A stretch of 64,000 nt of DNA from Elainella sp. Prado103 (GTDB taxonomy: Bacteria; Cyanobacteriota; Cyanobacteriia; Elainellales; Elainellaceae). The notes beneath the pieces are model-generated. The model saw only the letters and a list, made by a program, of their open reading frames with translations, searched no databases and was not told where the DNA came from. Shown here one piece after another: positions 1-64,000 of the stretch (positions are counted from its first letter, which is position 1; each line of letters starts with the position of its first letter). The position numbers and the translations under genes are program-made. The stretch covers positions 124,001-188,000 of the forward strand of contig JALOOM010000001.1 in the NCBI GenBank assembly GCA_025454395.1, read 5' to 3'.

Positions 1-242
1 GGGTCGGCATCGATGAAGACACCGCAGTGATTGTGCAGGGCGACCAGTTGGAAGTGGTTGGACAGGGAGCTGTCACGATTATCGATGAAACCACGACGAC
101 CTATCGCAATTTGGATCCGGGCTGGCGCGATCGAACCCTGTCTGTGTTTGGGATTCAGTTACATGTCCTATCAGAAGGGTGCCGGTTTAACCTTCAGACC
201 CGGCTGCCTTTTCCTGCTCCTCAACGGGTAGGGCGCAGCTAA
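1..242 (+). CDS. cphB: cyanophycinase, C-terminal fragment (cut by window edge)
   Basis: About 80 residues of an open frame run in from the left edge (first codon at base 3) and end at TAA 240-242. The segment GIDEDTAVIVQGDQLEV followed by GAVTIID resembles the C-terminal part of peptidase S51 cyanophycinases, which cleave cyanophycin (multi-Arg-poly-Asp) into beta-Asp-Arg dipeptides in the cytoplasm. The catalytic serine region lies outside the window, so activity cannot be judged. Cyanophycin synthetase is often the neighbour of this gene and would be expected to the left. Assignment rests on the conserved tail only. Confidence 0.75.
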   Translation, partial: VGIDEDTAVIVQGDQLEVVGQGAVTIIDETTTTYRNLDPGWRDRTLSVFGIQLHVLSEGCRFNLQTRLPFPAPQRVGRS

Positions 243-300
243 GCCATGGTGAAACCGCATAAACCATTAGCCGTTTAGCCGTATAAAGCATCAAACCGCA

Positions 301-2589
301 TTAAGCCGCATAAACGACCACTGGCACGCGCTTATAGGCCGGTGTGCCCGATCGTTCGTCCATCCGGGCTTTGAAGATCAGATTCACTTCCGGGTAGAAC
401 ATTAACGCAGAACCAGGGCGCACCCCTCCTGGAATAATTTCTACATTTTCTAGCTTGCCCGCATCACCTTGTACTGTAACCCGCTGGTGAGCCGTGAAGC
501 CAGCCAGTTGAATATCGACGGCATTCATCAAAATACAGTTGCGGTGTGGCATACCCCGATAGCGATCATCCGGTTTATACACCACGGTATTGTGCTGGGA
601 GTAACTGCGGCCAGTCATCAAGCTAAGAATGCGATGGGGCAGTTGAGCCGGAATACCAAACTGCTCGGAGGTCGGCAATTGCAAATTAGGCAGAGGCGTA
701 ACAAACATCTGAGCCTGACCCGAAGGCGTGGAAAACTGAGGCTGATCAAAAATTCGCCCACCGATCGTAAATTCTTCTAAGGTGTCATCGATCGTGCCAA
801 TTGCTTCATACCCTGGAATCGTTTGAGCAATCAGTTGACGAATATAGCGCGTCTCCAACATCTGTCTCCATTGGATCGGATAGTCGCCCAAGGAACGGTG
901 AGCTAACTCACAAAGAAACTCCACTTCTGAAACCAGATCGGCATCCTTCAGATGGGTCTGCCCCTCGTCGTTTAACCGCACATAGTTGTTCCCCGATTCA
1001 GTTGTGGTTTTGTGCGGATTCTCAAATCGGTTGAAGACGGGAATCACGATCGTATTTTGCCGACCTAAACCATGAAAATGTCCCAGATTTGGTTTCGTGG
1101 CCAAATAAATCACCGTGTCAATTTGGCTAAATGCCCGTTTGGCTTGGGTCAGATCGGGATTCGCAGCATAGAGGTTACCGCCTAAACAGATCAGGGTGTC
1201 AATCTGACCAGCATCGGCTGCCTCAATCAAACGACGAGTATCATAGCCCGGTACCCGACTGAGGGATCGCCCCAATAGTTGCTCTAACGACTGCTGAATT
1301 TCTTGCTTGAGGCGATCGGTGACGACTACCCCCATGGAGCCAAATCCCTGCACATTGGAATGCCCCCGGATAGGCATTGTGCCTGCTCCTGGTTTGCCTG
1401 CATTGCCAGTTAGCAAAGCCGTGTTTGCGATACTAAAAACGTTATCCACCCCGTTGTCATGCTGGGTCACTCCCATAGCCCAGGCAAATACTACCGTCTG
1501 CGATCGAGCGATCATCTGGGCGGCCAATTCAATTTCAGGTTGGGAGATTCCACAGATTGTGGTGATGGTTTCCCAATCAGTTGCTTTAGCCTGATCGACT
1601 ACCGCCTGCCAACCCTGAGTATGTTGCTGAAGATAATCGATCTGGATTTGCCCAGCTTCGATTAACGCTTTCTGGATCCCCACAAAGACAGCCACATCGC
1701 TGCCCGGAATCAACTGTAGATAGAGGGAGGCAATCTCTGACCCTGTCAAGAGTGAAGTCAGTGGGAAGGCAGGCGAGGCAAACTTCACCAGCCCCACTTC
1801 GATGACTGGGTTAATCACAATGACTTTACCACCCCGATCGCGCAGCTTGATTAACTCATTCATCAAGCGGGGGTGGTTGGCAGGTGCATTGGAACCGATC
1901 AGCACCACACAATCCGCCTGTTGCAAATTTTCCAGGCTCACCATGGACGTGCCAGAGCCAAACATCTGCTTGAGCCCAACGGTAGAAGGGGAATGGCATA
2001 GATCCGAACAGTCGGCCAAGTTATTTGAATCCAAAGTACGCATCAGCAGTTGCAGCAAAAATGCCGCTTCATTGGAGGATCGCCCCGAACTGTAGGAGGC
2101 AATTCGTTCGGGCGGCTGACGCAATGCCGTCTCAGCAATTTGATAAATTTCGTCCCAGCCAATCCGTTCGTAATGATCGCTCCCTGCCCGCAAAATCATT
2201 GGAAAGCTGAGCCGACCCAATCGATCTGCTTCTAGAGAAGTCAACTGTTGCAACTCAGCAATGGGCTGAGCCAAAACCTGCGGGGGCGCAGCCGGTTGAA
2301 TTTCAGCCGAGATTGCTTCTACGCTTTTCATACAGCGTTGTACTTTCTCGCCTGTTTCGTTGGTGAAGCCGCCTTTTTGTCCTCCTGTACCCCAAGCGCA
2401 AGAGAGACAGGCACTCTTGTGTAACAGAGTTTGCCAGAGTTTGGGCCCTTCTGGTGACAGGGTGTGCTCTGCCCAATATTGGATGACAGATAAACCACCA
2501 CCCATCTGGGGTGCCTCGGCTCCGGCCGCATCGGGTAAAGGCGGTTGAATGGGTTGAGACGGGGGCTTTGCGTCAGTAAAGTCTGCCAT
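301..2589 (-). CDS. FdhF/YdeP-type molybdopterin oxidoreductase
   Basis: A 762-residue protein of the formate dehydrogenase H/YdeP branch of the DMSO-reductase superfamily, which uses bis-molybdopterin guanine dinucleotide. Near the N terminus C61-x2-C64 and C86 are the only clustered cysteines, so the Fe-S ligand set is reduced compared with classical FdhF; this looks like YdeP relatives. SGRSSNEA (around 168-175) and CHSPSTVGL (Cys198, the likely molybdenum ligand in place of selenocysteine) are family hallmarks. The C-terminal molydopterin-dinucleotide-binding part carries LMTGRSYSQHNT. No signal peptide is seen, so it is probably cytoplasmic. Substrate is unknown: YdeP relatives are linked to acid resistance in enterobacteria, but nothing here confirms formate as substrate. 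No partner subunit or fdhD is adjacent. Confidence 0.85.
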   Translation of the reverse strand: MADFTDAKPPSQPIQPPLPDAAGAEAPQMGGGLSVIQYWAEHTLSPEGPKLWQTLLHKSACLSCAWGTGGQKGGFTNETGEKVQRCMKSVEAISAEIQPAAPPQVLAQPIAELQQLTSLEADRLGRLSFPMILRAGSDHYERIGWDEIYQIAETALRQPPERIASYSSGRSSNEAAFLLQLLMRTLDSNNLADCSDLCHSPSTVGLKQMFGSGTSMVSLENLQQADCVVLIGSNAPANHPRLMNELIKLRDRGGKVIVINPVIEVGLVKFASPAFPLTSLLTGSEIASLYLQLIPGSDVAVFVGIQKALIEAGQIQIDYLQQHTQGWQAVVDQAKATDWETITTICGISQPEIELAAQMIARSQTVVFAWAMGVTQHDNGVDNVFSIANTALLTGNAGKPGAGTMPIRGHSNVQGFGSMGVVVTDRLKQEIQQSLEQLLGRSLSRVPGYDTRRLIEAADAGQIDTLICLGGNLYAANPDLTQAKRAFSQIDTVIYLATKPNLGHFHGLGRQNTIVIPVFNRFENPHKTTTESGNNYVRLNDEGQTHLKDADLVSEVEFLCELAHRSLGDYPIQWRQMLETRYIRQLIAQTIPGYEAIGTIDDTLEEFTIGGRIFDQPQFSTPSGQAQMFVTPLPNLQLPTSEQFGIPAQLPHRILSLMTGRSYSQHNTVVYKPDDRYRGMPHRNCILMNAVDIQLAGFTAHQRVTVQGDAGKLENVEIIPGGVRPGSALMFYPEVNLIFKARMDERSGTPAYKRVPVVVYAA

Positions 2590-2730
2590 TCTGGGTCGCC
2601 TCCGGACGATCGATCAAAAATGGAATCCTCTCTTAAACTATCGTGAATTTTTCGATCGCAGCACCGACCTGGAAGTAGATTTTCTAACCCGCTACGAGGG
2701 CAGCACAGAGAACAAGGATTGAACAGGCAG

Positions 2731-2799
2731 CCTAAAAACAGGCGACCTAAAAACAGGCGACCTAAAAACAGGCGACCTAAAAACAGGCGACCTAAAAAA
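2731..2799. repeat. 15-bp tandem array, 4.6 copies
   Basis: The unit CCTAAAAACAGGCGA occurs four times without change (2731, 2746, 2761, 2776) and is followed by a partial copy to 2799. Its A-rich end forms the U-tract of the minus-strand hairpin that follows at 2794-2818. A second small duplication, GATTGACCTAAA twice at 2825-2848, sits just to the right. Confidence 0.95.
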
Positions 2800-2818
2800 G
2801 GCAGAGAACTTCCCTGCC
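2794..2818 (-). terminator. putative intrinsic terminator of the SLH gene
   Basis: Read on the minus strand, GGCAG at 2818-2814 pairs with CTGCC at 2804-2800 around a short loop and is followed at once by six T. It lies about 110 bp beyond the stop of the SLH-domain gene. The stem is short (5-6 bp), so strength is uncertain. Confidence 0.5.
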
Positions 2819-2928
2819 TGAGAGGATTGACCTAAAGATTGACCTAAAGATTGATGCAAGGTTGACTAATAGGCGATCGACAAATGAGACTGGCTGCCCT
2901 CATCCAACAGGATAACCTACCTGCATGG

Positions 2929-4158
2929 CTACTGCATCGCTAAGGGTGCGTTCAAAGTCAGTGCTAAATCCGTATTCGGGTTAATCGAAATCAGGGTGAC
3001 AGAGTCGCGACCCAGGAAGAAGCCTGCCAACGCCCCAGCCGCACCTCCGCCTAATACGGTAATCAGCTCCACCTCCCGATCGCCCGTCAATCCAGTAATG
3101 GCCGCCGCCGCTCCAGCACCGAGAGCAGCTCCACTGACGATTTCTAGTGCATTGGCCCCTTTAGTGACTCGTTGCGTCGTGGTGACTACTGAAGAGGAGG
3201 CATTGAGGGGCAGACGGGTGCGATCGTCAATCACTAGCTCTTTGGCGTAAAATCTGGCTCCCCGTCCTTCTAGTCGGAGTTCACCCACCACCTGACTATT
3301 GGCAGGCACTAGGACACGACCATTGGCCGTAATATCCCGGCTGACGATCAAGGTGAGGGGCACTGGATCGGGCTCTTCCAACGAAATCAAGATTTTCTCA
3401 GCTTGGTGGCTGGTAGCCAGAAGGGTGCCTACTGGCAGTTGCGCCGATACCGATCCGGTTGAACCTGAAGCACCAACGATGTAAGGAGAGCTGATCGCTG
3501 CGGTTTTCCCAGAACTCACCAAGGCCTGATAGATGAAAGCAGCCACTTCCGCTCGGGTTGCAGCCCGATTGGGATTTAAGGTTTGCACATTGGGATAGTT
3601 CACGACGATTTTCTTTTCGGTTGCAGCCGCAATACTATTAGTCGCCCAACCAGGGATCGCCGCCGCATCATTATACACCTGCAATGTTCTACCTGAATCA
3701 TTGCTATTGGCATAACCTAAACCGTTCGATAAAGAAACTAACACCTGAGCCCGTGGAATATTTTCTTCTGGGCGAAATACGTTTCCTGGATACCCACTCA
3801 AAAATCCCGTTTTGTAGGCATCCTGGATTGCCGTCGTTGCCCAGTAGTTACTCGGAACATCCACGAAGCTATTTCCTTGACGGATGGCTGTCGCAGAAAA
3901 AGCCTGACGAATCATGGCAGCAAACTGGGCTCGTGTGACGGGATCGTTGGGGCGGAAGGTGCCATCAGGAAAACCTCGAATCACATTGCGTTGGTTTAAT
4001 TCTTGAATAAATCCGGCTGCCCAATAGCTGGAAGACACATCCGAAAATTGGGTTTGCGCATAGGCTGGAGCTTGAATAACGATCGGAGTAGCGGCTCCAG
4101 CCGTTAAAGTGAGCATAGCAAACAGAGCCGTACCAGACTGCCAGTTAAAACCAGACAT
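2929..4158 (-). CDS. secreted S-layer homology (SLH) domain protein
   Basis: A 409-residue protein with a signal peptide (hydrophobic segment 10-30, probable cleavage after AYA at 32-34). Three SLH-type modules follow at about 37-85, 98-146 and 160-215; FSDV, YWA and FRP-x5-TRAQF are the recognisable signatures. SLH modules usually bind pyruvylated cell-wall polymer or S-layer/outer-membrane structures. The rest (about 230-409) is not a porin barrel. It is a beta-rich region followed by a Gly/Ala-rich hydrophobic zipper at 342-383 of the kind seen in glycine-zipper membrane proteins. The protein is therefore probably anchored in the envelope, with an unknown role. It is transcribed alone; a terminator candidate follows. 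Confidence 0.8.
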   Translation of the reverse strand: MSGFNWQSGTALFAMLTLTAGAATPIVIQAPAYAQTQFSDVSSSYWAAGFIQELNQRNVIRGFPDGTFRPNDPVTRAQFAAMIRQAFSATAIRQGNSFVDVPSNYWATTAIQDAYKTGFLSGYPGNVFRPEENIPRAQVLVSLSNGLGYANSNDSGRTLQVYNDAAAIPGWATNSIAAATEKKIVVNYPNVQTLNPNRAATRAEVAAFIYQALVSSGKTAAISSPYIVGASGSTGSVSAQLPVGTLLATSHQAEKILISLEEPDPVPLTLIVSRDITANGRVLVPANSQVVGELRLEGRGARFYAKELVIDDRTRLPLNASSSVVTTTQRVTKGANALEIVSGAALGAGAAAAITGLTGDREVELITVLGGGAAGALAGFFLGRDSVTLISINPNTDLALTLNAPLAMQ

Positions 4159-4550
4159 CTTGAAGTTCCTCGCAAGTGGTTGAAAATGTGATGGAGCCGA
4201 AATTGGATGGAGGCTGCTCCCCCCTTGATAAGATTCCCTGGAGTCGGCTCATTCGCTCTCAGTAGAAAACGGTTGCTAATACAGAAATCATTTTTCGAAC
4301 GATCGCCTAACTATCTGAAGCCTGGATTGGGTTAATCTACAGTTATTGCAACAATATGCTGCTAGGATCGATCGAAGGAACAATAAAGGAATGCTGGATC
4401 AAAGCATTGACAAGTTCAATAGGATTTCATGGGATTAAATTGGATTCCATTGTTCAGGAGTGGTGCTGTTATCCCCTATGACCTGGCAGAGGATGCAAAA
4501 GTTCCTCAGTAATTTCAACTCAATGCGTGACATGGGTCACTGCGCTGGGT
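4159..4550. other. intergenic region, no recognisable element
   Basis: About 390 bp separate the SLH gene start from the stop of the nucleotidyltransferase gene, both on the minus strand. It is AT-richer than the flanks and must hold the SLH promoter. I see no hairpin, repeat array or ORF worth calling. Confidence 0.5.
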
Positions 4551-5432
4551 TTAGGTAAGCGACCGAATCGCTTGACGCAAATCATCCGGAGTTCCCACAT
4601 CTAAATAGCGACCTTCTGGAAAACATTCGGCTTGAACGTCTAATCCGGCAGCAATTCCAGCTTGGATGACATCCCCGATCGGTAATTCAGTGGTGGGTTG
4701 GTGCTGCTGCAAAAACTCATGTAAAAATTGGGTGAACCGAGGTGTCCAAACTGCGATCGCCCACATGTACTTCAGATCAGATTGCTGGGGCTTTTCAATA
4801 ATTTGTTGTACTCGTCCGCTGGAATCGATTGACACCATGCCTGCTTTCCAGGTTTGTTGAGTTGGAAACAGTCCTAACACTACATCCGCCTGCCTCTGTC
4901 GCAATCGGTTGAGCACTTGCTGATAGGCTGCTGCCGGTTCAAATAGAATATCAGGAAACCCCAATGCCACGATCGATCGCTGCACAAATGGGTAGGCTTG
5001 ATCCAGCGTGTAGGGTACGCCATAGGGAACATGCACCGTCATATAGGCAAAATGCATGTTGAGCATCGTACCATCACCAAAATAGGCCGGAATATCCCAC
5101 TTGCCTGGACGTAAAACCCAAATCGCTTTGGTAATCCCTGCTAGTCGCATTTTTTCCAATAGATAATGGGCAACCACCTTTGGCTTGAGTGCAGTTTCAG
5201 ACCGGGATTGACCTGACAGGTCGGGATTAGCGATCTGCTCGCAGCGTTGTTCTGGATGAAACCCGATCGGATATAGCTCTTTACTCATCGGTAGAGGAGA
5301 TAACCGAGTGGCTTGCCCCCCGGCAGGTAATAGAGCGATCACCTCAAGGGAGTCGATCGAATCAGCAGTCAGAATAGGGAGATCAATCTCAGCGGAGGGA
5401 GTGGATCGATCGCAGCGGGAGACATCAGACAT
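4551..5432 (-). CDS. sugar-phosphate nucleotidyltransferase family protein
   Basis: A 293-residue NTP_transferase-fold protein. The signature AGGQATRLSPLPMSKELYP (about 38-55) matches the nucleotide-binding G-x-G-T-R-L-x-P-x-x-K-E loop of glucose-1-phosphate thymidylyl/uridylyl/cytidylyltransferases. GFPDILF (about 158-164) supplies the acidic metal ligand, IIEKP is the substrate-loop motif, and RYLDVGTPDD closes the domain. About 30 extra residues precede the fold. It would make an NDP-sugar for polysaccharide synthesis, which fits its position divergently next to the hps-like genes. The nucleotide and sugar cannot be told from the sequence. It could also be a regulatory or degenerate paralogue, because the first glycine motif is looser than usual. 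Confidence 0.75.
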   Translation of the reverse strand: MSDVSRCDRSTPSAEIDLPILTADSIDSLEVIALLPAGGQATRLSPLPMSKELYPIGFHPEQRCEQIANPDLSGQSRSETALKPKVVAHYLLEKMRLAGITKAIWVLRPGKWDIPAYFGDGTMLNMHFAYMTVHVPYGVPYTLDQAYPFVQRSIVALGFPDILFEPAAAYQQVLNRLRQRQADVVLGLFPTQQTWKAGMVSIDSSGRVQQIIEKPQQSDLKYMWAIAVWTPRFTQFLHEFLQQHQPTTELPIGDVIQAGIAAGLDVQAECFPEGRYLDVGTPDDLRQAIRSLT

Positions 5433-5565
5433 AGGTAGACACAGGCAGAATTTCTAAGCCAGTGGGAGCACTGTTTGCATTATCGCCTTAATCGCGATCC
5501 CGTTAATCCCCTGGTCACTCAGGGAATAACTAACTAAGTGGGTAAATTTCATGACCTTTCAATCT

Positions 5566-5636
5566 GAAGCTCCAGTTTCTGAGCTCCAGTTTCTGAGTTC
5601 CAGTTTCTGAGCTCCAGTTTCTGAGCTCCAGTTTCT
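5566..5636. repeat. 14-bp tandem array, five copies
   Basis: The unit GAGCTCCAGTTTCT is repeated five times (5566, 5581, 5595, 5609, 5623), the first copy with one inserted base and one copy with a single change. It sits between the divergent starts of the nucleotidyltransferase and HpsL-like genes, so it is in a promoter region rather than a gene end. Confidence 0.95.
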
Positions 5637-5687
5637 GAAGCTCTGCACTGTCTAGTGTCTTCTGATCACTACGACTCTCTAATCTGA

Positions 5688-7412
5688 GTGTCAACCTGCT
5701 GCCTCCTGATTCTTTGCCCTTTTGGTTCAACCCTGCCTGTGCTAGTTAGTCGCCCTCCCATTGAGCAAATCCAGTCTCTGTCTGCCACTTCGGCAGCAGC
5801 CTCGGCGATCCCGCAGCTCAGCCCAGAGGAGGAAAGATCCCGCAAGCGGCAAGCGGCTCGACGACGCAAAGAACTGATCAACTTCACAGTTGGCACCTTT
5901 TTCTTTGCAGTGCTCGTCGGAGGGGTGATCGGGCTGATTGGGGGATTAAAAGCGGGGGTGGGAACGATCGCAGCCTTACTGTTTTTACCCCTGTCCTACA
6001 AATATCCTCGCACAGCATTGTGGGCCTTTTTCATTTATCTGCCCTTTGGTGGCACGATCACCTACATGATCGGCAATAGCCCACTGCTCCAGTTAGCAAA
6101 AGATGGACTATATTTACCGGCTCTGTTTGGACTGTATCAACAATGTCGGCGTGAGCGGCAGTCGATGTTCATTCCCAAACAATTACTCACCCCCTTAATT
6201 ATTTTGATCTTGTGTTGCTTGCTCACGTTTTTCTCAGCCAACGTCTACCAGCAATTTTTTGGAGCTGATGGAGAGAAGCCGATCGCCATGGGCATTTTGG
6301 GGTTCAAAGTCCTAATTGGCTATGCGCCGTTGATTCCCTGTGCCTATTATTTAATTCGCCATAAGAAAGACACTTTCTTTTTGATGCGCCTATCCAGCCT
6401 GTTAATTGTGATTTGCTGCGGGTTGGCGATGGTGCAATATTTAATGCTGCTGACGGGCAAATGTGCAGGGACTCGATTTGAAGAAGGGGCAGATTTGTTT
6501 AAGGCCTCTCTGGAAGCCCGATGTTTTGTGGGTGGAGCCTTGCTCTACAGTCCCCAGCAGGGGGTGATCCGGCTACCCGGTACCTTTGTAGCTCCCTGGC
6601 AATGGGGGTGGTTTTTGATTTCTAGCACCTTCTTCGGCTTTGCTTCTGCCTTCAGCGATCCCAAATTCCATGGGCGCATCTTGGGTTTAGCAGCGATGGG
6701 CTTAACCTTTGTGCTGGCAGTGGTGTCAGGGCAGCGAATCGCTCTGGCCCTAGTGCCGACGGTGATCGGGCTCCTGTTGCTGTTGACTGGACAGGTGGCT
6801 AACCTAAAGCGGTTTATCCCGATCGGAGTGGCTTTGGGGCTGGCCTTAAGCATTGCCGCCTTGAAAAATCCAGCCACCGTTCAAGAACGGATTAATAGCT
6901 TTATCGTCCGCTGGCAAGCTTCCCCCCCTGATGCTTTCATTCGGGGTCAATTTTTCTGGGCCATGAAGGAAGGTGGGTTTCTGGGTGCAGGATTAGGACG
7001 AGCCACTAATTCTGCCCGCGCTTTAGGACGAACCGAATTGGTGGAAACCTATTATCCTAAGCTGTTGTATGAAATGGGCCCCTTAGGAGCCCTTGCGTTC
7101 TTTGCCGTGGTCACCACTCTCACGATCGTCACCTTTAAAGTCTATCGATCCTTGCGCGATCGAAACTTTCGGGGCTATGGTGCGGCGCTCTGGGTCTTTG
7201 TCCTGTTCATTAGTTATAACACCTACTATTACCCGCTCGATGTGGATCCGGTTGCAGTCTATTACTGGTTTTTTGCTGGGGTGATCCTGAAGTTGCCGGA
7301 AGTGGAGCGCTTGGCCAAGTTGGAACCCGATGCTGAACTCGACGAACCCCCCGATCCCAAACAAAAAAAACGAACCAAGAAGCTCCGCAAAAAGAAGAAA
7401 AAACGCCGATGA
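5688..7412 (+). CDS. hpsL: HpsL-like polysaccharide polymerase/ligase membrane protein
   Basis: A 574-residue polytopic membrane protein. A basic stretch (47-62, rich in RKR and RRRK) precedes about ten hydrophobic segments from residue 67 to 530. The long hydrophilic loop followed by GQRIALAL and GFLGAGLGRA resembles the Wzy/O-antigen ligase family. The C terminus is a hydrophilic tail ending in a run of lysines and arginines. The overall pattern matches what I know as hormogonium polysaccharide biosynthesis protein HpsL, likely acting in the inner membrane on lipid-linked glycan. The start is uncertain: ATG 5688 adds about 17 unusual residues and GTG 5739 is an alternative; neither has a strong ribosome site. 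Two GT genes of the same type follow. Confidence 0.65.
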   Translation: MSTCCLLILCPFGSTLPVLVSRPPIEQIQSLSATSAAASAIPQLSPEEERSRKRQAARRRKELINFTVGTFFFAVLVGGVIGLIGGLKAGVGTIAALLFLPLSYKYPRTALWAFFIYLPFGGTITYMIGNSPLLQLAKDGLYLPALFGLYQQCRRERQSMFIPKQLLTPLIILILCCLLTFFSANVYQQFFGADGEKPIAMGILGFKVLIGYAPLIPCAYYLIRHKKDTFFLMRLSSLLIVICCGLAMVQYLMLLTGKCAGTRFEEGADLFKASLEARCFVGGALLYSPQQGVIRLPGTFVAPWQWGWFLISSTFFGFASAFSDPKFHGRILGLAAMGLTFVLAVVSGQRIALALVPTVIGLLLLLTGQVANLKRFIPIGVALGLALSIAALKNPATVQERINSFIVRWQASPPDAFIRGQFFWAMKEGGFLGAGLGRATNSARALGRTELVETYYPKLLYEMGPLGALAFFAVVTTLTIVTFKVYRSLRDRNFRGYGAALWVFVLFISYNTYYYPLDVDPVAVYYWFFAGVILKLPEVERLAKLEPDAELDEPPDPKQKKRTKKLRKKKKKRR

Positions 7413-7467
7413 GAATGCCTAGAGCCCCTAGCGTCCTGTTCCTCTAATGAACTCGTCTTGAATCAGT

Positions 7468-7548
7468 ATTCAGTCTGCATACAGTCAATATTCAAATAAT
7501 CCCCAAAAAGCATTCAAAAATATTCAATTATCATTCGGTTAACATTCA
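7468..7548 (+). promoter_or_regulatory. 11-bp-phased ATTCA direct repeats upstream of hpsN-like gene
   Basis: ATTCA (or one-base variants) starts at 7468, 7479 (ATACA), 7490, 7512, 7522, 7533 (ATTCG) and 7544; the spacings are 11, 11, 22, 10, 11, 11. The slot at 7501 is empty. Such helical phasing of short direct repeats is the layout of OmpR/PhoB-type response-regulator sites. It could instead be an eroded 11-bp tandem repeat. It ends about 50 bp before the GTG start at 7601. Confidence 0.45.
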
Positions 7549-7589
7549 AGTAGTTACTCACTCTTGAACCAACCTTTTATCTTCTATAC

Positions 7590-7595
7590 AGGAGG
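7590..7595 (+). promoter_or_regulatory. strong ribosome-binding site that fixes the GTG start
   Basis: AGGAGG lies five bases before GTG 7601. Such a full Shine-Dalgarno is rare in this window and supports GTG as the start of the glycosyltransferase. Confidence 0.8.
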
Positions 7596-7600
7596 TTTGC

Positions 7601-8653
7601 GTGATCCCTTTAGTTTCGGTGATTATTCCCACTTACGGCCGAGAGCAAGTGCTGCAAGAAACGATCGCCAGCGTACTGCAACAAGACTACCCCCACTATG
7701 AAGTGATTGTGGTGGATCAGACCCGCCACCATGAGCCTGCGACCCAGTCCTATCTTCAGGGCTTAGCAGCGACTGCAAAAATTCGCTGGTTTCAAGTCAG
7801 TTGGGCTAGTTTGCCTGGGGCTCGCAATTACGGCGTGCGTCGATCGACGGGTGAAATTATTGTATTTCTAGATGATGATGTCGTGCTGCCTGCTGGATTT
7901 ATTGCAGCCCATGTCCAAAACTTTGATCGCCCCGAAGTAGGAGCGGTGGCTGGACGCATTTTCGATCGGATGAAATTGGCCGAAGCAGAGGCAGATTTGG
8001 TGATTGAAGATCTGCCACCGGAGGCAATGGATCCGGGGCTCGCTTGGCATCACCTCAACCTGGTACATACAATCAAACCCCAATGGGTGCTAACCGCACG
8101 GGGTTGCAATATGTCATTTCGCCGCATTCTATTTGACCAGCATCAGCTCTGGTTTGATGAGCGGTTTCAAGGCAGTGCCGTTCGAGAGGAATCAGACTTC
8201 TGTTTGCGGATTCGTTCCACGGGCTACCAAATCTGGTATGACCCAACTGCCCATCTGGTTCATTTGGGAGAAGAATCAGGCGGTTGCCATGACATCAGTA
8301 CCCGATCGTTGGAATACCAAATTACCTTCTATCACAACAACTTTCTAATGGCATTGAAAAACCTCACGCCTCAGCAGTTCTTGCATTTAGCATCCGAACT
8401 GTACCGCTGTCAGGTGATGGGTCGGCCACCCTGTCATAAAAGTGGCTCTCCCATTCGTGTGCTGAGCCGATCGATCTTCTATGGGATTGGTTTTCTTAGC
8501 GCAGTCTTCACCTTATTCCGTTCACCCTGGCAAGATGGGCAGGTTTATAGTCAGCTCGATCGGCTGGAGCTTTCAGCCAATCCAGCACAGCAGGATCCAG
8601 CGCCGCTACAATTAGACCCAGCCGATACAGCTAGAATTGGGTCTAGAATTTAA
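7601..8653 (+). CDS. hpsN: HpsN-like family 2 glycosyltransferase
   Basis: A 350-residue GT-A glycosyltransferase. PLVSVIIPTYGRE opens the nucleotide-binding fold, DQT replaces the usual D-x-S, and FLDDDV (about 87-92) is the DXD metal site. RGCNMSFRR and EESDFCLRIR (ED acceptor region) follow. A hydrophobic segment at about 285-305 may associate it with the membrane. It would transfer a sugar from an NDP-sugar during exopolysaccharide assembly. Family pattern and position after the HpsL-like gene suggest hormogonium polysaccharide HpsN. Translation starts at GTG with a consensus ribosome site. The 3-prime end is an imperfect repeat of TAGAATTTA that also contains the stop of the opposing PRC-barrel gene. 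Confidence 0.7.
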   Translation: MIPLVSVIIPTYGREQVLQETIASVLQQDYPHYEVIVVDQTRHHEPATQSYLQGLAATAKIRWFQVSWASLPGARNYGVRRSTGEIIVFLDDDVVLPAGFIAAHVQNFDRPEVGAVAGRIFDRMKLAEAEADLVIEDLPPEAMDPGLAWHHLNLVHTIKPQWVLTARGCNMSFRRILFDQHQLWFDERFQGSAVREESDFCLRIRSTGYQIWYDPTAHLVHLGEESGGCHDISTRSLEYQITFYHNNFLMALKNLTPQQFLHLASELYRCQVMGRPPCHKSGSPIRVLSRSIFYGIGFLSAVFTLFRSPWQDGQVYSQLDRLELSANPAQQDPAPLQLDPADTARIGSRI

Positions 8654-8665
8654 CGGGATTAGAAT

Positions 8666-9013
8666 TTAGCGCATGGCATTGCCCAGCATCTGAGGATCAA
8701 ACGCGGGTAGGGCTTCTGCTTGTTCTTTGCTAACCCCTTCTGCATAAACACGGCGTTGATCATGATCTAAACGTACCTTATCTACTGGCAATAGTACGGA
8801 GCGTCCTGCAATCCCGGATCCTAAATTAACCACTATGTATTGCAGTTCTCCAGCTTCGTTTACCAGAACATCACTGACTGTGCCCAGCCGTTCTTCAGTT
8901 TGATCGGAAAGCACGCCAGCAACCAAATCAGAATGAACATCAAAGCCTTTAATTTGATACTTTTCTGACTGAAGTTGGGAAGCATCGAATTGATCAAATA
9001 ACATCAGTGCCAT
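8666..9013 (-). CDS. PRC-barrel domain protein
   Basis: A 115-residue single-domain protein. GTVSDVLVNEAGELQYIVV (about 44-62) is the typical PRC-barrel beta-sheet core, followed by LLPVDKVRLD. The PRC-barrel occurs in RimM and in the H subunit of photosynthetic reaction centres; stand-alone copies in cyanobacteria have no settled function. It faces the hpsN-like gene, with 12 bp between the stops, and interrupts the hps-like gene run on the other strand, so it is unlikely to be co-transcribed with it. Confidence 0.8.
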   Translation of the reverse strand: MALMLFDQFDASQLQSEKYQIKGFDVHSDLVAGVLSDQTEERLGTVSDVLVNEAGELQYIVVNLGSGIAGRSVLLPVDKVRLDHDQRRVYAEGVSKEQAEALPAFDPQMLGNAMR

Positions 9014-9419
9014 TTTGGGGTTCCTCTGGGTTTAATTTTTCTGCATTGGGGATGTAGATGCCAAACCTGACCGGCTAGATAGCGATCGATTAACTTGTGT
9101 AGCCTACAAGCGAGTCGTGGCTCAACCAGAAGTCATTTCAGAATTTCCTAATTCAGAATTCCCTATCTGGATATTGCTGGTATTCTCGCTATTTGGCATT
9201 CCTGTATTGGCTTGATTTTAAGTTCAGATTCCCTGAATCGCCATCACCCTTAGGTCACACAAAGACTATCCTGAAAATCTCCATGCAGTAGAAAACCTCT
9301 CTCTAACGGAATAGCCAGACCGGAGGAGAAACTAATTTTAACGTAGATTAAATACCTGCTAATTCATTTTCGTATTTGTCATTTTCGCGATTTGTCACCA
9401 CTCACATTCAACTATTCCT
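9014..9419. other. divergent promoter region, PRC-barrel gene / hpsP-like gene
   Basis: About 400 bp between two divergent starts, AT-rich. Near 9133-9172 the words TTTCAGAATTTCCTA and ATTCAGAATTCCCTA form a loose direct repeat. At 9367-9397 ATTTTCGTATTTGTC and ATTTTCGCGATTTGTC form another close to the hpsP-like ATG. No ORF and no clear sigma-70 pair were recognised. Confidence 0.5.
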
Positions 9420-10613
9420 ATGCGAATTCTCCAAATCGTCCCTTCCTTATCGTTGGTTTATGGTGGCCCCAGCCAGATGGTGTTGGGTTTATCTAAAGGG
9501 TTGGCGAGGCAAGGAGCTGAGGTAACCATTCTGACGACGGATGCCAATGGCGATCGAGGACAGGCTCCGCTGGATGTACCGCTGGATCAAGCCATCGAGC
9601 AATCGGGTTATCAGATCCGCTACTTTCGCTGTTCACCATTCCGACGCTACAAATTCTCACTTGGTTTACTGCGCTGGCTCCATCAAAATATCCATCAATA
9701 TGATTTAGCCCATATCCATGCACTATTTTCTCCCGTGAGTAGTGCTGCGGCCACGATCGCCCGTTGGCATCATTTTCCCTATATTTTGCGCCCATTGGGC
9801 ACCCTGGATCCGGCTGATCTACAGAAGAAAAAACAGCTCAAACGCCTTTATGCAGCCTGTTTAGAGAAACCCAACCTGGCTCAAGCAGCAGCGGTACACT
9901 TCACCAGCGATCAGGAAGCCAAAGTTTCAGAACGGTTTGGAGCGGTGACTCGCGATCTAGTGATGCCGTTGGGCGTTGAGTTGCCGGCCAGCACCCCCTG
10001 CGTGGATCGCTCCCAGTGGGGCATTCCAGAAGGGGTGCCAGTTCTTCTATTTATGTCACGGATCGATCCCAAAAAAGGACTCGATCTGCTCTTGCCGGCA
10101 CTAGAACAACTGGCAGTAGAAGCCGTCCCATTTCAGTTTGTGCTGGCGGGTGCAAATCCCCAAGATCCAGAGTATGAGCAACAAATTCGATCGCGAATCC
10201 AACGGTCTAGCTTAGCCGATCGCACCACGATCACCGGTTTTGTGGCAGGCGAACCGAAAACCCAATTACTCCAACTGGCCGATCTATTTGTCTTACCTTC
10301 CTATTACGAAAACTTTGGGATTGCGGTCGCTGAAGCAATGACAATGGGGGTGCCGGTGCTGATTTCAGATCAGGTTCATATCTGGCCCCAGATTGCCCAA
10401 GCCGAAGCAGGCTGGATTTGTCGTTGTGATCAGACGGATTTAACTCAGCAACTGCGATCGGCCTTGCAAGATCCCCAAGCCCGACTTCAGAAAGGTCAGC
10501 AAGCTCAGGCCTATGCGACCCAACACTTTAGCTGGGAGGCAATCGCCCAATCGATGCTGGCAGTGTACCAACAAATTCAAACGCAATCATTCGCCGGACA
10601 GATGCACAAATAG
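9420..10613 (+). CDS. hpsP: HpsP-like family 4 glycosyltransferase
   Basis: A 397-residue GT-B glycosyltransferase. The N-terminal Rossmann domain begins MRILQIVPSL and contains YGGPSQMVLGLSKGLA, the acceptor-side glycine loop. The GT4 domain (about 195-375) includes SRIDPKKGLDLLLPAL and YYENFGIAVAEAM, whose two glutamates form the retaining-enzyme E-x7-E motif. It transfers a sugar to a growing glycan at the inner membrane. Pattern and location with the HpsL- and HpsN-like genes suggest the hormogonium polysaccharide enzyme HpsP. ATG 9420 matches the usual N terminus of the family. The last 27 bases overlap the end of the convergent YjbQ gene. Confidence 0.7.
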   Translation: MRILQIVPSLSLVYGGPSQMVLGLSKGLARQGAEVTILTTDANGDRGQAPLDVPLDQAIEQSGYQIRYFRCSPFRRYKFSLGLLRWLHQNIHQYDLAHIHALFSPVSSAAATIARWHHFPYILRPLGTLDPADLQKKKQLKRLYAACLEKPNLAQAAAVHFTSDQEAKVSERFGAVTRDLVMPLGVELPASTPCVDRSQWGIPEGVPVLLFMSRIDPKKGLDLLLPALEQLAVEAVPFQFVLAGANPQDPEYEQQIRSRIQRSSLADRTTITGFVAGEPKTQLLQLADLFVLPSYYENFGIAVAEAMTMGVPVLISDQVHIWPQIAQAEAGWICRCDQTDLTQQLRSALQDPQARLQKGQQAQAYATQHFSWEAIAQSMLAVYQQIQTQSFAGQMHK

Positions 10614-11003
10614 CTCGCGCTGATGCCCATGATCGCGATGCTCCCAGAGATAAATTCCCTGCCAAGTTCCTAACACCAGCCGCCCATTGGCGATCGGAAT
10701 TTGCTCCGAAGTATGGGTTAACACGGTGCGAATATGGGCTGGCATGTCGTCCGGGCCTTCGGTGCTGTGGATATATTGATAGCCATCTGGCACCAGCTTG
10801 GCCAAAAAGTTTGTCAGGTCAGCCAAAACCGATGGATCGGCATTCTCCTGAATAATCAAACTCGCGGAAGTGTGACGCAAAAATAGCGTACACAGTCCCG
10901 TTTGAATCCCCGCATCTGCAACTACAGAGGCAACTTGAGCAGTTACCTTGTGCAGCTTTTTACCCTGCGTACGAATTGTGAGTTGCTGCTGATAGTAAGC
11001 CAT
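10587..11003 (-). CDS. YjbQ family (secondary thiamine-phosphate synthase-like) protein
   Basis: A 138-residue protein of full family length (UPF0047/YjbQ). LRHTSASLIIQENAD (about 43-57) and the C-terminal LGTWQGIYLWEHRDHGH carry the conserved His residues proposed to bind metal or phosphate. Some members complement thiE mutants weakly, hence the enzyme name; the true substrate is unknown. Its stop lies inside the last codons of the convergent hpsP-like gene (27-bp overlap). The upstream side faces the cobalamin riboswitch of the cbi operon. Confidence 0.85.
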   Translation of the reverse strand: MAYYQQQLTIRTQGKKLHKVTAQVASVVADAGIQTGLCTLFLRHTSASLIIQENADPSVLADLTNFLAKLVPDGYQYIHSTEGPDDMPAHIRTVLTHTSEQIPIANGRLVLGTWQGIYLWEHRDHGHQRELFVHLSGE

Positions 11004-11149
11004 GGCATTGCATCGATCGAATCACAACCTAGGGCTTTCATTGTACCTGGATCGCTCAAGTTGCTGGCTGCCTCAAACGACCTACTGCTTAAGAGATGTG
11101 AAGCATCATGAAGCTGTCTCTGTGGTAATGAGTGATATTATCAAAAAGC

Positions 11150-11273
11150 GCTCGGTTCTGGTGGGGAGCAGCCATCAGACGTAAGGGGGAAAGTGCAGTG
11201 TGAATCTGCTGCTGTCCCGCAACTGTGATGAAAAACCTTAAATTAAAGGAATTTCTAAGTCAGGATGCCCGCC
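11150..11273 (+). promoter_or_regulatory. cobalamin (B12) riboswitch controlling cbiMNQO
   Basis: The B12-box core is clear. GGGGGAAAGTGCAGTGTGAA (11185-11204) leads through a GCTG stem to TCCCGCAACTGTGATG (11215-11230), and AGTCAGGATGCCCGCC (11258-11273) is the usual 3-prime closing element (consensus GTCAGGA-x-ACCTGCC). The first arm begins near 11150 with GCTCGGTTCTGGTGGGGAG. Adenosylcobalamin binding usually represses the downstream gene, here a cobalt uptake transporter, which is a classic target. The element overlaps the first possible GTG start of cbiM (11225), which is therefore not used. No intrinsic terminator was seen after it, so control may be at translation. Confidence 0.88.
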
Positions 11274-11323
11274 GATCGACCCAGCTAGGTTGGATCATCC
11301 CGTCTGCGAGGTACAGACAAAAT

Positions 11324-12079
11324 ATGCACAGGTATTCCCGGTCAAGCCTTGCAATGATGGCAGGGCTAAGTGGTTATTTAGTGATTGGATCGCCTGCTCC
11401 TGCCTACGCCATGCATATCATGGAAGGTTTTTTGCCCGCAGGTTGGGCTCTGTTTTGGTGGGCCTGCTTCCTGCCGATTGTGATGTGGGGGCTGCGATCA
11501 CTCACTGTCATGACTCGTCAATATCCAGAAACAAAATTACTCCTTGCCTTAGCAGGAGCATTTACTTTCGTCCTCTCAGCCCTGAAAATTCCTTCTGTAA
11601 CAGGCAGTAGTTCCCACCCGACCGGAATCGGCTTGGGCGCTGTCTTGTTTGGCCCCGCAGCAATGTCAGTTTTAGGCGGGCTGGTATTACTGTTTCAGGC
11701 TTTGCTGCTTGCTCATGGCGGCTTAACGACCTTAGGAGCCAATGGATTTGCCATGGCGGTTGTTGGCCCGTTCACGGCTTATGGAGTTTATCAAGCGGTG
11801 ATGCGAATCTCACAACGACAAACCCTAGCGATTTTTTTGGCAGCGGCGCTCTCTGACTTGTCTACCTATCTGATGACTGCTTTACAACTGGCTTTAGCCT
11901 TTCCGGCAGAAAATGGGGGGATCGGAGCAGCCTTCCTGAAATTTGCTGGCATTTTTGCCCTCACTCAAATTCCTTTAGCGATCAGCGAAGGATTATTAAC
12001 CGTCTTGGTTTGGAACTGGCTACAAACCTACAACCGAGAAGAATTGCAGATATTGAATTTAATCAAGCAGGAGTCCTGA
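11324..12079 (+). CDS. cbiM: cobalt ECF transporter substrate-specific subunit CbiM
   Basis: The membrane component that captures Co2+ for B12 synthesis. With ATG 11324 the protein has 251 residues. A signal peptide ends at PAYA, and the mature protein begins MHIMEGFLPAGWA; in CbiM/NikM proteins the free N-terminal Met-His loop coordinates the metal. About six membrane segments follow, with SSSHPTGIGLGA and GLTTLGANGFAMA as family motifs. The frame is open from GTG 11225, but those bases are riboswitch, so 11324 (or the Met codons just after it) is preferred; a weak GAGG lies 12 bases upstream. It heads the cbiMNQO operon. Confidence 0.9.
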   Translation: MHRYSRSSLAMMAGLSGYLVIGSPAPAYAMHIMEGFLPAGWALFWWACFLPIVMWGLRSLTVMTRQYPETKLLLALAGAFTFVLSALKIPSVTGSSSHPTGIGLGAVLFGPAAMSVLGGLVLLFQALLLAHGGLTTLGANGFAMAVVGPFTAYGVYQAVMRISQRQTLAIFLAAALSDLSTYLMTALQLALAFPAENGGIGAAFLKFAGIFALTQIPLAISEGLLTVLVWNWLQTYNREELQILNLIKQES

Positions 12080-12083
12080 AGGT

Positions 12084-12491
12084 ATGAACCGATCGACGCA
12101 TGGGAAGCATGGGAATCGATGGCATAACGGACTCTTGGGGCTGGGCGTGATTGCTTTAACGATCGCCCCCTTAATTTTCCTGCGTGAAGCCGAATTTCAG
12201 GGATCAGATGGGGAGGCAGCGGCAGCGATCCAAGAGGTGCAACCCACCTATCGACCCTGGTTTCAGCCAATTGTTGAGCCAGCGAGTGGAGAAATTGAAT
12301 CGCTGTTGTTCGCCTTACAAGCTGCTTTAGGTGCGGGCACGATCGGCTATGTCATCGGGTTGTCTCGCGGTCGCCACACCCATCAGCAGCACCTCTCACA
12401 GGCTGAGGCTGCTCCCCTAGCTGCCGAGACAACACCCAAGATATCAGTCCATCTCCCGCCCCATGGCGATGACCCGGATGATCCGGGCTAA
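12084..12491 (+). CDS. cbiN: cobalt ECF transporter subunit CbiN with C-terminal tail
   Basis: A 135-residue small membrane protein that works with CbiM in cobalt capture. Two hydrophobic segments (about 15-33 and 72-92) flank an extracytoplasmic loop with FQGSDGEAAAAI and YRPWFQPIVEPASGEIESL, both diagnostic of CbiN. Beyond the usual family end (near residue 98) there is a roughly 37-residue hydrophilic tail with several His and acidic residues, possibly an extra metal-binding or disordered segment. It begins 4 bp after cbiM and is followed 5 bp later by cbiQ. Confidence 0.88.
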   Translation: MNRSTHGKHGNRWHNGLLGLGVIALTIAPLIFLREAEFQGSDGEAAAAIQEVQPTYRPWFQPIVEPASGEIESLLFALQAALGAGTIGYVIGLSRGRHTHQQHLSQAEAAPLAAETTPKISVHLPPHGDDPDDPG

Positions 12492-12496
12492 TTCGA

Positions 12497-13282
12497 ATGC
12501 ATCATCATTTAGAGGTTTATGCCCAGACCCAGCGTCTGAAAATCGCCCCTCAGCAAAAACTCATCTTCGCAGGGATACTGCTGCTGCTTGCCCTGATCGT
12601 TGATCCGATCGTTCAGGGAATGATTTTTGTCTGGCTAGGGATCTGGACGATCGGCTATGCAGGCATTCCGCTCCGAGTCTATGGATCGGTTTTAGCGATC
12701 GTCCTGTTGTTTTTGTGGATCAGCCTGCCTATCTTGATGGTTGAGATCGTACCTCTACATCAGCTCGTCGCCATTCAAACTGATGTCTGGGCAGGAATCC
12801 CCCTGGGCAATTGGTATCTATTCGTGAGTCATTCTGGCTTAACCGAGGCAGTTATTGTAGCTTTGCGCTCACTTTCCTCCACCGCTTGCCTATTATTTAT
12901 CCTGTTTACGATCCCATTCTCAGAATTATTATGGGTTTTGCGACAATGGCGCTTACCGATCGTTCTACTCGATCTACTGCTGCTCATGTATCGGTTTATT
13001 TTCCTATTTCTTGATGTATCGCTGCAATTACAGCTTGCTCAACGGGCTAGAGGCGGGTATCGCACTCGCCAACGCTGGATGCAAAGTATCAGTTTATTGG
13101 TCGGGCAATTGGTAGTTCGATCGCTACAGCGCTATCAGCAGCTCTCCCAGGGGCTGGCAGCTCGCGGCTTCAATGGCAACTTCACTGTCTATCCCATTCA
13201 CACTAATCCATATTCTAAACGCCATGCCTTGGAATCTTTCTTCGGTTGTCTTTTTCTAATCCTCTTCAACACCTGGCTTTGA
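12497..13282 (+). CDS. cbiQ: cobalt ECF transporter transmembrane subunit CbiQ
   Basis: A 261-residue integral membrane T component. Hydrophobic segments occur at about 22-45, 50-80, 115-150 and at the C terminus. The cytoplasmic segment containing QRARGGYRTR (about 184-193) and the later LAARGFNG match the two Ala-Arg-Gly coupling motifs that contact the ATPase. It joins CbiMN to CbiO. Spacing of 5 bp to cbiN indicates one transcript. The N terminus has three adjacent histidines (MHHHLEVY), which is a curiosity rather than a known motif. Confidence 0.9.
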   Translation: MHHHLEVYAQTQRLKIAPQQKLIFAGILLLLALIVDPIVQGMIFVWLGIWTIGYAGIPLRVYGSVLAIVLLFLWISLPILMVEIVPLHQLVAIQTDVWAGIPLGNWYLFVSHSGLTEAVIVALRSLSSTACLLFILFTIPFSELLWVLRQWRLPIVLLDLLLLMYRFIFLFLDVSLQLQLAQRARGGYRTRQRWMQSISLLVGQLVVRSLQRYQQLSQGLAARGFNGNFTVYPIHTNPYSKRHALESFFGCLFLILFNTWL

Positions 13283-13418
13283 TTGCCCCTCAATTGCTGC
13301 TTGCAATTTGTTCAGATTCTATATTTCCTGATTTTTAATGAGCAAGATTAGTCCCTAAACTCTATCTTTCCCCTTTGCCGCTCTCCTTCCGACCTCTCTT
13401 CTTGCCCTCTGGTTCCTT

Positions 13419-14315
13419 ATGTCTTCTCCTCTTTTACAATTCCAAGCGGTTTCCTATACCTATCCAACTGCGATCCAACCGGCGATCGATCACCTGGATC
13501 TGACGCTTGATGCCGGAGCCAAGACGGTGATTTTGGGCCATAATGGCTGTGGCAAGTCTACCCTCCTGTTGCTGGCAGATGGGCTGTATCGGTGTAGCGC
13601 CGGGCAGATCTACTGGAAAGGAGAGCCATTGCAATACCACGCTCAAGCCTTAAATCAATGGCGACAACGCATCGGTTTAGGATTTCAAGATCCGGAACAA
13701 CAGCTAGTGGCCGCAACCGTGTCTGAAGATATTTCCTATGGGCTGTGTAACTTGCCACTATCCTCCTCAGAAATTGCCTGTCGATTACAACAGACCCTCA
13801 ATGATTTTTCGTTGCAAGATTTAGCCGATCGTCCCTTGCATCATTTAAGTTTGGGACAAAAACGGCGAGTCGCTTTGGCGGGGGTGATGGCCTTACAGCC
13901 CGAATTATTGCTGTTAGATGAGCCAACCGCTTATTTAGATCGGCCTCAAACCGTTCATTTGCTGCAAGAACTCGATCGCATCCATGCCAATGGCACCACG
14001 ATCGTGATGGCAACCCATGATTTAGATCTGGCCTATGCTTGGGCCGATTGGGTGGTTGTGCTTCAGGCAGGTCGCTTAGTATTAGCCGATCGGGCAGAGT
14101 TGGTATTTAGGCAAGTCGATTTGTTAAAACAGCTTCAGCTAGGACTGCCCACCTTACTGGAGTGTTGGTATGCGCTGCCGACCAGATGGCGCGATCGGCA
14201 ATCTCCCCCGAAAACGATTGATCAGTTTAGATCCAAGTGGCAAAACAGTCATATTGATGAAGCAATGTCGCAGAATCCAGTAATTAAGCCAGTTAAGCCA
14301 AAATATAGGGATTGA
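13419..14315 (+). CDS. cbiO: cobalt ECF transporter ATP-binding subunit CbiO
   Basis: A 298-residue ABC ATPase that powers cobalt import. Walker A is GHNGCGKSTL (about 40-49), the Q-loop FQDPEQQL follows, the signature is LSLGQKRRVAL, Walker B is LLLLDEPTAYLD, and the switch histidine is in ATHDLD. EPEQ-type Q-loops are typical of ECF ATPases. About 60 residues beyond the ATPase core form a C-terminal extension. It lies 136 bp after cbiQ, a larger gap than within cbiMNQ, so an internal promoter is possible. The tail region just before the stop runs into the direct repeats at 14329-14391. Confidence 0.9.
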   Translation: MSSPLLQFQAVSYTYPTAIQPAIDHLDLTLDAGAKTVILGHNGCGKSTLLLLADGLYRCSAGQIYWKGEPLQYHAQALNQWRQRIGLGFQDPEQQLVAATVSEDISYGLCNLPLSSSEIACRLQQTLNDFSLQDLADRPLHHLSLGQKRRVALAGVMALQPELLLLDEPTAYLDRPQTVHLLQELDRIHANGTTIVMATHDLDLAYAWADWVVVLQAGRLVLADRAELVFRQVDLLKQLQLGLPTLLECWYALPTRWRDRQSPPKTIDQFRSKWQNSHIDEAMSQNPVIKPVKPKYRD

Positions 14316-14328
14316 TGATGGATTGCGA

Positions 14329-14391
14329 GCAGGTTAAATATTGAACAGGTTAAATATTAAACAGGTCAAATATTATAAATGGGTCAAATAT
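14329..14391. repeat. imperfect 15-bp tandem array before the ROK gene
   Basis: Four diverged copies of AACAGGTTAAATATT fill the 77-bp gap between cbiO and the ROK kinase and run up to the ATG at 14393. The last copy (GGGTCAAATATC) directly precedes the start codon, so the array supplies the 5-prime leader of that gene. Confidence 0.85.
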
Positions 14392-14392
14392 C

Positions 14393-15364
14393 ATGTCTGA
14401 GCAGTCCGATCTCCCGCTAGTCGGTGGCATCGAAGCGGGTGGTACCAAGTTTGTCTGTGCCGTCGGACGCGATCCCACTGATGTAGCGCAGCCAGTTAAT
14501 CGGATCGAATTCAGTAGCCAAACGGGGTCGCCCGATCAGGTATTGGCTCAGGTGATCGGCTGGTTTCGGCAACAGGAAAAGCGTCTGGGGCAACCACTCG
14601 CAGCGATCGGCATTGGCTGTTTTGGCCCGATCGATCGGCATCCTGATTCACCAACCTATGGCCATATCACCACCACGCCTAAACTAGGTTGGGGCAATTT
14701 CGATATGGTGGGGGCGATCCGGCAAGGCTGGCCGCACATTCCGATTGAATTTGACACGGATGTGAATGCCGCTGCCTTCGGTGAATATCGCTGGGGAACG
14801 GGTCAAGGTTGTGAGGATTTTGTTTACATCACGATCGGTACCGGCATTGGCGGTGGGGCGGTGGTGGGTGGCCGATTGCTGCATGGGCTGGTTCATCCCG
14901 AAATGGGACACATGTTGTTGCGACGGATTCCGGACGATCCGTTCCCAGGTCTTTGTAGCCGCCATGGAGCCTGTTGGGAAGGGTTATGCAGTGGGCCAGC
15001 CATTCACGCCAGAGCTGGCCGATCGGCGATCGAATTAGATCCTGCTGATCCTGCCTGGATTTATACTACGCGCTATACTGCCTATGCTTTGGCCAACCTG
15101 ACCTGCATCCTGTCTCCCCAACGCATCATCCTGGGGGGTAGCGTTCGCAAAGGCGGCCAACTAGGAGAAACCCGATTTATGCAGCGAGTTCGCGAAGAAG
15201 TGCAAACCGCTTTAGCGGGCTACATTGTCTCGCCGCTGCTGCAAGCTGGAATTCAAGATTATATTGTGGTGCCCCAGTTGGGGGATGATGCTGGGGTTTG
15301 TGGCGCGCTAGCATTGGCACTAGAAAGGTTGCAAAACGCCGAGGTGGCAGAATGCGACCTCTAA
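14393..15364 (+). CDS. ROK family sugar kinase (fructokinase-like)
   Basis: A 323-residue ROK-fold kinase. GGIEAGGTKFVCAVG is the N-terminal phosphate loop, GIGCFGPID the sugar-binding strand, DTDVNAAAFGE carries the catalytic aspartate region, and TIGTGIGGG is the second phosphate motif. The zinc site is complete: a His in PEMGHM followed by CSRHGACWEGLC. This resembles ROK fructokinases, which phosphorylate fructose (from sucrose) at C6, but mannose or glucose cannot be excluded. The reading frame ends with GCGACCTCTAA, and this end is the first unit of a 12-bp tandem array. Confidence 0.85.
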   Translation: MSEQSDLPLVGGIEAGGTKFVCAVGRDPTDVAQPVNRIEFSSQTGSPDQVLAQVIGWFRQQEKRLGQPLAAIGIGCFGPIDRHPDSPTYGHITTTPKLGWGNFDMVGAIRQGWPHIPIEFDTDVNAAAFGEYRWGTGQGCEDFVYITIGTGIGGGAVVGGRLLHGLVHPEMGHMLLRRIPDDPFPGLCSRHGACWEGLCSGPAIHARAGRSAIELDPADPAWIYTTRYTAYALANLTCILSPQRIILGGSVRKGGQLGETRFMQRVREEVQTALAGYIVSPLLQAGIQDYIVVPQLGDDAGVCGALALALERLQNAEVAECDL

Positions 15365-15413
15365 CGTGACCTCTAACGCGATCTCTAACGCGACCTCTAA
15401 CGCGACCTCCAAC
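15354..15413. repeat. 12-bp tandem array that includes the ROK stop codon
   Basis: GCGACCTCTAAC is repeated five times (15354, 15366, 15378, 15390, 15402) with single-base variants. Copy one holds the last codons and TAA (15362-15364) of the ROK gene, so the array looks as if it grew by duplication of the gene end. Since the unit is a multiple of three, every copy but the last (CTCCAA) repeats the stop in frame. Confidence 0.95.
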
Positions 15414-15446
15414 AATCATGACTACCGCTATATTTAATTTCCGTTC

Positions 15447-16742
15447 CTAAATATTTAGCCGTTGATAAACAACATTTAAGTTTTGCAGATGCTGCTGGGG
15501 ATCAAAACAGTCGGCAATTTCATCCGCAGAGAGTACGGATTTGACTCGATCGTCCTGACGGATCAACTGCTGAAAATTCCCTTCTGGTTTATTCCAGGCT
15601 TCATGGGCGCAGGATTGCACGATCGCGTAAGCGGCTTCGCGGGTCAGCCCTTTTTCCACCAGTTTGAGCAGCACCCGCTGGCTGAACACTACCCCCCCAT
15701 AGAGGTTCATGTTGCGCTGCATATTTTCGGGGTATACCAGGAGATTTCTGACTAGATCGGTGGTCTCCACCAGCATGAAGTGGGTAAGCGTGCAGCAGTC
15801 AGGGAACATCATTCGCTCTACCGAACTGTGGGAGATATCCCGCTCATGCCAAAGGGCCACATTCTCCAAGGCAGACATGGCATAACCTCGGATGATGCGG
15901 GCCATACCAGTCAGGCGCTCCGAGCGAATCGGGTTGCGTTTATGGGGCATCGCCGAAGAGCCTTTTTGTCCTTTAGAGAAAAACTCTTCCACTTCCAACA
16001 CATCGGTACGCTGCAAATTGCGAATTTCTACCGCAAAGCGTTCGATGGAGGCGGCGAGTAGCGCCAATGCCTGCATATATTCAGCATGTCGATCGCGTGA
16101 GATCACTTGAGTTGAAGCGGTATCTGGCTCCAGTCCTAGCTTCTGGCAGGTGAGGGATTCAATGCGCGGATCAATATTGGCGTAAGTTCCGACAGCACCC
16201 GAAATTTTGCCCACGGCAATTCGCTGATGGACACTGCACAACCGATCGCGATGACGGAGCATTTCAGCCAACCAGCCAGCCAGCTTAAATCCAAACGTGA
16301 TTGGTTCGGCATGAATTCCGTGGGATCGGCCGATCATGACCGTATCGCGATGTTGCTGAGCCTGAAACCGAATCGCCTGGATCAGATGCTCAACTTCCCG
16401 CAAAATCACATCCATGCTGGAGACTAATTGTAGCGCCAGAGCCGTATCCAACATATCCGAACTGGTCATACCCAGGTGAATATACCGCCCTGCTTCGCCC
16501 ACATATTCATTCACATTGGTGAGAAAAGCGATGACATCGTGCTTCACTTCTTTTTCGATCTCTAGCACCCGCTGCGGATCAAAAGTTGCCTTTGCCTTAA
16601 TCGTTTCGACTGCTTCTGCCGGAATATAGCCCAGTTCTGCTTGCGCTTCACAAACCGCGATCTCGACTTGCAGCCAGGTTTTTAGCTTATAGGTTTCAGT
16701 CCACAGTTCACCCATTTCGGGCAGGGTATAGCGTTCGATCAA
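15447..16742 (-). CDS. purB: adenylosuccinate lyase
   Basis: A 431-residue member of the fumarase/aspartase superfamily of normal length. It catalyses two steps of purine synthesis, cleaving SAICAR to AICAR and adenylosuccinate to AMP. MTSSDMLDTALALQ (about 91-104) and the signature loop GSSAMPHKRNPIRSE (about 262-276), which contains the catalytic serine, are intact. GRSHGIHAEPITFG holds the general-acid His. It is a homotetrameric cytoplasmic enzyme. The gene stands alone on the minus strand and converges with the ROK gene across the 12-bp repeat array. Confidence 0.95.
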   Translation of the reverse strand: MIERYTLPEMGELWTETYKLKTWLQVEIAVCEAQAELGYIPAEAVETIKAKATFDPQRVLEIEKEVKHDVIAFLTNVNEYVGEAGRYIHLGMTSSDMLDTALALQLVSSMDVILREVEHLIQAIRFQAQQHRDTVMIGRSHGIHAEPITFGFKLAGWLAEMLRHRDRLCSVHQRIAVGKISGAVGTYANIDPRIESLTCQKLGLEPDTASTQVISRDRHAEYMQALALLAASIERFAVEIRNLQRTDVLEVEEFFSKGQKGSSAMPHKRNPIRSERLTGMARIIRGYAMSALENVALWHERDISHSSVERMMFPDCCTLTHFMLVETTDLVRNLLVYPENMQRNMNLYGGVVFSQRVLLKLVEKGLTREAAYAIVQSCAHEAWNKPEGNFQQLIRQDDRVKSVLSADEIADCFDPQQHLQNLNVVYQRLNI

Positions 16743-16812
16743 GGCTCAGGTTCCAAATACAACCGACTATTGTACATCCCTGTTGCGCGTGTTTCGCAGT
16801 TGCTCTCGGTGA

Positions 16813-16844
16813 GCTTCCTAGATATGCTTCCTAGATATGCTTCC
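16813..16844. repeat. 13-bp duplication between purB and the GAF gene
   Basis: GCTTCCTAGATAT occurs twice in direct tandem (16813 and 16826) followed by a six-base third start. It lies between the purB start and the GAF gene stop. Confidence 0.9.
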
Positions 16845-16901
16845 CCGGTGGTCTCTCAATTGGGTCGCTCGACTGCTTTGGTTTCAGCTTGATACTGGAT
16901 C

Positions 16902-17435
16902 TCAATGACAAATCAGTTCTCGACTAAGCTCAGCATAAGCCTTCACCCAGGGTAACAATCGCGTCGTTAAGGTGTGAATGACTGCCCGATCGAACGGGCT
17001 CCAAACTCGCGGATGCTCGAACACGCAGGGTTGCAAAATTCCCCATAACGTTCCAGTTTCGCGAATATGAGCATGGATCAGGGCTCGGTGTCCGAAACTT
17101 TGCTGTTCAAAATTCAGGTTCAATACCTCAGGATTGGCGGTTTCAATGTCTTCTACAAAAATGGAAGGCTCGGCTCGCAAGGCGGCCTCAAAAAGTGGAT
17201 CTTCTTGTTCCCAGGGCTGTTCAGGCTGCCAACCGTCAGTGGTCAAATCAGGGAATTGATCGCTGCGTCGCCAGCAAAAAATTCGATAGCATCGATCGAT
17301 CGGTTGACGGATCTCCAGAAAACAGCGATCGACATTCAAAACATCCCCTACTCCCGGTAGCAAGTTCTGAAAAACCTGTTCCGGCTGGGGATATTCAGCG
17401 AAGATGGCTTCTAGGCAGAGCGGCAAAGTCACCAT
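16902..17435 (-). CDS. GAF domain protein
   Basis: A single GAF-type sensory domain of about 177 residues from ATG 17435. LEAIFAEYPQPEQVFQNLLP leads into VLNVDRCFLEIRQP, and the C-terminal half has HIRETGTLWGILQPC and SPFDRAVIHTLTTRL, the strand and final helix typical of the fold. No conserved bilin-binding Cys in the phytochrome position was recognised and no output domain is attached. Such short GAF proteins are common in cyanobacteria, with unknown ligands. The frame stays open upstream to a GTG at 17531, which would add 32 residues without clear homology; the shorter start is preferred but neither has a good ribosome site. Confidence 0.7.
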   Translation of the reverse strand: MVTLPLCLEAIFAEYPQPEQVFQNLLPGVGDVLNVDRCFLEIRQPIDRCYRIFCWRRSDQFPDLTTDGWQPEQPWEQEDPLFEAALRAEPSIFVEDIETANPEVLNLNFEQQSFGHRALIHAHIRETGTLWGILQPCVFEHPRVWSPFDRAVIHTLTTRLLPWVKAYAELSRELICH

Positions 17436-17531
17436 AGGAATTGTTAGATTAGGAATTGTTGAATAAAGAATCGGCGAGCATCCAATCGATTTCTTTAGCC
17501 TGCGGGATTTGGAGCCGATCGGTAAATTCAC

Positions 17532-18060
17532 CTTTAGGGAGAGTTTATTGCTGTAATTAAACTTGATTCGATCGTCCTACTTAGGAGTCGCCCGCTCTGG
17601 GAGAGGGGTTAGGGTGTCGCTTGCTTCTGCGTAGCAGTGGGTAGTTTGAGTTTTGTCAGTCAATCAGGCCATCAGACTATCCAAAGTGATCAACTGATTC
17701 GTACAAGCTGATTCGTACAAGCTGATTCGTACAAGCTGATTCGTACAAGCTGCCTGAGATGGTGCCAAGAGCTAGATTGAGCCATATTATTGCAATTCGG
17801 GCAAGAGTAGTCTGGATTAACCCAGAAGGCTGATCCCAATTTGAAAAACTCACTATAAGCTGGAGAAACACCTTTCCGTCGCTGCTGATTGCTCGGCTCA
17901 TCAGGTTAGCCTGAGATGGGTTCAATGAGACAAGTTCAGTGAGATGAGTCCCATGAAGGGATCTCGATCGAGATTCAGCGATCGGACATAGTCCCGTTTG
18001 TGGGCTGGGTCTATTCCCCCAAATCAGTCGATTATCTATTGTTCAATTATTTTCATTCCT
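17532..18060. other. intergenic region before the PhoD-like gene, with 14-bp array
   Basis: About 530 bp between divergent genes. It contains a piece with CTGGGAGAGGGGTTAGGGTG (17596-17615), a word often seen in dispersed cyanobacterial intergenic repeats, and the tandem array at 17696-17751. No convincing ORF is present; promoters for both flanking genes are expected here. Confidence 0.5.
17696..17751. repeat. 14-bp tandem array, four perfect copies
   Basis: GATTCGTACAAGCT is repeated exactly four times (17696, 17710, 17724, 17738). Perfect identity suggests recent expansion. Confidence 0.97.
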
Positions 18061-20553
18061 ATGTCTTGGACTCCGCTGGGTGATCGTCTTGACCAACTGC
18101 CGTTAATTTTGGCAGGGCCGATCCTACGGCGTACAGAACCCGATGCAGTCACTGTTTGGCTAGCCTTACGTTGTCCTTGTCAGGTAACATTACAAATCTA
18201 TGCCACACAAGCTGGAGAGGGACGATCGATCGGGCAGGTCTTGCTAGTCGGTGAGCGAGAAACTGTAGCGATCGGGAAACATTTGCATCTCGTTGCGGTG
18301 ACTGCTCGCAGCGACGGATCACAACTAGAATCCGAAAAAATCTACGCCTACGATCTTCAGTTTCAGACGCAGCCCTCCCCGCCAGCGATATTTGGCACCT
18401 CCTCTCCAGTGACTCCCATTCTCTCCTTGCAGCAGGCACTCCGCTCCCAGCACTGTCCGCTGGCACCGATCAGCTATTTCGAGCATGAGTTACCCACTTT
18501 TTTATTGCCGCCTCAAAATATTAATCAGCTCAAATTACTCCATGGTTCTTGCCGAAAAACCCATGGGGGCGGCATAGATGCTTTGCCGATCGTTGATGAT
18601 CTATTGGCTCATTCCGCTCCATTGACCGATCAACGACCGCATCAACTTTTCTTCACCGGTGATCAGATCTATGGTGATGATGTGGCTGATCCCTGGTTAT
18701 TTGCTCTTACTGATGCGGGAGATACGCTGTTGGGATGGGAGGAAAGTTTGCCGATCGAAGCTCAGACGAGTGCAGCTATTCCACCCTTAAAAGGGAAACA
18801 TCTCCCGCCCGGACAACGCACCAGTGTGTCCGAACAATTGGCAGGATTAACAGCCGGATTATATGATAAACCGGATCACACCAATAGTCACTTGTTGTCA
18901 TTTGGAGAATATTGCGCCGCATATTTATTTACCTGGTCTCCGGTACTTTGGCCAGACCAGTTTCCGTCCGGACAATCCCGCTATCGCGATCGAAAGACGA
19001 TTCGAACTTGGGATCAAGAAGTATCTACTCTGGATATTTTTTATCATTCACTATGGAAGGTGCGACGTGCTTTAGCTAATATTCCTACCTATATGATCTT
19101 CGATGATCATGATATTAGCGATGATTGGTATTTAAACCAAGCCTGGTGCCAGCGAGTGTTGGGAAAACCGTTGGGACGAAGAGTCGTGCAGAATGGATTG
19201 CTTGCTTACGCGCTTTGCCAAGCCTGGGGCAACACACCACATCAATTCGAATTGGGGCAGGTGGGCGATCGATTGCTGAAAGTAGCGCAGGAGTGGCTAT
19301 TGACTGGCGGAGAAAATCAGCCGATCAATCAGAAGCTAGCCCGGTTGCTAGGATTGCCAGATGCTGATCCCAATGGGCTTCCCCAGCTCTGTCAGGACGG
19401 ATCTGTGTGGATTTTAGATCATCCTCCCGATTCGATGCAGTGGCACTATACGATCCGGAGTAGCTGCCATGAAGTAGTGGTGCTGGATACGCGAACTTGG
19501 CGGGGCTACCCGATGGATGAAGCCCATATTTCCCCGCCGATGTTGCTGAGCCCGACGGCATTCGATCGTCAAATTCGCCAGCCTTTGCAAGCTAGCCAGG
19601 GTCAAGGGCTACAAGCGATCGTGATTGCTCCAACCAATCTGATGCATTTACGGCTGATCGATTGGGCCCAAGAATGGAGCCTGAAACAGGGTAAAGTTTT
19701 CAACCATGATGTGGGCGATGCCTGGAATTTACATAAGGAAGCCCTCTCGGCGTTACTGGCAGTTTTGTTTGAACATCGCGATCGGGTCGTGGTGCTGTCA
19801 GGTGATATTCACTATGGTTTTGCTGCCCGCTTAAACTACTGGACAAAGCAGCCTGAAGATAAAGAGAAGGCTCAGGTTTTGGTGCAATTGACATCCAGCG
19901 CTTTCAAGAATGCAGAATTGAAAACTCAAATTATTCAAACCAAGCTGAAATGGCTTTTACCAGAACCACCGCAGGAATGGGTCGGTTGGCACCAAGCTGC
20001 CGAACTGTGGCGGCAACAACCTGCGATCGGTCGATCCCGTTGGGTGAAGCAACCGCCGGTTGACCTGCCCTATATTTGTCAGCGCCCCATCGGGCTCCAA
20101 CGATGGCTCAGGGGCACGATCGCGGTAGGTAGCCCCGCCTCCTTACCTGATTGGCATTATCGGGTCGAGTGGATCCATCGCCAACCGGCTCGATCGGTTC
20201 CTTGGGAGCAACAGTTAGGGTGGCTTAAGTACCGTCGTCGTCGGCAGCAACCTAGCTGGAAGCGTTGGCTCGGTTGGCTCGGTTGGGTCTGGAATAATCG
20301 TTGGGTACAGGAAGGTCGGGAAGTGGTGGGCGAAAGCAACATTGGCTTGGTTCAGTTTCGAGGCTTCAATCCTTCAGGTAATCGCCGCAATTCTCCTGTT
20401 GCTGCGCCGATCGTGCTTCAGGATTTATACTGGTGCCCACCCTGGCAACCCGATGGCATTGTCGTGAGTCGGTTCGATGCCCAGCTTTGCCCTGCAGAGG
20501 CTGCCGATCCATTACCGATCGTGCCACCTCAGTCCAGACTGTTCTTGCGGTGA
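18061..20553 (+). CDS. PhoD-like metallophosphatase family protein
   Basis: An 830-residue protein from ATG 18061. The N-terminal 120 residues form a fibronectin-like domain; the phosphatase domain begins near HGSCRK. Metal ligands are visible in FTGDQIYGDDVADP, FDDHDISDDWYLN and LSGDIHYGFAARL, all characteristic of the PhoD/Ca2+-dependent phosphatase superfamily. There is no signal or Tat peptide, so unlike secreted PhoD it is probably cytoplasmic, and its substrate is unknown. The C-terminal 200 residues are Trp-rich and basic. The frame extends 63 bp further upstream, but MSWTPLGDRL fits the family start and the upstream residues look like leader sequence. Confidence 0.8.
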   Translation: MSWTPLGDRLDQLPLILAGPILRRTEPDAVTVWLALRCPCQVTLQIYATQAGEGRSIGQVLLVGERETVAIGKHLHLVAVTARSDGSQLESEKIYAYDLQFQTQPSPPAIFGTSSPVTPILSLQQALRSQHCPLAPISYFEHELPTFLLPPQNINQLKLLHGSCRKTHGGGIDALPIVDDLLAHSAPLTDQRPHQLFFTGDQIYGDDVADPWLFALTDAGDTLLGWEESLPIEAQTSAAIPPLKGKHLPPGQRTSVSEQLAGLTAGLYDKPDHTNSHLLSFGEYCAAYLFTWSPVLWPDQFPSGQSRYRDRKTIRTWDQEVSTLDIFYHSLWKVRRALANIPTYMIFDDHDISDDWYLNQAWCQRVLGKPLGRRVVQNGLLAYALCQAWGNTPHQFELGQVGDRLLKVAQEWLLTGGENQPINQKLARLLGLPDADPNGLPQLCQDGSVWILDHPPDSMQWHYTIRSSCHEVVVLDTRTWRGYPMDEAHISPPMLLSPTAFDRQIRQPLQASQGQGLQAIVIAPTNLMHLRLIDWAQEWSLKQGKVFNHDVGDAWNLHKEALSALLAVLFEHRDRVVVLSGDIHYGFAARLNYWTKQPEDKEKAQVLVQLTSSAFKNAELKTQIIQTKLKWLLPEPPQEWVGWHQAAELWRQQPAIGRSRWVKQPPVDLPYICQRPIGLQRWLRGTIAVGSPASLPDWHYRVEWIHRQPARSVPWEQQLGWLKYRRRRQQPSWKRWLGWLGWVWNNRWVQEGREVVGESNIGLVQFRGFNPSGNRRNSPVAAPIVLQDLYWCPPWQPDGIVVSRFDAQLCPAEAADPLPIVPPQSRLFLR

Positions 20554-20606
20554 AGGGGGACGCTTTGCCCCAGACCTTCTGATGCATGGGATCACCAGGG
20601 ATGCAA

Positions 20607-21353
20607 TCAATCCGGATCAATTCCCAGTTCGCGTAGCCTGGCTGCTAGTCGTTCGGCTCGCTGATGTTCTTGCTCCGCTCGCTGATATTCTTGCTCTGCC
20701 CGCTGATATTCTTGCTCCGCATTTTCTTCAGGAGTCAGTAATCGATCGCCATCAGCGGTATACCAGTAAAGCCATTCTCTTGTGCGACCTCGATAGGTAC
20801 CTCGTTCTCGACCCAGGGCGAGGCCAATTTCCGGGAGCCAAAACTGCTCCTGGGACGGGGTAGGAAGGTTCGATGCCGGTAGCCGCACATACTCATTATT
20901 TTCCAGGCGATACAACTCTAGCGGATCGCGATTACGACGGTAATGCCGATTGGGAATGTAGATCGCATAGTAGAGGATGCCAATTTCAGCATAGAGTGCT
21001 TTTTTCTGCTCATACTCTTTGCCGTAGGTACGGGAAATCACTTCCAGAGCGAAGATGGGCGGCACATTGTCTTCTTCCCACAGAACATAGCTGAGTCGGC
21101 CATCCTCATGGATAAACCGCTCAACCCCCAAACTCAGGAAGCCATCGGGAACGATCGCAGGCACACTCGGTGCATAATAAATGCCCATATCCACTCCAAA
21201 AAACCAGTCCTGACGGATACTCCAGCAGTGAGACAGGGTTTCTTCTAACAGATTAGGGATGAGATTTTGCAGTTCGTTATCCACGGGCGTATCGTCTGAG
21301 TCAGGCAATTCTGCGGCAGAAGGGAGGCATTGCCAGGAGTGGTATTTGAACAT
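20607..21353 (-). CDS. Uma2 family (DUF820) endonuclease-like protein
   Basis: A 248-residue protein of the PD-(D/E)xK-type Uma2 family, abundant and multicopy in cyanobacteria. The catalytic set is visible: VPDGF (Asp), ALEVIS (Glu) and KKALYAE (Lys). The role of these proteins is unresolved; a nuclease function is predicted from the fold. The C terminus has three copies of the heptad AEQEYQR (coding repeat at 20658-20720), giving a charged helical tail before RLRELGIDPD. MFKYHSWQCLPSAAELP at 21353 is the family N terminus; the frame runs another 85 codons upstream, but that part looks non-coding. It lies downstream of the GH57 gene on the same strand. Confidence 0.8.
   Translation of the reverse strand: MFKYHSWQCLPSAAELPDSDDTPVDNELQNLIPNLLEETLSHCWSIRQDWFFGVDMGIYYAPSVPAIVPDGFLSLGVERFIHEDGRLSYVLWEEDNVPPIFALEVISRTYGKEYEQKKALYAEIGILYYAIYIPNRHYRRNRDPLELYRLENNEYVRLPASNLPTPSQEQFWLPEIGLALGRERGTYRGRTREWLYWYTADGDRLLTPEENAEQEYQRAEQEYQRAEQEHQRAERLAARLRELGIDPD
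20658..20720. repeat. 21-bp in-frame coding repeat in the Uma2 tail
   Basis: Three 21-bp units encode AEQEYQR, AEQEYQR and AEQEHQR near the C terminus of the Uma2 protein. Because the unit is a multiple of three, copy number can change without frameshift. Confidence 0.85.
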
Positions 21354-21611
21354 AGTGCATGCAGAACGGCAGGTGTGCAGCAATTTGGACTGGGAAGTTG
21401 GATCGGGGAAATCGGGGCTTTTGGTATGGCCGAGCGATGCGCATACCTGAATTAGAGTATAGCTGAAGAGTATAAATGTTCTCCTCTGGTTCTCTTCAGT
21501 GAAGCTCCGGTTGAGAAAACAGCATTCCTTAAAATTGCTGCCGAAATGGTTGGAGAATATGCTGCGTCTGTGCAGAATCTGAAATTTCGTAGGTGATCTA
21601 ATTCTCATTCC

Positions 21612-23858
21612 TTAGGGAACATTCAGCAAAAGGAGCTGATTTTCTGGTAAGTAATCAACATACCGTCCATCATCCGCTAAAATCACCAGCAACCGCAGAG
21701 ACCAGTCGGGTTCCGCGATCGGCAGATCGGCCCAGGGAATGGCTATTTCCAAGCAGCTATTGAGAGCGACTTGCGCCCGACTGAGGCGAGCCTGCCACTG
21801 ATAAAAAGCGCCTGCCTCCTGAAACCAATGGGACTGGGTGAGCAAATGAATGCCTAAATGGTGGCGGAAACAATAATTGAGTGGGGCTTGATCGGGCAAT
21901 TCAGCGATCGGGGCTGGGCTCACTGCCATGGCTCGATCGGGATAAAACCAGAGGAGATGGAGTTCGGAAGCCAAATTTACCCCCGGTTGCCGATCCCGCT
22001 GAAAGTCAAGCCGCACATAGAAATGGCTATGATCCAGACCATACCAGATTCGCTGGACTGGGCTATTGCGATGCATGGTACCGCGTGCCCCACCAATTTC
22101 AATCCGTCCAGCCCGATCCCAATCTTGCTCATCTCCATGGCCATCAATGACCGGATGAATAAAGCTCATGGGTAGCCGATCGGTCTGGGTAAAACTGGTT
22201 TGGGAATGGTCTTCGATCGCCTGCTGAAGTTCGGGGGGGATCGGCTCATTCAGGGCGCGATAAAGGCTGGCTAAATGTTCGCGAAATAAGCGATCAAACA
22301 CATCATCTTGATTGGAGGTATGCCCTTCACCAAACCACCAAAACCAGTCGGAACCTTCGGCCGCAAAGAGAGCCTCCCAAGCATCCGGGTTGGTTTCTTC
22401 GCTGGCTTCAGGATGACGCGCTAAGGTCTGGCGGGCCTGAGTCAGTAAATCCCAGGCCCGATTTTTGCTTGGATCACCAATCCAGGTTGTGAAACTACCA
22501 TCAACCCAGGAACCACTGTGTAGCTTATGGGCTGGTAGAGAAAGGGCAGGTGGAAACCGATCGATAAACTCCGAAACAGTCACCAGCTCTAGCATCGGAT
22601 GTTCACTCAAAATCCGGTAGAGGTGTTCCAAAAATGGTTTACCATCTTGGGCGTAAGCCTCCCAGCAATTTTCCCCATCCAGGGCGATCGTCACTAACCA
22701 GGGTTGTTCTAAAGCGCTGCCTCCTGTCTGCTGTTGGTGGGATTTCAACGTGCGAATAATCGCTTCCAGTTGCCCAACCAGATCGGTAGCAGCTCGTCGA
22801 GGTTCCATGTTGCCATAGCTAAAGCCAATCAGATCGGACAAGCGATGATCCCGAAACACTACGGCTAAATTGCCATAATTGGTTTCTAGCCGATAGGGGC
22901 GATAGAGCAATTCCGGTTGCTGGACGGTGCCCGATCCATCCCGATGAAAGAAATGGTTAATCGTCCACCCTAGAATCGCTTCATCCGTGCAAATCCAGGT
23001 AAAGCCTTGGGCCGCAATTTCGGGCAAAATGGCCGGACTCACTGCCTGTTCAGAGGGCCACAAACCGCGTGGATCACGGCCAAAGCGCTCCCGATACATT
23101 TGTTTAGCCCGACTGAGATGACGGGGAATATCCTCGCTCCATTCAAACCGCAAGTCTGGTAATTGCAAATCAGGGACTGCTACCTGTCCGGCTTGAGTAT
23201 CCGCCAGCAGTGGCAAGATGGGATGAGTATAGGGTGTAGTGGTAATTTCGAGTTGGCCCCGATCCTGCATTTGGCGATGTTGGGGAATAATGCGGCGAAT
23301 AATTTCTTGCTGTTTAGCATAGAGGCGTTGTCGATCGCTTAACCGAAAGCCCGTTCCCTGCTCCAACCAAGCTGCAATTTCTCGATCATCCCAAAAGAGA
23401 GGATCAATCCAGGCCAGGTTATGCCACATCATCAGGTCGCTATAATCTTGTACCTGCCAATGGTCAAAACACCATTCACGCCCATGTTCCTGCTTCTGCT
23501 CAAATAATTCCGAATAGCGAGGATGCGGATCGATCAAAGTACGATGGTGCGCATCAAAAAATCGATCGATTACGAATTGCTTTTGCTCTACTGTCAAGCT
23601 CTCCACCGATTGCAAGGCGACTGCCAGATAGGGATCAAAGGCCTTCCCAGCCGCGTAATCTTCCAGTTGCAAAATTAAAGACGGCACCAAGTTTACAGTC
23701 TGATGCAGCTTGGGATATTGTTCCAGCAACAACACCAAATCCAGGTAATCCTTCGTCGCATGAAGCCTCACCCAAGGTAAATGGTATTTACCCTCCCGAT
23801 TTTTATAGAGTGGCTGATGATGATGCCAGATAAAAGCGACATAGAGCGGATAGGACAT
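21612..23858 (-). CDS. glycoside hydrolase family 57 protein
   Basis: A 748-residue cytoplasmic protein. The N-terminal GH57 barrel starts with YVAFIWHHHQPLYK, the His-rich strand of the family. Other conserved parts are TVNLVPSLILQLEDY, ETNYGN, LWPSEQAVSPAI and WICTDEAIL (with Glu/Asp residues at the active site), and IALDGENCWEAY, which supplies a carboxylate. The C-terminal third (from about residue 540) is a beta-sandwich-like domain. Relatives act on alpha-glucans as amylase, amylopullulanase or transferase, so a role in glycogen turnover is likely, but the exact activity cannot be read from sequence. Uma2 lies downstream. Confidence 0.8.
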   Translation of the reverse strand: MSYPLYVAFIWHHHQPLYKNREGKYHLPWVRLHATKDYLDLVLLLEQYPKLHQTVNLVPSLILQLEDYAAGKAFDPYLAVALQSVESLTVEQKQFVIDRFFDAHHRTLIDPHPRYSELFEQKQEHGREWCFDHWQVQDYSDLMMWHNLAWIDPLFWDDREIAAWLEQGTGFRLSDRQRLYAKQQEIIRRIIPQHRQMQDRGQLEITTTPYTHPILPLLADTQAGQVAVPDLQLPDLRFEWSEDIPRHLSRAKQMYRERFGRDPRGLWPSEQAVSPAILPEIAAQGFTWICTDEAILGWTINHFFHRDGSGTVQQPELLYRPYRLETNYGNLAVVFRDHRLSDLIGFSYGNMEPRRAATDLVGQLEAIIRTLKSHQQQTGGSALEQPWLVTIALDGENCWEAYAQDGKPFLEHLYRILSEHPMLELVTVSEFIDRFPPALSLPAHKLHSGSWVDGSFTTWIGDPSKNRAWDLLTQARQTLARHPEASEETNPDAWEALFAAEGSDWFWWFGEGHTSNQDDVFDRLFREHLASLYRALNEPIPPELQQAIEDHSQTSFTQTDRLPMSFIHPVIDGHGDEQDWDRAGRIEIGGARGTMHRNSPVQRIWYGLDHSHFYVRLDFQRDRQPGVNLASELHLLWFYPDRAMAVSPAPIAELPDQAPLNYCFRHHLGIHLLTQSHWFQEAGAFYQWQARLSRAQVALNSCLEIAIPWADLPIAEPDWSLRLLVILADDGRYVDYLPENQLLLLNVP

Positions 23859-24095
23859 AGGAGGGAACAGGACAGGAATATAGAACGCAGAAGGACAAAC
23901 GCAAACTACGAAGGTATGTACAAACCACGCGGTATGTATAGAACGTAAAAGTAGCGGGAGAGAATGTTAATGTGAACTTAGGGATAGTAACAGCATTGCA
24001 ACCGAGCGTTCATGGTTGATCGTTGCTCCTCTAAACGCAAAGAGGGAAGACTCGATCGCCTCCCCTCTACATCCATACCTTGCCTGAACCGTGGT

Positions 24096-24335
24096 TTAGA
24101 TGACCTGTTCCACTTCAACAATTTCTGGAATAAATTCCCGCAGTCTACGCTCGATCCCCATCTTGAGTGTCATGGTAGAACTGGGGCAGGATCCGCAAGC
24201 TCCTTGCAAGCGGAGTTTGACGATCGGGCCATCAATTTCCACCAGCTCCACGTTGCCACCATCCGACATCAGGTAGGGGCGAAGATCATCTAATACTTTT
24301 TCAACGTTGTCCGATGTCAATTCCATGGTTTCCAT
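24096..24335 (-). CDS. NifU-like C-terminal domain (NfuA type) Fe-S scaffold
   Basis: A 79-residue protein made of the Nfu domain alone. [18 protein letters not shown] and [18 protein letters not shown] contain the CxxC pair that binds a labile [4Fe-4S] cluster between two subunits. In cyanobacteria this small NifU-like protein is a main scaffold for photosystem I and other clusters. It stands alone, 210 bp from the stop of the DUF3386 gene. Length matches the cyanobacterial family (about 75-80 residues). Confidence 0.92.
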
Positions 24336-24544
24336 AATTCACCTTGCGGAAGATCGCATAATTTTATTCTAAGAGATGGGTGGATGCCTGATCGCATCAC
24401 AAGGATTCGTCTATAGCAGCAACAGCATCAAAAAAACTCGATTGAACGACGGTCAAAGCGACCCATATCTCACCCATCGTTTGTCATGCATTGTTGATCT
24501 CGTGTTGATCCTGTCTCTCCAACTCCAACTCCACCCAATGGTTT

Positions 24545-25198
24545 TTACCCAACTAGGGCTGGCTGCAGAAGTTTGATGTTGGAAAAGCTGAACTCAGAAG
24601 TCACCGTTTCACCATTTTCGATCGAGCGAATCACCCGGCTGGATAGAATCTGGTAGTCGCCCACCTTCTCGTAGGTGTCGGTATAGTCTTGTTCCCCTTT
24701 CAGATCGCCAGTCTTGGGATCGCGATAAACTGAATGATATTGATGAGAGAGATAACCTTCGCCAGTTTGGTGGCTACTGTAGGTGTCGATCGTCACAACA
24801 ATGCCGTGGATATGACGATGAACAAGGCAAACCTCATTGTTCCGCACCTTGTAACGATCGCCTTCTGATTTACCCCCCACAAACAATTCCACTGCGCCGG
24901 TTTCATCTGTTTCGCCGGAGGTAAATGTGTTTTTGCCGTGGGTTTCTTCGAAGCTGCGCCGAATGCGGTGGATTGCCACTTCTCGCAGTTGACCGATGAG
25001 CGCTTGCTTGGCTGGTTCGTCGGCAATGTCAGTCACTTCTGCACTGAGATCAGGGTTGACTTTTGCTTTGCCGGTATAGACCTGATCGCCTAGCTTCAAC
25101 TGCACCTCTGCCACATAGCCGGGAAAATTTTTGTCCCAGGTATAGCGATTTTCATAAGCCGCTTGCATCAGTTCGCGGGCTGCCATTGATTCAGTCAT
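24545..25198 (-). CDS. DUF3386 family protein
   Basis: A 217-residue soluble protein recognised from the cyanobacteria/plastid family DUF3386. YENRYTWDKNFPGYVAEV (about 15-32) and the later DRYKVRNNEVCLVHRHIHG are conserved patches. No catalytic motif or membrane segment is visible. The function of the family is unknown. It starts 50 bp from the rhomboid gene stop on the same strand and could share its transcript. Confidence 0.8.
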   Translation of the reverse strand: MTESMAARELMQAAYENRYTWDKNFPGYVAEVQLKLGDQVYTGKAKVNPDLSAEVTDIADEPAKQALIGQLREVAIHRIRRSFEETHGKNTFTSGETDETGAVELFVGGKSEGDRYKVRNNEVCLVHRHIHGIVVTIDTYSSHQTGEGYLSHQYHSVYRDPKTGDLKGEQDYTDTYEKVGDYQILSSRVIRSIENGETVTSEFSFSNIKLLQPALVG

Positions 25199-25248
25199 TC
25201 AGCTTTTCTCCTAGTCGCTTTTTCCAGTCTATCGGATTCATCCCGACT

Positions 25249-26094
25249 TCAAGCATTGAGGGCGATCGATGGCAACAGTCGAGCTGCCAAAATACCTCCT
25301 ACGAAGCCGAACAGGTGCGCTTCCCAGGAAATACCGAGCTGCTTGGGCAGAATACCGGGTAGCAAATTCCAGTAGAATCCTCCCACGGTCAGGGATAGAA
25401 TCAAAGACAACGGATTGCGATCGAAAAAGCTAATAAACAATAAAAAGCCCAAATAGCCAAAAATTACACCACTGCCGCCCAAATGCACGAGTTCGATCGG
25501 ATAGAGCTGCCGTTCGGTGAGAGCATAGACCCGTCCTCGCCCAAACAACCAAACTCCTAAGCCACTGGAGAGAGTAACGATCCCAGAAACTAGCCAGAAA
25601 ACTGGTTCGCCATAAAGGAGTACCATCCAGCCAAACACTACAAATCCAAGGGAATTGCCGAAGAGATGGGTGGGATCGCCGTGGAGTAAGGGCGCAAACA
25701 CGATCCCCAGCAGACCAACCTGGGTGCGAGGGCGGATCGCCAACCAGTCCATGGCTCGGCCTAAAATAGCCCAGTTCAAAATATTAACGGCCCAGATCAC
25801 GGCCAAAATTTCTTGCAACAGGGTTAACCTGGGTCGCCAGTCGCCGATCGCTCTGGGATCAACTAGGCTGGAAGTGAGCACCCATGGGGAAGCCCATGCC
25901 CCGATTATTGTGCCGATCGGTGTGCCGATCATTGTGCCGATCATTGTGCCGATCGGTGTGCCGATCATTGTGCCGATCATTGTGCCGATCATTGTACTGA
26001 TTGAGAATTCACGACCAGGTAAACCTGCAATCCCATTGCTCACCCAGGATCCAATCATCCATTGGGACATCAACCCATGTGCCATCAACCCCAT
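25249..26094 (-). CDS. rhomboid family intramembrane serine protease
   Basis: A 281-residue membrane protein. Six hydrophobic segments follow residue 90. The catalytic serine is in LVHLGGSGVIFGY (GxSG motif) and the catalytic histidine in SWEAHLFGFVGG; HGDPTHLFGNSLGF carries the His/Asn of the oxyanion region. It would cleave membrane-anchored substrates within the bilayer. The N terminus is odd: residues 35-66 are tandem MIGT/PIGT tetrapeptides coded by a 12-bp array, and many of these have their own ATG, so the start is ambiguous. A GTG at 25881 after the array would give about 210 residues, closer to the minimal rhomboid length. Confidence 0.85.
   Translation of the reverse strand: MGLMAHGLMSQWMIGSWVSNGIAGLPGREFSISTMIGTMIGTMIGTPIGTMIGTMIGTPIGTIIGAWASPWVLTSSLVDPRAIGDWRPRLTLLQEILAVIWAVNILNWAILGRAMDWLAIRPRTQVGLLGIVFAPLLHGDPTHLFGNSLGFVVFGWMVLLYGEPVFWLVSGIVTLSSGLGVWLFGRGRVYALTERQLYPIELVHLGGSGVIFGYLGFLLFISFFDRNPLSLILSLTVGGFYWNLLPGILPKQLGISWEAHLFGFVGGILAARLLPSIALNA
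25897..26004. repeat. 12-bp in-frame tandem array in the rhomboid N terminus
   Basis: Nine 12-bp units, mostly TGTGCCGATCAT or TGTGCCGATCGG, run from 25897 to 26004 with the end copies diverged. On the minus strand they encode ATG ATC GGC ACA, i.e. repeated Met-Ile-Gly-Thr, with Pro in place of Met in the GG variants. Length changes would keep the frame. Confidence 0.95.
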
Positions 26095-26198
26095 CGACTG
26101 CCTATCCCAGATCGGTTGCTTATAGATTAATCCTCTAGATTAATCTTCTTTGAGAAACTGTTTGCCATTCAGGTGGCGCTTTTGCCACATTTCATTTT

Positions 26199-28100
26199 TT
26201 AATTGGTTTTCATTTTGGCTTTTTGCCGTAAATCGAGCGCTTTCAGGTCATTCGGCTGAAGTTGCAGAGTTTTGTTGGCGGCGGTCAATGCTTCATCGTA
26301 TCGTTGTAGATTGAACAGGGCTTCACTCTTAGTCAACCAGGCTTCTGCGGAATTACGCTCTAACTTAATGCCCTGATCAAGGGCGGTCAATGCCTCTGCC
26401 GATCGTCCTAATTTTTGTAGAGCGACCCCCAGCTTGACCCAACCGGAGGCAAAGCTCGGTTTTTTCTCGGTGACATTTTCATAGAGTTTCAAGGCATCAT
26501 AGGGACGATTCTGCAAAAGTCTGGCATTGCCCTGGCTCCACAATGCTTCTGGATAATCGGGCTCGTAGGCCAGCGCATCATTACAGGCCACAATGGCTTC
26601 TTCCGGGCGTTTGAGCTGATTGAGCGTTTCACACCGGCCCGCATAGGCTTCCGCAAAGTCAGACTTGACAGCGATTGCCTGGTCATAAACCGACAGCGCT
26701 TGTTCATACTGTTGCGCTTGTTGCAGGCGCTTGGCTTCTGCCAGCAGATCTGTACTTTGTTGCAGCGGGTCTTTGGTTGGGGACAGATTGGGGTTGCCAG
26801 TCGCATTCGTAGCGGCCGAATTTTGCCCCAATAACTGGTGGCTCCACTGGGGAAATGTAAAATGCCCCAGAGTTGCCAACAACCCGGTTGCTAATAGCCC
26901 CACCAACATCCAGGGGTGGGTTAAACGACGGGCTAAGTGACTGGTTGTGGTCGGGACGCTATGGGTGCCCGAAAAGTGAGGCCGACCGATCGCCTGGGTG
27001 AAGCCTGTGCCAGAGCTGGGCAGGTTAGACGGCTCAGCAGGCAACCAAATTGCCGTCGAAATCGGTTCTTCTTGGGCTTTAGCTAACTCTTTCCCGTGGC
27101 TATATTCTAGTTTGGGCGTTCCCCAGGACTTGCTGCTGCCTACGCCAGAATGGGGGGCGTTTTTGATTCCTGATCCGGCTGTGATCCCACTAGGACTACC
27201 GGCATCGGAAAGATCGAGCATCTCCATTTCGAGCTGTGCTTCTAGCAAGTCTGCTGGTAAGGTAGACAGGGCTTGCAGCACTTCAGCGGCATCGACATAG
27301 CGTTCTCGAAAGTCGTACCGTACCATTCGATCGAGAATAGTTCGCAGTTCCGGTCGGATCTCAGGGGTATACTTGTGCCAATCAATTTCTCCCCGACTGT
27401 CTTCTCCGAAATGGCGCGGATGGACACCACTGAGCATTTGGATCGCCAGAACCCCCACAGCGTAAATATCACTACAAAATTTAGGCTTGCCCGCCAGTTG
27501 CTCATTTGGCATGTAGCCCTGGGTGCCGATCGAAATCGTTAAGTTGGTGAGACCTGTAGCAGGGTCAAATTCTGGGTTACCAACCTGTTTAACCGCCCCA
27601 AAGTCGATCAGCACAATCCGGCGATCGTGACGACGACGAATCAAATTGGAAGGCTTGAGATCGCGATGGATCACCTGTTGCTGATGCACAAACATCAAAA
27701 CCTGCAACACATCTCGCAACACGGTAAGCACCCGTTCCTGGATCCAGGGTTGTCCTTCTGCCAACTCGCGGGTCAACGGTTCGCCTTCAACAAACTCCTG
27801 GGCCAGATAAAATTCTTGAGCTTCCTCGAAGTGAGCTAACAGCCGTGGAATTTGATCATGGCTGCCCAAGTGATAAAGTACTTGTGCCTCAATGTTGAAG
27901 CAACGTCTGGCCATTTGCAGTGTCTCTTCATTTTTGCTTTGTGGCTTCAAATGTTTGATGACACAACAAGGATTCCCCGGCAGATGGAGATCTTCCGCCA
28001 GGAAAGTTCGACCAAAGCCACCGACTCCAAGCTGGCTAATAATTTTGTATCGTCCGCCCAAGGGTGTTTCTGGGGGATTGCGGGGCATCGAGCGACTCAT
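26199..28100 (-). CDS. serine/threonine protein kinase with TPR repeats
   Basis: A 633-residue eukaryotic-type kinase. The kinase domain (about 15-285) has the Gly loop GVGGFGRTFLAE, the lysine in CCVIKHLKP, the catalytic loop VIHRDLKPSNLI and DFGAVKQ, all intact. GTQGYMPNEQ is the activation-segment end. A Ser/Pro-rich linker follows, then one membrane segment (about 393-413), and C-terminal tetratricopeptide repeats (about 455-630; for example EQALSVYDQAIAVKSDFAEA). The layout suggests a cytoplasmic kinase with TPRs on the other side of the membrane for protein contacts. Such SpkB-like/TPR kinases are common in filamentous cyanobacteria. Substrates are unknown. Confidence 0.9.
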   Translation of the reverse strand: MSRSMPRNPPETPLGGRYKIISQLGVGGFGRTFLAEDLHLPGNPCCVIKHLKPQSKNEETLQMARRCFNIEAQVLYHLGSHDQIPRLLAHFEEAQEFYLAQEFVEGEPLTRELAEGQPWIQERVLTVLRDVLQVLMFVHQQQVIHRDLKPSNLIRRRHDRRIVLIDFGAVKQVGNPEFDPATGLTNLTISIGTQGYMPNEQLAGKPKFCSDIYAVGVLAIQMLSGVHPRHFGEDSRGEIDWHKYTPEIRPELRTILDRMVRYDFRERYVDAAEVLQALSTLPADLLEAQLEMEMLDLSDAGSPSGITAGSGIKNAPHSGVGSSKSWGTPKLEYSHGKELAKAQEEPISTAIWLPAEPSNLPSSGTGFTQAIGRPHFSGTHSVPTTTSHLARRLTHPWMLVGLLATGLLATLGHFTFPQWSHQLLGQNSAATNATGNPNLSPTKDPLQQSTDLLAEAKRLQQAQQYEQALSVYDQAIAVKSDFAEAYAGRCETLNQLKRPEEAIVACNDALAYEPDYPEALWSQGNARLLQNRPYDALKLYENVTEKKPSFASGWVKLGVALQKLGRSAEALTALDQGIKLERNSAEAWLTKSEALFNLQRYDEALTAANKTLQLQPNDLKALDLRQKAKMKTN

Positions 28101-28303
28101 GTTTCAAGTGAGGTATTCATAAAGTCCAGTCACAATCTGAACCTGATGGTGAAACGGGCAAAGGGTACCGCATTACGCTGGGGCAACTGGGCGGTGGCAG
28201 GAACGATCGATCGGTTGTACTGGAGATGCACAAGCTGTAGATACACAGAGCAGATAGGTAGATACGCAAAACACTAGGCTTTAGTGCTGAATTAGTGCCG
28301 AAC

Positions 28304-28460
28304 TTAGTTGGCTGTCACTTTAAGTTAGCTGTCACTTTAGTTAGCTGTCACTTTAGTTAGCTGTCACTTTAGTTAGCTGTCACTTTAGTTAGCTGTCACT
28401 TTAGTTAGCTGTCACTTTAGTTGGCCGTCACTTTCACTTTGGTTGGCTGTCACTTTGGTT
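28304..28460. repeat. 16-bp tandem array, nine copies
   Basis: Nine copies of TTAGTTAGCTGTCACT. The GTCACT core starts at 28314, 28331, 28347, 28363, 28379, 28395, 28411, 28427 and 28449, so the six middle steps are exactly 16 bp. Copies 3-7 are identical; the outer ones carry substitutions, a pattern of growth from the centre. Confidence 0.97.
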
Positions 28461-28480
28461 GAACGGTCAGTTGATCGATT

Positions 28481-28519
28481 GGTTGGGCTGTATAGTTGGG
28501 CTGTATGGTTGGGCTGTAT
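28481..28519. repeat. 13-bp tandem array, three copies
   Basis: GGTTGGGCTGTAT at 28481, 28494 (one change) and 28507, followed by a partial GGTTGG. It is separate in sequence from the arrays on both sides. Confidence 0.93.
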
Positions 28520-28573
28520 GGTTGGACTTGGGTTAAGGTTATCGATTCTGTTGAACTTACTTTTGTTAACGTT

Positions 28574-28648
28574 GACTTTTCAGGGTCAGACTTTTCAGAG
28601 TCAGACTTTTCGGGGTCAGACTTTTCGGGGTCAGACTTTTCGGAGTCA
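28574..28648. repeat. 15-bp tandem array, five copies
   Basis: GACTTTTCGGGGTCA with A/G variants at two positions is repeated at 28574, 28589, 28604, 28619 and 28634. It contains near-palindromic GAC...GTC ends, but no spacer DNA. Confidence 0.96.
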
Positions 28649-28654
28649 ATGGTT

Positions 28655-28709
28655 CTTTTCTGAACTTGCCTTTTCTGAACTTGCCTTTTCTGAACTTGCC
28701 TTTTCTGAG
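28655..28709. repeat. 15-bp tandem array, 3.7 copies
   Basis: CTTTTCTGAACTTGC is repeated at 28655, 28670 and 28685, with a partial copy to 28709. It begins only six bases after the preceding array but has a different unit. Confidence 0.96.
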
Positions 28710-29295
28710 GTAGATGACGCGACTGACGATTAAAAGGATCCAGGAATCTACTGCACTATTCAGCTACCCGTATTCCTACCGCTGGTAGCTGAGATTTTAT
28801 ACTTAATCATAATCTGATACACACTTTCACGGGATTACCCTTGTAGGGAAAATTCAACTTTAGTTTAGAGTTTGAAACCGTTGCTACTCTAGCCGAGTTT
28901 GGACAGAAACGACAGAGGGGAGCTAACGAAAAATCCGCTCAGATTGTCCCCCTAGCGATCGTCCAGGTTTGGATTCATGGTCAATGGCTAGAAAATAACA
29001 CAGCCTATTCTCCAGAATTACGGGACGCATCAGCCGGTTCAGCAGTGATCTTGGGTGATCTTTCGTGTTGGTAGAACTGGCAATCGCTTTATGCTGGTTA
29101 CGCACAGGGTTGTGAAAATGCCCTGAAACCATGAAAAAAGGGAGCGTCACAACACACTCCCACACCACATTAAAAATTCACTCCTAGAGCTTGAATGCTC
29201 TTCATCGAACCAATCGGTCATCGATCCAATAGATTAGTCTATTTGATCTACTCAAACTCGGTCCCAGAGGACTAGAGGTAACTAACCTGAGCAGC

Positions 29296-29664
29296 TTATT
29301 CAGCCGCTGGGAAGTAGGTTGGCCAAGTCTCCAGTTCAGAATCAGGAACGCTATAACGGATCGGATTCTGACAAGAAACCACGTTCTGGTTATTCCGGCA
29401 AACCCAAGCACCACGAGCCAATTCTTGATCAACTCGAGGTGGCTCTGCGCAGTCCGGCCCAGGATTGTTTTTGCAGATCCACTTTTCCGATTCAAAATCG
29501 CGAGTGGGGTTCTCGCACTGAGGATCGAGGCTGTTCCGGCAAGCATAGCTGCCAGGGGTACGCTCATAGTAAATTGCTTGAGCGGCAGGGGCAAAAGCAG
29601 CAAATGGCGCTAGCGAAATACCTGCACCAGCAAGGACTATGGAAAGAGAGAAGAGCTTTTTCAT
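29296..29664 (-). CDS. small secreted protein with three cysteine repeats
   Basis: A 122-residue protein I do not recognise. MKKLFSLSIVLAGAGISLAP is a signal peptide start, with likely cleavage after AQA near residue 34. The mature part contains three repeats of about 24 residues, each with one cysteine pair and a terminal Trp or its remnant: YACRNSLDPQCENP, WICKNNPGPDCAEP and WVCRNNQNVVSCQNP. Six cysteines in this regular C-x7/8-C-x2-P spacing suggest disulfide-bonded small loops in the periplasm or outside. The signal peptide and repeat structure argue for a real gene even without a known family. It stands alone in a repeat-rich stretch. No ribosome site stronger than GAA-rich sequence precedes the ATG. 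Confidence 0.75.
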   Translation of the reverse strand: MKKLFSLSIVLAGAGISLAPFAAFAPAAQAIYYERTPGSYACRNSLDPQCENPTRDFESEKWICKNNPGPDCAEPPRVDQELARGAWVCRNNQNVVSCQNPIRYSVPDSELETWPTYFPAAE

Positions 29665-30067
29665 CGTTAGTTGGGTGACAGAATAGCAAGTGTTCTATAC
29701 GTCGTGATTACGTAAAGCTAGTCAAAATCTAGCGTCAGGCCGCACAGTCTGTAATCGTAGTTTCACTTAAATCCTACAAATCGGAGGTATTTTGTGAACA
29801 GCTTAGAATCCAACTTACGTAATTTCCCGATCAGTAATCGTCTGTCCTGAGATGGATTTGCTAGTGAGAAAACCCGGATTTTTCCTGATTTGTACGGATA
29901 AAAGTAATGCTTTGCTCCCTTTAGGGATGGCAGACCAGATGTAACTTTACGCCGATCCCCGTCTGATCTCATCTGATTGGCAAGGCTCATGAGCTGGCTA
30001 GCGACAAGATTGTCTAGTGCTGTCGCCGGATGTTTCTTGAGGCTACCTCAAATCCATGGCGCATCAT

Positions 30068-30117
30068 TGATGTTGCTGACTTGATTGATCGCTGATGTTG
30101 CTGACTTGGTTGATCGC
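30068..30117. repeat. 25-bp direct duplication
   Basis: A 25-bp unit starting TGATGTTGCTGACTTG and ending TTGATCGC is present at 30068 and 30093 with one difference. Its last bases (TGATCGC) become the start of the following 14-bp array. Confidence 0.95.
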
Positions 30118-30177
30118 TAAGGACTGATCGCTAAGGACTGATCGCTAAGGGCTGATCGCTAAGGGCTGATCGCTAAA
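30111..30177. repeat. 14-bp tandem array, five copies
   Basis: TGATCGCTAAGGAC at 30111 and 30125, the GGGC variant at 30139 and 30153, and a partial copy to 30177. The first unit overlaps the end of the 25-bp duplication, so this array seems to have grown out of it. Confidence 0.96.
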
Positions 30178-30193
30178 GCGGTAATCCTAATGT

Positions 30194-30253
30194 TTCTGGA
30201 TGTTGAGCTTCTGGATGTTGAGCTTCTGGATGTTGAGCTTCTGGATGCTGAGT
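30194..30253. repeat. 15-bp tandem array, four copies
   Basis: TTCTGGATGTTGAGC at 30194, 30209 and 30224 with a diverged fourth copy to 30253. It lies about 120 bp upstream of the RTX gene. Confidence 0.96.
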
Positions 30254-30370
30254 ATTTCTGATACGACTTCATACTTATTTCATTTTTGCAGGTTTAACCC
30301 GGTCAATTGCTTCACCTGGCTGTCAAGAGCGCGAGGCTAGGATTGAAACGTGTGTTCTGGAGCGCTCAAC

Positions 30371-31681
30371 ATGATTTTTGGCACTGTTCAAAACGATACG
30401 CTGATCGGTGGCATTACTGATGAGGCGTTTTATGGCGATCGAGGTGATGATGTGCTTTATGGTGGATCGGGCAACGACTGGCTATTTGGTGGCGAAGCGC
30501 ATGATCAACTCTATGGAGAGGCTGGCATGGATGAACTCCATGGTGAAGCGGGCAACGATCAGCTTTGGGGTGGGGAGGATGCGGACAAGTTGTTTGGTGG
30601 TGAAGGTGAGGATGTCCTGTTGGGTGAGTGGGGTGATGATGAGTTGCATGGTGAGGCCGGGACTGATCAACTCTTTGGTGGAGCGGGGCTAGATGCACTG
30701 TATGGGGGCACCGGCGATGACCTCCTGAATGGTGATGCTGAGGCAGATATCCTATACGGCGAGGCGGATCATGACACCCTATTCGGTGGCAGTGGTGAAG
30801 ATGTTCTGTTCGGGGGAGAGGGGAACGATCGGCTCAATGGCGACCTCGATCAGGATCTCCTCTATGGTGAGGCCGGGGATGATCAGCTTGACGGGGGCGA
30901 TGGGGATGATAGTCTCTATGCCGGTGAGGGCAACGATCTGCTAAATGGGGGCAATGACCATGATTTCCTGTATGGCGAAGCGGGCCATGATCAATTGTTT
31001 GGCGGAGCGGGCGACGACGCGCTTCATGCCGGTGAAGGAGATGATCAGGCATCGGGGGATCAGGGCAATGATCTCCTCTACGGTGAAGCCGGGAGCGATC
31101 TGCTGCTAGGTCAATCTGGTGATGATCAGCTCTATGGAGGTACCGAAGCCGATCGCCTGGAAGGTGGAATTGGCCAAGATACGCTCTATGGGGAAGCGGG
31201 GCAGGATGTTCTGCTGGGGCAGTCGGGAGACGATCGCTTAGATGGTGGGAGTGAGGATGATGTCCTGGTCGGTGGCAGTGGCAACGATGTGCTGATCGGC
31301 AGTGTCGGCAATGATGATCTAACGGGAGGAGTTGGACAAGATCGGTTCATCTACAACACCCGATCCCCATTTGCTGCAGCGGAAATTGGGCTAGATCAGA
31401 TCCGTGACTTCAGTGCTGGGCAAGACAAATGGGTGCTCAGTTTGACCACCTTCACCCGGTTACAAACCACTGGCAATCAACTGGTTCCGGCTGATTTTGC
31501 GGTGGTGCAGCAAGATCGATTCGCCGATCGATCGCGGGCAGTCTTGGTTTACAACGCTAGAAACGGCAAGCTATTCTACAATGCCGATCGCGCTACGCCT
31601 GGTTTGGGTGCCGGTAGCCATTTTGCCACCCTCACGAATCTACCGACATTAACAGCTACCGATTTCACCTTAGTTGCGTAG
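30371..31681 (+). CDS. RTX (hemolysin-type calcium-binding repeat) protein
   Basis: A 436-residue protein from ATG 30371. After a dozen residues it consists of about 34 uninterrupted nonapeptides of the GGxGxDxLx type to about residue 330, which fold as a Ca2+-loaded beta-roll. The last 100 residues (from DRFIYNTRSPF) form the cap domain seen in cyanobacterial RTX proteins and contain RDFSAGQDKWVL. No enzymatic domain and no N-terminal signal peptide are present. Export by a type I system through the C terminus is likely, but no such system is nearby. From the second LxGEAG nonamer the units carry GEA exactly every four nonamers (36 residues). GTG 30350 is an alternative start adding seven residues. 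Confidence 0.88.
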   Translation: MIFGTVQNDTLIGGITDEAFYGDRGDDVLYGGSGNDWLFGGEAHDQLYGEAGMDELHGEAGNDQLWGGEDADKLFGGEGEDVLLGEWGDDELHGEAGTDQLFGGAGLDALYGGTGDDLLNGDAEADILYGEADHDTLFGGSGEDVLFGGEGNDRLNGDLDQDLLYGEAGDDQLDGGDGDDSLYAGEGNDLLNGGNDHDFLYGEAGHDQLFGGAGDDALHAGEGDDQASGDQGNDLLYGEAGSDLLLGQSGDDQLYGGTEADRLEGGIGQDTLYGEAGQDVLLGQSGDDRLDGGSEDDVLVGGSGNDVLIGSVGNDDLTGGVGQDRFIYNTRSPFAAAEIGLDQIRDFSAGQDKWVLSLTTFTRLQTTGNQLVPADFAVVQQDRFADRSRAVLVYNARNGKLFYNADRATPGLGAGSHFATLTNLPTLTATDFTLVA

Positions 31682-31732
31682 AGCCAGGGTCAGATTCAAT
31701 TGAATGCAACCCGATCCAAGGTTGGTTCAATC

Positions 31733-31756
31733 ATTGATGAGAATATTGATGAGAAT
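31733..31756. repeat. 12-bp duplication after the RTX gene
   Basis: ATTGATGAGAAT occurs twice in tandem (31733, 31745), 50 bp beyond the RTX stop. Confidence 0.9.
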
Positions 31757-31815
31757 GCAGCAGCAATGCAATTCAGTCCCGAGTCTGGGTGCTCACCTTT
31801 CCAGCAGGGCGAGTT

Positions 31816-32193
31816 TTAAACTTCCGGCTCTACAACTTGCGTCAGTTCAATGACATTACCGTCTGGATCTTGCGTAAACAGGGCAGGTCTACCGGAAGCA
31901 CTCAACTGCACTTCATAGCCCTGCTCGATCAACACTGCTTTTGCCGCTTCCAGATCCTCTACTGCCAGCGCCAGATGGGGATTGCGACCCCACTTTTCAG
32001 CATTTTGGAGATTCCACTTCAGCTCAGTATCCACAATCAGATGGATCTGGGTAGAACCGAGTTCATACCAGACTCCTGGATATTTGAGACTGCGATCGAT
32101 TTTGGTTAACCCCAGCACCTGGCTATAAAACTGTTCCGATCGGGCTAAATCGGCGACTAGAATTGCAGTATGAAGGTAATGGGTAATTTTCAT
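31816..32193 (-). CDS. VOC superfamily (glyoxalase/bleomycin-resistance fold) protein
   Basis: A 125-residue protein with two beta-alpha-beta-beta-beta modules. MKITHYLHTAILVADLARSE opens module one, ending at IHLIV; HLALAVEDLEAAKAVL opens module two, ending at FTQDPDGNVIEL. The His in HTAIL, the His in IHLIV, HLALAV and the Glu in VIEL fit the four metal-ligand positions of VOC enzymes. The substrate is unknown. GGAGGA lies just upstream of ATG 32193, which rules out the longer open frame to 32349. The start codon overlaps that of the divergent redoxin gene within CATG. Confidence 0.85.
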   Translation of the reverse strand: MKITHYLHTAILVADLARSEQFYSQVLGLTKIDRSLKYPGVWYELGSTQIHLIVDTELKWNLQNAEKWGRNPHLALAVEDLEAAKAVLIEQGYEVQLSASGRPALFTQDPDGNVIELTQVVEPEV

Positions 32194-32773
32194 GGTCTCC
32201 TCCCTCGTATTGGATGGTTTGTTTAGCCGACGATCGATACAAAACTGGTTGCCCATTCCGGCGACGAACCCATTGCCGATCGGTACGGTCGTGCCCCTGA
32301 TCGACCCGCTCAATTTCGAACTCCACCATGTGGCCACTCGGCAACGCATCCGATTAACGGACTATCTCGGTCAGTCTGATTGGCTCTTGCTCGCATTCAC
32401 TCGCATTTTCAGCGCCAAGCAATATTGCCCGCTGTGCTACCCTCATATTCTGGAATTGAATGCAACCTATGAGCAACTGCAAGATCGAGGAATTGAAGTG
32501 CTGATGATTACCAGCACGGAGCTACCCCAGAGTGAAATTGTGCTTCAGGATCTGGGGCTTAAAATGCCACTCTTGAGCGATCCCAGTCGAGCCAGTTTTC
32601 GGGACTATCAGGTGGGACAAGCGTTAGGAGCACCTTTACCGGCTCAGTTTCTGCTGGATGCGACTGGACGATTAATCTTCAAGCATTTGTTTTCGTTTAT
32701 TGAACCCAATGCCAGCCTGGATCGAGTGCTGGCGGCGATCGATCGGGTCAGGTTGGAGATGCCGCACCACTGA
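32192..32773 (+). CDS. redoxin (AhpC/TSA-like peroxiredoxin family) protein
   Basis: A 193-residue thioredoxin-fold protein. FTRIFSAKQYCPLCYPHI (about 70-87) carries a CxxC pair at the active-site helix. EVLMITSTELPQSE and the downstream LGLKMPLLSDPS and GAPLPAQFLLDATGRL are conserved in a cyanobacterial peroxiredoxin-like family whose members begin with a similar LFxxRxxxNxLPIPAT leader, so the ATG at 32192 is supported. It probably reduces peroxides or acts as a thiol oxidoreductase in the cytoplasm. Its start codon overlaps the start codon of the VOC gene on the other strand by two bases. Confidence 0.78.
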   Translation: MVSSLVLDGLFSRRSIQNWLPIPATNPLPIGTVVPLIDPLNFELHHVATRQRIRLTDYLGQSDWLLLAFTRIFSAKQYCPLCYPHILELNATYEQLQDRGIEVLMITSTELPQSEIVLQDLGLKMPLLSDPSRASFRDYQVGQALGAPLPAQFLLDATGRLIFKHLFSFIEPNASLDRVLAAIDRVRLEMPHH

Positions 32774-32834
32774 TTTCAAGAAAAGATTAATTTCAAGAAA
32801 AGATTAATTTCAAGAAAAGATTAATTTCAAGAAA
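32774..32834. repeat. 17-bp tandem array that includes the pyk stop codon
   Basis: TTTCAAGAAAAGATTAA is repeated three times exactly (32774, 32791, 32808), with a partial fourth copy at 32825-32834. The partial copy contains the stop codon of pyruvate kinase (minus strand, 32829-32827). The whole gap between redoxin and pyk is this array. Confidence 0.97.
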
Positions 32835-34608
32835 GGGCAGAATCGGTTTGAACTGAATTCATACCGGAATAAACCAGACCACGTTGCATATCCAGGGTGA
32901 GAATGGTGCCATCACGAATCACATGGGTGGCATCCTCAACGCCCACAATGACTGGAACACCTAGCCGTAACCCGATCACGGCCGCGTGACTGGTCAGACT
33001 ATCTTCTTCCGTGACAATACCAGCGGCTTTACGAATAGCATCGACATACTCGGCGCTAGTTTTCGATACCACCAAAATTTCGCCGGCATGAAAGCTATTC
33101 AGATCGCTAACCGTATGGGCCACCCTGGCTCGACCACTGACCGATCCCTGACCAATCCCGGTGCCCTTACCTAACACAGCCGTCACCAGTTCCACCTTAA
33201 TCAGATCGGTGGAGCCTGAAACCCCTTGCAGAGTACCTGCTGTCATCACCACTAGGTCGCCTTGCCGGAGCAAGCCTTTCTCTTGGGCCACATTCAGCGC
33301 AGCCAAAAACGTTTGGCCGGTGGAATGGAGATCTAAAACTAGCAAAGGTCGAACTCCCCAGACGAGCTGAAGCTGACGAGCCACATCAACATGAGGCGTG
33401 ACGGCCAAAATGGGCTTATTCGGGCGAAACTTGGAGACATTGCGAGCGGTCGCCCCCGTTTTGGTCAGGGGCATGATGGCTGCTGCCTGAAGTTGTTCAG
33501 CAATCCGACCAACCGCTTGGCTGATCGCATTTGGGATCGATCGACCAGGTACATTTTCAAAGGTGCGATTGGGAGCCTGTTCCCGTTCGATCCGTTCGGC
33601 GATCCGGGCCATGGTTTCAACGGCCTGCACCGGAAACTTACCCACTGCGGTTTCGTTGGATAACATAACGGCATCGGTGCCATCCAAAATGGCATTGGCC
33701 ACATCGGAAATTTCAGCCCGGGTCGGACGGGGATTGCTGACCATGCTATCCAACATCTGAGTGGCCGTAATTACCGGAATCCCCAACCGATTGGCCGTAG
33801 CAATTAGGCGTTTCTGCAAAATGGGTACATCTTCGGCAGGCAATTCTACCCCCAAATCGCCCCGGGCCACCATCACGCCATCACACAGCGATAAGACGGC
33901 TTCCATTTGCTCGATCGCCTCATGCTTCTCAATTTTGGCGATCACAGGGACATTCTTGCCTGCACTGGAAATCAGTTCTTTAATTTCCAATACATCCTGG
34001 GGATTGCGCACAAAGCTGAGTGCAACCCAATCGACTCCCTGATCTAAGCCAAACATCAAGTCTTCTTTGTCTTTATCCGTCAAGGCCCGAATAGATAGAT
34101 AAACTCCAGGGAAGTTCACCCCTTTGTTATTGGAAAGCACCCCCCCCACCACGACTCGACAGTGGAGTTCGCGGGCTTGACGATCCACTTGTTCAACCAC
34201 CATTTCTACCCGTCCATCGTCCAGCAGGATTGTGGCACCTGCGGGAACTTCGTCCGCGAGGGGTTCGTAGGTGACTGCACTGATCTCCTGGGTGCCAGGG
34301 ATGAGTTGGCTAGTCAAGATGAAGGGATCGCCCTTCTGGAGAGTGATTGCCCCATGCTCAAACCGCCCTAAGCGGATCTTGGGCCCCTGTAAATCTTGGA
34401 GAATTCCGACCGGCTGGTTTAGCTCAAACGAAATCTGCCGAATCAGCCGAATGTTGCGCTGGTGATCGTCATGGGTACCGTGAGAAAAATTGAGCCGTAA
34501 TGTGGTTGCCCCTGCCTCAATGAGTTCACGCAGTACTTCTGGACTGCTCGTGGCGGGACCGATGGTTGCCACAATCTTGGTTCGACGTAGGGTGGGTTGT
34601 AGTTGCAT
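32827..34608 (-). CDS. pyk: pyruvate kinase with C-terminal PEP-utilizer domain
   Basis: A 593-residue enzyme from ATG 34608. It converts PEP and ADP to pyruvate and ATP. RRTKIVATIGPATSSPE opens the barrel, MVARGDLGVELP and ITATQMLDSM are active-site segments, and IAKIEKHEAIEQM contains the catalytic lysine region. Beyond the usual 470-480 residues, residues about 490-590 form a PEP-utilising mobile domain with EEDSLTSHAAVIGLRLGVP, including the TSHAA histidine motif; this extra domain is typical of cyanobacterial and some Bacillus pyruvate kinases. The frame extends to 34659, but those 17 codons run into repeats. The stop lies in a 17-bp tandem array. Confidence 0.95.
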   Translation of the reverse strand: MQLQPTLRRTKIVATIGPATSSPEVLRELIEAGATTLRLNFSHGTHDDHQRNIRLIRQISFELNQPVGILQDLQGPKIRLGRFEHGAITLQKGDPFILTSQLIPGTQEISAVTYEPLADEVPAGATILLDDGRVEMVVEQVDRQARELHCRVVVGGVLSNNKGVNFPGVYLSIRALTDKDKEDLMFGLDQGVDWVALSFVRNPQDVLEIKELISSAGKNVPVIAKIEKHEAIEQMEAVLSLCDGVMVARGDLGVELPAEDVPILQKRLIATANRLGIPVITATQMLDSMVSNPRPTRAEISDVANAILDGTDAVMLSNETAVGKFPVQAVETMARIAERIEREQAPNRTFENVPGRSIPNAISQAVGRIAEQLQAAAIMPLTKTGATARNVSKFRPNKPILAVTPHVDVARQLQLVWGVRPLLVLDLHSTGQTFLAALNVAQEKGLLRQGDLVVMTAGTLQGVSGSTDLIKVELVTAVLGKGTGIGQGSVSGRARVAHTVSDLNSFHAGEILVVSKTSAEYVDAIRKAAGIVTEEDSLTSHAAVIGLRLGVPVIVGVEDATHVIRDGTILTLDMQRGLVYSGMNSVQTDSALS

Positions 34609-35002
34609 GGTTGCTCTGAGCGAAGAACGAAGCCGATGGAGCGCGTGACGGTTGAGCACAGCTTAGCGGTTGGGCGCAGCTTAGCGGTTGGGTGCGTTGG
34701 CGATGGGCGCAATCTGACGGCTCTGAAGGGGCAAAAGGGATACTATCACGTTTAGTGAATGGCTTTATCAAAAACTCGCAAGTTTCAGCGATCGATTCAT
34801 CAATCGACTGAGTCACCCTGGTAGAATCTCTGGCTTGATCCACGCCGATTAAACAGTCTGCATGAGGTTTCGGAAGGCACTTCGATAGAATTTAGGAAGT
34901 CTGTTGACTCGTCATGAGATTATCTCGTCATAAGATTATCTCGTCATATTGATTGACTCATTGACTCATTGATTGACTCACCAGTGTGAGCAGGAGAATT
35001 GG
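34609..35002. other. divergent region pyk / fatty-acid hydroxylase with small repeats
   Basis: It contains two copies of CAGCTTAGCGGTTGGG 18 bp apart (34658 and 34676), two copies of CTCGTCATGAGATTAT-type 16-mers at 34908-34939 followed by a third start, and a run of GATTGACTCATT words up to 34981. These repeats reach almost to the ribosome site of the hydroxylase gene. No ORF is supported. Confidence 0.65.
34908..34981. repeat. 16-bp repeats followed by ATTGACTC words
   Basis: CTCGTCATGAGATTAT (34908) and CTCGTCATAAGATTAT (34924) are followed by CTCGTCATATT and then three ATTGACTCA words to 34980. The cluster makes up the leader of the hydroxylase gene. Confidence 0.85.
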
Positions 35003-35506
35003 ATGCTTTGGATGGCTTTAATCGTAAGTCTGTGTTTTATCACCGCCTTTGTTTTGGCGAGCTTGGCAGAATATTGGGTACATCGCCTCATGCACTCACC
35101 TCGTAAAACCAAAATTGGTGAACGCCACCTCGATCATCACCGTCGCAATGATGCACAAGGAGTGTTGTGGGAGTTTTTAGACTATGTCAAGGGCACGGTG
35201 ATTGCCATGGGCTTGATGTTTTTTGTCTCCTGGCAGGCTGGACTCGCCTGGTTTTTAGGGGCACTCAGCTTTGCTGCTTTTTCTGCTTATGCTCACCAAC
35301 TCCAGCATGAAAACCCTACGAAGTGTTTTTGGATGAAAATGCCGGTGCATTACGTTCACCATAAGTATGGCATGTGGCATCATAACTTTGGGTTGGCGGT
35401 AGATTGGTGGGATCACGTCTTTGGCACCTACAAAGCGATGGATTGGCTAGACGAAGCAGAACTGAGCCAACCGCAACGAGGCTTACTAGAACTGCGGTGG
35501 TGGTAG
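35003..35506 (+). CDS. fatty acid hydroxylase / sterol desaturase superfamily protein
   Basis: A 167-residue membrane protein with four hydrophobic stretches and the superfamily's histidine boxes: EYWVHRLMH (HxxxH), GERHLDHHRRN (HxxHH), HQLQHE (HxxxH), and VHYVHHKYGMWHHNFG. These bind a di-iron centre used for oxygen-dependent hydroxylation or desaturation of lipids or carotenoids. The substrate is unknown; related small hydroxylases act on carotenoids (CrtZ-like) or fatty acids. AGGAG at 34992-34996 with seven bases spacing fixes ATG 35003; an upstream TTG at 34973 lies within repeats and is not likely. Confidence 0.8.
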   Translation: MLWMALIVSLCFITAFVLASLAEYWVHRLMHSPRKTKIGERHLDHHRRNDAQGVLWEFLDYVKGTVIAMGLMFFVSWQAGLAWFLGALSFAAFSAYAHQLQHENPTKCFWMKMPVHYVHHKYGMWHHNFGLAVDWWDHVFGTYKAMDWLDEAELSQPQRGLLELRWW

Positions 35507-35543
35507 TGCCTGTCAGGATAAACTCCTGATCCATAAGAAAAGT

Positions 35544-35566
35544 CCCCTTGAGGCAAATCAAGGGGG
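35544..35566 (-). terminator. hairpin between convergent genes
   Basis: CCCCTTGA (35544-35551) and TCAAGGGG (35559-35566) form a perfect 8-bp stem with a 7-base loop. Read on the minus strand it is followed by ACTTTTCTTA, so it fits best as terminator of the sugar transferase transcript, although it lies 150 bp past that gene. On the plus strand it lacks a T-run. Confidence 0.55.
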
Positions 35567-35711
35567 CTACCACACACAGGATCAAACTTGGGTTAAATTC
35601 AGCAGGGTGAAGTGGGTGGCTGAATAGATTGAAGTTGTGACTAGCGATCGATCAAGCTAAAACAACCCGATCCGTTAACCTACAGTTTGAGGTTTTAAAA
35701 TTGCGCTATTT

Positions 35712-36404
35712 TCAGTAAGCTCCCTGTTTGTGAAAAACGGCAGTAATGGTTTTCAGGATGAGCTGGATATCATACAGGACAGACCATTTTTCCTGGTAAG
35801 TGAGATCCATTTTGACGATCTCTTCAAAATCTTCCACGCTCGATCGACCATTTGCTTGCCATTCTCCTGTGATCCCCGGTTTCACGAGCAATCTTTGGAA
35901 GTGATGCCGTTCGTACTGGGTTACTTCATCTACTGTGGGGGGGCGAGTTCCAACCAGGCTCATCTCACCCTTCAGGACATTCCAAAACTGGGGAAATTCA
36001 TCCAGGCTGGTCTTACGCAAGATGCGACCAACACGGGTAATTCTGGGATCATTCCGGTTTTTGAAAATATTGCCCTTGGCTTGATTGCTGACCAAATGTT
36101 TCAGTCGATCGGCCCCAACCACCATTGAGCGAAATTTCCAAATCCGAAACGTCCGCCCATATAGTCCGCAACGAATCTGGCTGTAGAAAATGGGGCCGGG
36201 GTTGTCAATTTGAATGGCGATCGCAACTGGGAGCAGAAGAACTCCCAAAATGGTCAGTCCAACCAGGGATCCAGCAATATCGAGCAGTCGCTTCAGTTTG
36301 CTATTAATTGAAGGGTGAACCTGTCGAGGAGGCGCAAAACTCTCTGAACGAGCAGGCATAAATTGGGTGTGGGAGAAAGATGACAGGTAGAAAGCAGTAA
36401 ACAC
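35712..36404 (-). CDS. bacterial sugar transferase (polyprenyl-phosphate glycosyl-1-P transferase)
   Basis: A 230-residue enzyme of the WbaP/WcaJ/PglC type. [17 protein letters not shown] (about 38-54) is the re-entrant membrane helix. [37 protein letters not shown] (catalytic Asp-Glu pair) and [14 protein letters not shown] are classic motifs. It loads the first sugar-1-phosphate on undecaprenyl phosphate and so starts repeat-unit synthesis for exopolysaccharide. It lacks the large N-terminal membrane domain of WbaP, which is common. It is divergent from the HpsJ-like gene, which supports a shared role in polysaccharide production. Confidence 0.9.
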
Positions 36405-37035
36405 GGTTCAGGACTCCTTTGACAGAGAATTGCGCTTCAGACTCAGTGACTCAAGCATCTGGGTGACGTTCCAGTTCTCTTCACTACAGCCAATATAGGC
36501 GGCAAACTGCGGTCACGTCAGTAAAACTGCGGAGAGTTTTTCTAATCTTTGAACTGCATCAAGCTTTGATGAAGCTTCAAGTGAAAGTGGCTACAGACAA
36601 GGATCTTAGCCAATCTTAAGGGAAGACAAAGCCTACCGAAACCGACTTTAGGGAGGAGCATAGAACGAAGTTTAACTGCTACCAGCATTCCCGTAGAAAG
36701 AAACAGACTAACCACAAGGATGGATCGGTGTAGATAGGCATTGGGTCAGGGTAATAGGGTAGGAACTGCCGTGACCTGCTAGCAAGTTGAAGTGTTATGA
36801 ATTGGTATAAAAAAGACTGCCTCAGTGTTACTGGCAGGGTGGCGCTAGCAAATGGTGCTTAACTGAATCTCGATAGGATGGAAAAGAATTGCGATATCCG
36901 TTCAAGATCTTGTTATCTTGTTGAGTGGTTTAGCTGGCTGGGCACTCTACGGAAGAATAGCGCTGAGGTTTGATTGCTTTTGTCCTGCACCTGCCTCAGT
37001 TGGGTGAACTCCTTTGCAGGACATCTCTATCCACC
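36405..37035. other. 630-bp divergent region, no gene called
   Basis: It separates the sugar transferase and HpsJ-like starts. The word AAACTGCGG appears at 36502 and 36525 (23 bp apart), and AAGCTTTGATGAAGCTT at 36560-36576 forms a small inverted repeat. No tRNA, no known riboswitch and no credible ORF were seen. Long leaders or a small RNA are possible but unsupported. Confidence 0.5.
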
Positions 37036-37854
37036 ATGAAAATTGGCAGCTTCTTTTCTCATCCCTATCAGTCATTGATCCTGAAAACCGCAGGTGTGAT
37101 TCTGATTTTGGGAACCCTGGTAGACTACTTGATGCTGACGATCCCCCCTGATTTCCTCAATAGTGAATGGTTGGCAAGTCTGATCAGTGACTGGGTTGCC
37201 CGTGGGGCAGTTCCCTTGTTAGGAGTTGCACTTCTGTTTCTGGGCGTTTGGTTTGAGCCTGAGGCTTCTCAGCGGGCGAAGAAAGACTGGATCCCATTGC
37301 TGGCTTTTGTCGTTTCGGCGTTGCTGGGGATCGCTTTTCTCGTCTTAGCACCCCTTTACTTCAACAGTAGCCGTTTATTCAGTGCAGCCCAAACACGCCA
37401 AATTAACGATCAGGCAGACCTATACCGCGATCGATTGGGTGCCTTACTAGAGCAGCAGAAAGCACGGGTGAGTGCGATCGTATCCAATGAAGATCAGTTT
37501 TCTGAACTGCAAAATCAGTTGAACAATCTTGATTTGTCGGATGAACAACAAAATCAGTTGCGCCAAATTAAAGCGACGCTGGATCAGGTGAAATCCGATC
37601 CCAAAGCGCTCGATCGAGAAGTAGAGAAAGCCCGTACGGAAGGTTTGAAGCAAATTGAAACTCAGCAGCAAGAAGCCTTAGCGAAGGTACAATCTGAACT
37701 GCGGCGCGATCGATTTCGCGTGACCTTATCTAGCTTGCTATTCTCTGGTGGCTATTTAATGATTGCTTGGCTTGGTTTGGGAGGTAATAGAAGTCAGTCA
37801 CCCGCCTCAAATCGACGCAAAGATCGCAAACCCAAGCGGGCAGCCAAGCAGTAG
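37036..37854 (+). CDS. HpsJ-like membrane protein
   Basis: A 272-residue protein from ATG 37036. Three hydrophobic segments (about 15-35, 52-72 and 86-108) precede a long charged coiled coil (about 120-220, rich in Gln, Glu and Lys) and one last membrane helix near 230-250, followed by a basic tail. LVDYLMLTIPPDFLNSEWLA and VPLLGVALLFLGVWFE match the conserved N-terminal part of the cyanobacterial HpsJ family, which is linked to hormogonium polysaccharide secretion or to exosortase systems. Its molecular role is unknown. The upstream extension of the frame (36970) is not preferred. The last codons start a seven-copy tandem array. Confidence 0.65.
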   Translation: MKIGSFFSHPYQSLILKTAGVILILGTLVDYLMLTIPPDFLNSEWLASLISDWVARGAVPLLGVALLFLGVWFEPEASQRAKKDWIPLLAFVVSALLGIAFLVLAPLYFNSSRLFSAAQTRQINDQADLYRDRLGALLEQQKARVSAIVSNEDQFSELQNQLNNLDLSDEQQNQLRQIKATLDQVKSDPKALDREVEKARTEGLKQIETQQQEALAKVQSELRRDRFRVTLSSLLFSGGYLMIAWLGLGGNRSQSPASNRRKDRKPKRAAKQ

Positions 37855-37951
37855 GGCAGCCGAACCGTGGGGCAGCCAGAAGCAGTAGGGCAGCCGAACC
37901 GTGGGGCAGCCAAACCGTGGGGCAGCCAAACCATGGGGCAGCCGAACCGTA
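37838..37951. repeat. 16-bp tandem array that includes the HpsJ-like stop codon
   Basis: Seven units of GGGCAGCCGAACCGTG type start at 37838, 37854, 37870, 37888, 37904, 37920 and 37936. Copy one encodes the last residues (AAKQ region), and TAG sits at the border of copies one and two (37852-37854). Unit three has two extra bases. The array ends seven bases before the spoT stop and so fills the gap between two convergent genes. Confidence 0.96.
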
Positions 37952-37958
37952 GTTGAGA

Positions 37959-40241
37959 CTAATCTTCGGACTGGCTGACGCGGCGCAGATTCAGCACATC
38001 GCTCATCTTCCGAATTTGAGTGAACGTGCGCTCCAGTTGTTGGTGATCGATAATATCAATCACCAATTCAATCACAGCGGTCTGTCCAGGATAGGTTTTG
38101 ACTTGGGCACTGCGCACGTTGATGTTGTAATCACTCAGACGCGACAAAATATCTTTCAGAACTCCAACTCGATCGATCACCTCAATCAAAATATTGACTG
38201 GATAAGTTTGAGGGCGAGCTGGGGTTTCGGCAGTGTTCCAACTGACGGGAATCAGGCGTTCACCCGGAATCGGTTCTACGTTGTGACAGCCTTGCCGATG
38301 GATGGAAATGCCACGACTACTTCCCAGCGTAACGACCCCAATAATAGCCTCACCGGGGACAGGGTTGCAGCATCTGGCTAAACTGTAGAGCAGACCTTCT
38401 ACCCCCACAATCGGAGAAGCTTTGCTCGATCGAACCGCCGGGGACGGTGAACTGACTGGGTGTAATAGGGTTTTAGTGGGTTCTTCTTTGGCAACTGGAA
38501 TGATGGGCTGACGGGCTTTAATCGCCTCTCGCAATCGGTTGAGCGCCAAGTTGAGGGTGACTTCTCCATAGCCGATCGCCGCCAGCAGATCTTCAGGGGT
38601 CTGATAATTGCAGCGTTCGGCAGTGACCTGCATCGGTTCGGATTTCATCAGGGCTTCAAATCCGCGCTTACCCAATTCCTTTTCTAACATTTCCCGTCCG
38701 CGCAGGATATTAGCATCGCGATGGGATCGCTTATACCATTGTCGAATTCGGTTTTTAGCACTGGGGGTGACTGCAAAATTTAACCAATCCAGGCTGGGAT
38801 GGGAATTTTTCTGGGTAATAATCTCCACAATGTCACCGTTCTTCAGGGGCGTATCTAGCGTCACCATCCGATCGTTCACCTTTGCACCCGCACAGTGGTT
38901 GCCCACTTCTGTATGAATTCGGTAAGCAAAATCGATCGAGGTTGAACCCTGAGCCAGTGCGATCACATCCCCATTGGGAGTAAACACGTAAACATCGTCA
39001 TCAAACAGATTGCCCTTCACACTCTCCAGGTATTCCTGGGCATCTTTGAGGTCACTTTGCCAATCGAGCAATTGCCGCAACCAGGTGAATTTTTCATCGT
39101 CTGCGGTGAGCTTTGAGCTGCTATGACCGGCTTCTTTATATTTCCAATGAGCGGCGATCCCATACTCTGCCACATGATGCATTTCCATGGTACGGATCTG
39201 AATTTCTAGCGGTCGGCCGGTATTGCCAATTACAACGGTATGCAGAGATTGATAACGGTTGGGTTTAGGAAGCCCAATATAGTCTTTAAATCGGCCAGGA
39301 ATAGGACGAAAAGCATCGTGGACAACGGCGAGAGCCCGATAACACTCATCGTTGGTTTCGACAATAATGCGTAAGGCGGCAATATCATAAATTTCTTCAA
39401 AGCTTTTCTGTTGCCGCTGCATCTTCTGATAGATGCCATAAAGATGCTTGGGACGGCCGCTGATGTCGTAACAGTGGATGCCGAGTTGATCAAGCCGTTC
39501 GCGCAGCGTGATCGCCACCTGCTCCAAGCGATTCTCTCGATCGCTGCGTTTATCGGCAATCAACTGCCGGATGTGCTGGTAAGCATCGGGTTCCAGATAC
39601 TTAAATGAGATATCCTCTAACTCCCATTTAAACCGTCCAATTCCCAAGCGGTTAGCCAGGGGCGCAAAAATTTCCCGGGTTTCTAGGGCGATGCGACAGC
39701 GTTTCTCATCGGCGAGATGCTCGAGGGTGCGCATATTGTGGAGGCGATCGGCCAGCTTGACTACAATCACACGGATGTCTTGTGCCATGGCCAAAAACAT
39801 GCGGCGAAAATTTTCTGCTAACCGTTCGGTTTTGCTAGAAAAATTAAACTTCGAGAGTTTGGTGACTCCCTCCACCAACCGCCGCACCTCGGAGCCAAAT
39901 CGTTCTTCAATCTCCTCGCCCGTCACCTCTGTGTCTTCAATTACATCATGCAAAAAGCCCGCAGCAATCATGGCGGCACTGCCTCCCAAATCTCGCAATA
40001 GCCCAGCGACTGCGACTGGATGGGCAATGTAAGGTTCGCCAGAAGCACGGCGCTGCCCTTCGTGAAGTTGGTAGGCAAAGTTGAAGGCTTCGCACACCAA
40101 AGCTGCGTCTGAGAGTGATGCATCGACATTTTCACCCACGATTGGCGATCGATGCTCTAGAAGACAATCTTGCAACCAATCAGGAAGTACCAAATCGGAG
40201 GGAAGGGTTCGCGTCACAGTTGCTACATTCATCGCTGCCAA
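37959..40241 (-). CDS. spoT: bifunctional (p)ppGpp synthetase/hydrolase (Rel/SpoT)
   Basis: A 760-residue long RSH protein. The HD hydrolase domain (about 55-190) has the metal motif in AGFLHDVIEDT and keeps the His-Asp pair, so hydrolysis is likely. The synthetase domain (about 240-350) contains RPKHLYGIYQKM and IGLPKPNRYQSLH. TGS (about 400-465, beginning DDVYVFTPNGDVIALAQG) and a C-terminal ACT domain (about 680-755) provide ribosome sensing and regulation. It makes and degrades the stringent-response alarmone, here probably as the only long RSH, as usual in cyanobacteria. The second synthetase motif and the zinc-finger-like CCNPVPGEAI are intact. Confidence 0.95.
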   Translation of the reverse strand: MAAMNVATVTRTLPSDLVLPDWLQDCLLEHRSPIVGENVDASLSDAALVCEAFNFAYQLHEGQRRASGEPYIAHPVAVAGLLRDLGGSAAMIAAGFLHDVIEDTEVTGEEIEERFGSEVRRLVEGVTKLSKFNFSSKTERLAENFRRMFLAMAQDIRVIVVKLADRLHNMRTLEHLADEKRCRIALETREIFAPLANRLGIGRFKWELEDISFKYLEPDAYQHIRQLIADKRSDRENRLEQVAITLRERLDQLGIHCYDISGRPKHLYGIYQKMQRQQKSFEEIYDIAALRIIVETNDECYRALAVVHDAFRPIPGRFKDYIGLPKPNRYQSLHTVVIGNTGRPLEIQIRTMEMHHVAEYGIAAHWKYKEAGHSSSKLTADDEKFTWLRQLLDWQSDLKDAQEYLESVKGNLFDDDVYVFTPNGDVIALAQGSTSIDFAYRIHTEVGNHCAGAKVNDRMVTLDTPLKNGDIVEIITQKNSHPSLDWLNFAVTPSAKNRIRQWYKRSHRDANILRGREMLEKELGKRGFEALMKSEPMQVTAERCNYQTPEDLLAAIGYGEVTLNLALNRLREAIKARQPIIPVAKEEPTKTLLHPVSSPSPAVRSSKASPIVGVEGLLYSLARCCNPVPGEAIIGVVTLGSSRGISIHRQGCHNVEPIPGERLIPVSWNTAETPARPQTYPVNILIEVIDRVGVLKDILSRLSDYNINVRSAQVKTYPGQTAVIELVIDIIDHQQLERTFTQIRKMSDVLNLRRVSQSED

Positions 40242-40699
40242 ACCTGTAGAGAAAAACGGCGGAGTGCTAATGATCAGGGAACTGAGCCAGTTGCAATCAT
40301 GGGCTGATCAGCGGACGGGTGGAAAGATGTTTGCTGATTTTAAGAGATTTAGCGGTTTGGGGATAGTCGGTAATCCCAAAGCCTTCTTTAATCTCTGCCA
40401 CGAATTGGTTCTATTGTCAGATGGTTTGTCAGGGAATGGATTTAGAAGCAAACCAAGACTGCAAGTCGATCAAAACCATGCCCTCAATTGAGTGGCTTTA
40501 TTCGTAAAAATATATACAAATTCTTAACACTACTTTAACCCAAACCGCTTGCAGTCGCGAAATTGATGTCAAAAATTGCCCAACGGTATTGCAGGACAGG
40601 ACAGTAAACTTATAGCAGGGTGGTAGTGTATTCGCTGCTATTTAGCCCCAGCTCCAGATTGTGCCTGAACCGGAATTCGCAATTTAACCCCCTGAGTCT
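40242..40699. other. divergent spoT / patD-like intergenic region
   Basis: About 460 bp with an AT-rich patch near 40500-40545 (AAAAATATATACAAATTC). It must hold both promoters. A frame reading out of the spoT antisense into this region (to 40491) has no support as a gene. No repeat array is present. Confidence 0.5.
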
Positions 40700-41092
40700 A
40701 TGGTTTCTCCGTCTGGTTGTTCCGATCGCAGCAATCGCTCTATTTACCAACTGTTTGCGCAACAACTGGAGCAGTTAGTTCGACAACTGGCTGATCCCAC
40801 GCTTTCGATCGAGGTCTTGAGAGTGGGGATCGCTCAACTGAAACAGGGCTGGCAACAGATGCGATCGGTTGACTCCGACCAAACGGGTGACTTGCAACCA
40901 ACGGGTGACTCACCACAACCCATTCAGGCAATTCAGACTGAAATGCTTAAGCAACTGCGGCTTTTAGATACCGACCTGCTGTTTCTGCAAGCGGCTCGTC
41001 AGTCTACAACTCTACAGCAACGCAAACGGCAGATGGGCGATCGGCTTCAGCTATTGCAACGGTATTGTTCTGCCATTTTAGAACATGAATAG
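40700..41092 (+). CDS. PatD-like heterocyst frequency control family protein
   Basis: A 130-residue, Gln- and Leu-rich all-helical protein. The C-terminal half, with QTEMLKQLRLLDTDLLFLQAARQ (split here by positions about 82-104) and RLQLLQRYCSAIL, matches the conserved region of the cyanobacterial PatD family; Anabaena PatD interacts with FtsZ and influences heterocyst frequency. Homologues exist in strains without heterocysts, so here a cell-division-linked role is the safer guess. The middle (about 58-78) is a low-complexity linker. It precedes psbX by 225 bp. Assignment rests on pattern memory. Confidence 0.6.
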   Translation: MVSPSGCSDRSNRSIYQLFAQQLEQLVRQLADPTLSIEVLRVGIAQLKQGWQQMRSVDSDQTGDLQPTGDSPQPIQAIQTEMLKQLRLLDTDLLFLQAARQSTTLQQRKRQMGDRLQLLQRYCSAILEHE

Positions 41093-41223
41093 CCCTAGGT
41101 TGAGTTGAGGTTGGGCTGTTTCGCTGGGATTGGGCTCAAAAAGCAAAATTGCCAACTCCAATTCACGACTCAAAAAATCCGGGACTCAAAATAGTATGAT
41201 TTGAAAAGTTGCCTGCATCACTG

Positions 41224-41259
41224 ATTCTGTATAGGATTCACATTCTGTATAGGATTCAC
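41224..41259. repeat. 18-bp duplication upstream of psbX
   Basis: ATTCTGTATAGGATTCAC is present twice without change (41224, 41242), about 60 bp before the psbX ATG, so it lies in the likely promoter region; TATAGGAT could contain the -10 element. Confidence 0.92.
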
Positions 41260-41317
41260 AGTAGGTTTTCACCATTATTCAACCTGTCCCGTTACTCACT
41301 TGCAAGGGTAGACTGCT

Positions 41318-41437
41318 ATGACTCCATCTTTAGCAAATTTTTTCTATAGCCTCCTCGCCGGGGTTGCGATCGTTGTCATCCCCGTCGTGGTTGGTTTGGT
41401 TTTCATTAGCCAAAAAGATAAAATTCAGCGATTCTAA
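41318..41437 (+). CDS. psbX: photosystem II protein PsbX
   Basis: A 39-residue single-span thylakoid protein: MTPSLANFFYSLLAGVAIVV, then IPVVVGLVFI and the lumen/stroma tail SQKDKIQRF. The N-terminal MTPSLANF and the terminal SQKDKI-x-R are diagnostic of PsbX, which sits near PsbE/F and PsbJ and affects quinone exchange in photosystem II. It is too short for ordinary ORF calling. ycf66 follows 355 bp downstream, an order conserved in cyanobacteria. Two hairpins after the gene probably end its transcript. Confidence 0.93.
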   Translation: MTPSLANFFYSLLAGVAIVVIPVVVGLVFISQKDKIQRF

Positions 41438-41792
41438 AACAACCTTGCTCAGAGGGGATCGCCCAAGCTCGCAGTTTACCTGCCGAATTGAGCAAGTTAA
41501 TAGCAAGTTAATAGCAAATTGACATTGAGCAAGTTGTGCTAGGAAGAGCTTATTGAGGCTCTTCGGGCAGTTCTGGCTCAGCAATTTGAAGACTGCCTTG
41601 ACTCCAAAAATGCTTTGGCAAGGCAGTTTTGCTCTTTTTATAAGGAACTTAACCTGGCTCGCCTACTCATTAAACTGGGTTCGATCTGAAACTTTGGGGA
41701 GGGATGCCTGCAATTTACTTTTTTGTGGCATTTTCAGTAGAGATCCTCAGGCTGAACTCGTTAACATAGGGAGATATCGACGGAGAATTGCA
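41438..41792. other. psbX-ycf66 intergenic region with two hairpins
   Basis: GAAGAGC and GCTCTTC (41543-41564) form a first stem without a T-run; the second hairpin (41592-41640) is a terminator, listed separately. Two imperfect CAAGTTAATAG words lie near 41494-41515. The frame open from 41553 into ycf66 crosses the terminator and is not part of the gene. Confidence 0.6.
41592..41640 (+). terminator. intrinsic terminator after psbX
   Basis: ACTGCCTTG (41592-41600) pairs with CAAGGCAGT (41619-41627), the internal CCAAA/TTTGG extends the stem, and TTTTGCTCTTTTTAT follows. This is a strong Rho-independent terminator shape and separates psbX from ycf66. Confidence 0.8.
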
Positions 41793-42578
41793 ATGTTAAA
41801 TTGGAGCCTCGGACTTGGCGGCATATTGGGAATCGCGCTAGCCCTCTCAGGGGTTGCCCTGTATTTTCTACGCACGATGCGCCCAAACTTAGCCAGAGAT
41901 CACGATATTTTCTTTGCCGCAGTTGCATTGCTTTGCGGTGGTATTTTAGTATTTCAGAGCTGGCGCTTAGATCCGATCCTGCAATTTGCGCAATTTTTGT
42001 CGATCGGTTCAGCCGTTTGGTTTGCCTATGAAGCGGTTCGGCTGCGGGGGATTGCCACTGAGCAAGCGAAGCGCTCCACGCCGGTGATCGATGATGAACG
42101 TCCGGTCAGTCGGGTGTATCGTGCCGAGTTGGATGAGCTAACACCCCTAGAAGAACAACGCAATACAACCCGTCGAATCCGGGGCAGCCGCGATCGCTCA
42201 GGCGAAGACAACTATGGTTATGAAGAACGAGGTCGCCGCCGCAGCTCAGACTACCGAGCAGATTATCCGGCTGATCGGGATAGCTACGGAGACAGCGGCC
42301 GCCGATCCAGTCGTCCTTTACCGCCCGATCGCTCAGATGATTACCGGAATCGCGCTGGCTCCTGGGATGATCCGTCCCCACGAGAGGATATGTCTGCTTC
42401 AACCGGGATGCGGGAGTCGATCCGGGATGATAGTTTCTCACCCCGCAATGCTCGTCGAGGAGGGCGATCTGAGTCCTCGCGTCGTCGCGGCAACAATTCC
42501 GAGCCTTCCGACTATGTCGATTATCAACCGATCGACTATCCAAATGGGGGGAGCAATCCCAATGATGAATGGCGTTAA
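41793..42578 (+). CDS. Ycf66 family membrane protein
   Basis: A 261-residue protein from ATG 41793. Three hydrophobic segments occur in residues 5-85: MLNWSLGLGGILGIALAL, then HDIFFAAVALLCGGILVF and ILQFAQFLSIGSAVWFAYEA. This core is Ycf66, a protein of unknown function also coded in some plastids. Residues 100-261 form a disordered, Arg/Ser/Asp/Tyr-rich tail with many RR, DRS and DY words and no hydrophobic core. GGAG upstream of the ATG supports the start. It follows psbX with a terminator between, so it has its own promoter. Confidence 0.88.
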   Translation: MLNWSLGLGGILGIALALSGVALYFLRTMRPNLARDHDIFFAAVALLCGGILVFQSWRLDPILQFAQFLSIGSAVWFAYEAVRLRGIATEQAKRSTPVIDDERPVSRVYRAELDELTPLEEQRNTTRRIRGSRDRSGEDNYGYEERGRRRSSDYRADYPADRDSYGDSGRRSSRPLPPDRSDDYRNRAGSWDDPSPREDMSASTGMRESIRDDSFSPRNARRGGRSESSRRRGNNSEPSDYVDYQPIDYPNGGSNPNDEWR

Positions 42579-42951
42579 CTTACTGAACCTAAAAATCGAT
42601 TGGGCAGCTCGAGATGATGGGCATGACATAATCTCAGGGCTGCTTTTTATTGGCGACTCACGGCAAAGCTGGGCCGGATAAGCTGCAATTGCAGGCGATC
42701 GGTTCAGTTTGGGCACTCTAGATTCAATCTAGGAGTCACTCAATTCAGAAAATGATGACGGCACATTAAATGATGACGGCACATTGACAGGCTTAGGGAA
42801 ATCCAGGCAGTAATCAAGAAGCAGTAATGCAGGAATAAAGAAAATGTTTCTATAAGTCCGGTCTGCCAGCTTTGACCTTTGATAAGACGATCACGATTTC
42901 AGCTTCAAGTAATTTATCCTCACACCCCACCAGTCGAGCAACGGTTACAGT
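42579..42951. other. intergenic region before the HtrA-like gene
   Basis: About 370 bp holding an 18-bp duplication, AAATGATGACGGCACATT at 42750 and 42768, and no ORF worth calling. Confidence 0.6.
42750..42785. repeat. 18-bp duplication, two identical copies
   Basis: AAATGATGACGGCACATT occurs at 42750 and 42768 in direct tandem, about 170 bp before the protease start. Confidence 0.93.
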
Positions 42952-44076
42952 ATGAACACATACCTCTTTCGTTTGGCAACTTCAGGACTCACTGCGATCG
43001 GTCTTGCTTTGGGCATAAATGGATTGAATGCATTTGCCCCCGTTGATTTACTAAATCTGGCTGCAAGTAGCAGTTCCTCTCAAGCCCAAGCCCAAGATCT
43101 GGAAGAAGATGTCAATGTGCGGGTTTATCGTACAGCCAGTCCGGCAGTGGTATCGATTGAAACCAGTGATGGTTCGGGTAGTGGCAGCATCATCAGCCCC
43201 GATGGTTTGGTGTTAACGAATGCTCATGTCGTCAGCGGCGAACAAACCGTAGAGGTGATTTTATCTGATGGGACTAAACTGCAAGCGGATGTGATCGCGT
43301 TTGGGGAAGCGGGATTGGATCTAGCAGCCGTCCAGATTCGGAATCAGCGCAACCTCCCAACGGTGCAGATAGCAAACCCAGAATCGATCGCTGTGGGGCA
43401 ACGGGCATTTGCGATCGGTAACCCCTTTGGCCAATTTCAGGGTACCTTTACAACGGGAATTGTTAGCCGCATTGACTCGAATCGCGGCTTGATCCAAACC
43501 GACACCGCCATCAACCCCGGCAATTCGGGTGGCCCTTTGCTGAACAGTCGGGGTGAGATGATTGGGGTCAACAGTGCCATCTTTTCTCCCCGTGGGGCCA
43601 GCGGCAATATTGGGATTGGGTTTGCCATTATGATCGATCGGGTAGAGCCTTTTCTGGCTGCCGTCCAAGATGGTACAGCGCCGCGCACTGCCCAACAATC
43701 GCCGTTATTAGGAGGGGGAACCCAGGCTCAACGCCTTGTACCCAATAGCCCGATCCAAGGCATCTTGGGTACTGAAAGTGGAGTTTTACCTTCAGATAAC
43801 AGCTATTTCGATGCTTACACTTTTGAAGGGAAAGCGGGTCAGCAAATTGTGATCGAAATGACCAGCAATGAAATTGATGCTTACCTGATTCTGCTGTCCC
43901 CCGACGGACAGGATGTGGCTCAGGATGATGATGGGGGGGGCGGCTCCAATGCTCGACTGACGACCTCTCTACCAGCCGATGGCACATACACTGTGTTGGC
44001 CAACTCCTATCAGGCGGGCGAAACCGGACGTTACAATTTACGCTTGGCGACTCAAGGTTCCCGGCTCAATCGTTAA
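42952..44076 (+). CDS. HtrA/Deg-like serine protease with C-terminal PPC domain
   Basis: A 374-residue exported protease. The N terminus has a hydrophobic signal segment and probable cleavage near QAQAQ (about 44-49). The trypsin-like domain carries the full triad: His in NAHVVSG (about 91), Asp in GLDLAAVQ (about 121) and Ser in NPGNSGGPLLN (about 191). Instead of the PDZ domains of Deg/HtrA proteins, residues about 270-370 form a bacterial pre-peptidase C-terminal (PPC) beta-sandwich with SYFDAYTFEGKAGQQIVIEM and DAYLILLSPDG. It probably works in the periplasm or outside, with PPC in binding or processing. A terminator follows. Confidence 0.88.
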   Translation: MNTYLFRLATSGLTAIGLALGINGLNAFAPVDLLNLAASSSSSQAQAQDLEEDVNVRVYRTASPAVVSIETSDGSGSGSIISPDGLVLTNAHVVSGEQTVEVILSDGTKLQADVIAFGEAGLDLAAVQIRNQRNLPTVQIANPESIAVGQRAFAIGNPFGQFQGTFTTGIVSRIDSNRGLIQTDTAINPGNSGGPLLNSRGEMIGVNSAIFSPRGASGNIGIGFAIMIDRVEPFLAAVQDGTAPRTAQQSPLLGGGTQAQRLVPNSPIQGILGTESGVLPSDNSYFDAYTFEGKAGQQIVIEMTSNEIDAYLILLSPDGQDVAQDDDGGGGSNARLTTSLPADGTYTVLANSYQAGETGRYNLRLATQGSRLNR

Positions 44077-44112
44077 CCTCAGTCAAAAAACGCAGCAGAA
44101 CGCCTAAAGCCT

Positions 44113-44140
44113 AGGGCGGCAGTTTTACCGCCCTCTGTTT
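44113..44140 (+). terminator. intrinsic terminator after the HtrA-like gene
   Basis: AGGGCGG (44113-44119) and CCGCCCT (44128-44134) form a 7-bp GC stem with an 8-base loop, followed by CTGTTT. The T-run is weak. Three GTTTATACGA-type words follow at 44137-44166. Confidence 0.6.
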
Positions 44141-44265
44141 ATACGATGTTTATACGAGTTTATATGATCTCCATCTAGTTGCTCGTCTTATCCAACCGGA
44201 GTGCCCTCACATCCAGCCCTGCTTTCTACCCAGGGTCTAGACACTCCTCTGCGGTAGCACAAAAC

Positions 44266-44772
44266 TCAGTTCATGACTAGCCATTTCTGCCCATTCAAGC
44301 GCTGCACCGTGTAAAGTAGCAGCAAGTCGAGATTGACTTTGCGCTCATCAATCATGAAAGACTCCAACAAAGTTGGTTGGGCTCCTTGATCGGCACAGGT
44401 AAAAAACTTGGGAGACTGGATGTCTTCCTTTGAAAAGAGAATCGTAAATTGACGTTTGCCATTTTGCCAACGCCCATTCACCTGCCAATACAGGCTATCT
44501 CCTAGCGCTGCGATCGGTAATTGACGTTGTTCAAAGCTCAGATCCAGGTCGGAGATGCCAGTTTTTGCCAGCGTTTGATTGAGAGCAGGCAGCAAGTCCT
44601 GCGAGATAAACTCGGTAAATGGCTTATCTTCTAAGGCAGGCGCTTTCTCTTTCTTGGGTGCTTTTGCAGGCTTGTCACCTTCACCGGCCGCAGGCGCTTT
44701 AGGTTTGGTATCCTTGACCGATTTTTGTTCAGCCGCTTGAGTCTCAGGAGTTGGAGTAGTTTCGTCTGACAT
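44266..44772 (-). CDS. DUF2996 family protein
   Basis: A 168-residue protein. Residues 1-48 are a disordered Lys/Pro/Ala/Glu-rich leader; from FTEFISQDLLPALNQTLAKT onward it matches the cyanobacterial DUF2996 family, including LYWQVNGRWQNGKRQFTILF and the Cys in FFTCADQG. No membrane segment or catalytic motif is visible. The chloroplast relative (LPA2-type) has been linked to photosystem II assembly, so a thylakoid assembly role is possible but not shown here. Confidence 0.8.
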   Translation of the reverse strand: MSDETTPTPETQAAEQKSVKDTKPKAPAAGEGDKPAKAPKKEKAPALEDKPFTEFISQDLLPALNQTLAKTGISDLDLSFEQRQLPIAALGDSLYWQVNGRWQNGKRQFTILFSKEDIQSPKFFTCADQGAQPTLLESFMIDERKVNLDLLLLYTVQRLNGQKWLVMN

Positions 44773-44964
44773 AGCTTTAGGAAGTGTGCAGCAAGAAATG
44801 TGCAGCCAATCGGAATAGAACGCGAATTCCAGACCAATGGGACGGGGTTCGCTATGTTAATAGTACTGGCTGGTTACTGCTTCTAGCGTAGTTCCAACCG
44901 AAAATCTACTTCAGTTCCTCCAATCAGCCTGATAGGGTAGACTCATTGGAGCGAACAGCGAGGT

Positions 44965-45240
44965 TCACCCCCCTGCAACAGCCGGAACAATGCTGACTTC
45001 ATCGCCTGACTCTAAAGCAGTTTCTGCGCCGTTGAGGAACCGAATATCTTCACTGTTGACGTAGAAGTTGACAAACCGCCGCAAATTGCCCTGTTCATCA
45101 CAGAGGCGGGCCTTAATGCCAGGAAAGCTTTGCTCTAAGGCATTCAGAACCTCAATGATGTTGCCGCCCTCGCATTCAATGGTGGCTTGATCGCCCGTGA
45201 ACTTTTGCAGGGGAGTCGGAATTAAAACTTTAACAGCCAT
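44965..45240 (-). CDS. MoaD/ThiS-like sulfur carrier next to thrC
   Basis: A 91-residue beta-grasp protein ending in the GG that is adenylated and thiocarboxylated in sulfur carriers. [18 protein letters not shown], then [18 protein letters not shown] and [14 protein letters not shown] give the ubiquitin-like pattern. It lies 141 bp behind threonine synthase on the same strand. This MoaD-thrC neighbourhood recurs in cyanobacteria, and the carrier's client pathway is not established. It differs from the second MoaD-like protein at 48091, so the two probably serve different acceptors. Confidence 0.85.
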
Positions 45241-45381
45241 AACGTTGCCCAGAACTCTGTATTGAGAAGAAAGCGAACCTAGTCATCAAGATAGGCAGAA
45301 AGATCAGTAACAACCGATCGATCCGCCTTGACCTGACTCATGCAGATCCAAACATTTTAGAGCTAAATTTAGAGCCAAACA

Positions 45382-46689
45382 TTAAACCAGCACTTGCTGC
45401 CACTCTAGACGATCCAGCGTTTGAGCCCGCTCTAAGGCTCGCTCAAAACTGTCTAGCTTCGGCTCGATCGTGAGGGGTTCTCCAACATAACCTTGAACGG
45501 CTTCCTGTGTCTTCAGCCCGTTACCCGTGATGTAAACGACAGTTGTTTCATCAGAATTAATTTTACCGGCTTCTACCAGTTTCTTCAGAGTGGCGATCGT
45601 CGTACCGCCTGCGGTTTCAGTGAAGATACCTTCCGTTTCAGCCAGTAGCTTGATCCCGTCTACAATTTCTTGATCGGTCACTGATTCGATGTTGCCATTC
45701 GTCTTTTGCGCGATCTCAACGGCATAAACCCCATCTGCTGGATTCCCAATTGCGATCGACTTGGCGATTGTATCGGGCTTGACAGGTGTAATAAAGTCGC
45801 GGCCTTCCCGGAACGCTTGCGCGATCGGGGAACATCCTTCCGCTTGGGCACCACTAAACCGGACGGGCTTTTCATCGACCAGCCCCACTTTGACAAATTC
45901 CTGGAAGCCTTTATAGATTTTGGTGAACAGGGAGCCTGAGGCCAAAGGCGCAACAATGTGGTCGGGCAATTCCCAACCTAACTGTTCTACCACTTCATAA
46001 CCCAGAGTTTTGGATCCTTCTGAGTAATAAGGGCGCAGATTGATGTTCACAAAGCCCCAGCCATGGGTATTGGCAACTTCTGAGCAAAGGCGATTGACCT
46101 GATCGTAATTGCCATGCACTGCCATTACAGTAGGCGAATAGATCAGGGTGCCGAGTACTTTACCTGCTTCTAAATCGGAAGGAATAAAGACGCAGCAGTC
46201 TAACCCAGCATGAGCGGCGATCGCCGCAGTCGAATTCGCTAAGTTGCCGGTGCTCGCGCAAGAAACTGTTGTGAAGCCCAGCTCACGCGCCCGGGTTAGC
46301 GCCACCGAAACAACCCGATCCTTGAAGCTCAAAGTCGGCATGTTGACTGCATCATTTTTGATGTAGAGCCGCTTCAGCCCTAAGCGACGAGCCAAACGAT
46401 TGGCTTGCAGCAAGGGGGTCATGCCTGTCCCGACATCGATCGGATGATCGGTTTCGACCGGCAAAAACTGCCGATACCGCCAAATTGAGTTTGGCCCGTT
46501 AGCAATACTTTCCCGTGTGACAGTTTGCCGCAGCACTTCATAGTCATAGGCTACTTCTAAAGGGCCAAAACATAACTCACAGACATGCATCGCTTTGGCT
46601 TCATACTCCGCACCACACTCTTTGCACTTCAAGCCGGTAAAGGTGGCAGCGCTGGTACGGGAACAAGTGGGAGCAATGGTTTGAGTCAT
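45382..46689 (-). CDS. thrC: threonine synthase
   Basis: A 435-residue PLP enzyme that turns O-phospho-L-homoserine into threonine. The N terminus holds a zinc-ribbon-like motif, LKCKECGAEYEAKAMHVCELC (positions 25-45), with two CxxC pairs. NMPTLSFKDRVVSVAL contains the PLP lysine, CASTGNLANSTAAIAAHAG the substrate serine/asparagine loop, and GNPADGVYAVEIAQ the phosphate-side region. The C-terminal VYITGNGLKTQEAVQ is also typical. Length fits the family. It is followed by a MoaD-like gene on the same strand. Confidence 0.95.
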   Translation of the reverse strand: MTQTIAPTCSRTSAATFTGLKCKECGAEYEAKAMHVCELCFGPLEVAYDYEVLRQTVTRESIANGPNSIWRYRQFLPVETDHPIDVGTGMTPLLQANRLARRLGLKRLYIKNDAVNMPTLSFKDRVVSVALTRARELGFTTVSCASTGNLANSTAAIAAHAGLDCCVFIPSDLEAGKVLGTLIYSPTVMAVHGNYDQVNRLCSEVANTHGWGFVNINLRPYYSEGSKTLGYEVVEQLGWELPDHIVAPLASGSLFTKIYKGFQEFVKVGLVDEKPVRFSGAQAEGCSPIAQAFREGRDFITPVKPDTIAKSIAIGNPADGVYAVEIAQKTNGNIESVTDQEIVDGIKLLAETEGIFTETAGGTTIATLKKLVEAGKINSDETTVVYITGNGLKTQEAVQGYVGEPLTIEPKLDSFERALERAQTLDRLEWQQVLV

Positions 46690-47023
46690 GAGTTTGATCC
46701 TTCTAGATAGCTCTTAACAGCGAGAAAAGCGGGAGAAAAAATCCTGATGGAAAACGAATACCCCTCAATGAGACACCCCGAATGCAGAACCTGGCACTTT
46801 GGATCGGCTGACTTCTAGGGGATCAATTGATCGTGTGACTGATAGTATCACAGCCCCAAAACCGCGTCAAACATATCCGACTAATTTTATCGGGTTTGAG
46901 TTTTTGAGCCGGGAAGTTAGGATGATAGCGAGTAAGATCGGCTTGATTGCGCAGATTCATGGTCTATACGCTCGCTTTTTCGCCTGAATTAATTTTGCGA
47001 ACAGCCTTAATTTTGCGAATAGC
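46690..47023. other. divergent thrC / SPFH-FHA intergenic region
   Basis: About 330 bp. Next to the right-hand start there is a direct repeat, TTAATTTTGCGAACAGCC (46989) and TTAATTTTGCGAATAGCA (47007), ending at the ATG. A 62-codon frame at 46799-46987 has no ribosome site or known motif and is not called. Confidence 0.55.
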
Positions 47024-47024
47024 A
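46989..47024. repeat. 18-bp duplication forming the leader of the SPFH-FHA gene
   Basis: TTAATTTTGCGAACAGCC at 46989 is followed by TTAATTTTGCGAATAGCA at 47007, and the final A is the first base of the ATG at 47024. The start region is therefore one copy of a duplication. Confidence 0.85.
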
Positions 47025-48094
47025 TGACTGAACCCTCTCCGTTGATTCAAATTCTGACCCCCGATCGTTGGGCTGGTCTCAGCATGAATTTCATTGATGC
47101 AGGCTTTGTAGGCTTGCTGGTTAAAAATGGACAACTTGTTCGCAAACTGGAACCTGGTCGGCATTTCAGTTTTGCATTGCCCTATTTAGAGCAGTGCCAA
47201 ATTATTTTGGTGGATAGCAAAATTCGTCATTTGGAGGTGATCTCCCAGGGGGATCTTGTTTCCCAGGATCAATATCTGGTGAATATTTCCCTGAGTGTGA
47301 TGTATCAGGTGATCGATCCCAAACGGGTGGCTCTAGACCTCTCAGACCCGATTGCCGCCTTAACCAGTGCCATTAAAGATAATTTAGGCGTGATTGTGAA
47401 TCAGTTACGGCTCGATCAGCTCAATCAGGCTGGACGGGTTCAGATCCGCGACTATTTGCTTAGTCACCTGGATAGCTTCTATACAGTGGGGATTAATTTA
47501 GATGATGTCCGGGTCAGTGATATCAACTTTCCCCAGAAATCCGGTATCATTCGTCAGTTGGAAGGGCTAACCTCCAGAGCTGAGGCAGAACATCAGGCTA
47601 TGCTCCAGGCTCAATTTCAACCGCCACTTCAGAGGCAAGGCAGCGACAACAAAGAAGTTGAATCGAGCCCGGATGCCACCCTGCCACCTGCTGGGGGCAC
47701 CTTTGTGCTTTCACCTGCGGTTGCGGCCCAGCTCGGACAACCGACTCGATCGCCGCTGCCTCCAACAACTTTGGCGGAGGATACAAAAGTGGCTATCTTG
47801 ATCAATTTACAATCCCGCCTCCGAGTCCCCCTCAGCGTCACTCCTTTCACGATCGGACGGGAAGCCGATAATCGTTTAGTGGCTGATGATTCGCTTTGTT
47901 CCCGCCATCATGCCTGCATTGACCGGCGACAGGATAGTCATGGTCAGGTTGGATACCAGCTCACAGATGTTGGTAGTTCTAACGGTACCTACTTGAACGG
48001 TCAGCGGCTGACTCCTCATCAACCCGTCTGGCTGAAAACGCAGGATCGCATCAAAATGGGGAACGAAGAGTGGTTAGTTGTAACTGATGCTTAA
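47024..48094 (+). CDS. SPFH/band 7 domain protein fused to an FHA domain
   Basis: A 356-residue protein with an unusual combination. Residues about 20-175 are SPFH-like: FIDAGFVGLLVKNGQLVRKL followed by EPGRHF, RHLEVISQGDLVSQDQ and VNISLSVMYQVIDPKRVAL. There is no N-terminal membrane anchor. A Pro/Gln-rich linker (190-255) leads to a C-terminal FHA domain (about 270-350) with FTIGREADNRLV, CSRHHA and SSNGTYLNG, the conserved phospho-threonine-binding loops. It could recruit kinase-phosphorylated partners to a membrane scaffold. Homologous SPFH proteins in cyanobacteria often lack FHA. Its TAA overlaps the stop codon of the convergent MoaD-like gene. Confidence 0.78.
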   Translation: MTEPSPLIQILTPDRWAGLSMNFIDAGFVGLLVKNGQLVRKLEPGRHFSFALPYLEQCQIILVDSKIRHLEVISQGDLVSQDQYLVNISLSVMYQVIDPKRVALDLSDPIAALTSAIKDNLGVIVNQLRLDQLNQAGRVQIRDYLLSHLDSFYTVGINLDDVRVSDINFPQKSGIIRQLEGLTSRAEAEHQAMLQAQFQPPLQRQGSDNKEVESSPDATLPPAGGTFVLSPAVAAQLGQPTRSPLPPTTLAEDTKVAILINLQSRLRVPLSVTPFTIGREADNRLVADDSLCSRHHACIDRRQDSHGQVGYQLTDVGSSNGTYLNGQRLTPHQPVWLKTQDRIKMGNEEWLVVTDA

Positions 48095-48360
48095 CCGCCA
48101 CTCACGGGTGGAATGAGCACCACTTCATCTCCCCCTTGCAGGATGGTGTCGGCGGTCGCAAACTGGAGGTTGATGCCGAATCGAGTCAGGTCACGCCATG
48201 GTTCGAGTTCGGGATGCTCTTGTAACAGGCGATCCAGTACAGCCGCAACCGGAGTATTCTCTGGAAATTCCATTACCAGTTCTGAAGTCTGATAGGCTTC
48301 TTGATAAGCGGCAAAGAGTTTGACAGTTATAGTAACAGTGATGGTAATGGAGTAATCCAT
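48091..48360 (-). CDS. MoaD/ThiS family sulfur carrier (second copy)
   Basis: An 89-residue beta-grasp protein. After a Thr/Ile-rich start (MDYSITITVTITVKLFA) the sequence LFAAYQEAYQTSELVMEF, VAAVLDRLLQEHPEL and GGDEVVLIPPVSGG fits MoaD, the small subunit of molybdopterin synthase, better than ThiS; the LIPPVSGG end is typical. The window holds a Mo enzyme (301-2589), so MPT synthesis is expected in this cell, but moaE is not adjacent. Upstream GGAT-type sequence before the ATG is weak. Its stop shares the tetranucleotide TTAA with the SPFH-FHA stop. Confidence 0.82.
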   Translation of the reverse strand: MDYSITITVTITVKLFAAYQEAYQTSELVMEFPENTPVAAVLDRLLQEHPELEPWRDLTRFGINLQFATADTILQGGDEVVLIPPVSGG

Positions 48361-48508
48361 GGTGGGGATCCTTGCTGAAAGGCGGAAAATAGAAATTTCG
48401 GTTATTAGAACTCAGATACCGCAAAATTTTCGCGATGAGAAACTAACCGGCAGGCAAACCAGATGAGTCTACGCTACGCTGAAGCCTGATGCTATTCAAA
48501 TTCAGTTT

Positions 48509-48913
48509 ATGTTTGGGACGTTTCAACACAGTAACTTGCGGATTGAGATCGAAGCATCGGAACAGCAAATCAGTGAGAGTCTACTCTGTGCTGATCACTT
48601 TCGGCGCTGGCTAGCACCCCAAACTTTTTCTGCCGGATTACCCGATCGCTTACAACCAGGCACAATTTTCATGAGTTGGATTGGCCCGATTGCGATTCGC
48701 CATCAGGTTGATTGGGTCAGTGAAAATGGGCTACGGTTGCTTATGAGCCAGGGAATTGATGGGGTACATGAATGGCATTGGGGAGAAGGCTGGGTGCAGT
48801 CTAATCTGGAAGGGGTGTCATTGCTGCCGCTGAATCTAGGACAAACCCTCAGCCTGCTCCGCTTACGACAGTATTTGGCAGGACAGCAGTTTGCTCGTCA
48901 GGTTTCCTCCTAA
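48509..48913 (+). CDS. conserved hypothetical protein, SRPBCC-like
   Basis: A 134-residue soluble protein. It begins FGTFQHSNLRIEIEASEQQI and has DHFRRWLAPQTFSAGLPDRL, PGTIFMSWIGPIAIRHQV and GVHEWHWGEGWVQSNLEGVS. The alternation of a helix, several beta strands and a long last helix (LGQTLSLLRLRQYL) suggests the START/SRPBCC fold found in many small cyanobacterial proteins, but the identity is uncertain. No catalytic motif is visible. The start codon context is poor; the Trp-rich WHWGEGW region may line a ligand pocket. Confidence 0.6.
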   Translation: MFGTFQHSNLRIEIEASEQQISESLLCADHFRRWLAPQTFSAGLPDRLQPGTIFMSWIGPIAIRHQVDWVSENGLRLLMSQGIDGVHEWHWGEGWVQSNLEGVSLLPLNLGQTLSLLRLRQYLAGQQFARQVSS

Positions 48914-49093
48914 TGGAGATCTACTCTGATGGAGAGTCACCAAGGGAGAGTCACCAAGGGAGAGCCGCCGTTGGATCGTCGATCGACCGAACTCGATCGG
49001 TTGCGACAATAGCGATCGAGTTCATCTGAATGATCTGATGACCGCCGGCGGGAATTACCCTGCAAGTTCTTGAGGCTTCAGGTTCTCGAGGCT

Positions 49094-49519
49094 TCAAGAT
49101 GAGAGCTTGACCACAAATACGGAGCAAGGCGCTGTTTCCACCACTTCACTGCTAACTGATCCTTGCAAAATTCGCTTCATCCCGGTTAAACCTCGGTTTC
49201 CCATCACGATCAAGTCAGCTTGATGGATATTGGCTAACCGGATAATTTCTTCCGCCGGATCGCCCATGACAATCTCTAACTCACTCTTGCAAGGCAATTG
49301 AGCCTGGTAGGCTTGTAGGCGTTCGAACTGCTGATGGGGCACCATTTCGGTGTCGGCTTGAGGACGATCGGCTGCAACATCTAGATCAGCTCCAGCGTTT
49401 GCTAAAACATGCGCTAGCACCACTTTAGCTGTTGCAGGTAGATGAAACTGCTCTAATGCTTCAATGACTTGCACCGACAAGTCAGAACCATCTAGTGCTA
49501 CCAGAACTTTGTGAACCAC
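49094..49519 (-). CDS. universal stress protein (UspA family)
   Basis: A 141-residue USP domain. KVLVALDGSDLSVQVIEAL begins the fold, HQADLIVMGNRGLTGMKRIL and GSVSSEVVETAPCSVFVV end it. The G-x2-G-x9-G-S motif (GNRGLTGMKRILQGS) indicates an ATP-binding member. The function in stress tolerance is inferred from the family only. Single gene between the hypothetical 48509 gene and hisD; a short duplication (GAGGCTTCA words near 49069-49097) covers its end. Confidence 0.9.
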   Translation of the reverse strand: MVHKVLVALDGSDLSVQVIEALEQFHLPATAKVVLAHVLANAGADLDVAADRPQADTEMVPHQQFERLQAYQAQLPCKSELEIVMGDPAEEIIRLANIHQADLIVMGNRGLTGMKRILQGSVSSEVVETAPCSVFVVKLSS

Positions 49520-49643
49520 AATCCGACCCTCCAGACGCTTTGGAAGTACCTTATCACTCTCTGTCGGCTAAGCAAAAAGACTTCCTGCAAAAATTAAGAC
49601 TCTCTAGATAAGCCCGATCGCGATCTTCCTACCCCCATCTACA

Positions 49644-50984
49644 CTATTCTCCAGCTTGAGGTTTAGGCTCTAATCGTTCTGTTTCAGAAGAGGGTTGCAC
49701 CCGTAGCCGCACTGAATCGGCATGGGAAGGCAGCCCTTCAGCGGTTGCTAAAACATCAACAGCAGTGGAGACCTTTTGGAGGGCTTTAGATGAGTACTGA
49801 ATCAAACTGGAGCTTTTGATAAAGGTTTCCACACTGAGCGCAGAAGCATATCGGGCCGATCCAGACGTTGGTAAGGTATGGTTTGGTCCTGCCAAATAGT
49901 CTCCTACTGCTTCTGGAGTCGAATGACCCAGGAAAATAGCACCAGCATGGCGGATGTGTTCTAACACAGTCCAGGGATCTTCAACTTCCAATTCTAAGTG
50001 TTCGGGAGCAAATTCATTCGAGAGTTCAGCCGCCGCTTCTAAGGAGTCCACCACGACCACTAGGCCATAGTGAGCGATCGATTTCTCAGTCAACAATCGA
50101 CGCGGATGGTTAATGAGCTGCTGTTTCACCTCTGTCACAACTTGCATTGCCAATTCTGAACTGGTGGTCAGCAAAATTGCCGCTGCCATCGGATCATGTT
50201 CGGCTTGGGCTAGCAGATCAGCCGCAACATGGACTGGATTGGCCGTGGCATCTGCAATCACCAGCACTTCGGAAGGGCCAGCCAAAGAATCAATCCCTAC
50301 CGTACCGTAGACCAGCTTTTTAGCCAGGGTGACGTAGATGTTGCCCGGCCCAGTAATCACATCAACTTTGGGAATGGTTTCGGTGCCATAGGCCATCGCG
50401 GCAATCGCCTGTGCTCCACCCATGCGATAGATTTCTTGCACCCCTGATTCTTGTGCAGCAACCAACACAGCCGGATTAACTGCCTTATTTGGCCCCGGTG
50501 GAGTGGCAATCACCACCCGCGGAACTTGCGCAACTTTGGCCGGTACGGCATTCATAATGACTGTGCTGGGATAGGCTGCTCGCCCACCCGGAACATACAA
50601 CCCAGCTCGATCGACAGGAGTGTAGCGCTTGCCTAAAACCACCTCATCTTCACCAAACTGTACCCAGCTTTTGGGAACTCGCTGACGATGAAAGGCTTCA
50701 ACCTGACGACAAGCTAACCGAATGGCATCCAACAGCTCTTTTGAAACTTGCTGATAAGCAGCATCCAACTCTGAGCCGGAAACTCGCAACTCTTCAGACT
50801 TCAGAGAAACCTGATCATATTCTTCCGTATAATGAATGACTGCTCGGTCGCCCTGCCGTTTGACGGACTGCAACACCTCCCGCACAGTTGCTTCTTTATG
50901 AACAACTTGATCGTCGTGAGTTCGATCGCAAATCCGCCGCAGTTCGGTGAGTGCCTCAGCCCGCTGAGTGATAATTCGCAGCAT
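49644..50984 (-). CDS. hisD: histidinol dehydrogenase
   Basis: A 446-residue enzyme that oxidises L-histidinol to L-histidine in two NAD-dependent steps. YVPGGRAAYPSTVIMNAVPA, GPGNIYVTLAKK and IDSLAGPSEVLVIAD are the conserved cofactor/substrate segments. EFAPEHLELE carries the Glu-His catalytic base pair, and DLLAQAEHDPMA and GPNHTLPT supply the zinc ligands. Length is normal for cyanobacteria, with a short acidic tail. It is divergent from rpsT with a 303-bp gap. Confidence 0.95.
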   Translation of the reverse strand: MLRIITQRAEALTELRRICDRTHDDQVVHKEATVREVLQSVKRQGDRAVIHYTEEYDQVSLKSEELRVSGSELDAAYQQVSKELLDAIRLACRQVEAFHRQRVPKSWVQFGEDEVVLGKRYTPVDRAGLYVPGGRAAYPSTVIMNAVPAKVAQVPRVVIATPPGPNKAVNPAVLVAAQESGVQEIYRMGGAQAIAAMAYGTETIPKVDVITGPGNIYVTLAKKLVYGTVGIDSLAGPSEVLVIADATANPVHVAADLLAQAEHDPMAAAILLTTSSELAMQVVTEVKQQLINHPRRLLTEKSIAHYGLVVVVDSLEAAAELSNEFAPEHLELEVEDPWTVLEHIRHAGAIFLGHSTPEAVGDYLAGPNHTLPTSGSARYASALSVETFIKSSSLIQYSSKALQKVSTAVDVLATAEGLPSHADSVRLRVQPSSETERLEPKPQAGE

Positions 50985-51584
<600 letters not shown>

Positions 51585-51653
51585 TTAGAGCTAGATTTAG
51601 ATCTAGGTTTCTAAAAGTCTAGATGCAATTTCAGCTATGCAGTTGTTTCAGTC

Positions 51654-52445
51654 ATGCAGTTGATCGACACCCATGTCCATCTCAATTTTGAAAACTTTGC
51701 ACCGGATCTCGACCAAGTAGCTGAGCAGTGGCGCTCGGCTGGTGTCGTACGGTTAGTGCATTCTTGTGTCGAGCCTGCTGAATTTGACAGTATTCGAGCG
51801 ATCGCCGATCGTTTCCCTGAGTTGTCCTTTGCAGTAGGTTTGCATCCATTGGATGTGGAAAAATGGACTCCCCAGTCTGCTCAGCAGATCCTGCAACTGG
51901 CTCAGTCCGATCGGCGAGTCGTAGCCATTGGTGAGCTGGGATTGGATTTTTTTAAGTCTGATCGTCAGGCTTTACAGGAAGCGGTCTTCTGGGAACAACT
52001 GCTGATTGCTCACCAACTCAGCCTGCCTGTCATTATTCACTGTCGGGATGCTGCAGCTCGCATGGCCGAATGCCTTCGTGAGTTCAAGTCCCAGCATGGA
52101 TCGATCCAGGGAGTGATGCACTGCTGGAGTGGTACCCCAGAGGAAACGCAATGGTTTCTCGACCTTGGTTTTTACATCAGTTTCAGTGGGATTGTCACTT
52201 TCAAGAAAGCTGAAGCGGTTCAGGCGGCTGCCCAGATGGTGCCAAGCGATCGACTGCTCATCGAAACGGATTGTCCTTTCCTGGCTCCTGTGCCTAAACG
52301 GGGCGAGTCGCGCAATCAACCCGCCTATGTGCGATATGTTGCAGAGCAGGTCGCTAAACTGCGAGGTATGCCCTTGGAGGAGGTCGCCACCCAGACGACT
52401 TCCAACGCCTGTCGTCTTTTTGGGCTCTCACTGCCTGCTGACTAG
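51654..52445 (+). CDS. tatD: TatD family metal-dependent deoxyribonuclease
   Basis: A 263-residue TIM-barrel hydrolase. Metal ligands are present: [10 protein letters not shown] (HxH), IGELGLDF (Glu), VIIHCRDA (His), MHCWSG (His) and [10 protein letters not shown] (Asp). ETDCPFLAP near residues 203-211 and the closing [10 protein letters not shown] are TatD signatures. The family degrades DNA from the 3-prime end in repair or nucleic-acid turnover. Position between rpsT and rpoB is conserved in cyanobacteria. Confidence 0.92.
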
Positions 52446-52742
52446 ATTGCTTAAGATCCACTGGCACTGCCTTCCCCGCCTAACTCTGGTGGTTCTGAGC
52501 AGCCTTGCCAGTTGCGAGTCCGAGATGCATCGATCGGTCATCTCCCCTAGGTATACTGACGCAACTTCTGCCAGTTGCCTGAGCGGTTAGTTGAATCCGA
52601 GCCCACAGTTTGATTGGTATACGGCATAATGAAGGTTGGAATATGTAAATTTTTTTGAGATTTGCGATACAGAGTGGTAATCTTACCTTCTGAAACCCTG
52701 TAGTTCGCCTGCCCCCTCTGTCGATTAATTTATCTGTAATAC

Positions 52743-52771
52743 TTGACAAGGTACGTTGTTTAAGTTATATT
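52743..52771 (+). promoter_or_regulatory. consensus sigma-70 promoter upstream of rpoB
   Basis: TTGACA at 52743-52748 and TATATT at 52766-52771 are separated by exactly 17 bp. This is the best promoter match seen in the window. Transcription would start near 52779, giving a leader of about 200 nt before rpoB. Confidence 0.75.
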
Positions 52772-52870
52772 CTCCGTGCTCTATCTGCTTATATCTTAAA
52801 GATCCGTATTGGAATCGCTCTGGGATCTCATCAACTCACTTCAAATATCTCGAAATCACACAAACTGCGG

Positions 52871-52905
52871 TTCAGTCTTCTGGTTGGAGGACTGAAGTTT
52901 TTTCG
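52871..52905 (+). terminator. intrinsic terminator-like hairpin in the rpoB leader
   Basis: TTCAGTCTTC (52871-52880) pairs with GAGGACTGAA (52887-52896) over ten pairs (one G-U) around the loop TGGTTG, and GTTTTTTCG follows. It lies about 100 nt after the promoter and 75 nt before the rpoB ATG. It may attenuate rpoB-rpoC transcription, or end a short leader RNA. Confidence 0.7.
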
Positions 52906-52980
52906 TCATTATAGCTTTTCATTGCCCAGTGACCATAGCGTTAGGGGTATGCCCCCAGCAACACCGACTCGAGGAGACGC

Positions 52981-55900
52981 ATGAGTAACCTAACCAAGCC
53001 AACATCTATGTTTACCCTGCCCGATCTGGTGGAAATTCAGCGAGCGAGTTTTCGCTGGTTTCTAGAAGAGGGGCTGATCGAGGAATTGGACAGCTTCTCG
53101 CCCATTACAGACTATACCGGCAAGCTGGAGCTTCATTTCCTTGGCAAAGACTATAGATTAAGACGCCCTAAATATGATGTTGACGAGGCGAAGCGGCGGG
53201 ACAGCACCTATGCAGTGCAAATGTATGTTCCGACTCGACTGATCAACAAAGAAACGGGCGAAATCAAAGAGCAGGAGGTTTTCATTGGCGATCTGCCGTT
53301 GATGACCGATCGGGGTACCTTCATTATCAACGGTGCCGAACGGGTGATCGTGAACCAGATCGTGCGGAGTCCTGGTGTTTATTACAAAAAAGAAATTGAT
53401 AAAAACGGGCGTAGTACCTTCAATGCCAGTTTGATTCCGAACCGGGGTGCTTGGCTCAAATTCGAGACTGACAAAAATGATCTGGTTTGGGTGCGCATCG
53501 ACAAAACGCGGAAATTGTCAGCTCAGGTGTTGTTGAAGGCTTTGGGGCTGAGCGATGGGGAAATCTTTGATGCCTTGCGCCACCCTGAGTACTTTCAAAA
53601 AACGATCGAAAAAGAGGGGCAATTCAGTGAAGAAGAAGCCTTGATGGAGCTATATCGGAAGCTGCGTCCGGGTGAACCACCGACTGTATCCGGGGGGCAA
53701 CAACTGCTGGATTCTCGGTTCTTCGATCCCAAGCGCTATGATTTGGGGCGCGTAGGACGTTACAAATTGAATCGGAAGTTGCGGTTGAGTGTGCCAGAAG
53801 CAACCCGAATCCTCACTCCCCAGGATATTCTGGCAGCGATCGATTACCTGATTAATCTGGAATTTGATCTGGGTCAAATTGATGACATTGACCACTTGGG
53901 GAATCGTCGCGTCCGATCGGTCGGTGAACTGCTGCAAAATCAGGTACGGGTTGGGTTAAATCGTTTAGAGCGGATCATCCGGGAGCGGATGACGGTCTCA
54001 GATGCCGATTCCTTAACCCCTGCTTCACTGGTCAACCCGAAACCGCTGGTTGCCGCCATTAAAGAATTTTTTGGTTCGTCTCAACTGTCCCAGTTTATGG
54101 ATCAGACGAATCCCCTGGCCGAATTGACCCACAAACGGCGCTTAAGTGCCCTAGGCCCAGGGGGCTTGACGCGAGAACGGGCCGGATTTGCCGTGCGAGA
54201 TATTCATCCTTCCCACTATGGTCGAATCTGCCCGATCGAAACTCCAGAAGGTCCGAATGCTGGCTTGATTGGTTCGTTGGCCACCCATGCGCGAGTCAAT
54301 TCCTATGGCTTCATTGAAACGCCCTTTTATCGGGTTGAAGGAGCACGGGTGGTGCGGGAAGAAGCCCCTGCTTATATGACTGCTGATGAAGAGGATGATT
54401 TTCGGGTCGCAGCCGGTGACGTGTCTGTGGATGAGGCTGGTCATATCCTGGGCGAGCAAGTACCCATTCGCTATCGGCAAGAATTTACTACCGCTGCTCC
54501 AGACGAGATTGACTATGTGGCTGTTTCGCCAGTGCAAATTATTTCGGTGGCGACCTCATTGATTCCCTTTTTGGAACATGATGATGCCAACCGGGCACTG
54601 ATGGGATCGAACATGCAACGGCAGGCCGTACCTCTATTGCGTCCAGAGCGTCCTTTGGTAGGGACGGGATTGGAAGCCCAAGCGGCACGGGACTCGGGGA
54701 TGGTGATTGTCAGCCGTACCGACGGGGAAGTGACCTACGTGGATGCCAACCGGATCCGGATTCGTAACCCAGAAGGCAAGGAAGTCGAGTATCAGTTACA
54801 AAAGTACCAGCGTTCTAACCAAGATACTTGTCTGAATCAGCGCCCGATCGTCTTTGCTGGGGATCAGGTCGTGGCTGGGCAAATTTTGGCGGATGGATCG
54901 GCAACCGAAGGCGGTGAGCTGGCATTAGGACAAAATGTGCTGGTCGCCTACATGCCTTGGGAAGGTTACAACTATGAAGATGCGATCCTAATTAGTGAAC
55001 GCTTGGTCTGCGATGATGTCTATACCTCAATCCACATTGAAAAATATGAGATTGAGGCCCGTCAAACCAAGCTGGGGCCAGAAGAAATTACCCGTGAAAT
55101 TCCCAACGTAGGGGAAGATGCTCTCCGACAACTTGATGAAACCGGCATTATCCGAATTGGGGCCTGGGTAGAAGCAGGGGATATTTTGGTGGGTAAGGTC
55201 ACGCCTAAAGGGGAGTCCGATCAACCACCAGAAGAGAAGCTGCTGCGAGCAATCTTCGGTGAAAAAGCACGTGATGTCCGCGATAACTCACTGCGAGTCC
55301 CGAATGGTGAAAAGGGTCGGGTGGTTGATGTGCGGGTGTTTACTCGGGAGCAGGGCGATGAACTGCCCCCCGGAGCCAATATGGTTGTGCGCTGCTATGT
55401 CGCCCAAAAGCGCAAAATTCAGGTAGGGGACAAAATGGCGGGTCGCCATGGGAATAAGGGAATTATTTCTCGCATTCTCAGTCCGGAAGATATGCCTTAT
55501 TTGCCTGATGGTCACCCGGTAGATATTGTTCTTAACCCATTGGGAGTACCTTCCCGAATGAACGTGGGGCAGGTGTTTGAGTGTCTATTGGGCTGGGCTG
55601 GTCACAACTTGGGTAGCCGGTTCAAAATGATTCCATTTGATGAAATGTATGGTGCAGAAGCTTCTCGCCTGACGACCCATGCCAAAATTGACGAAGCCCG
55701 CCAAAAAACAGGGCAAGACTGGGTCTATAACCCGAATAATCCGGGCAAGATCCAAGTCTACGATGGTCGCACAGGAGAACCCTTCGATCGACCGGTGACG
55801 GTGGGTACGGCGTACATGCTGAAGCTGGTACACCTGGTAGATGATAAGATTCATGCGCGCTCCACGGGGCCATACTCGCTAGTCACCCAGCAGCCTCTGG

Positions 55901-56280
55901 GCGGTAAGGCTCAGCAAGGCGGACAACGGTTTGGGGAAATGGAAGTTTGGGCGTTGGAAGCCTTTGGGGCTGCTTACATTCTGCAAGAGCTGCTTACCGT
56001 CAAATCAGATGATATGCAGGGTCGGAATGAAGCCCTCAATGCGATCGTTAAAGGGAAAGCGATCCCGCGACCGGGTACACCAGAGTCCTTTAAAGTACTG
56101 ATGCGAGAATTGCAATCCCTTTGTTTAGATATTGCAGCTCACAAGCTTCAGAACCAGGATGATGGCACCAGTCGTGATCTGGAAGTCGATTTGATGGCGG
56201 ATGTGGGTAACCGTCGAACCCCCTCCCGGCCCACCTATGAGTCGATTTCTCGTGATGAGATGGAAGAGGTTGAAGATTAG
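52981..56280 (+). CDS. rpoB: RNA polymerase beta subunit
   Basis: A 1099-residue catalytic subunit, normal for cyanobacteria, where it lacks the large lineage insertions of enterobacterial Rpo[21 protein letters not shown] is the start. The rifampicin/fork-loop region includes [26 protein letters not shown], cut here to its ends at about residues 362-387, followed by [32 protein letters not shown] and the C-terminal [19 protein letters not shown] are intact. GAGGAG seven bases before the ATG is the ribosome site. The end of the gene is duplicated as a 13-bp unit containing the stop codon. Confidence 0.98.
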
Positions 56281-56297
56281 CACAGAAGATTAGCACA
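56272..56297. repeat. 13-bp duplication containing the rpoB stop codon
   Basis: GAAGATTAGCACA at 56272 and 56285. TAG of rpoB (56278-56280) lies in the first copy. Because the unit is not a multiple of three, the second copy repeats the stop in another frame. Confidence 0.93.
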
Positions 56298-56448
56298 AAG
56301 GATAGCCAAGGGTAGCTCTTCGAGCGGTGTCAGGCAGAAGAATTTGCCCTTGCTGACCATAACTGGGACTGCGAATCACGCAGCAGCAATCACCCAGAAC
56401 TAGAACCACGACAGGACAATAACCAGGACAGAGGGGAAAGTCGCAGCG

Positions 56449-58323
56449 ATGCCAAAGCTAGAACAACAGCGGTTTGACTACGTCAAAATTGGTCTGGCAT
56501 CTCCAGAAAGAATCCGTCAATGGGGAGAGCGGACCTTGCCAAACGGCATGGTGGTAGGGGAAGTCACTAAGCCAGAAACGATCAACTATCGAACGTTAAA
56601 ACCAGAAATGGACGGCTTATTTTGTGAGCGCATTTTTGGACCAGCCAAGGATTGGGAATGCCATTGCGGTAAATACAAGCGGGTGCGGCATCGGGGCATT
56701 GTCTGCGAGCGCTGCGGGGTCGAGGTGACTGAATCTCGAGTTCGTCGTCACCGGATGGGTTATATCAAACTGGCGGCTCCTGTGGCCCATGTCTGGTATC
56801 TCAAAGGGATTCCCAGCTATATGTCGATCCTGTTGGATATGCCGTTGCGGGATGTAGAACAGATCGTCTATTTCAACTCTTACGTTGTGCTCGATCCAGG
56901 CAACGCAGAGCTGACCTACAAGCAGTTGCTGACGGAAGATCAGTGGATTGAGATTGAAGATCAGCTCTACAGCGAAGATTCTCAACTGCAAGGGATTGAA
57001 GTGGGGATTGGTGCAGAAGCCCTACAGCGACTGTTGCAAGATCTGGATTTAGAAAAGGAAGCAGAAACGCTGCGGGAAGAGATTGCCACTGCCAAAGGGC
57101 AAAAGCGAGCCAAGCTAATCAAGCGGCTCCGGGTCATTGATAACTTTATCGCGACTCGTTCCCTGCCGGAATGGATGATCCTGAACGTAATTCCAGTGAT
57201 TCCGCCGGACTTACGCCCCATGGTGCAGCTAGATGGGGGTCGGTTTGCGACTTCTGACTTGAACGATCTCTACCGTCGAGTCATCAACCGTAACAACCGC
57301 TTGGCTCGTTTGCAGGAAATCCTGGCTCCGGAAATTATTGTCCGGAACGAAAAACGGATGTTACAAGAAGCAGTTGATGCCCTGATCGATAACGGTCGGC
57401 GAGGCCGTACGGTAGTGGGTGCTAACAATCGTCCTCTGAAATCCCTATCCGACATTATTGAAGGGAAGCAAGGTCGGTTCCGCCAAAACCTGCTGGGCAA
57501 ACGGGTCGATTACTCAGGTCGTTCTGTCATCGTGGTTGGACCCAAGCTGAAAATCCATCAGTGCGGATTGCCGCGGGAAATGGCGATCGAGTTGTTTCAG
57601 CCCTTTGTAATTCACCGACTGATCCGCCAAGGTTTAGTTAATAACATCAAGGCAGCCAAAAAGCTGATCCAACGGAATGATCCACAGATTTGGGATGTGT
57701 TGGAAGAGGTAATTGATGGTCACCCTGTCCTCTTAAACCGGGCTCCAACTTTGCACCGATTAGGCATTCAAGCTTTTGAACCGATCCTGGTAGAAGGTCG
57801 AGCCATCCAAATTCATCCCCTCGTCTGTCCGGCTTTCAACGCTGACTTTGATGGTGACCAAATGGCAGTCCATGTGCCCTTGTCCCTTGAAGCCCAGGCC
57901 GAAGCCCGGTTGCTGATGTTGGCTTCCAATAATATTCTTTCGCCTGCTACAGGACGACCGATCGTGACTCCCAGCCAGGATATGGTTTTAGGTTGTTACT
58001 ATTTGACGGCTGAAAACCCGGCTGCAACCAAGGGGGCAGGACGCTATTTTGCCAGTCTGGAGGATGTCATTCTTGCCTATGATCAAAGACTGGTGGACAT
58101 TCACGCCTATGTGTGGGTGCGGTTTGACGGAGCTGTTGAAAATGATGGTTCCGAGTCCGATCCGTTGCAAGTAGACCAGGCAGAGGATGGCAGTGTCACG
58201 AAACTCTATAAATTCCGGCGCGTACGAGAAGATGCAAACGGTACGCTGATTTCGCAATACATCAAAACGACACCTGGACGGATTATCTACAACAAGACTG
58301 TCCAAGATGCGCTGGTGAGTTAA
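56449..58323 (+). CDS. rpoC1: RNA polymerase gamma subunit (beta-prime N-terminal part)
   Basis: A 624-residue subunit; in cyanobacteria and plastids beta-prime is split in two. The zinc-binding [20 protein letters not shown] (about 70-89) is followed by clamp and lid regions, [18 protein letters not shown], and the catalytic Mg2+ loop [12 protein letters not shown] (about 463-474). It ends soon after the active site, where RpoC2 takes over. It lies 168 bp after rpoB and 11 bp before the first RpoC2 start, so the three genes form one operon. Confidence 0.98.
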
Positions 58324-58349
58324 TCGGAAAATTTATGAGAGGGCAGAGA

Positions 58350-61300
58350 ATGACATCAGAAGATAGGGCGACACAAAAGCAGGCACCAGCGATGCTCTTC
58401 CGGAACCGGGTGGTTAACAAAGGGCAGCTAAGACGGCTAATTGCTTGGGCGTTTACCAATTACGGCACAGCCAGAACTGCCCATATGGCGGATGAGCTGA
58501 AGGATCTGGGCTTTAAATTTGCTACCCGGGCCGGGGTTTCCATCAGTGTGGATGACTTGCAGGTGCCACCGAGCAAGCGCCAACTACTGGATGCGGCTGA
58601 AGAGGAAATCCGGGAAACAGAAAGTCGCTACACGCGGGGCGAGATCACGGAAGTTGAACGATTTCAGAAGGTGATTGACACCTGGAATGGCACCAGTGAG
58701 GAGCTGAAAGATGAAGTGGTACGCCACTTTGAAGCCAGCGATCCACTTAACTCGGTGTACATGATGGCGTTTTCAGGTGCTCGAGGTAACATCTCCCAGG
58801 TACGGCAGTTAGTGGGGATGCGGGGCTTGATGGCCAATCCCCAAGGGGAAATTATTGACCTGCCGATCAAGACAAACTTCCGCGAAGGGCTGACGGTTAC
58901 GGAGTATATTATTTCCTCCTATGGAGCTCGTAAAGGACTGGTAGATACGGCACTGCGAACGGCTGACTCTGGCTATTTGACACGCCGACTGGTGGATGTC
59001 TCGCAGGATGTGATCATTCGTGAAAACGATTGTGGCACCGATCGCGGTATTTCGGTTCGCAGCATGACGGATGGGGAGCGGGTGCTGATTCCCCTGCAAG
59101 ATCGCCTGTTAGGACGGGTGGCAGCACGGGATATTGTTCATCCTCAAACAGGTGAGGTGATTGTCCCTCGCAATGGAGCCATCTCGGATGAATTAGCGCG
59201 GGAAATTGGGAAAGCCAAAATTGAGGAAGTGTTTGTGCGGTCACCTTTGACCTGTGAAGCCAGTCGCTCAGTTTGTCAGCTTTGCTATGGTTGGAGCCTG
59301 GCCCATGCTACTCCCGTGGACTTGGGCGAAGCCGTTGGGATTATTGCGGCTCAGTCGATCGGAGAACCGGGTACTCAGCTCACGATGCGTACCTTCCACA
59401 CCGGCGGTACTTTTACTGGAGAGTTAGCGCCGCAAATCCGGGCTAGCTTCGATGGCATTGTCCATACCAAACCGAAGCAATTTCGCTCGCGGGCTTTCCG
59501 GACTCGGCATGGGGAAGATGCCCTGATCAGTGAAGTCAGTGTCGATATTATCGTAGAAGCGGGCGATCAGAAGGAATCTTCAACGGTACCGTCGGGTTCG
59601 ATCATCTTTGCGCGAGATGGCAGTGCGGTAAAAGCAGGACAAATGCTGGTAGAGATGCCGAGCACCGGTCGTGTCCGCAAAGTAACTGAGAAGGCAACGA
59701 AGGATGTGGCTTCAGATTTGGCTGGAGAAGTCAAATTTGCTGACCTTGTTCCTGAAGAAAAGAAAGACCGTCAGGGCAACACGACTCGGATTGCCCAAAG
59801 TGGGGGTTTGATCTGGATTTTGTCCGGTGAAGTCTATAATCTGCCACCTGGTGCCGAACCAGTTGTACGGAACGGCGATCGAATTGAATCCAACAGCATC
59901 CTGGCAGAAACCAAGTTGGTGACCGAAAACGGTGGCGTGGTGCGGATTCCTCAGGAAAGTGAAGGCAAGGGTGGGCGAGAAATCGAGATCATCACGGCTT
60001 CAGTCCTATTGGATCAGGCGCGTGTGGTGATGGAGAGCCAGCAAGGTCGAGAACAATATTTGATTGAAACCCAAAATGGCCAACGCTTCTCTTTGATTGC
60101 GACTCCTGGCACCAAGGTGACCAATGGTCAGGTAGTCGCAGAGTTAATTGACGATCGCTACCATACTCAAACCGGCGGGATCATCAAATACTCAGGGGTG
60201 GATGTTGCCAAAAAAGGAAAAGCCAAGTTGGGCTACGAAGTGATCCAAGGGGGAACGCTGCTGTGGATTCCGGAAGAAGCCCATGAGGTCAATAAGGATA
60301 TTTCGCTGCTGATTGTAGAAGATGGGCAGTATGTGGAAGCAGGCACTGAGGTGGTCAAAGATATCTTCTGCCAGAGCAGTGGAGTCGTGGAAGTCACTCA
60401 GAAAAACGACATTCTGCGAGAAATTGTGATCAAGCCTGGTGAATTGCATCTGGCTGATAACCCGGAAGCAGTGATGTCAAAAGATGGCACGATCGTCAGC
60501 CCTGGACAGGAGGTTGTGCCAGGATTGGTAGCTGAGGAACTGCGCTACATCGAATATGTGGAGTCTCCGGAAGGGCCCGCCTTGTTGCTGCGTCCAGTCA
60601 CCGAATTTCATGTCCCCGATGAGCCTTCTGTTCCCAGCCAGGCTTCTACTCGTGAGGAATCTAGCAACTCGATCCAACTCCGGGCCGTGCAGCGGATTCC
60701 TTACAAAGATGGAGAGCGAGTCAAATCGGTAGAAGGTCTGGAATTGCTGAGAACCCAGCTCGTGCTGGAAATTGAACAGGATGCACCGCAACTGGCAGCC
60801 GATATCGAATTGGTGCCGGATGAAACCGATCCATCCATGATGCGGCTTCAGTTGGTTATTCTGGAGTCACTGGTGATTCGGCGAGATGTAGCGGCTGATC
60901 AGACCCAAGGCAGCACCAACACCCGATTGCTGGTGAAAGATGGGGATCAAATCACACCAGGCTCGGTCGTGGCCCGTACCGAAATCCTCAGTAAAGAAGC
61001 TGGGGAAGTGCGTGGGATTCGGGAAGGGGATGAGTCAATTCGCCGTCTTTTGGTGATGCGTGAAGCGGATCAAATTCGGGTGGAAACGCAAGGTCAGCCG
61101 GTAACGGTGAAGCCTGGTGAGTTACTGGTTTCCAATTCTCAGATCGCTGAAAGCGTGGTAACTCCAGAATCAGGACAGGTCGTCCGAGTAGAAGGGGATC
61201 AGTTAGTGATGCGGATTGCCCGTCCCTACCGCGTTTCGGCAGGTGCTGTCTTGCATATTGATGATGGTGATTTGGTGCAACGGGGTGACAACCTGGTGTT

Positions 61301-62366
61301 GCTGGTGTTTGAACGAGCAAAAACCGGAGACATCATTCAGGGTTTACCGAGAATTGAGGAACTCCTGGAAGCCCGTAAGCCGAAGGAGGCCTGCATTCTC
61401 GCTAAGCGTCCTGGAATTGCACAGGTGGTTTATGGCGATGATGAAACCGTGGAAGTCAAGGTGATCGAATCTGACGGGGTCACGACCGAGTATCAACTCA
61501 TGCCCGGTCAGAACGCTCTGGTGATTGATGGTCAGGAAGTGAATACAGGTGAGGCTTTGACTGATGGTCCGGCCAATCCCCATGAAATTCTCGATATCTT
61601 CTTCACCTATCACCGGGAAACCCAGGGTGTGCATGAGTCCGCGCTGAAGAGCTTGCAAGAAGTTCAGACTTTCTTAGTCAACGAAGTGCAGTCTGTCTAT
61701 CAGTCCCAGGGCATTGAGATTTCCGACAAGCATATTGAAGTGATTGTGCGTCAGATGACCTCAAAGGGACGGATTGATGATGGGGGAGACACCACCATGC
61801 TACCTGGCGAGTTAGTCGAGTTACGCCAGATTGAACAGGTGAACGAAGCCATGTCGATCACTGGGGGAGCCCCTGCCGAGTACACACCAGTTCTGTTGGG
61901 GATCACGAAAGCTTCGCTAAACACGGATAGCTTTATTTCGGCGGCGAGCTTCCAGGAAACGACCCGCGTGCTCACAGAAGCGGCGATCGAAGGGAAATCA
62001 GACTGGCTACGCGGTTTGAAAGAAAACGTGATTATCGGACGATTAATTCCCGCAGGTACTGGGTTTAACACCTATGAAGAAACCACCAGTGTGGATGCTG
62101 AAACCTACATGGATGACAGCAGCTACGAGATGGATGGCGATCTCCTCAATGAGGTGATTGATGACCAAACGGCTCGTAACTATGAACAGGGAGGATTTGA
62201 TACCTTCACCATCGGTGGACGCAGCAGTGAATTTGCGGGTGATTTTGGAGCGAGTTACGGAATGGGACAAAGCTCGGATGAGCTAGATGATGGATTCTCG
62301 CCGCTGTTAGATGATGGGGGTGAGTATGACGATGATGATGGTTCGGATGAGGAGGATGAGGAATAA
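58350..62366 (+). CDS. rpoC2: RNA polymerase beta-prime subunit (C-terminal part)
   Basis: A 1338-residue subunit from ATG 58350. [19 protein letters not shown] and [21 protein letters not shown] lead into the bridge/trigger region, with zinc ligands in [19 protein letters not shown]. The trigger loop is around [19 protein letters not shown], and the long middle of about 600 residues (400-1000) with many short beta hairpins is the sandwich-barrel hybrid insertion found in cyanobacteria. GFNTYEETT and an acidic Asp/Glu tail end it. ATG 58335 would add five residues; neither has a clear ribosome site, and MTSEDRAT fits better. A terminator follows at 62459. Confidence 0.96.
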
Positions 62367-62458
62367 CCTGATTGAGATTCAACCGGTAGGCGAGCTAAGC
62401 AGTCCCTCATCTGATCGTCTATCCGTCTGGAAATGATCTCAATTTAGTTGAGCTTGTT

Positions 62459-62492
62459 ACCCCCCGGCACTTAGTCATGCTAGGGGGGTTTG
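62459..62492 (+). terminator. terminator of the rpoB-rpoC2 operon
   Basis: ACCCCCC (62459-62465) pairs with GGGGGGT (62483-62489) and is followed by TTGTT. It lies between the convergent rpoC2 and azlD ends and probably works for both. Confidence 0.75.
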
Positions 62493-62498
62493 TTATGG

Positions 62499-62819
62499 CT
62501 ATGGTGCAAGTAGCCACTGCCAGCCTAAGAAGACGATCATGCCCACCACGATCGTCAACAAGAGATTTTTGCGCCAGTAGCCTACTCCGATCGCTGCTAG
62601 TAACCCAATTAAGCGAGCATTGGTGGGATCAACCCATAAAACATCATTGGGCATTAAAACTTCAGGAACCACGATCGCCGTCAGAACGGTAGGGGGTACA
62701 TAGCAGAGTAATTGCAAAAACCAAGGAGCCATCTTTAATCGTCCGCTCATCGCCACAATTGGATAACGGATTGCGAAGGTGACAACGGCCATGCCAGAAA
62801 TCAGCCAAAGTTCATTCAT
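62499..62819 (-). CDS. azlD: AzlD family branched-chain amino acid transport protein
   Basis: A 106-residue membrane protein with four hydrophobic segments. MNELWLISGMAVVTFAIRYP is a typical AzlD start, and LQLLCYVPPTVLTAIVVPE plus LIGLLAAIGVGYWRKNLLLT complete the family pattern. AzlC and AzlD together export branched-chain amino acids (including azaleucine). The open frame extends to a TTG at 62918 that overlaps the azlC stop, but the extra 33 residues cross an inverted repeat and do not look like AzlD. Confidence 0.82.
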   Translation of the reverse strand: MNELWLISGMAVVTFAIRYPIVAMSGRLKMAPWFLQLLCYVPPTVLTAIVVPEVLMPNDVLWVDPTNARLIGLLAAIGVGYWRKNLLLTIVVGMIVFLGWQWLLAP

Positions 62820-62870
62820 AAGATGGTGAAGAAGCGATTCTAAGAGACGAGAAGACAAATATAGATACAG

Positions 62871-62932
62871 AATTGCCCAAGTGATTTCATTGCCATTTCT
62901 CAGGTGAATGCCGATCAATCACTTGGGCGATT
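62871..62932. repeat. 16-bp inverted repeat at the azlC-azlD junction
   Basis: AATTGCCCAAGTGATT (62871-62886) and AATCACTTGGGCGATT (62917-62932) are inverted copies with one mismatch (a G-T pair in RNA), separated by 30 bases. The right arm contains the last codons and stop of azlC. It would form a stable mRNA hairpin between the two genes and could protect or limit expression of azlD. Confidence 0.9.
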
Positions 62933-63649
62933 ACACCTCTGTTCTGTGACAAATCCAGCCAGGATACCAACGATCGTGGCAACCATTAAACCGAGCTGAT
63001 GGGGCAATCCATGGGTGAGGAGAGCGGTAATCCCTGCCATTAACACTGCAACGACCATAGGGCGACGGGTCAAATAAGGAATGACCATGCCGGTAAAAGT
63101 TACTGACATCGCAAAATCGAGACCCCAGTTAGCCGCATTTGGCATCATTTGCCCGACTGTCAGACCCACCCAAGTGAACAACTGCCAGTTTAAATACATG
63201 AATAGTGCTCCGCCCAAGTAATACCAATGTTTGTAGGGGGAAGAGTCAGGTTGATGATAGCGCCCGATCCCAACGGCAAATGCTTCGTCAGTCAACCAAA
63301 ACGCGATCGGTGCCTTCCAGAATTGAGGCAGGTGGTGAACATAGGGAACTAGACTGACCGCATAAAGGAGATGACGAAGATTAACTACAAACGTAGTCAG
63401 AATGATGAGTGGCAGAGCTGTCTGCGTGCTGAGTAAACCTAAGGCAATAAACTGGGAAGAACCTGCAAATACAAATAGCGACATTGCCAGAGCACTCAGC
63501 GACGATAATCCACTACTGGTAGCCAGGGTGCCAAAAATAATACCAAAGGGAATTGCTCCAATAATCAGCGGTAAAATTGCTCGACAGCCCGATAAAAACT
63601 CCGATCGAGCAGTGGGAGCTGGGCTCCGATGATCACTTAAGTTCATCAA
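62915..63649 (-). CDS. azlC: AzlC family branched-chain amino acid export protein
   Basis: A 244-residue membrane protein. [20 protein letters not shown] followed by [13 protein letters not shown] is the AzlC signature; [25 protein letters not shown] and [10 protein letters not shown] follow. These are family-wide motifs of the permease partner of AzlD. It probably exports branched-chain amino acids, with unknown natural substrates in cyanobacteria. The gene precedes azlD on the same strand, with a 16-bp inverted repeat across its stop. Confidence 0.9.
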
Positions 63650-64000
63650 TCAATCTCCTTAACGCAGACTGGCACATCCGATCGAGTACTGCAAGATTCG
63701 ATCGAACCAGCAAGATGGCAAAACGCAGCAAGATGAACCATGAAGGGGAATTAAAGTCTTGCATGATCAAGCTTCAACCATAATTCAAGATTCGAATCAA
63801 CCAAGATATTGCAATCAAGATATTGCAAATTGCAATCAAGATATTGAAATAAGCAGAGGTTTCATCCAATTTTGAATTAGCTTAACCGCTATGAGCTGTT
63901 AAGATCTTGGCTGTTTTTTCAAATCTCGTTTTGTGATCCCTGCCGCCCTCAGGAGATCAAAATGATTAATTTGCAGATCCATTGTAGTGCAAGCGTCTTG
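63650..64000. other. right-hand end: azlC upstream region with 14-bp repeats
   Basis: No gene is called in the last 350 bp. AACCAAGATATTGC (63799), AATCAAGATATTGC (63813) and AATCAAGATATTGA (63834) form a 14-bp array with a seven-base partial unit (AAATTGC) between the last two. CAGCAAGATG words at 63700-63733 are looser. The right border may contain the start of another gene on the plus strand, but it is not visible. Confidence 0.6.
63799..63847. repeat. 14-bp tandem array upstream of azlC
   Basis: Three copies of AATCAAGATATTGC (63799, 63813, 63834), the first with one change, separated by a partial AAATTGC unit at 63827. Confidence 0.9.

Follow-up and report, generated by a model that had tools for sequence, protein, structure and literature searches.

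Across the 3' end of an HpsJ-family gene lies a tandem array whose unit includes the gene's own stop codon, and the question that this locus raises is whether such duplications are drawn to stop codons, kept there for a benefit, or simply tolerated. Our answer is that stop copying is tolerated, not targeted. In the window (the whole 64-kb stretch of DNA that was analysed), the preliminary description had named four main arrays, over the stops of a ROK-family kinase gene, the pyruvate kinase gene (pyk), the HpsJ-family gene and rpoB, and all four are recovered by TRF as stated. Its list was, however, picked from a larger set: it omitted a fifth stop overlap, one start overlap and 25 intergenic arrays, and a weak, diverged case that it placed at 8631-8670 gives no TRF array even at score 30. 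The arrays concerned are the following:

37838-37952: irregular array of 16 bp x 6.9 (81% match) or 32 bp x 3.5 (87%), which starts in the final codons of the gene for the HpsJ-family protein (36970-37854, + strand), copies its TAG stop and ends 7 bp away from the convergent RelA/SpoT gene (37959-40241, - strand), on the side of that gene's stop.
15354-15413: array of 12 bp x 5.0 (89% match), which spans the TAA stop at the end of the gene for the ROK-family kinase (14393-15364, + strand).
32773-32834: perfect array of 17 bp x 3.6, which spans the TGA stop of pyruvate kinase (32827-34659, - strand); at 32773 the array also takes in the final stop base of the convergent AhpC/TSA gene (32192-32773, + strand).
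56272-56297: perfect duplication of 13 bp x 2.0, which spans the TAG stop of rpoB (52981-56280, + strand).
49066-49096: array of 16 bp x 1.9, which reaches the stop of the gene at 49094-49519 (- strand) and is the fifth stop overlap.
51629-51662: array of 17 bp x 2, which covers the start called for a gene at 51654-52445 (+ strand) and is the only start overlap in the window.
28304-28708: four neighbouring arrays with four units (16, 13, 15 and 15 bp), intergenic and away from stop codons.
30068-30252: three adjoining arrays with units of 25, 14 and 15 bp, intergenic, upstream of a gene called at 30371.

Altogether, the window holds 34 arrays at a TRF score of at least 50, composed of 25 intergenic and three intragenic arrays, five over a stop and one over a start. 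An array with a 12/36-bp unit at 25901-25995 lies in frame within a called gene (25249-26070, - strand), where a repeated peptide would be encoded.

The source genome is a 5.84-Mb draft in 157 contigs, 1.55 Mb (26%) of which was analysed in stretches, with genes called by a purpose-made hexamer model and not taken from a curated annotation; among its relatives, 0.40 Mb each was sampled from a same-genus genome (G002) and a same-family genome (G006). In or over the intergenic gaps of the 1.55 Mb, TRF finds 624 arrays (630 in the tally of units). At a TRF score of at least 50, array density is 581 per Mb in the source genome, 352 in G002 and 102 in G006, with a single array in 50 kb from E. coli K-12. 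For exact runs whose period is 10-18 bp, the rates are 0.436, 0.228 and 0.055 per kb in the source genome, G002 and G006, respectively, with a mean of 0.093 per kb over 80 cyanobacterial pyk loci. Chance is excluded as the origin of the arrays, because intergenic DNA simulated with a third-order Markov model yields only 1-2 arrays per 339 kb, as opposed to 576 wholly intergenic arrays and a further 80 over stops in the real sequence. A second lineage with such a duplication habit is represented by a genome from another family of the same class (G032), in which 12 kb of flanks (loci L018, L246, L274 and L294) contain 13 exact 10-18 bp runs with periods of 10-15 bp.

The 630 arrays tallied have 630 distinct units, which bears out the earlier proposal that each array has its own unit and therefore reflects duplication in place rather than a mobile repeat. 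The hallmark of mobile or dispersed repeats of the MITE or REP-like type, a set of similar copies scattered over many loci, was not found among these 630 arrays, and the sharing of 9-mers among units is somewhat above that of shuffled units (473 vs about 390, of 629). With tandem units of about 10-60 bp present beyond chance and each unit specific to its locus, the arrays match locus-specific minisatellites and are candidate VNTRs.

How the arrays are placed relative to genes was assessed over the 1.55 Mb by reducing each array to a single unit, which was then moved to random positions among all those in contact with a gap. In this genome-wide count, which the preliminary description had itself proposed, stops are enriched over other intergenic positions (69 overlaps observed vs 30.0 expected, 2.3-fold) and starts are depleted (17 vs 31.4, 0.54-fold); when re-placement is restricted to the array's own gap, the values are 1.5-fold for stops and 0.45-fold for starts. 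A preference of duplication for precisely the stop is not supported, as the 0-44 nt past the stop are enriched too, 1.65-fold with placement in any gap and 1.25-fold within the own gap, and for exact repeats in the source genome the ratio of the stop to the adjacent 45 nt is 0.86-1.12 (p at least 0.49; p = 0.50 for the ratio of 0.86). With the looser TRF arrays this ratio is 1.2-2.1 (p = 0.01-0.27). A stop-specific peak is thus not robust, its outcome shifting with the definition of an array; there may be a small extra preference for the stop codon itself. What is present is a broad zone near gene 3' ends without a robust peak at the stop codon: first units start at an even rate, 3.4-4.8 per kb, between 15 nt inside the gene and 43 nt past the stop, and at roughly half that rate farther downstream. 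Where arrays begin inside a gene, 69 do so within one unit of the stop and five deeper. Near start codons, the source genome has arrays at 1.2-1.3 times expectation in the region 90-179 nt upstream (151 vs 119-123), and G002 has 2-3 times the expected number 15-44 nt upstream, in small numbers (19 vs 7.7).

Why a stop codon can be copied at no cost follows from the geometry of the duplication. The sequence through the original stop stays intact when the duplicated segment holds the stop, so the protein is unchanged at any unit length. If such duplications are harmless, arrays should be cut off about one unit inside the gene, show no preference for frame and have the stop at a uniform phase within the unit. 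Inside genes, 182 of 186 arrays have a unit length that is a multiple of three, compared with 185 of 554 intergenic and 25 of 65 stop-overlapping arrays; likewise, of the exact runs of 10-17 bp whose length would break the frame, 371 lie in noncoding and three in coding DNA. Stop-overlapping arrays thus ignore the reading frame, as noncoding arrays do, the position of the stop within the unit is uniform (KS p = 0.41), and the stop types of the overlapped genes (TAA 24, TAG 23, TGA 17) match those of the genome (422, 360 and 280). The frame and position tests together uphold the weaker form of the original suggestion, that duplication is tolerated over gene 3' ends.

A further prediction of harmlessness is that the end of a gene is conserved while the array over it is not. 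Gene ends were compared with one genome per species, the intergenic DNA of relatives being too diverged for a comparison of copy number. The rpoB and pyk orthologues mostly end at the corresponding codon. The rpoB duplication is absent in 14 orthologues, including that of a same-genus genome (G001) with a 98% identical protein that ends at the same place, none of 24 orthologous pyk loci, duplicate records among them, has the pyk array, and the HpsJ-family array is absent at 12 orthologous ends. Pyruvate kinase from the source genome shares 94% identity with its counterpart in Elainella saxicola E1, whose record has the same pyk 3' end as G001; the source organism is accordingly closely related to Elainella, which comprises filamentous cyanobacteria. 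G002 matches a Pegethrix bostrychoides record (L154) at this end. The genus yielded no close orthologue of the ROK-family kinase (about 30% identity at best). Of the 91 distinct pyk ends compared, two carry an array across the stop codon, that of the source genome and an independent case in another genus of the family (G009, locus L282), in which a 22 bp x 2 duplication copies the pyk stop.

We consider it likely that a general duplication process combined with selective filtering accounts for these observations, stop copying being the expected edge of the intergenic class. A mutational process acting generally in this lineage would duplicate segments of 10-18 bp, most often 14-15 bp, head to tail in place and at no recognisable motif, and further copy gain would follow in part of the arrays. 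Survival would then be set by selection, which would accept any length in noncoding DNA and accepts, as the frame counts demonstrate, almost only multiples of three inside genes. A duplicated segment that holds the stop would be invisible to the protein and would survive as noncoding DNA does. Stop overlap would exceed the random intergenic level because arrays are more abundant throughout a zone that opens one unit before the gene's end and closes about 45 nt past it, and this richness probably reflects a constraint that is weaker there than around starts and promoters.

The richness of this zone is also what a rival reading builds on. Gene 3' ends might be mutational hot spots, at which transcription termination, hairpins or R-loops past the stop disturb replication and provoke duplications. 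Such a model could draw on the 1.65-fold excess in the first 45 nt and on convergent gaps, where no promoter is expected and arrays nevertheless thin with distance from the stop (from 1.2 down to 0.6), a gradient that relaxed constraint alone does not obviously explain. Yet in-frame intragenic arrays show no excess between 150 and 61 nt before the stop (fraction of bases 0.004-0.006, vs 0.006-0.008 near starts), and unannotated genes hidden in long gaps would give an equal gradient, so that we judge a hot spot unlikely. Relaxed constraint or mutation may each be the cause of the 1.3-1.8-fold enrichment just after stops.

That arrays at stops are themselves selected, either as repeated stops that guard against readthrough or as spacers or terminators between genes, appears more improbable still, even though stop overlap at 2.3 times random intergenic placement is what one would look for. 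A benefit of repeated in-frame stops, raised in the preliminary description, is not supported by the 25 of 65 units divisible by three, which is about chance, or by the arrays at orthologous stops, which are not conserved; nor are particular stop codon types over-represented among the overlapped genes. Its other suggestion, a role in spacing convergent genes, lacks specificity, as 43 of the 69 overlaps lie in tandem (stop-to-start) gaps and 26 in convergent ones, with similar enrichment (2.30 and 2.13). Finally, the 157 contigs of the draft leave room for a wrong copy number in the longer arrays, but the notion that the arrays are assembly artefacts is hardly credible: artefacts would not respect reading frames, whereas out-of-frame runs number 371 in noncoding and three in coding DNA, nor would the copies within the window arrays be expected to have diverged (81-95% matches by TRF).

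The less ordinary aspect of the arrays is the duplication spectrum, a hump at 10-18 bp that peaks at 14-15 with no boundary motif found. Noncoding exact runs with periods above 8 bp are unimodal, with most at 14 bp (94 runs), 15 bp (86) and 13 bp (80) and nearly none above 20 bp, and 7-bp runs make up 41 of the 766 noncoding runs. Coding exact runs in the same range occur at multiples of three only (12 bp, 61; 15 bp, 70; 18 bp, 15), at 0.23-0.39 of the noncoding density for in-frame runs. Among 167 simple two-copy duplications, neither a boundary motif nor an association with HIP1 was found; the GC content of the units lies slightly below that of their flanks (0.415 vs 0.457). Runs of 10-18 bp are mildly clustered, the nearest neighbour being closer than 60 bp in 0.28 of cases vs 0.16 at random noncoding placement; the adjoining arrays with different units at 28304-28708 and 30068-30252 fit this genome-wide clustering.

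Replication slippage between microhomologies is the textbook source of tandem duplications. An overhang of only 0-2 nt is present in 127 of 325 two-copy runs, and the longer overhangs are partly decayed third copies (continuation-to-unit identity 0.55 vs 0.39); a general requirement for microhomology is not seen, while part of the cases may involve it. The molecular source could be slippage or the re-copying of a short staggered patch during repair. A size hump at 14-15 bp that shows no general dependence on microhomology suggests the second of these, with patches of a fixed length. Ku-dependent end joining is an improbable source, since the Ku domain (PF02735) has no match in the source genome or in four other genomes of its genus. 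One relative (G019) carries four Ku-domain genes in two divergent pairs (contigs C61 and C66) together with six ATP-dependent ligase matches; Ku was found in none of the other 39 genomes searched. The ATP-dependent ligase domain (PF01068) occurs in 22 of 40 genomes, the source included, and is not informative. As a tentative proposal, for which the odds seem to us somewhat below even, the lineage would harbour an unusually active, motif-free process, other than classical microhomology slippage, that makes set-size duplications (10-18 bp, with a mode of 14-15 bp). It would show in noncoding DNA and also in genes, there reduced to lengths of 12, 15 and 18 bp, with surviving in-frame duplications roughly one quarter to one third as dense as in noncoding DNA.

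The apparent association with stop codons reduces to a simple rule, backed by the frame and position tests, that a duplication holding the stop cannot alter the protein. Moreover, 10-18 bp duplications are frequent enough (about two arrays per kb of noncoding DNA) for the size spectrum, in-frame survival in genes and possibly the molecular source to be measured.

Stop-copying arrays as a class were found reported only in papers on Borgs and on TAACTGA repeats, in a literature search that lay mostly outside subscription journals. The tandem repeats of Borgs, which are archaeal, have perfect units that are strongly A-rich (48%) (PMC9879509). In contrast to these, copies in the source arrays diverge and a strong A bias is not seen (A 0.303 in units vs 0.264 nearby), and Borgs are linear extrachromosomal elements, whereas the source arrays lie on a bacterial chromosome; shared with Borgs is a unit length in multiples of three inside genes only (182 of 186 vs 185 of 554). 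Cyanobacterial STRR sequences are heptamer repeats. TAACTGA heptamer repeats occur in Beggiatoaceae and some Cyanobacteria, and 13 sets in one genome overlap the stop of the upstream gene (PMC4679880). Both resemble the source arrays as short intergenic tandem arrays, the TAACTGA sets also in lying over stops, but they have a 7-bp unit common to many loci, whereas the source arrays have a mode of 14-15 bp and 630 units that are all different. In eukaryotes, small tandem duplications arise by the fill-in of staggered breaks with single-stranded overhangs (PMC8355091). A comparable patch mechanism could set the unit size here, although the eukaryotic route requires eukaryotic factors and end joining, and the source genome has no Ku gene that was found. 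Bacterial minisatellites or VNTRs share with the source arrays locus-specific units of 10-60 bp, few copies and a location that is mostly intergenic or in frame within genes; the difference is one of density, with 581 arrays per Mb in the source genome compared with 102 in G006 and one in 50 kb of E. coli K-12.
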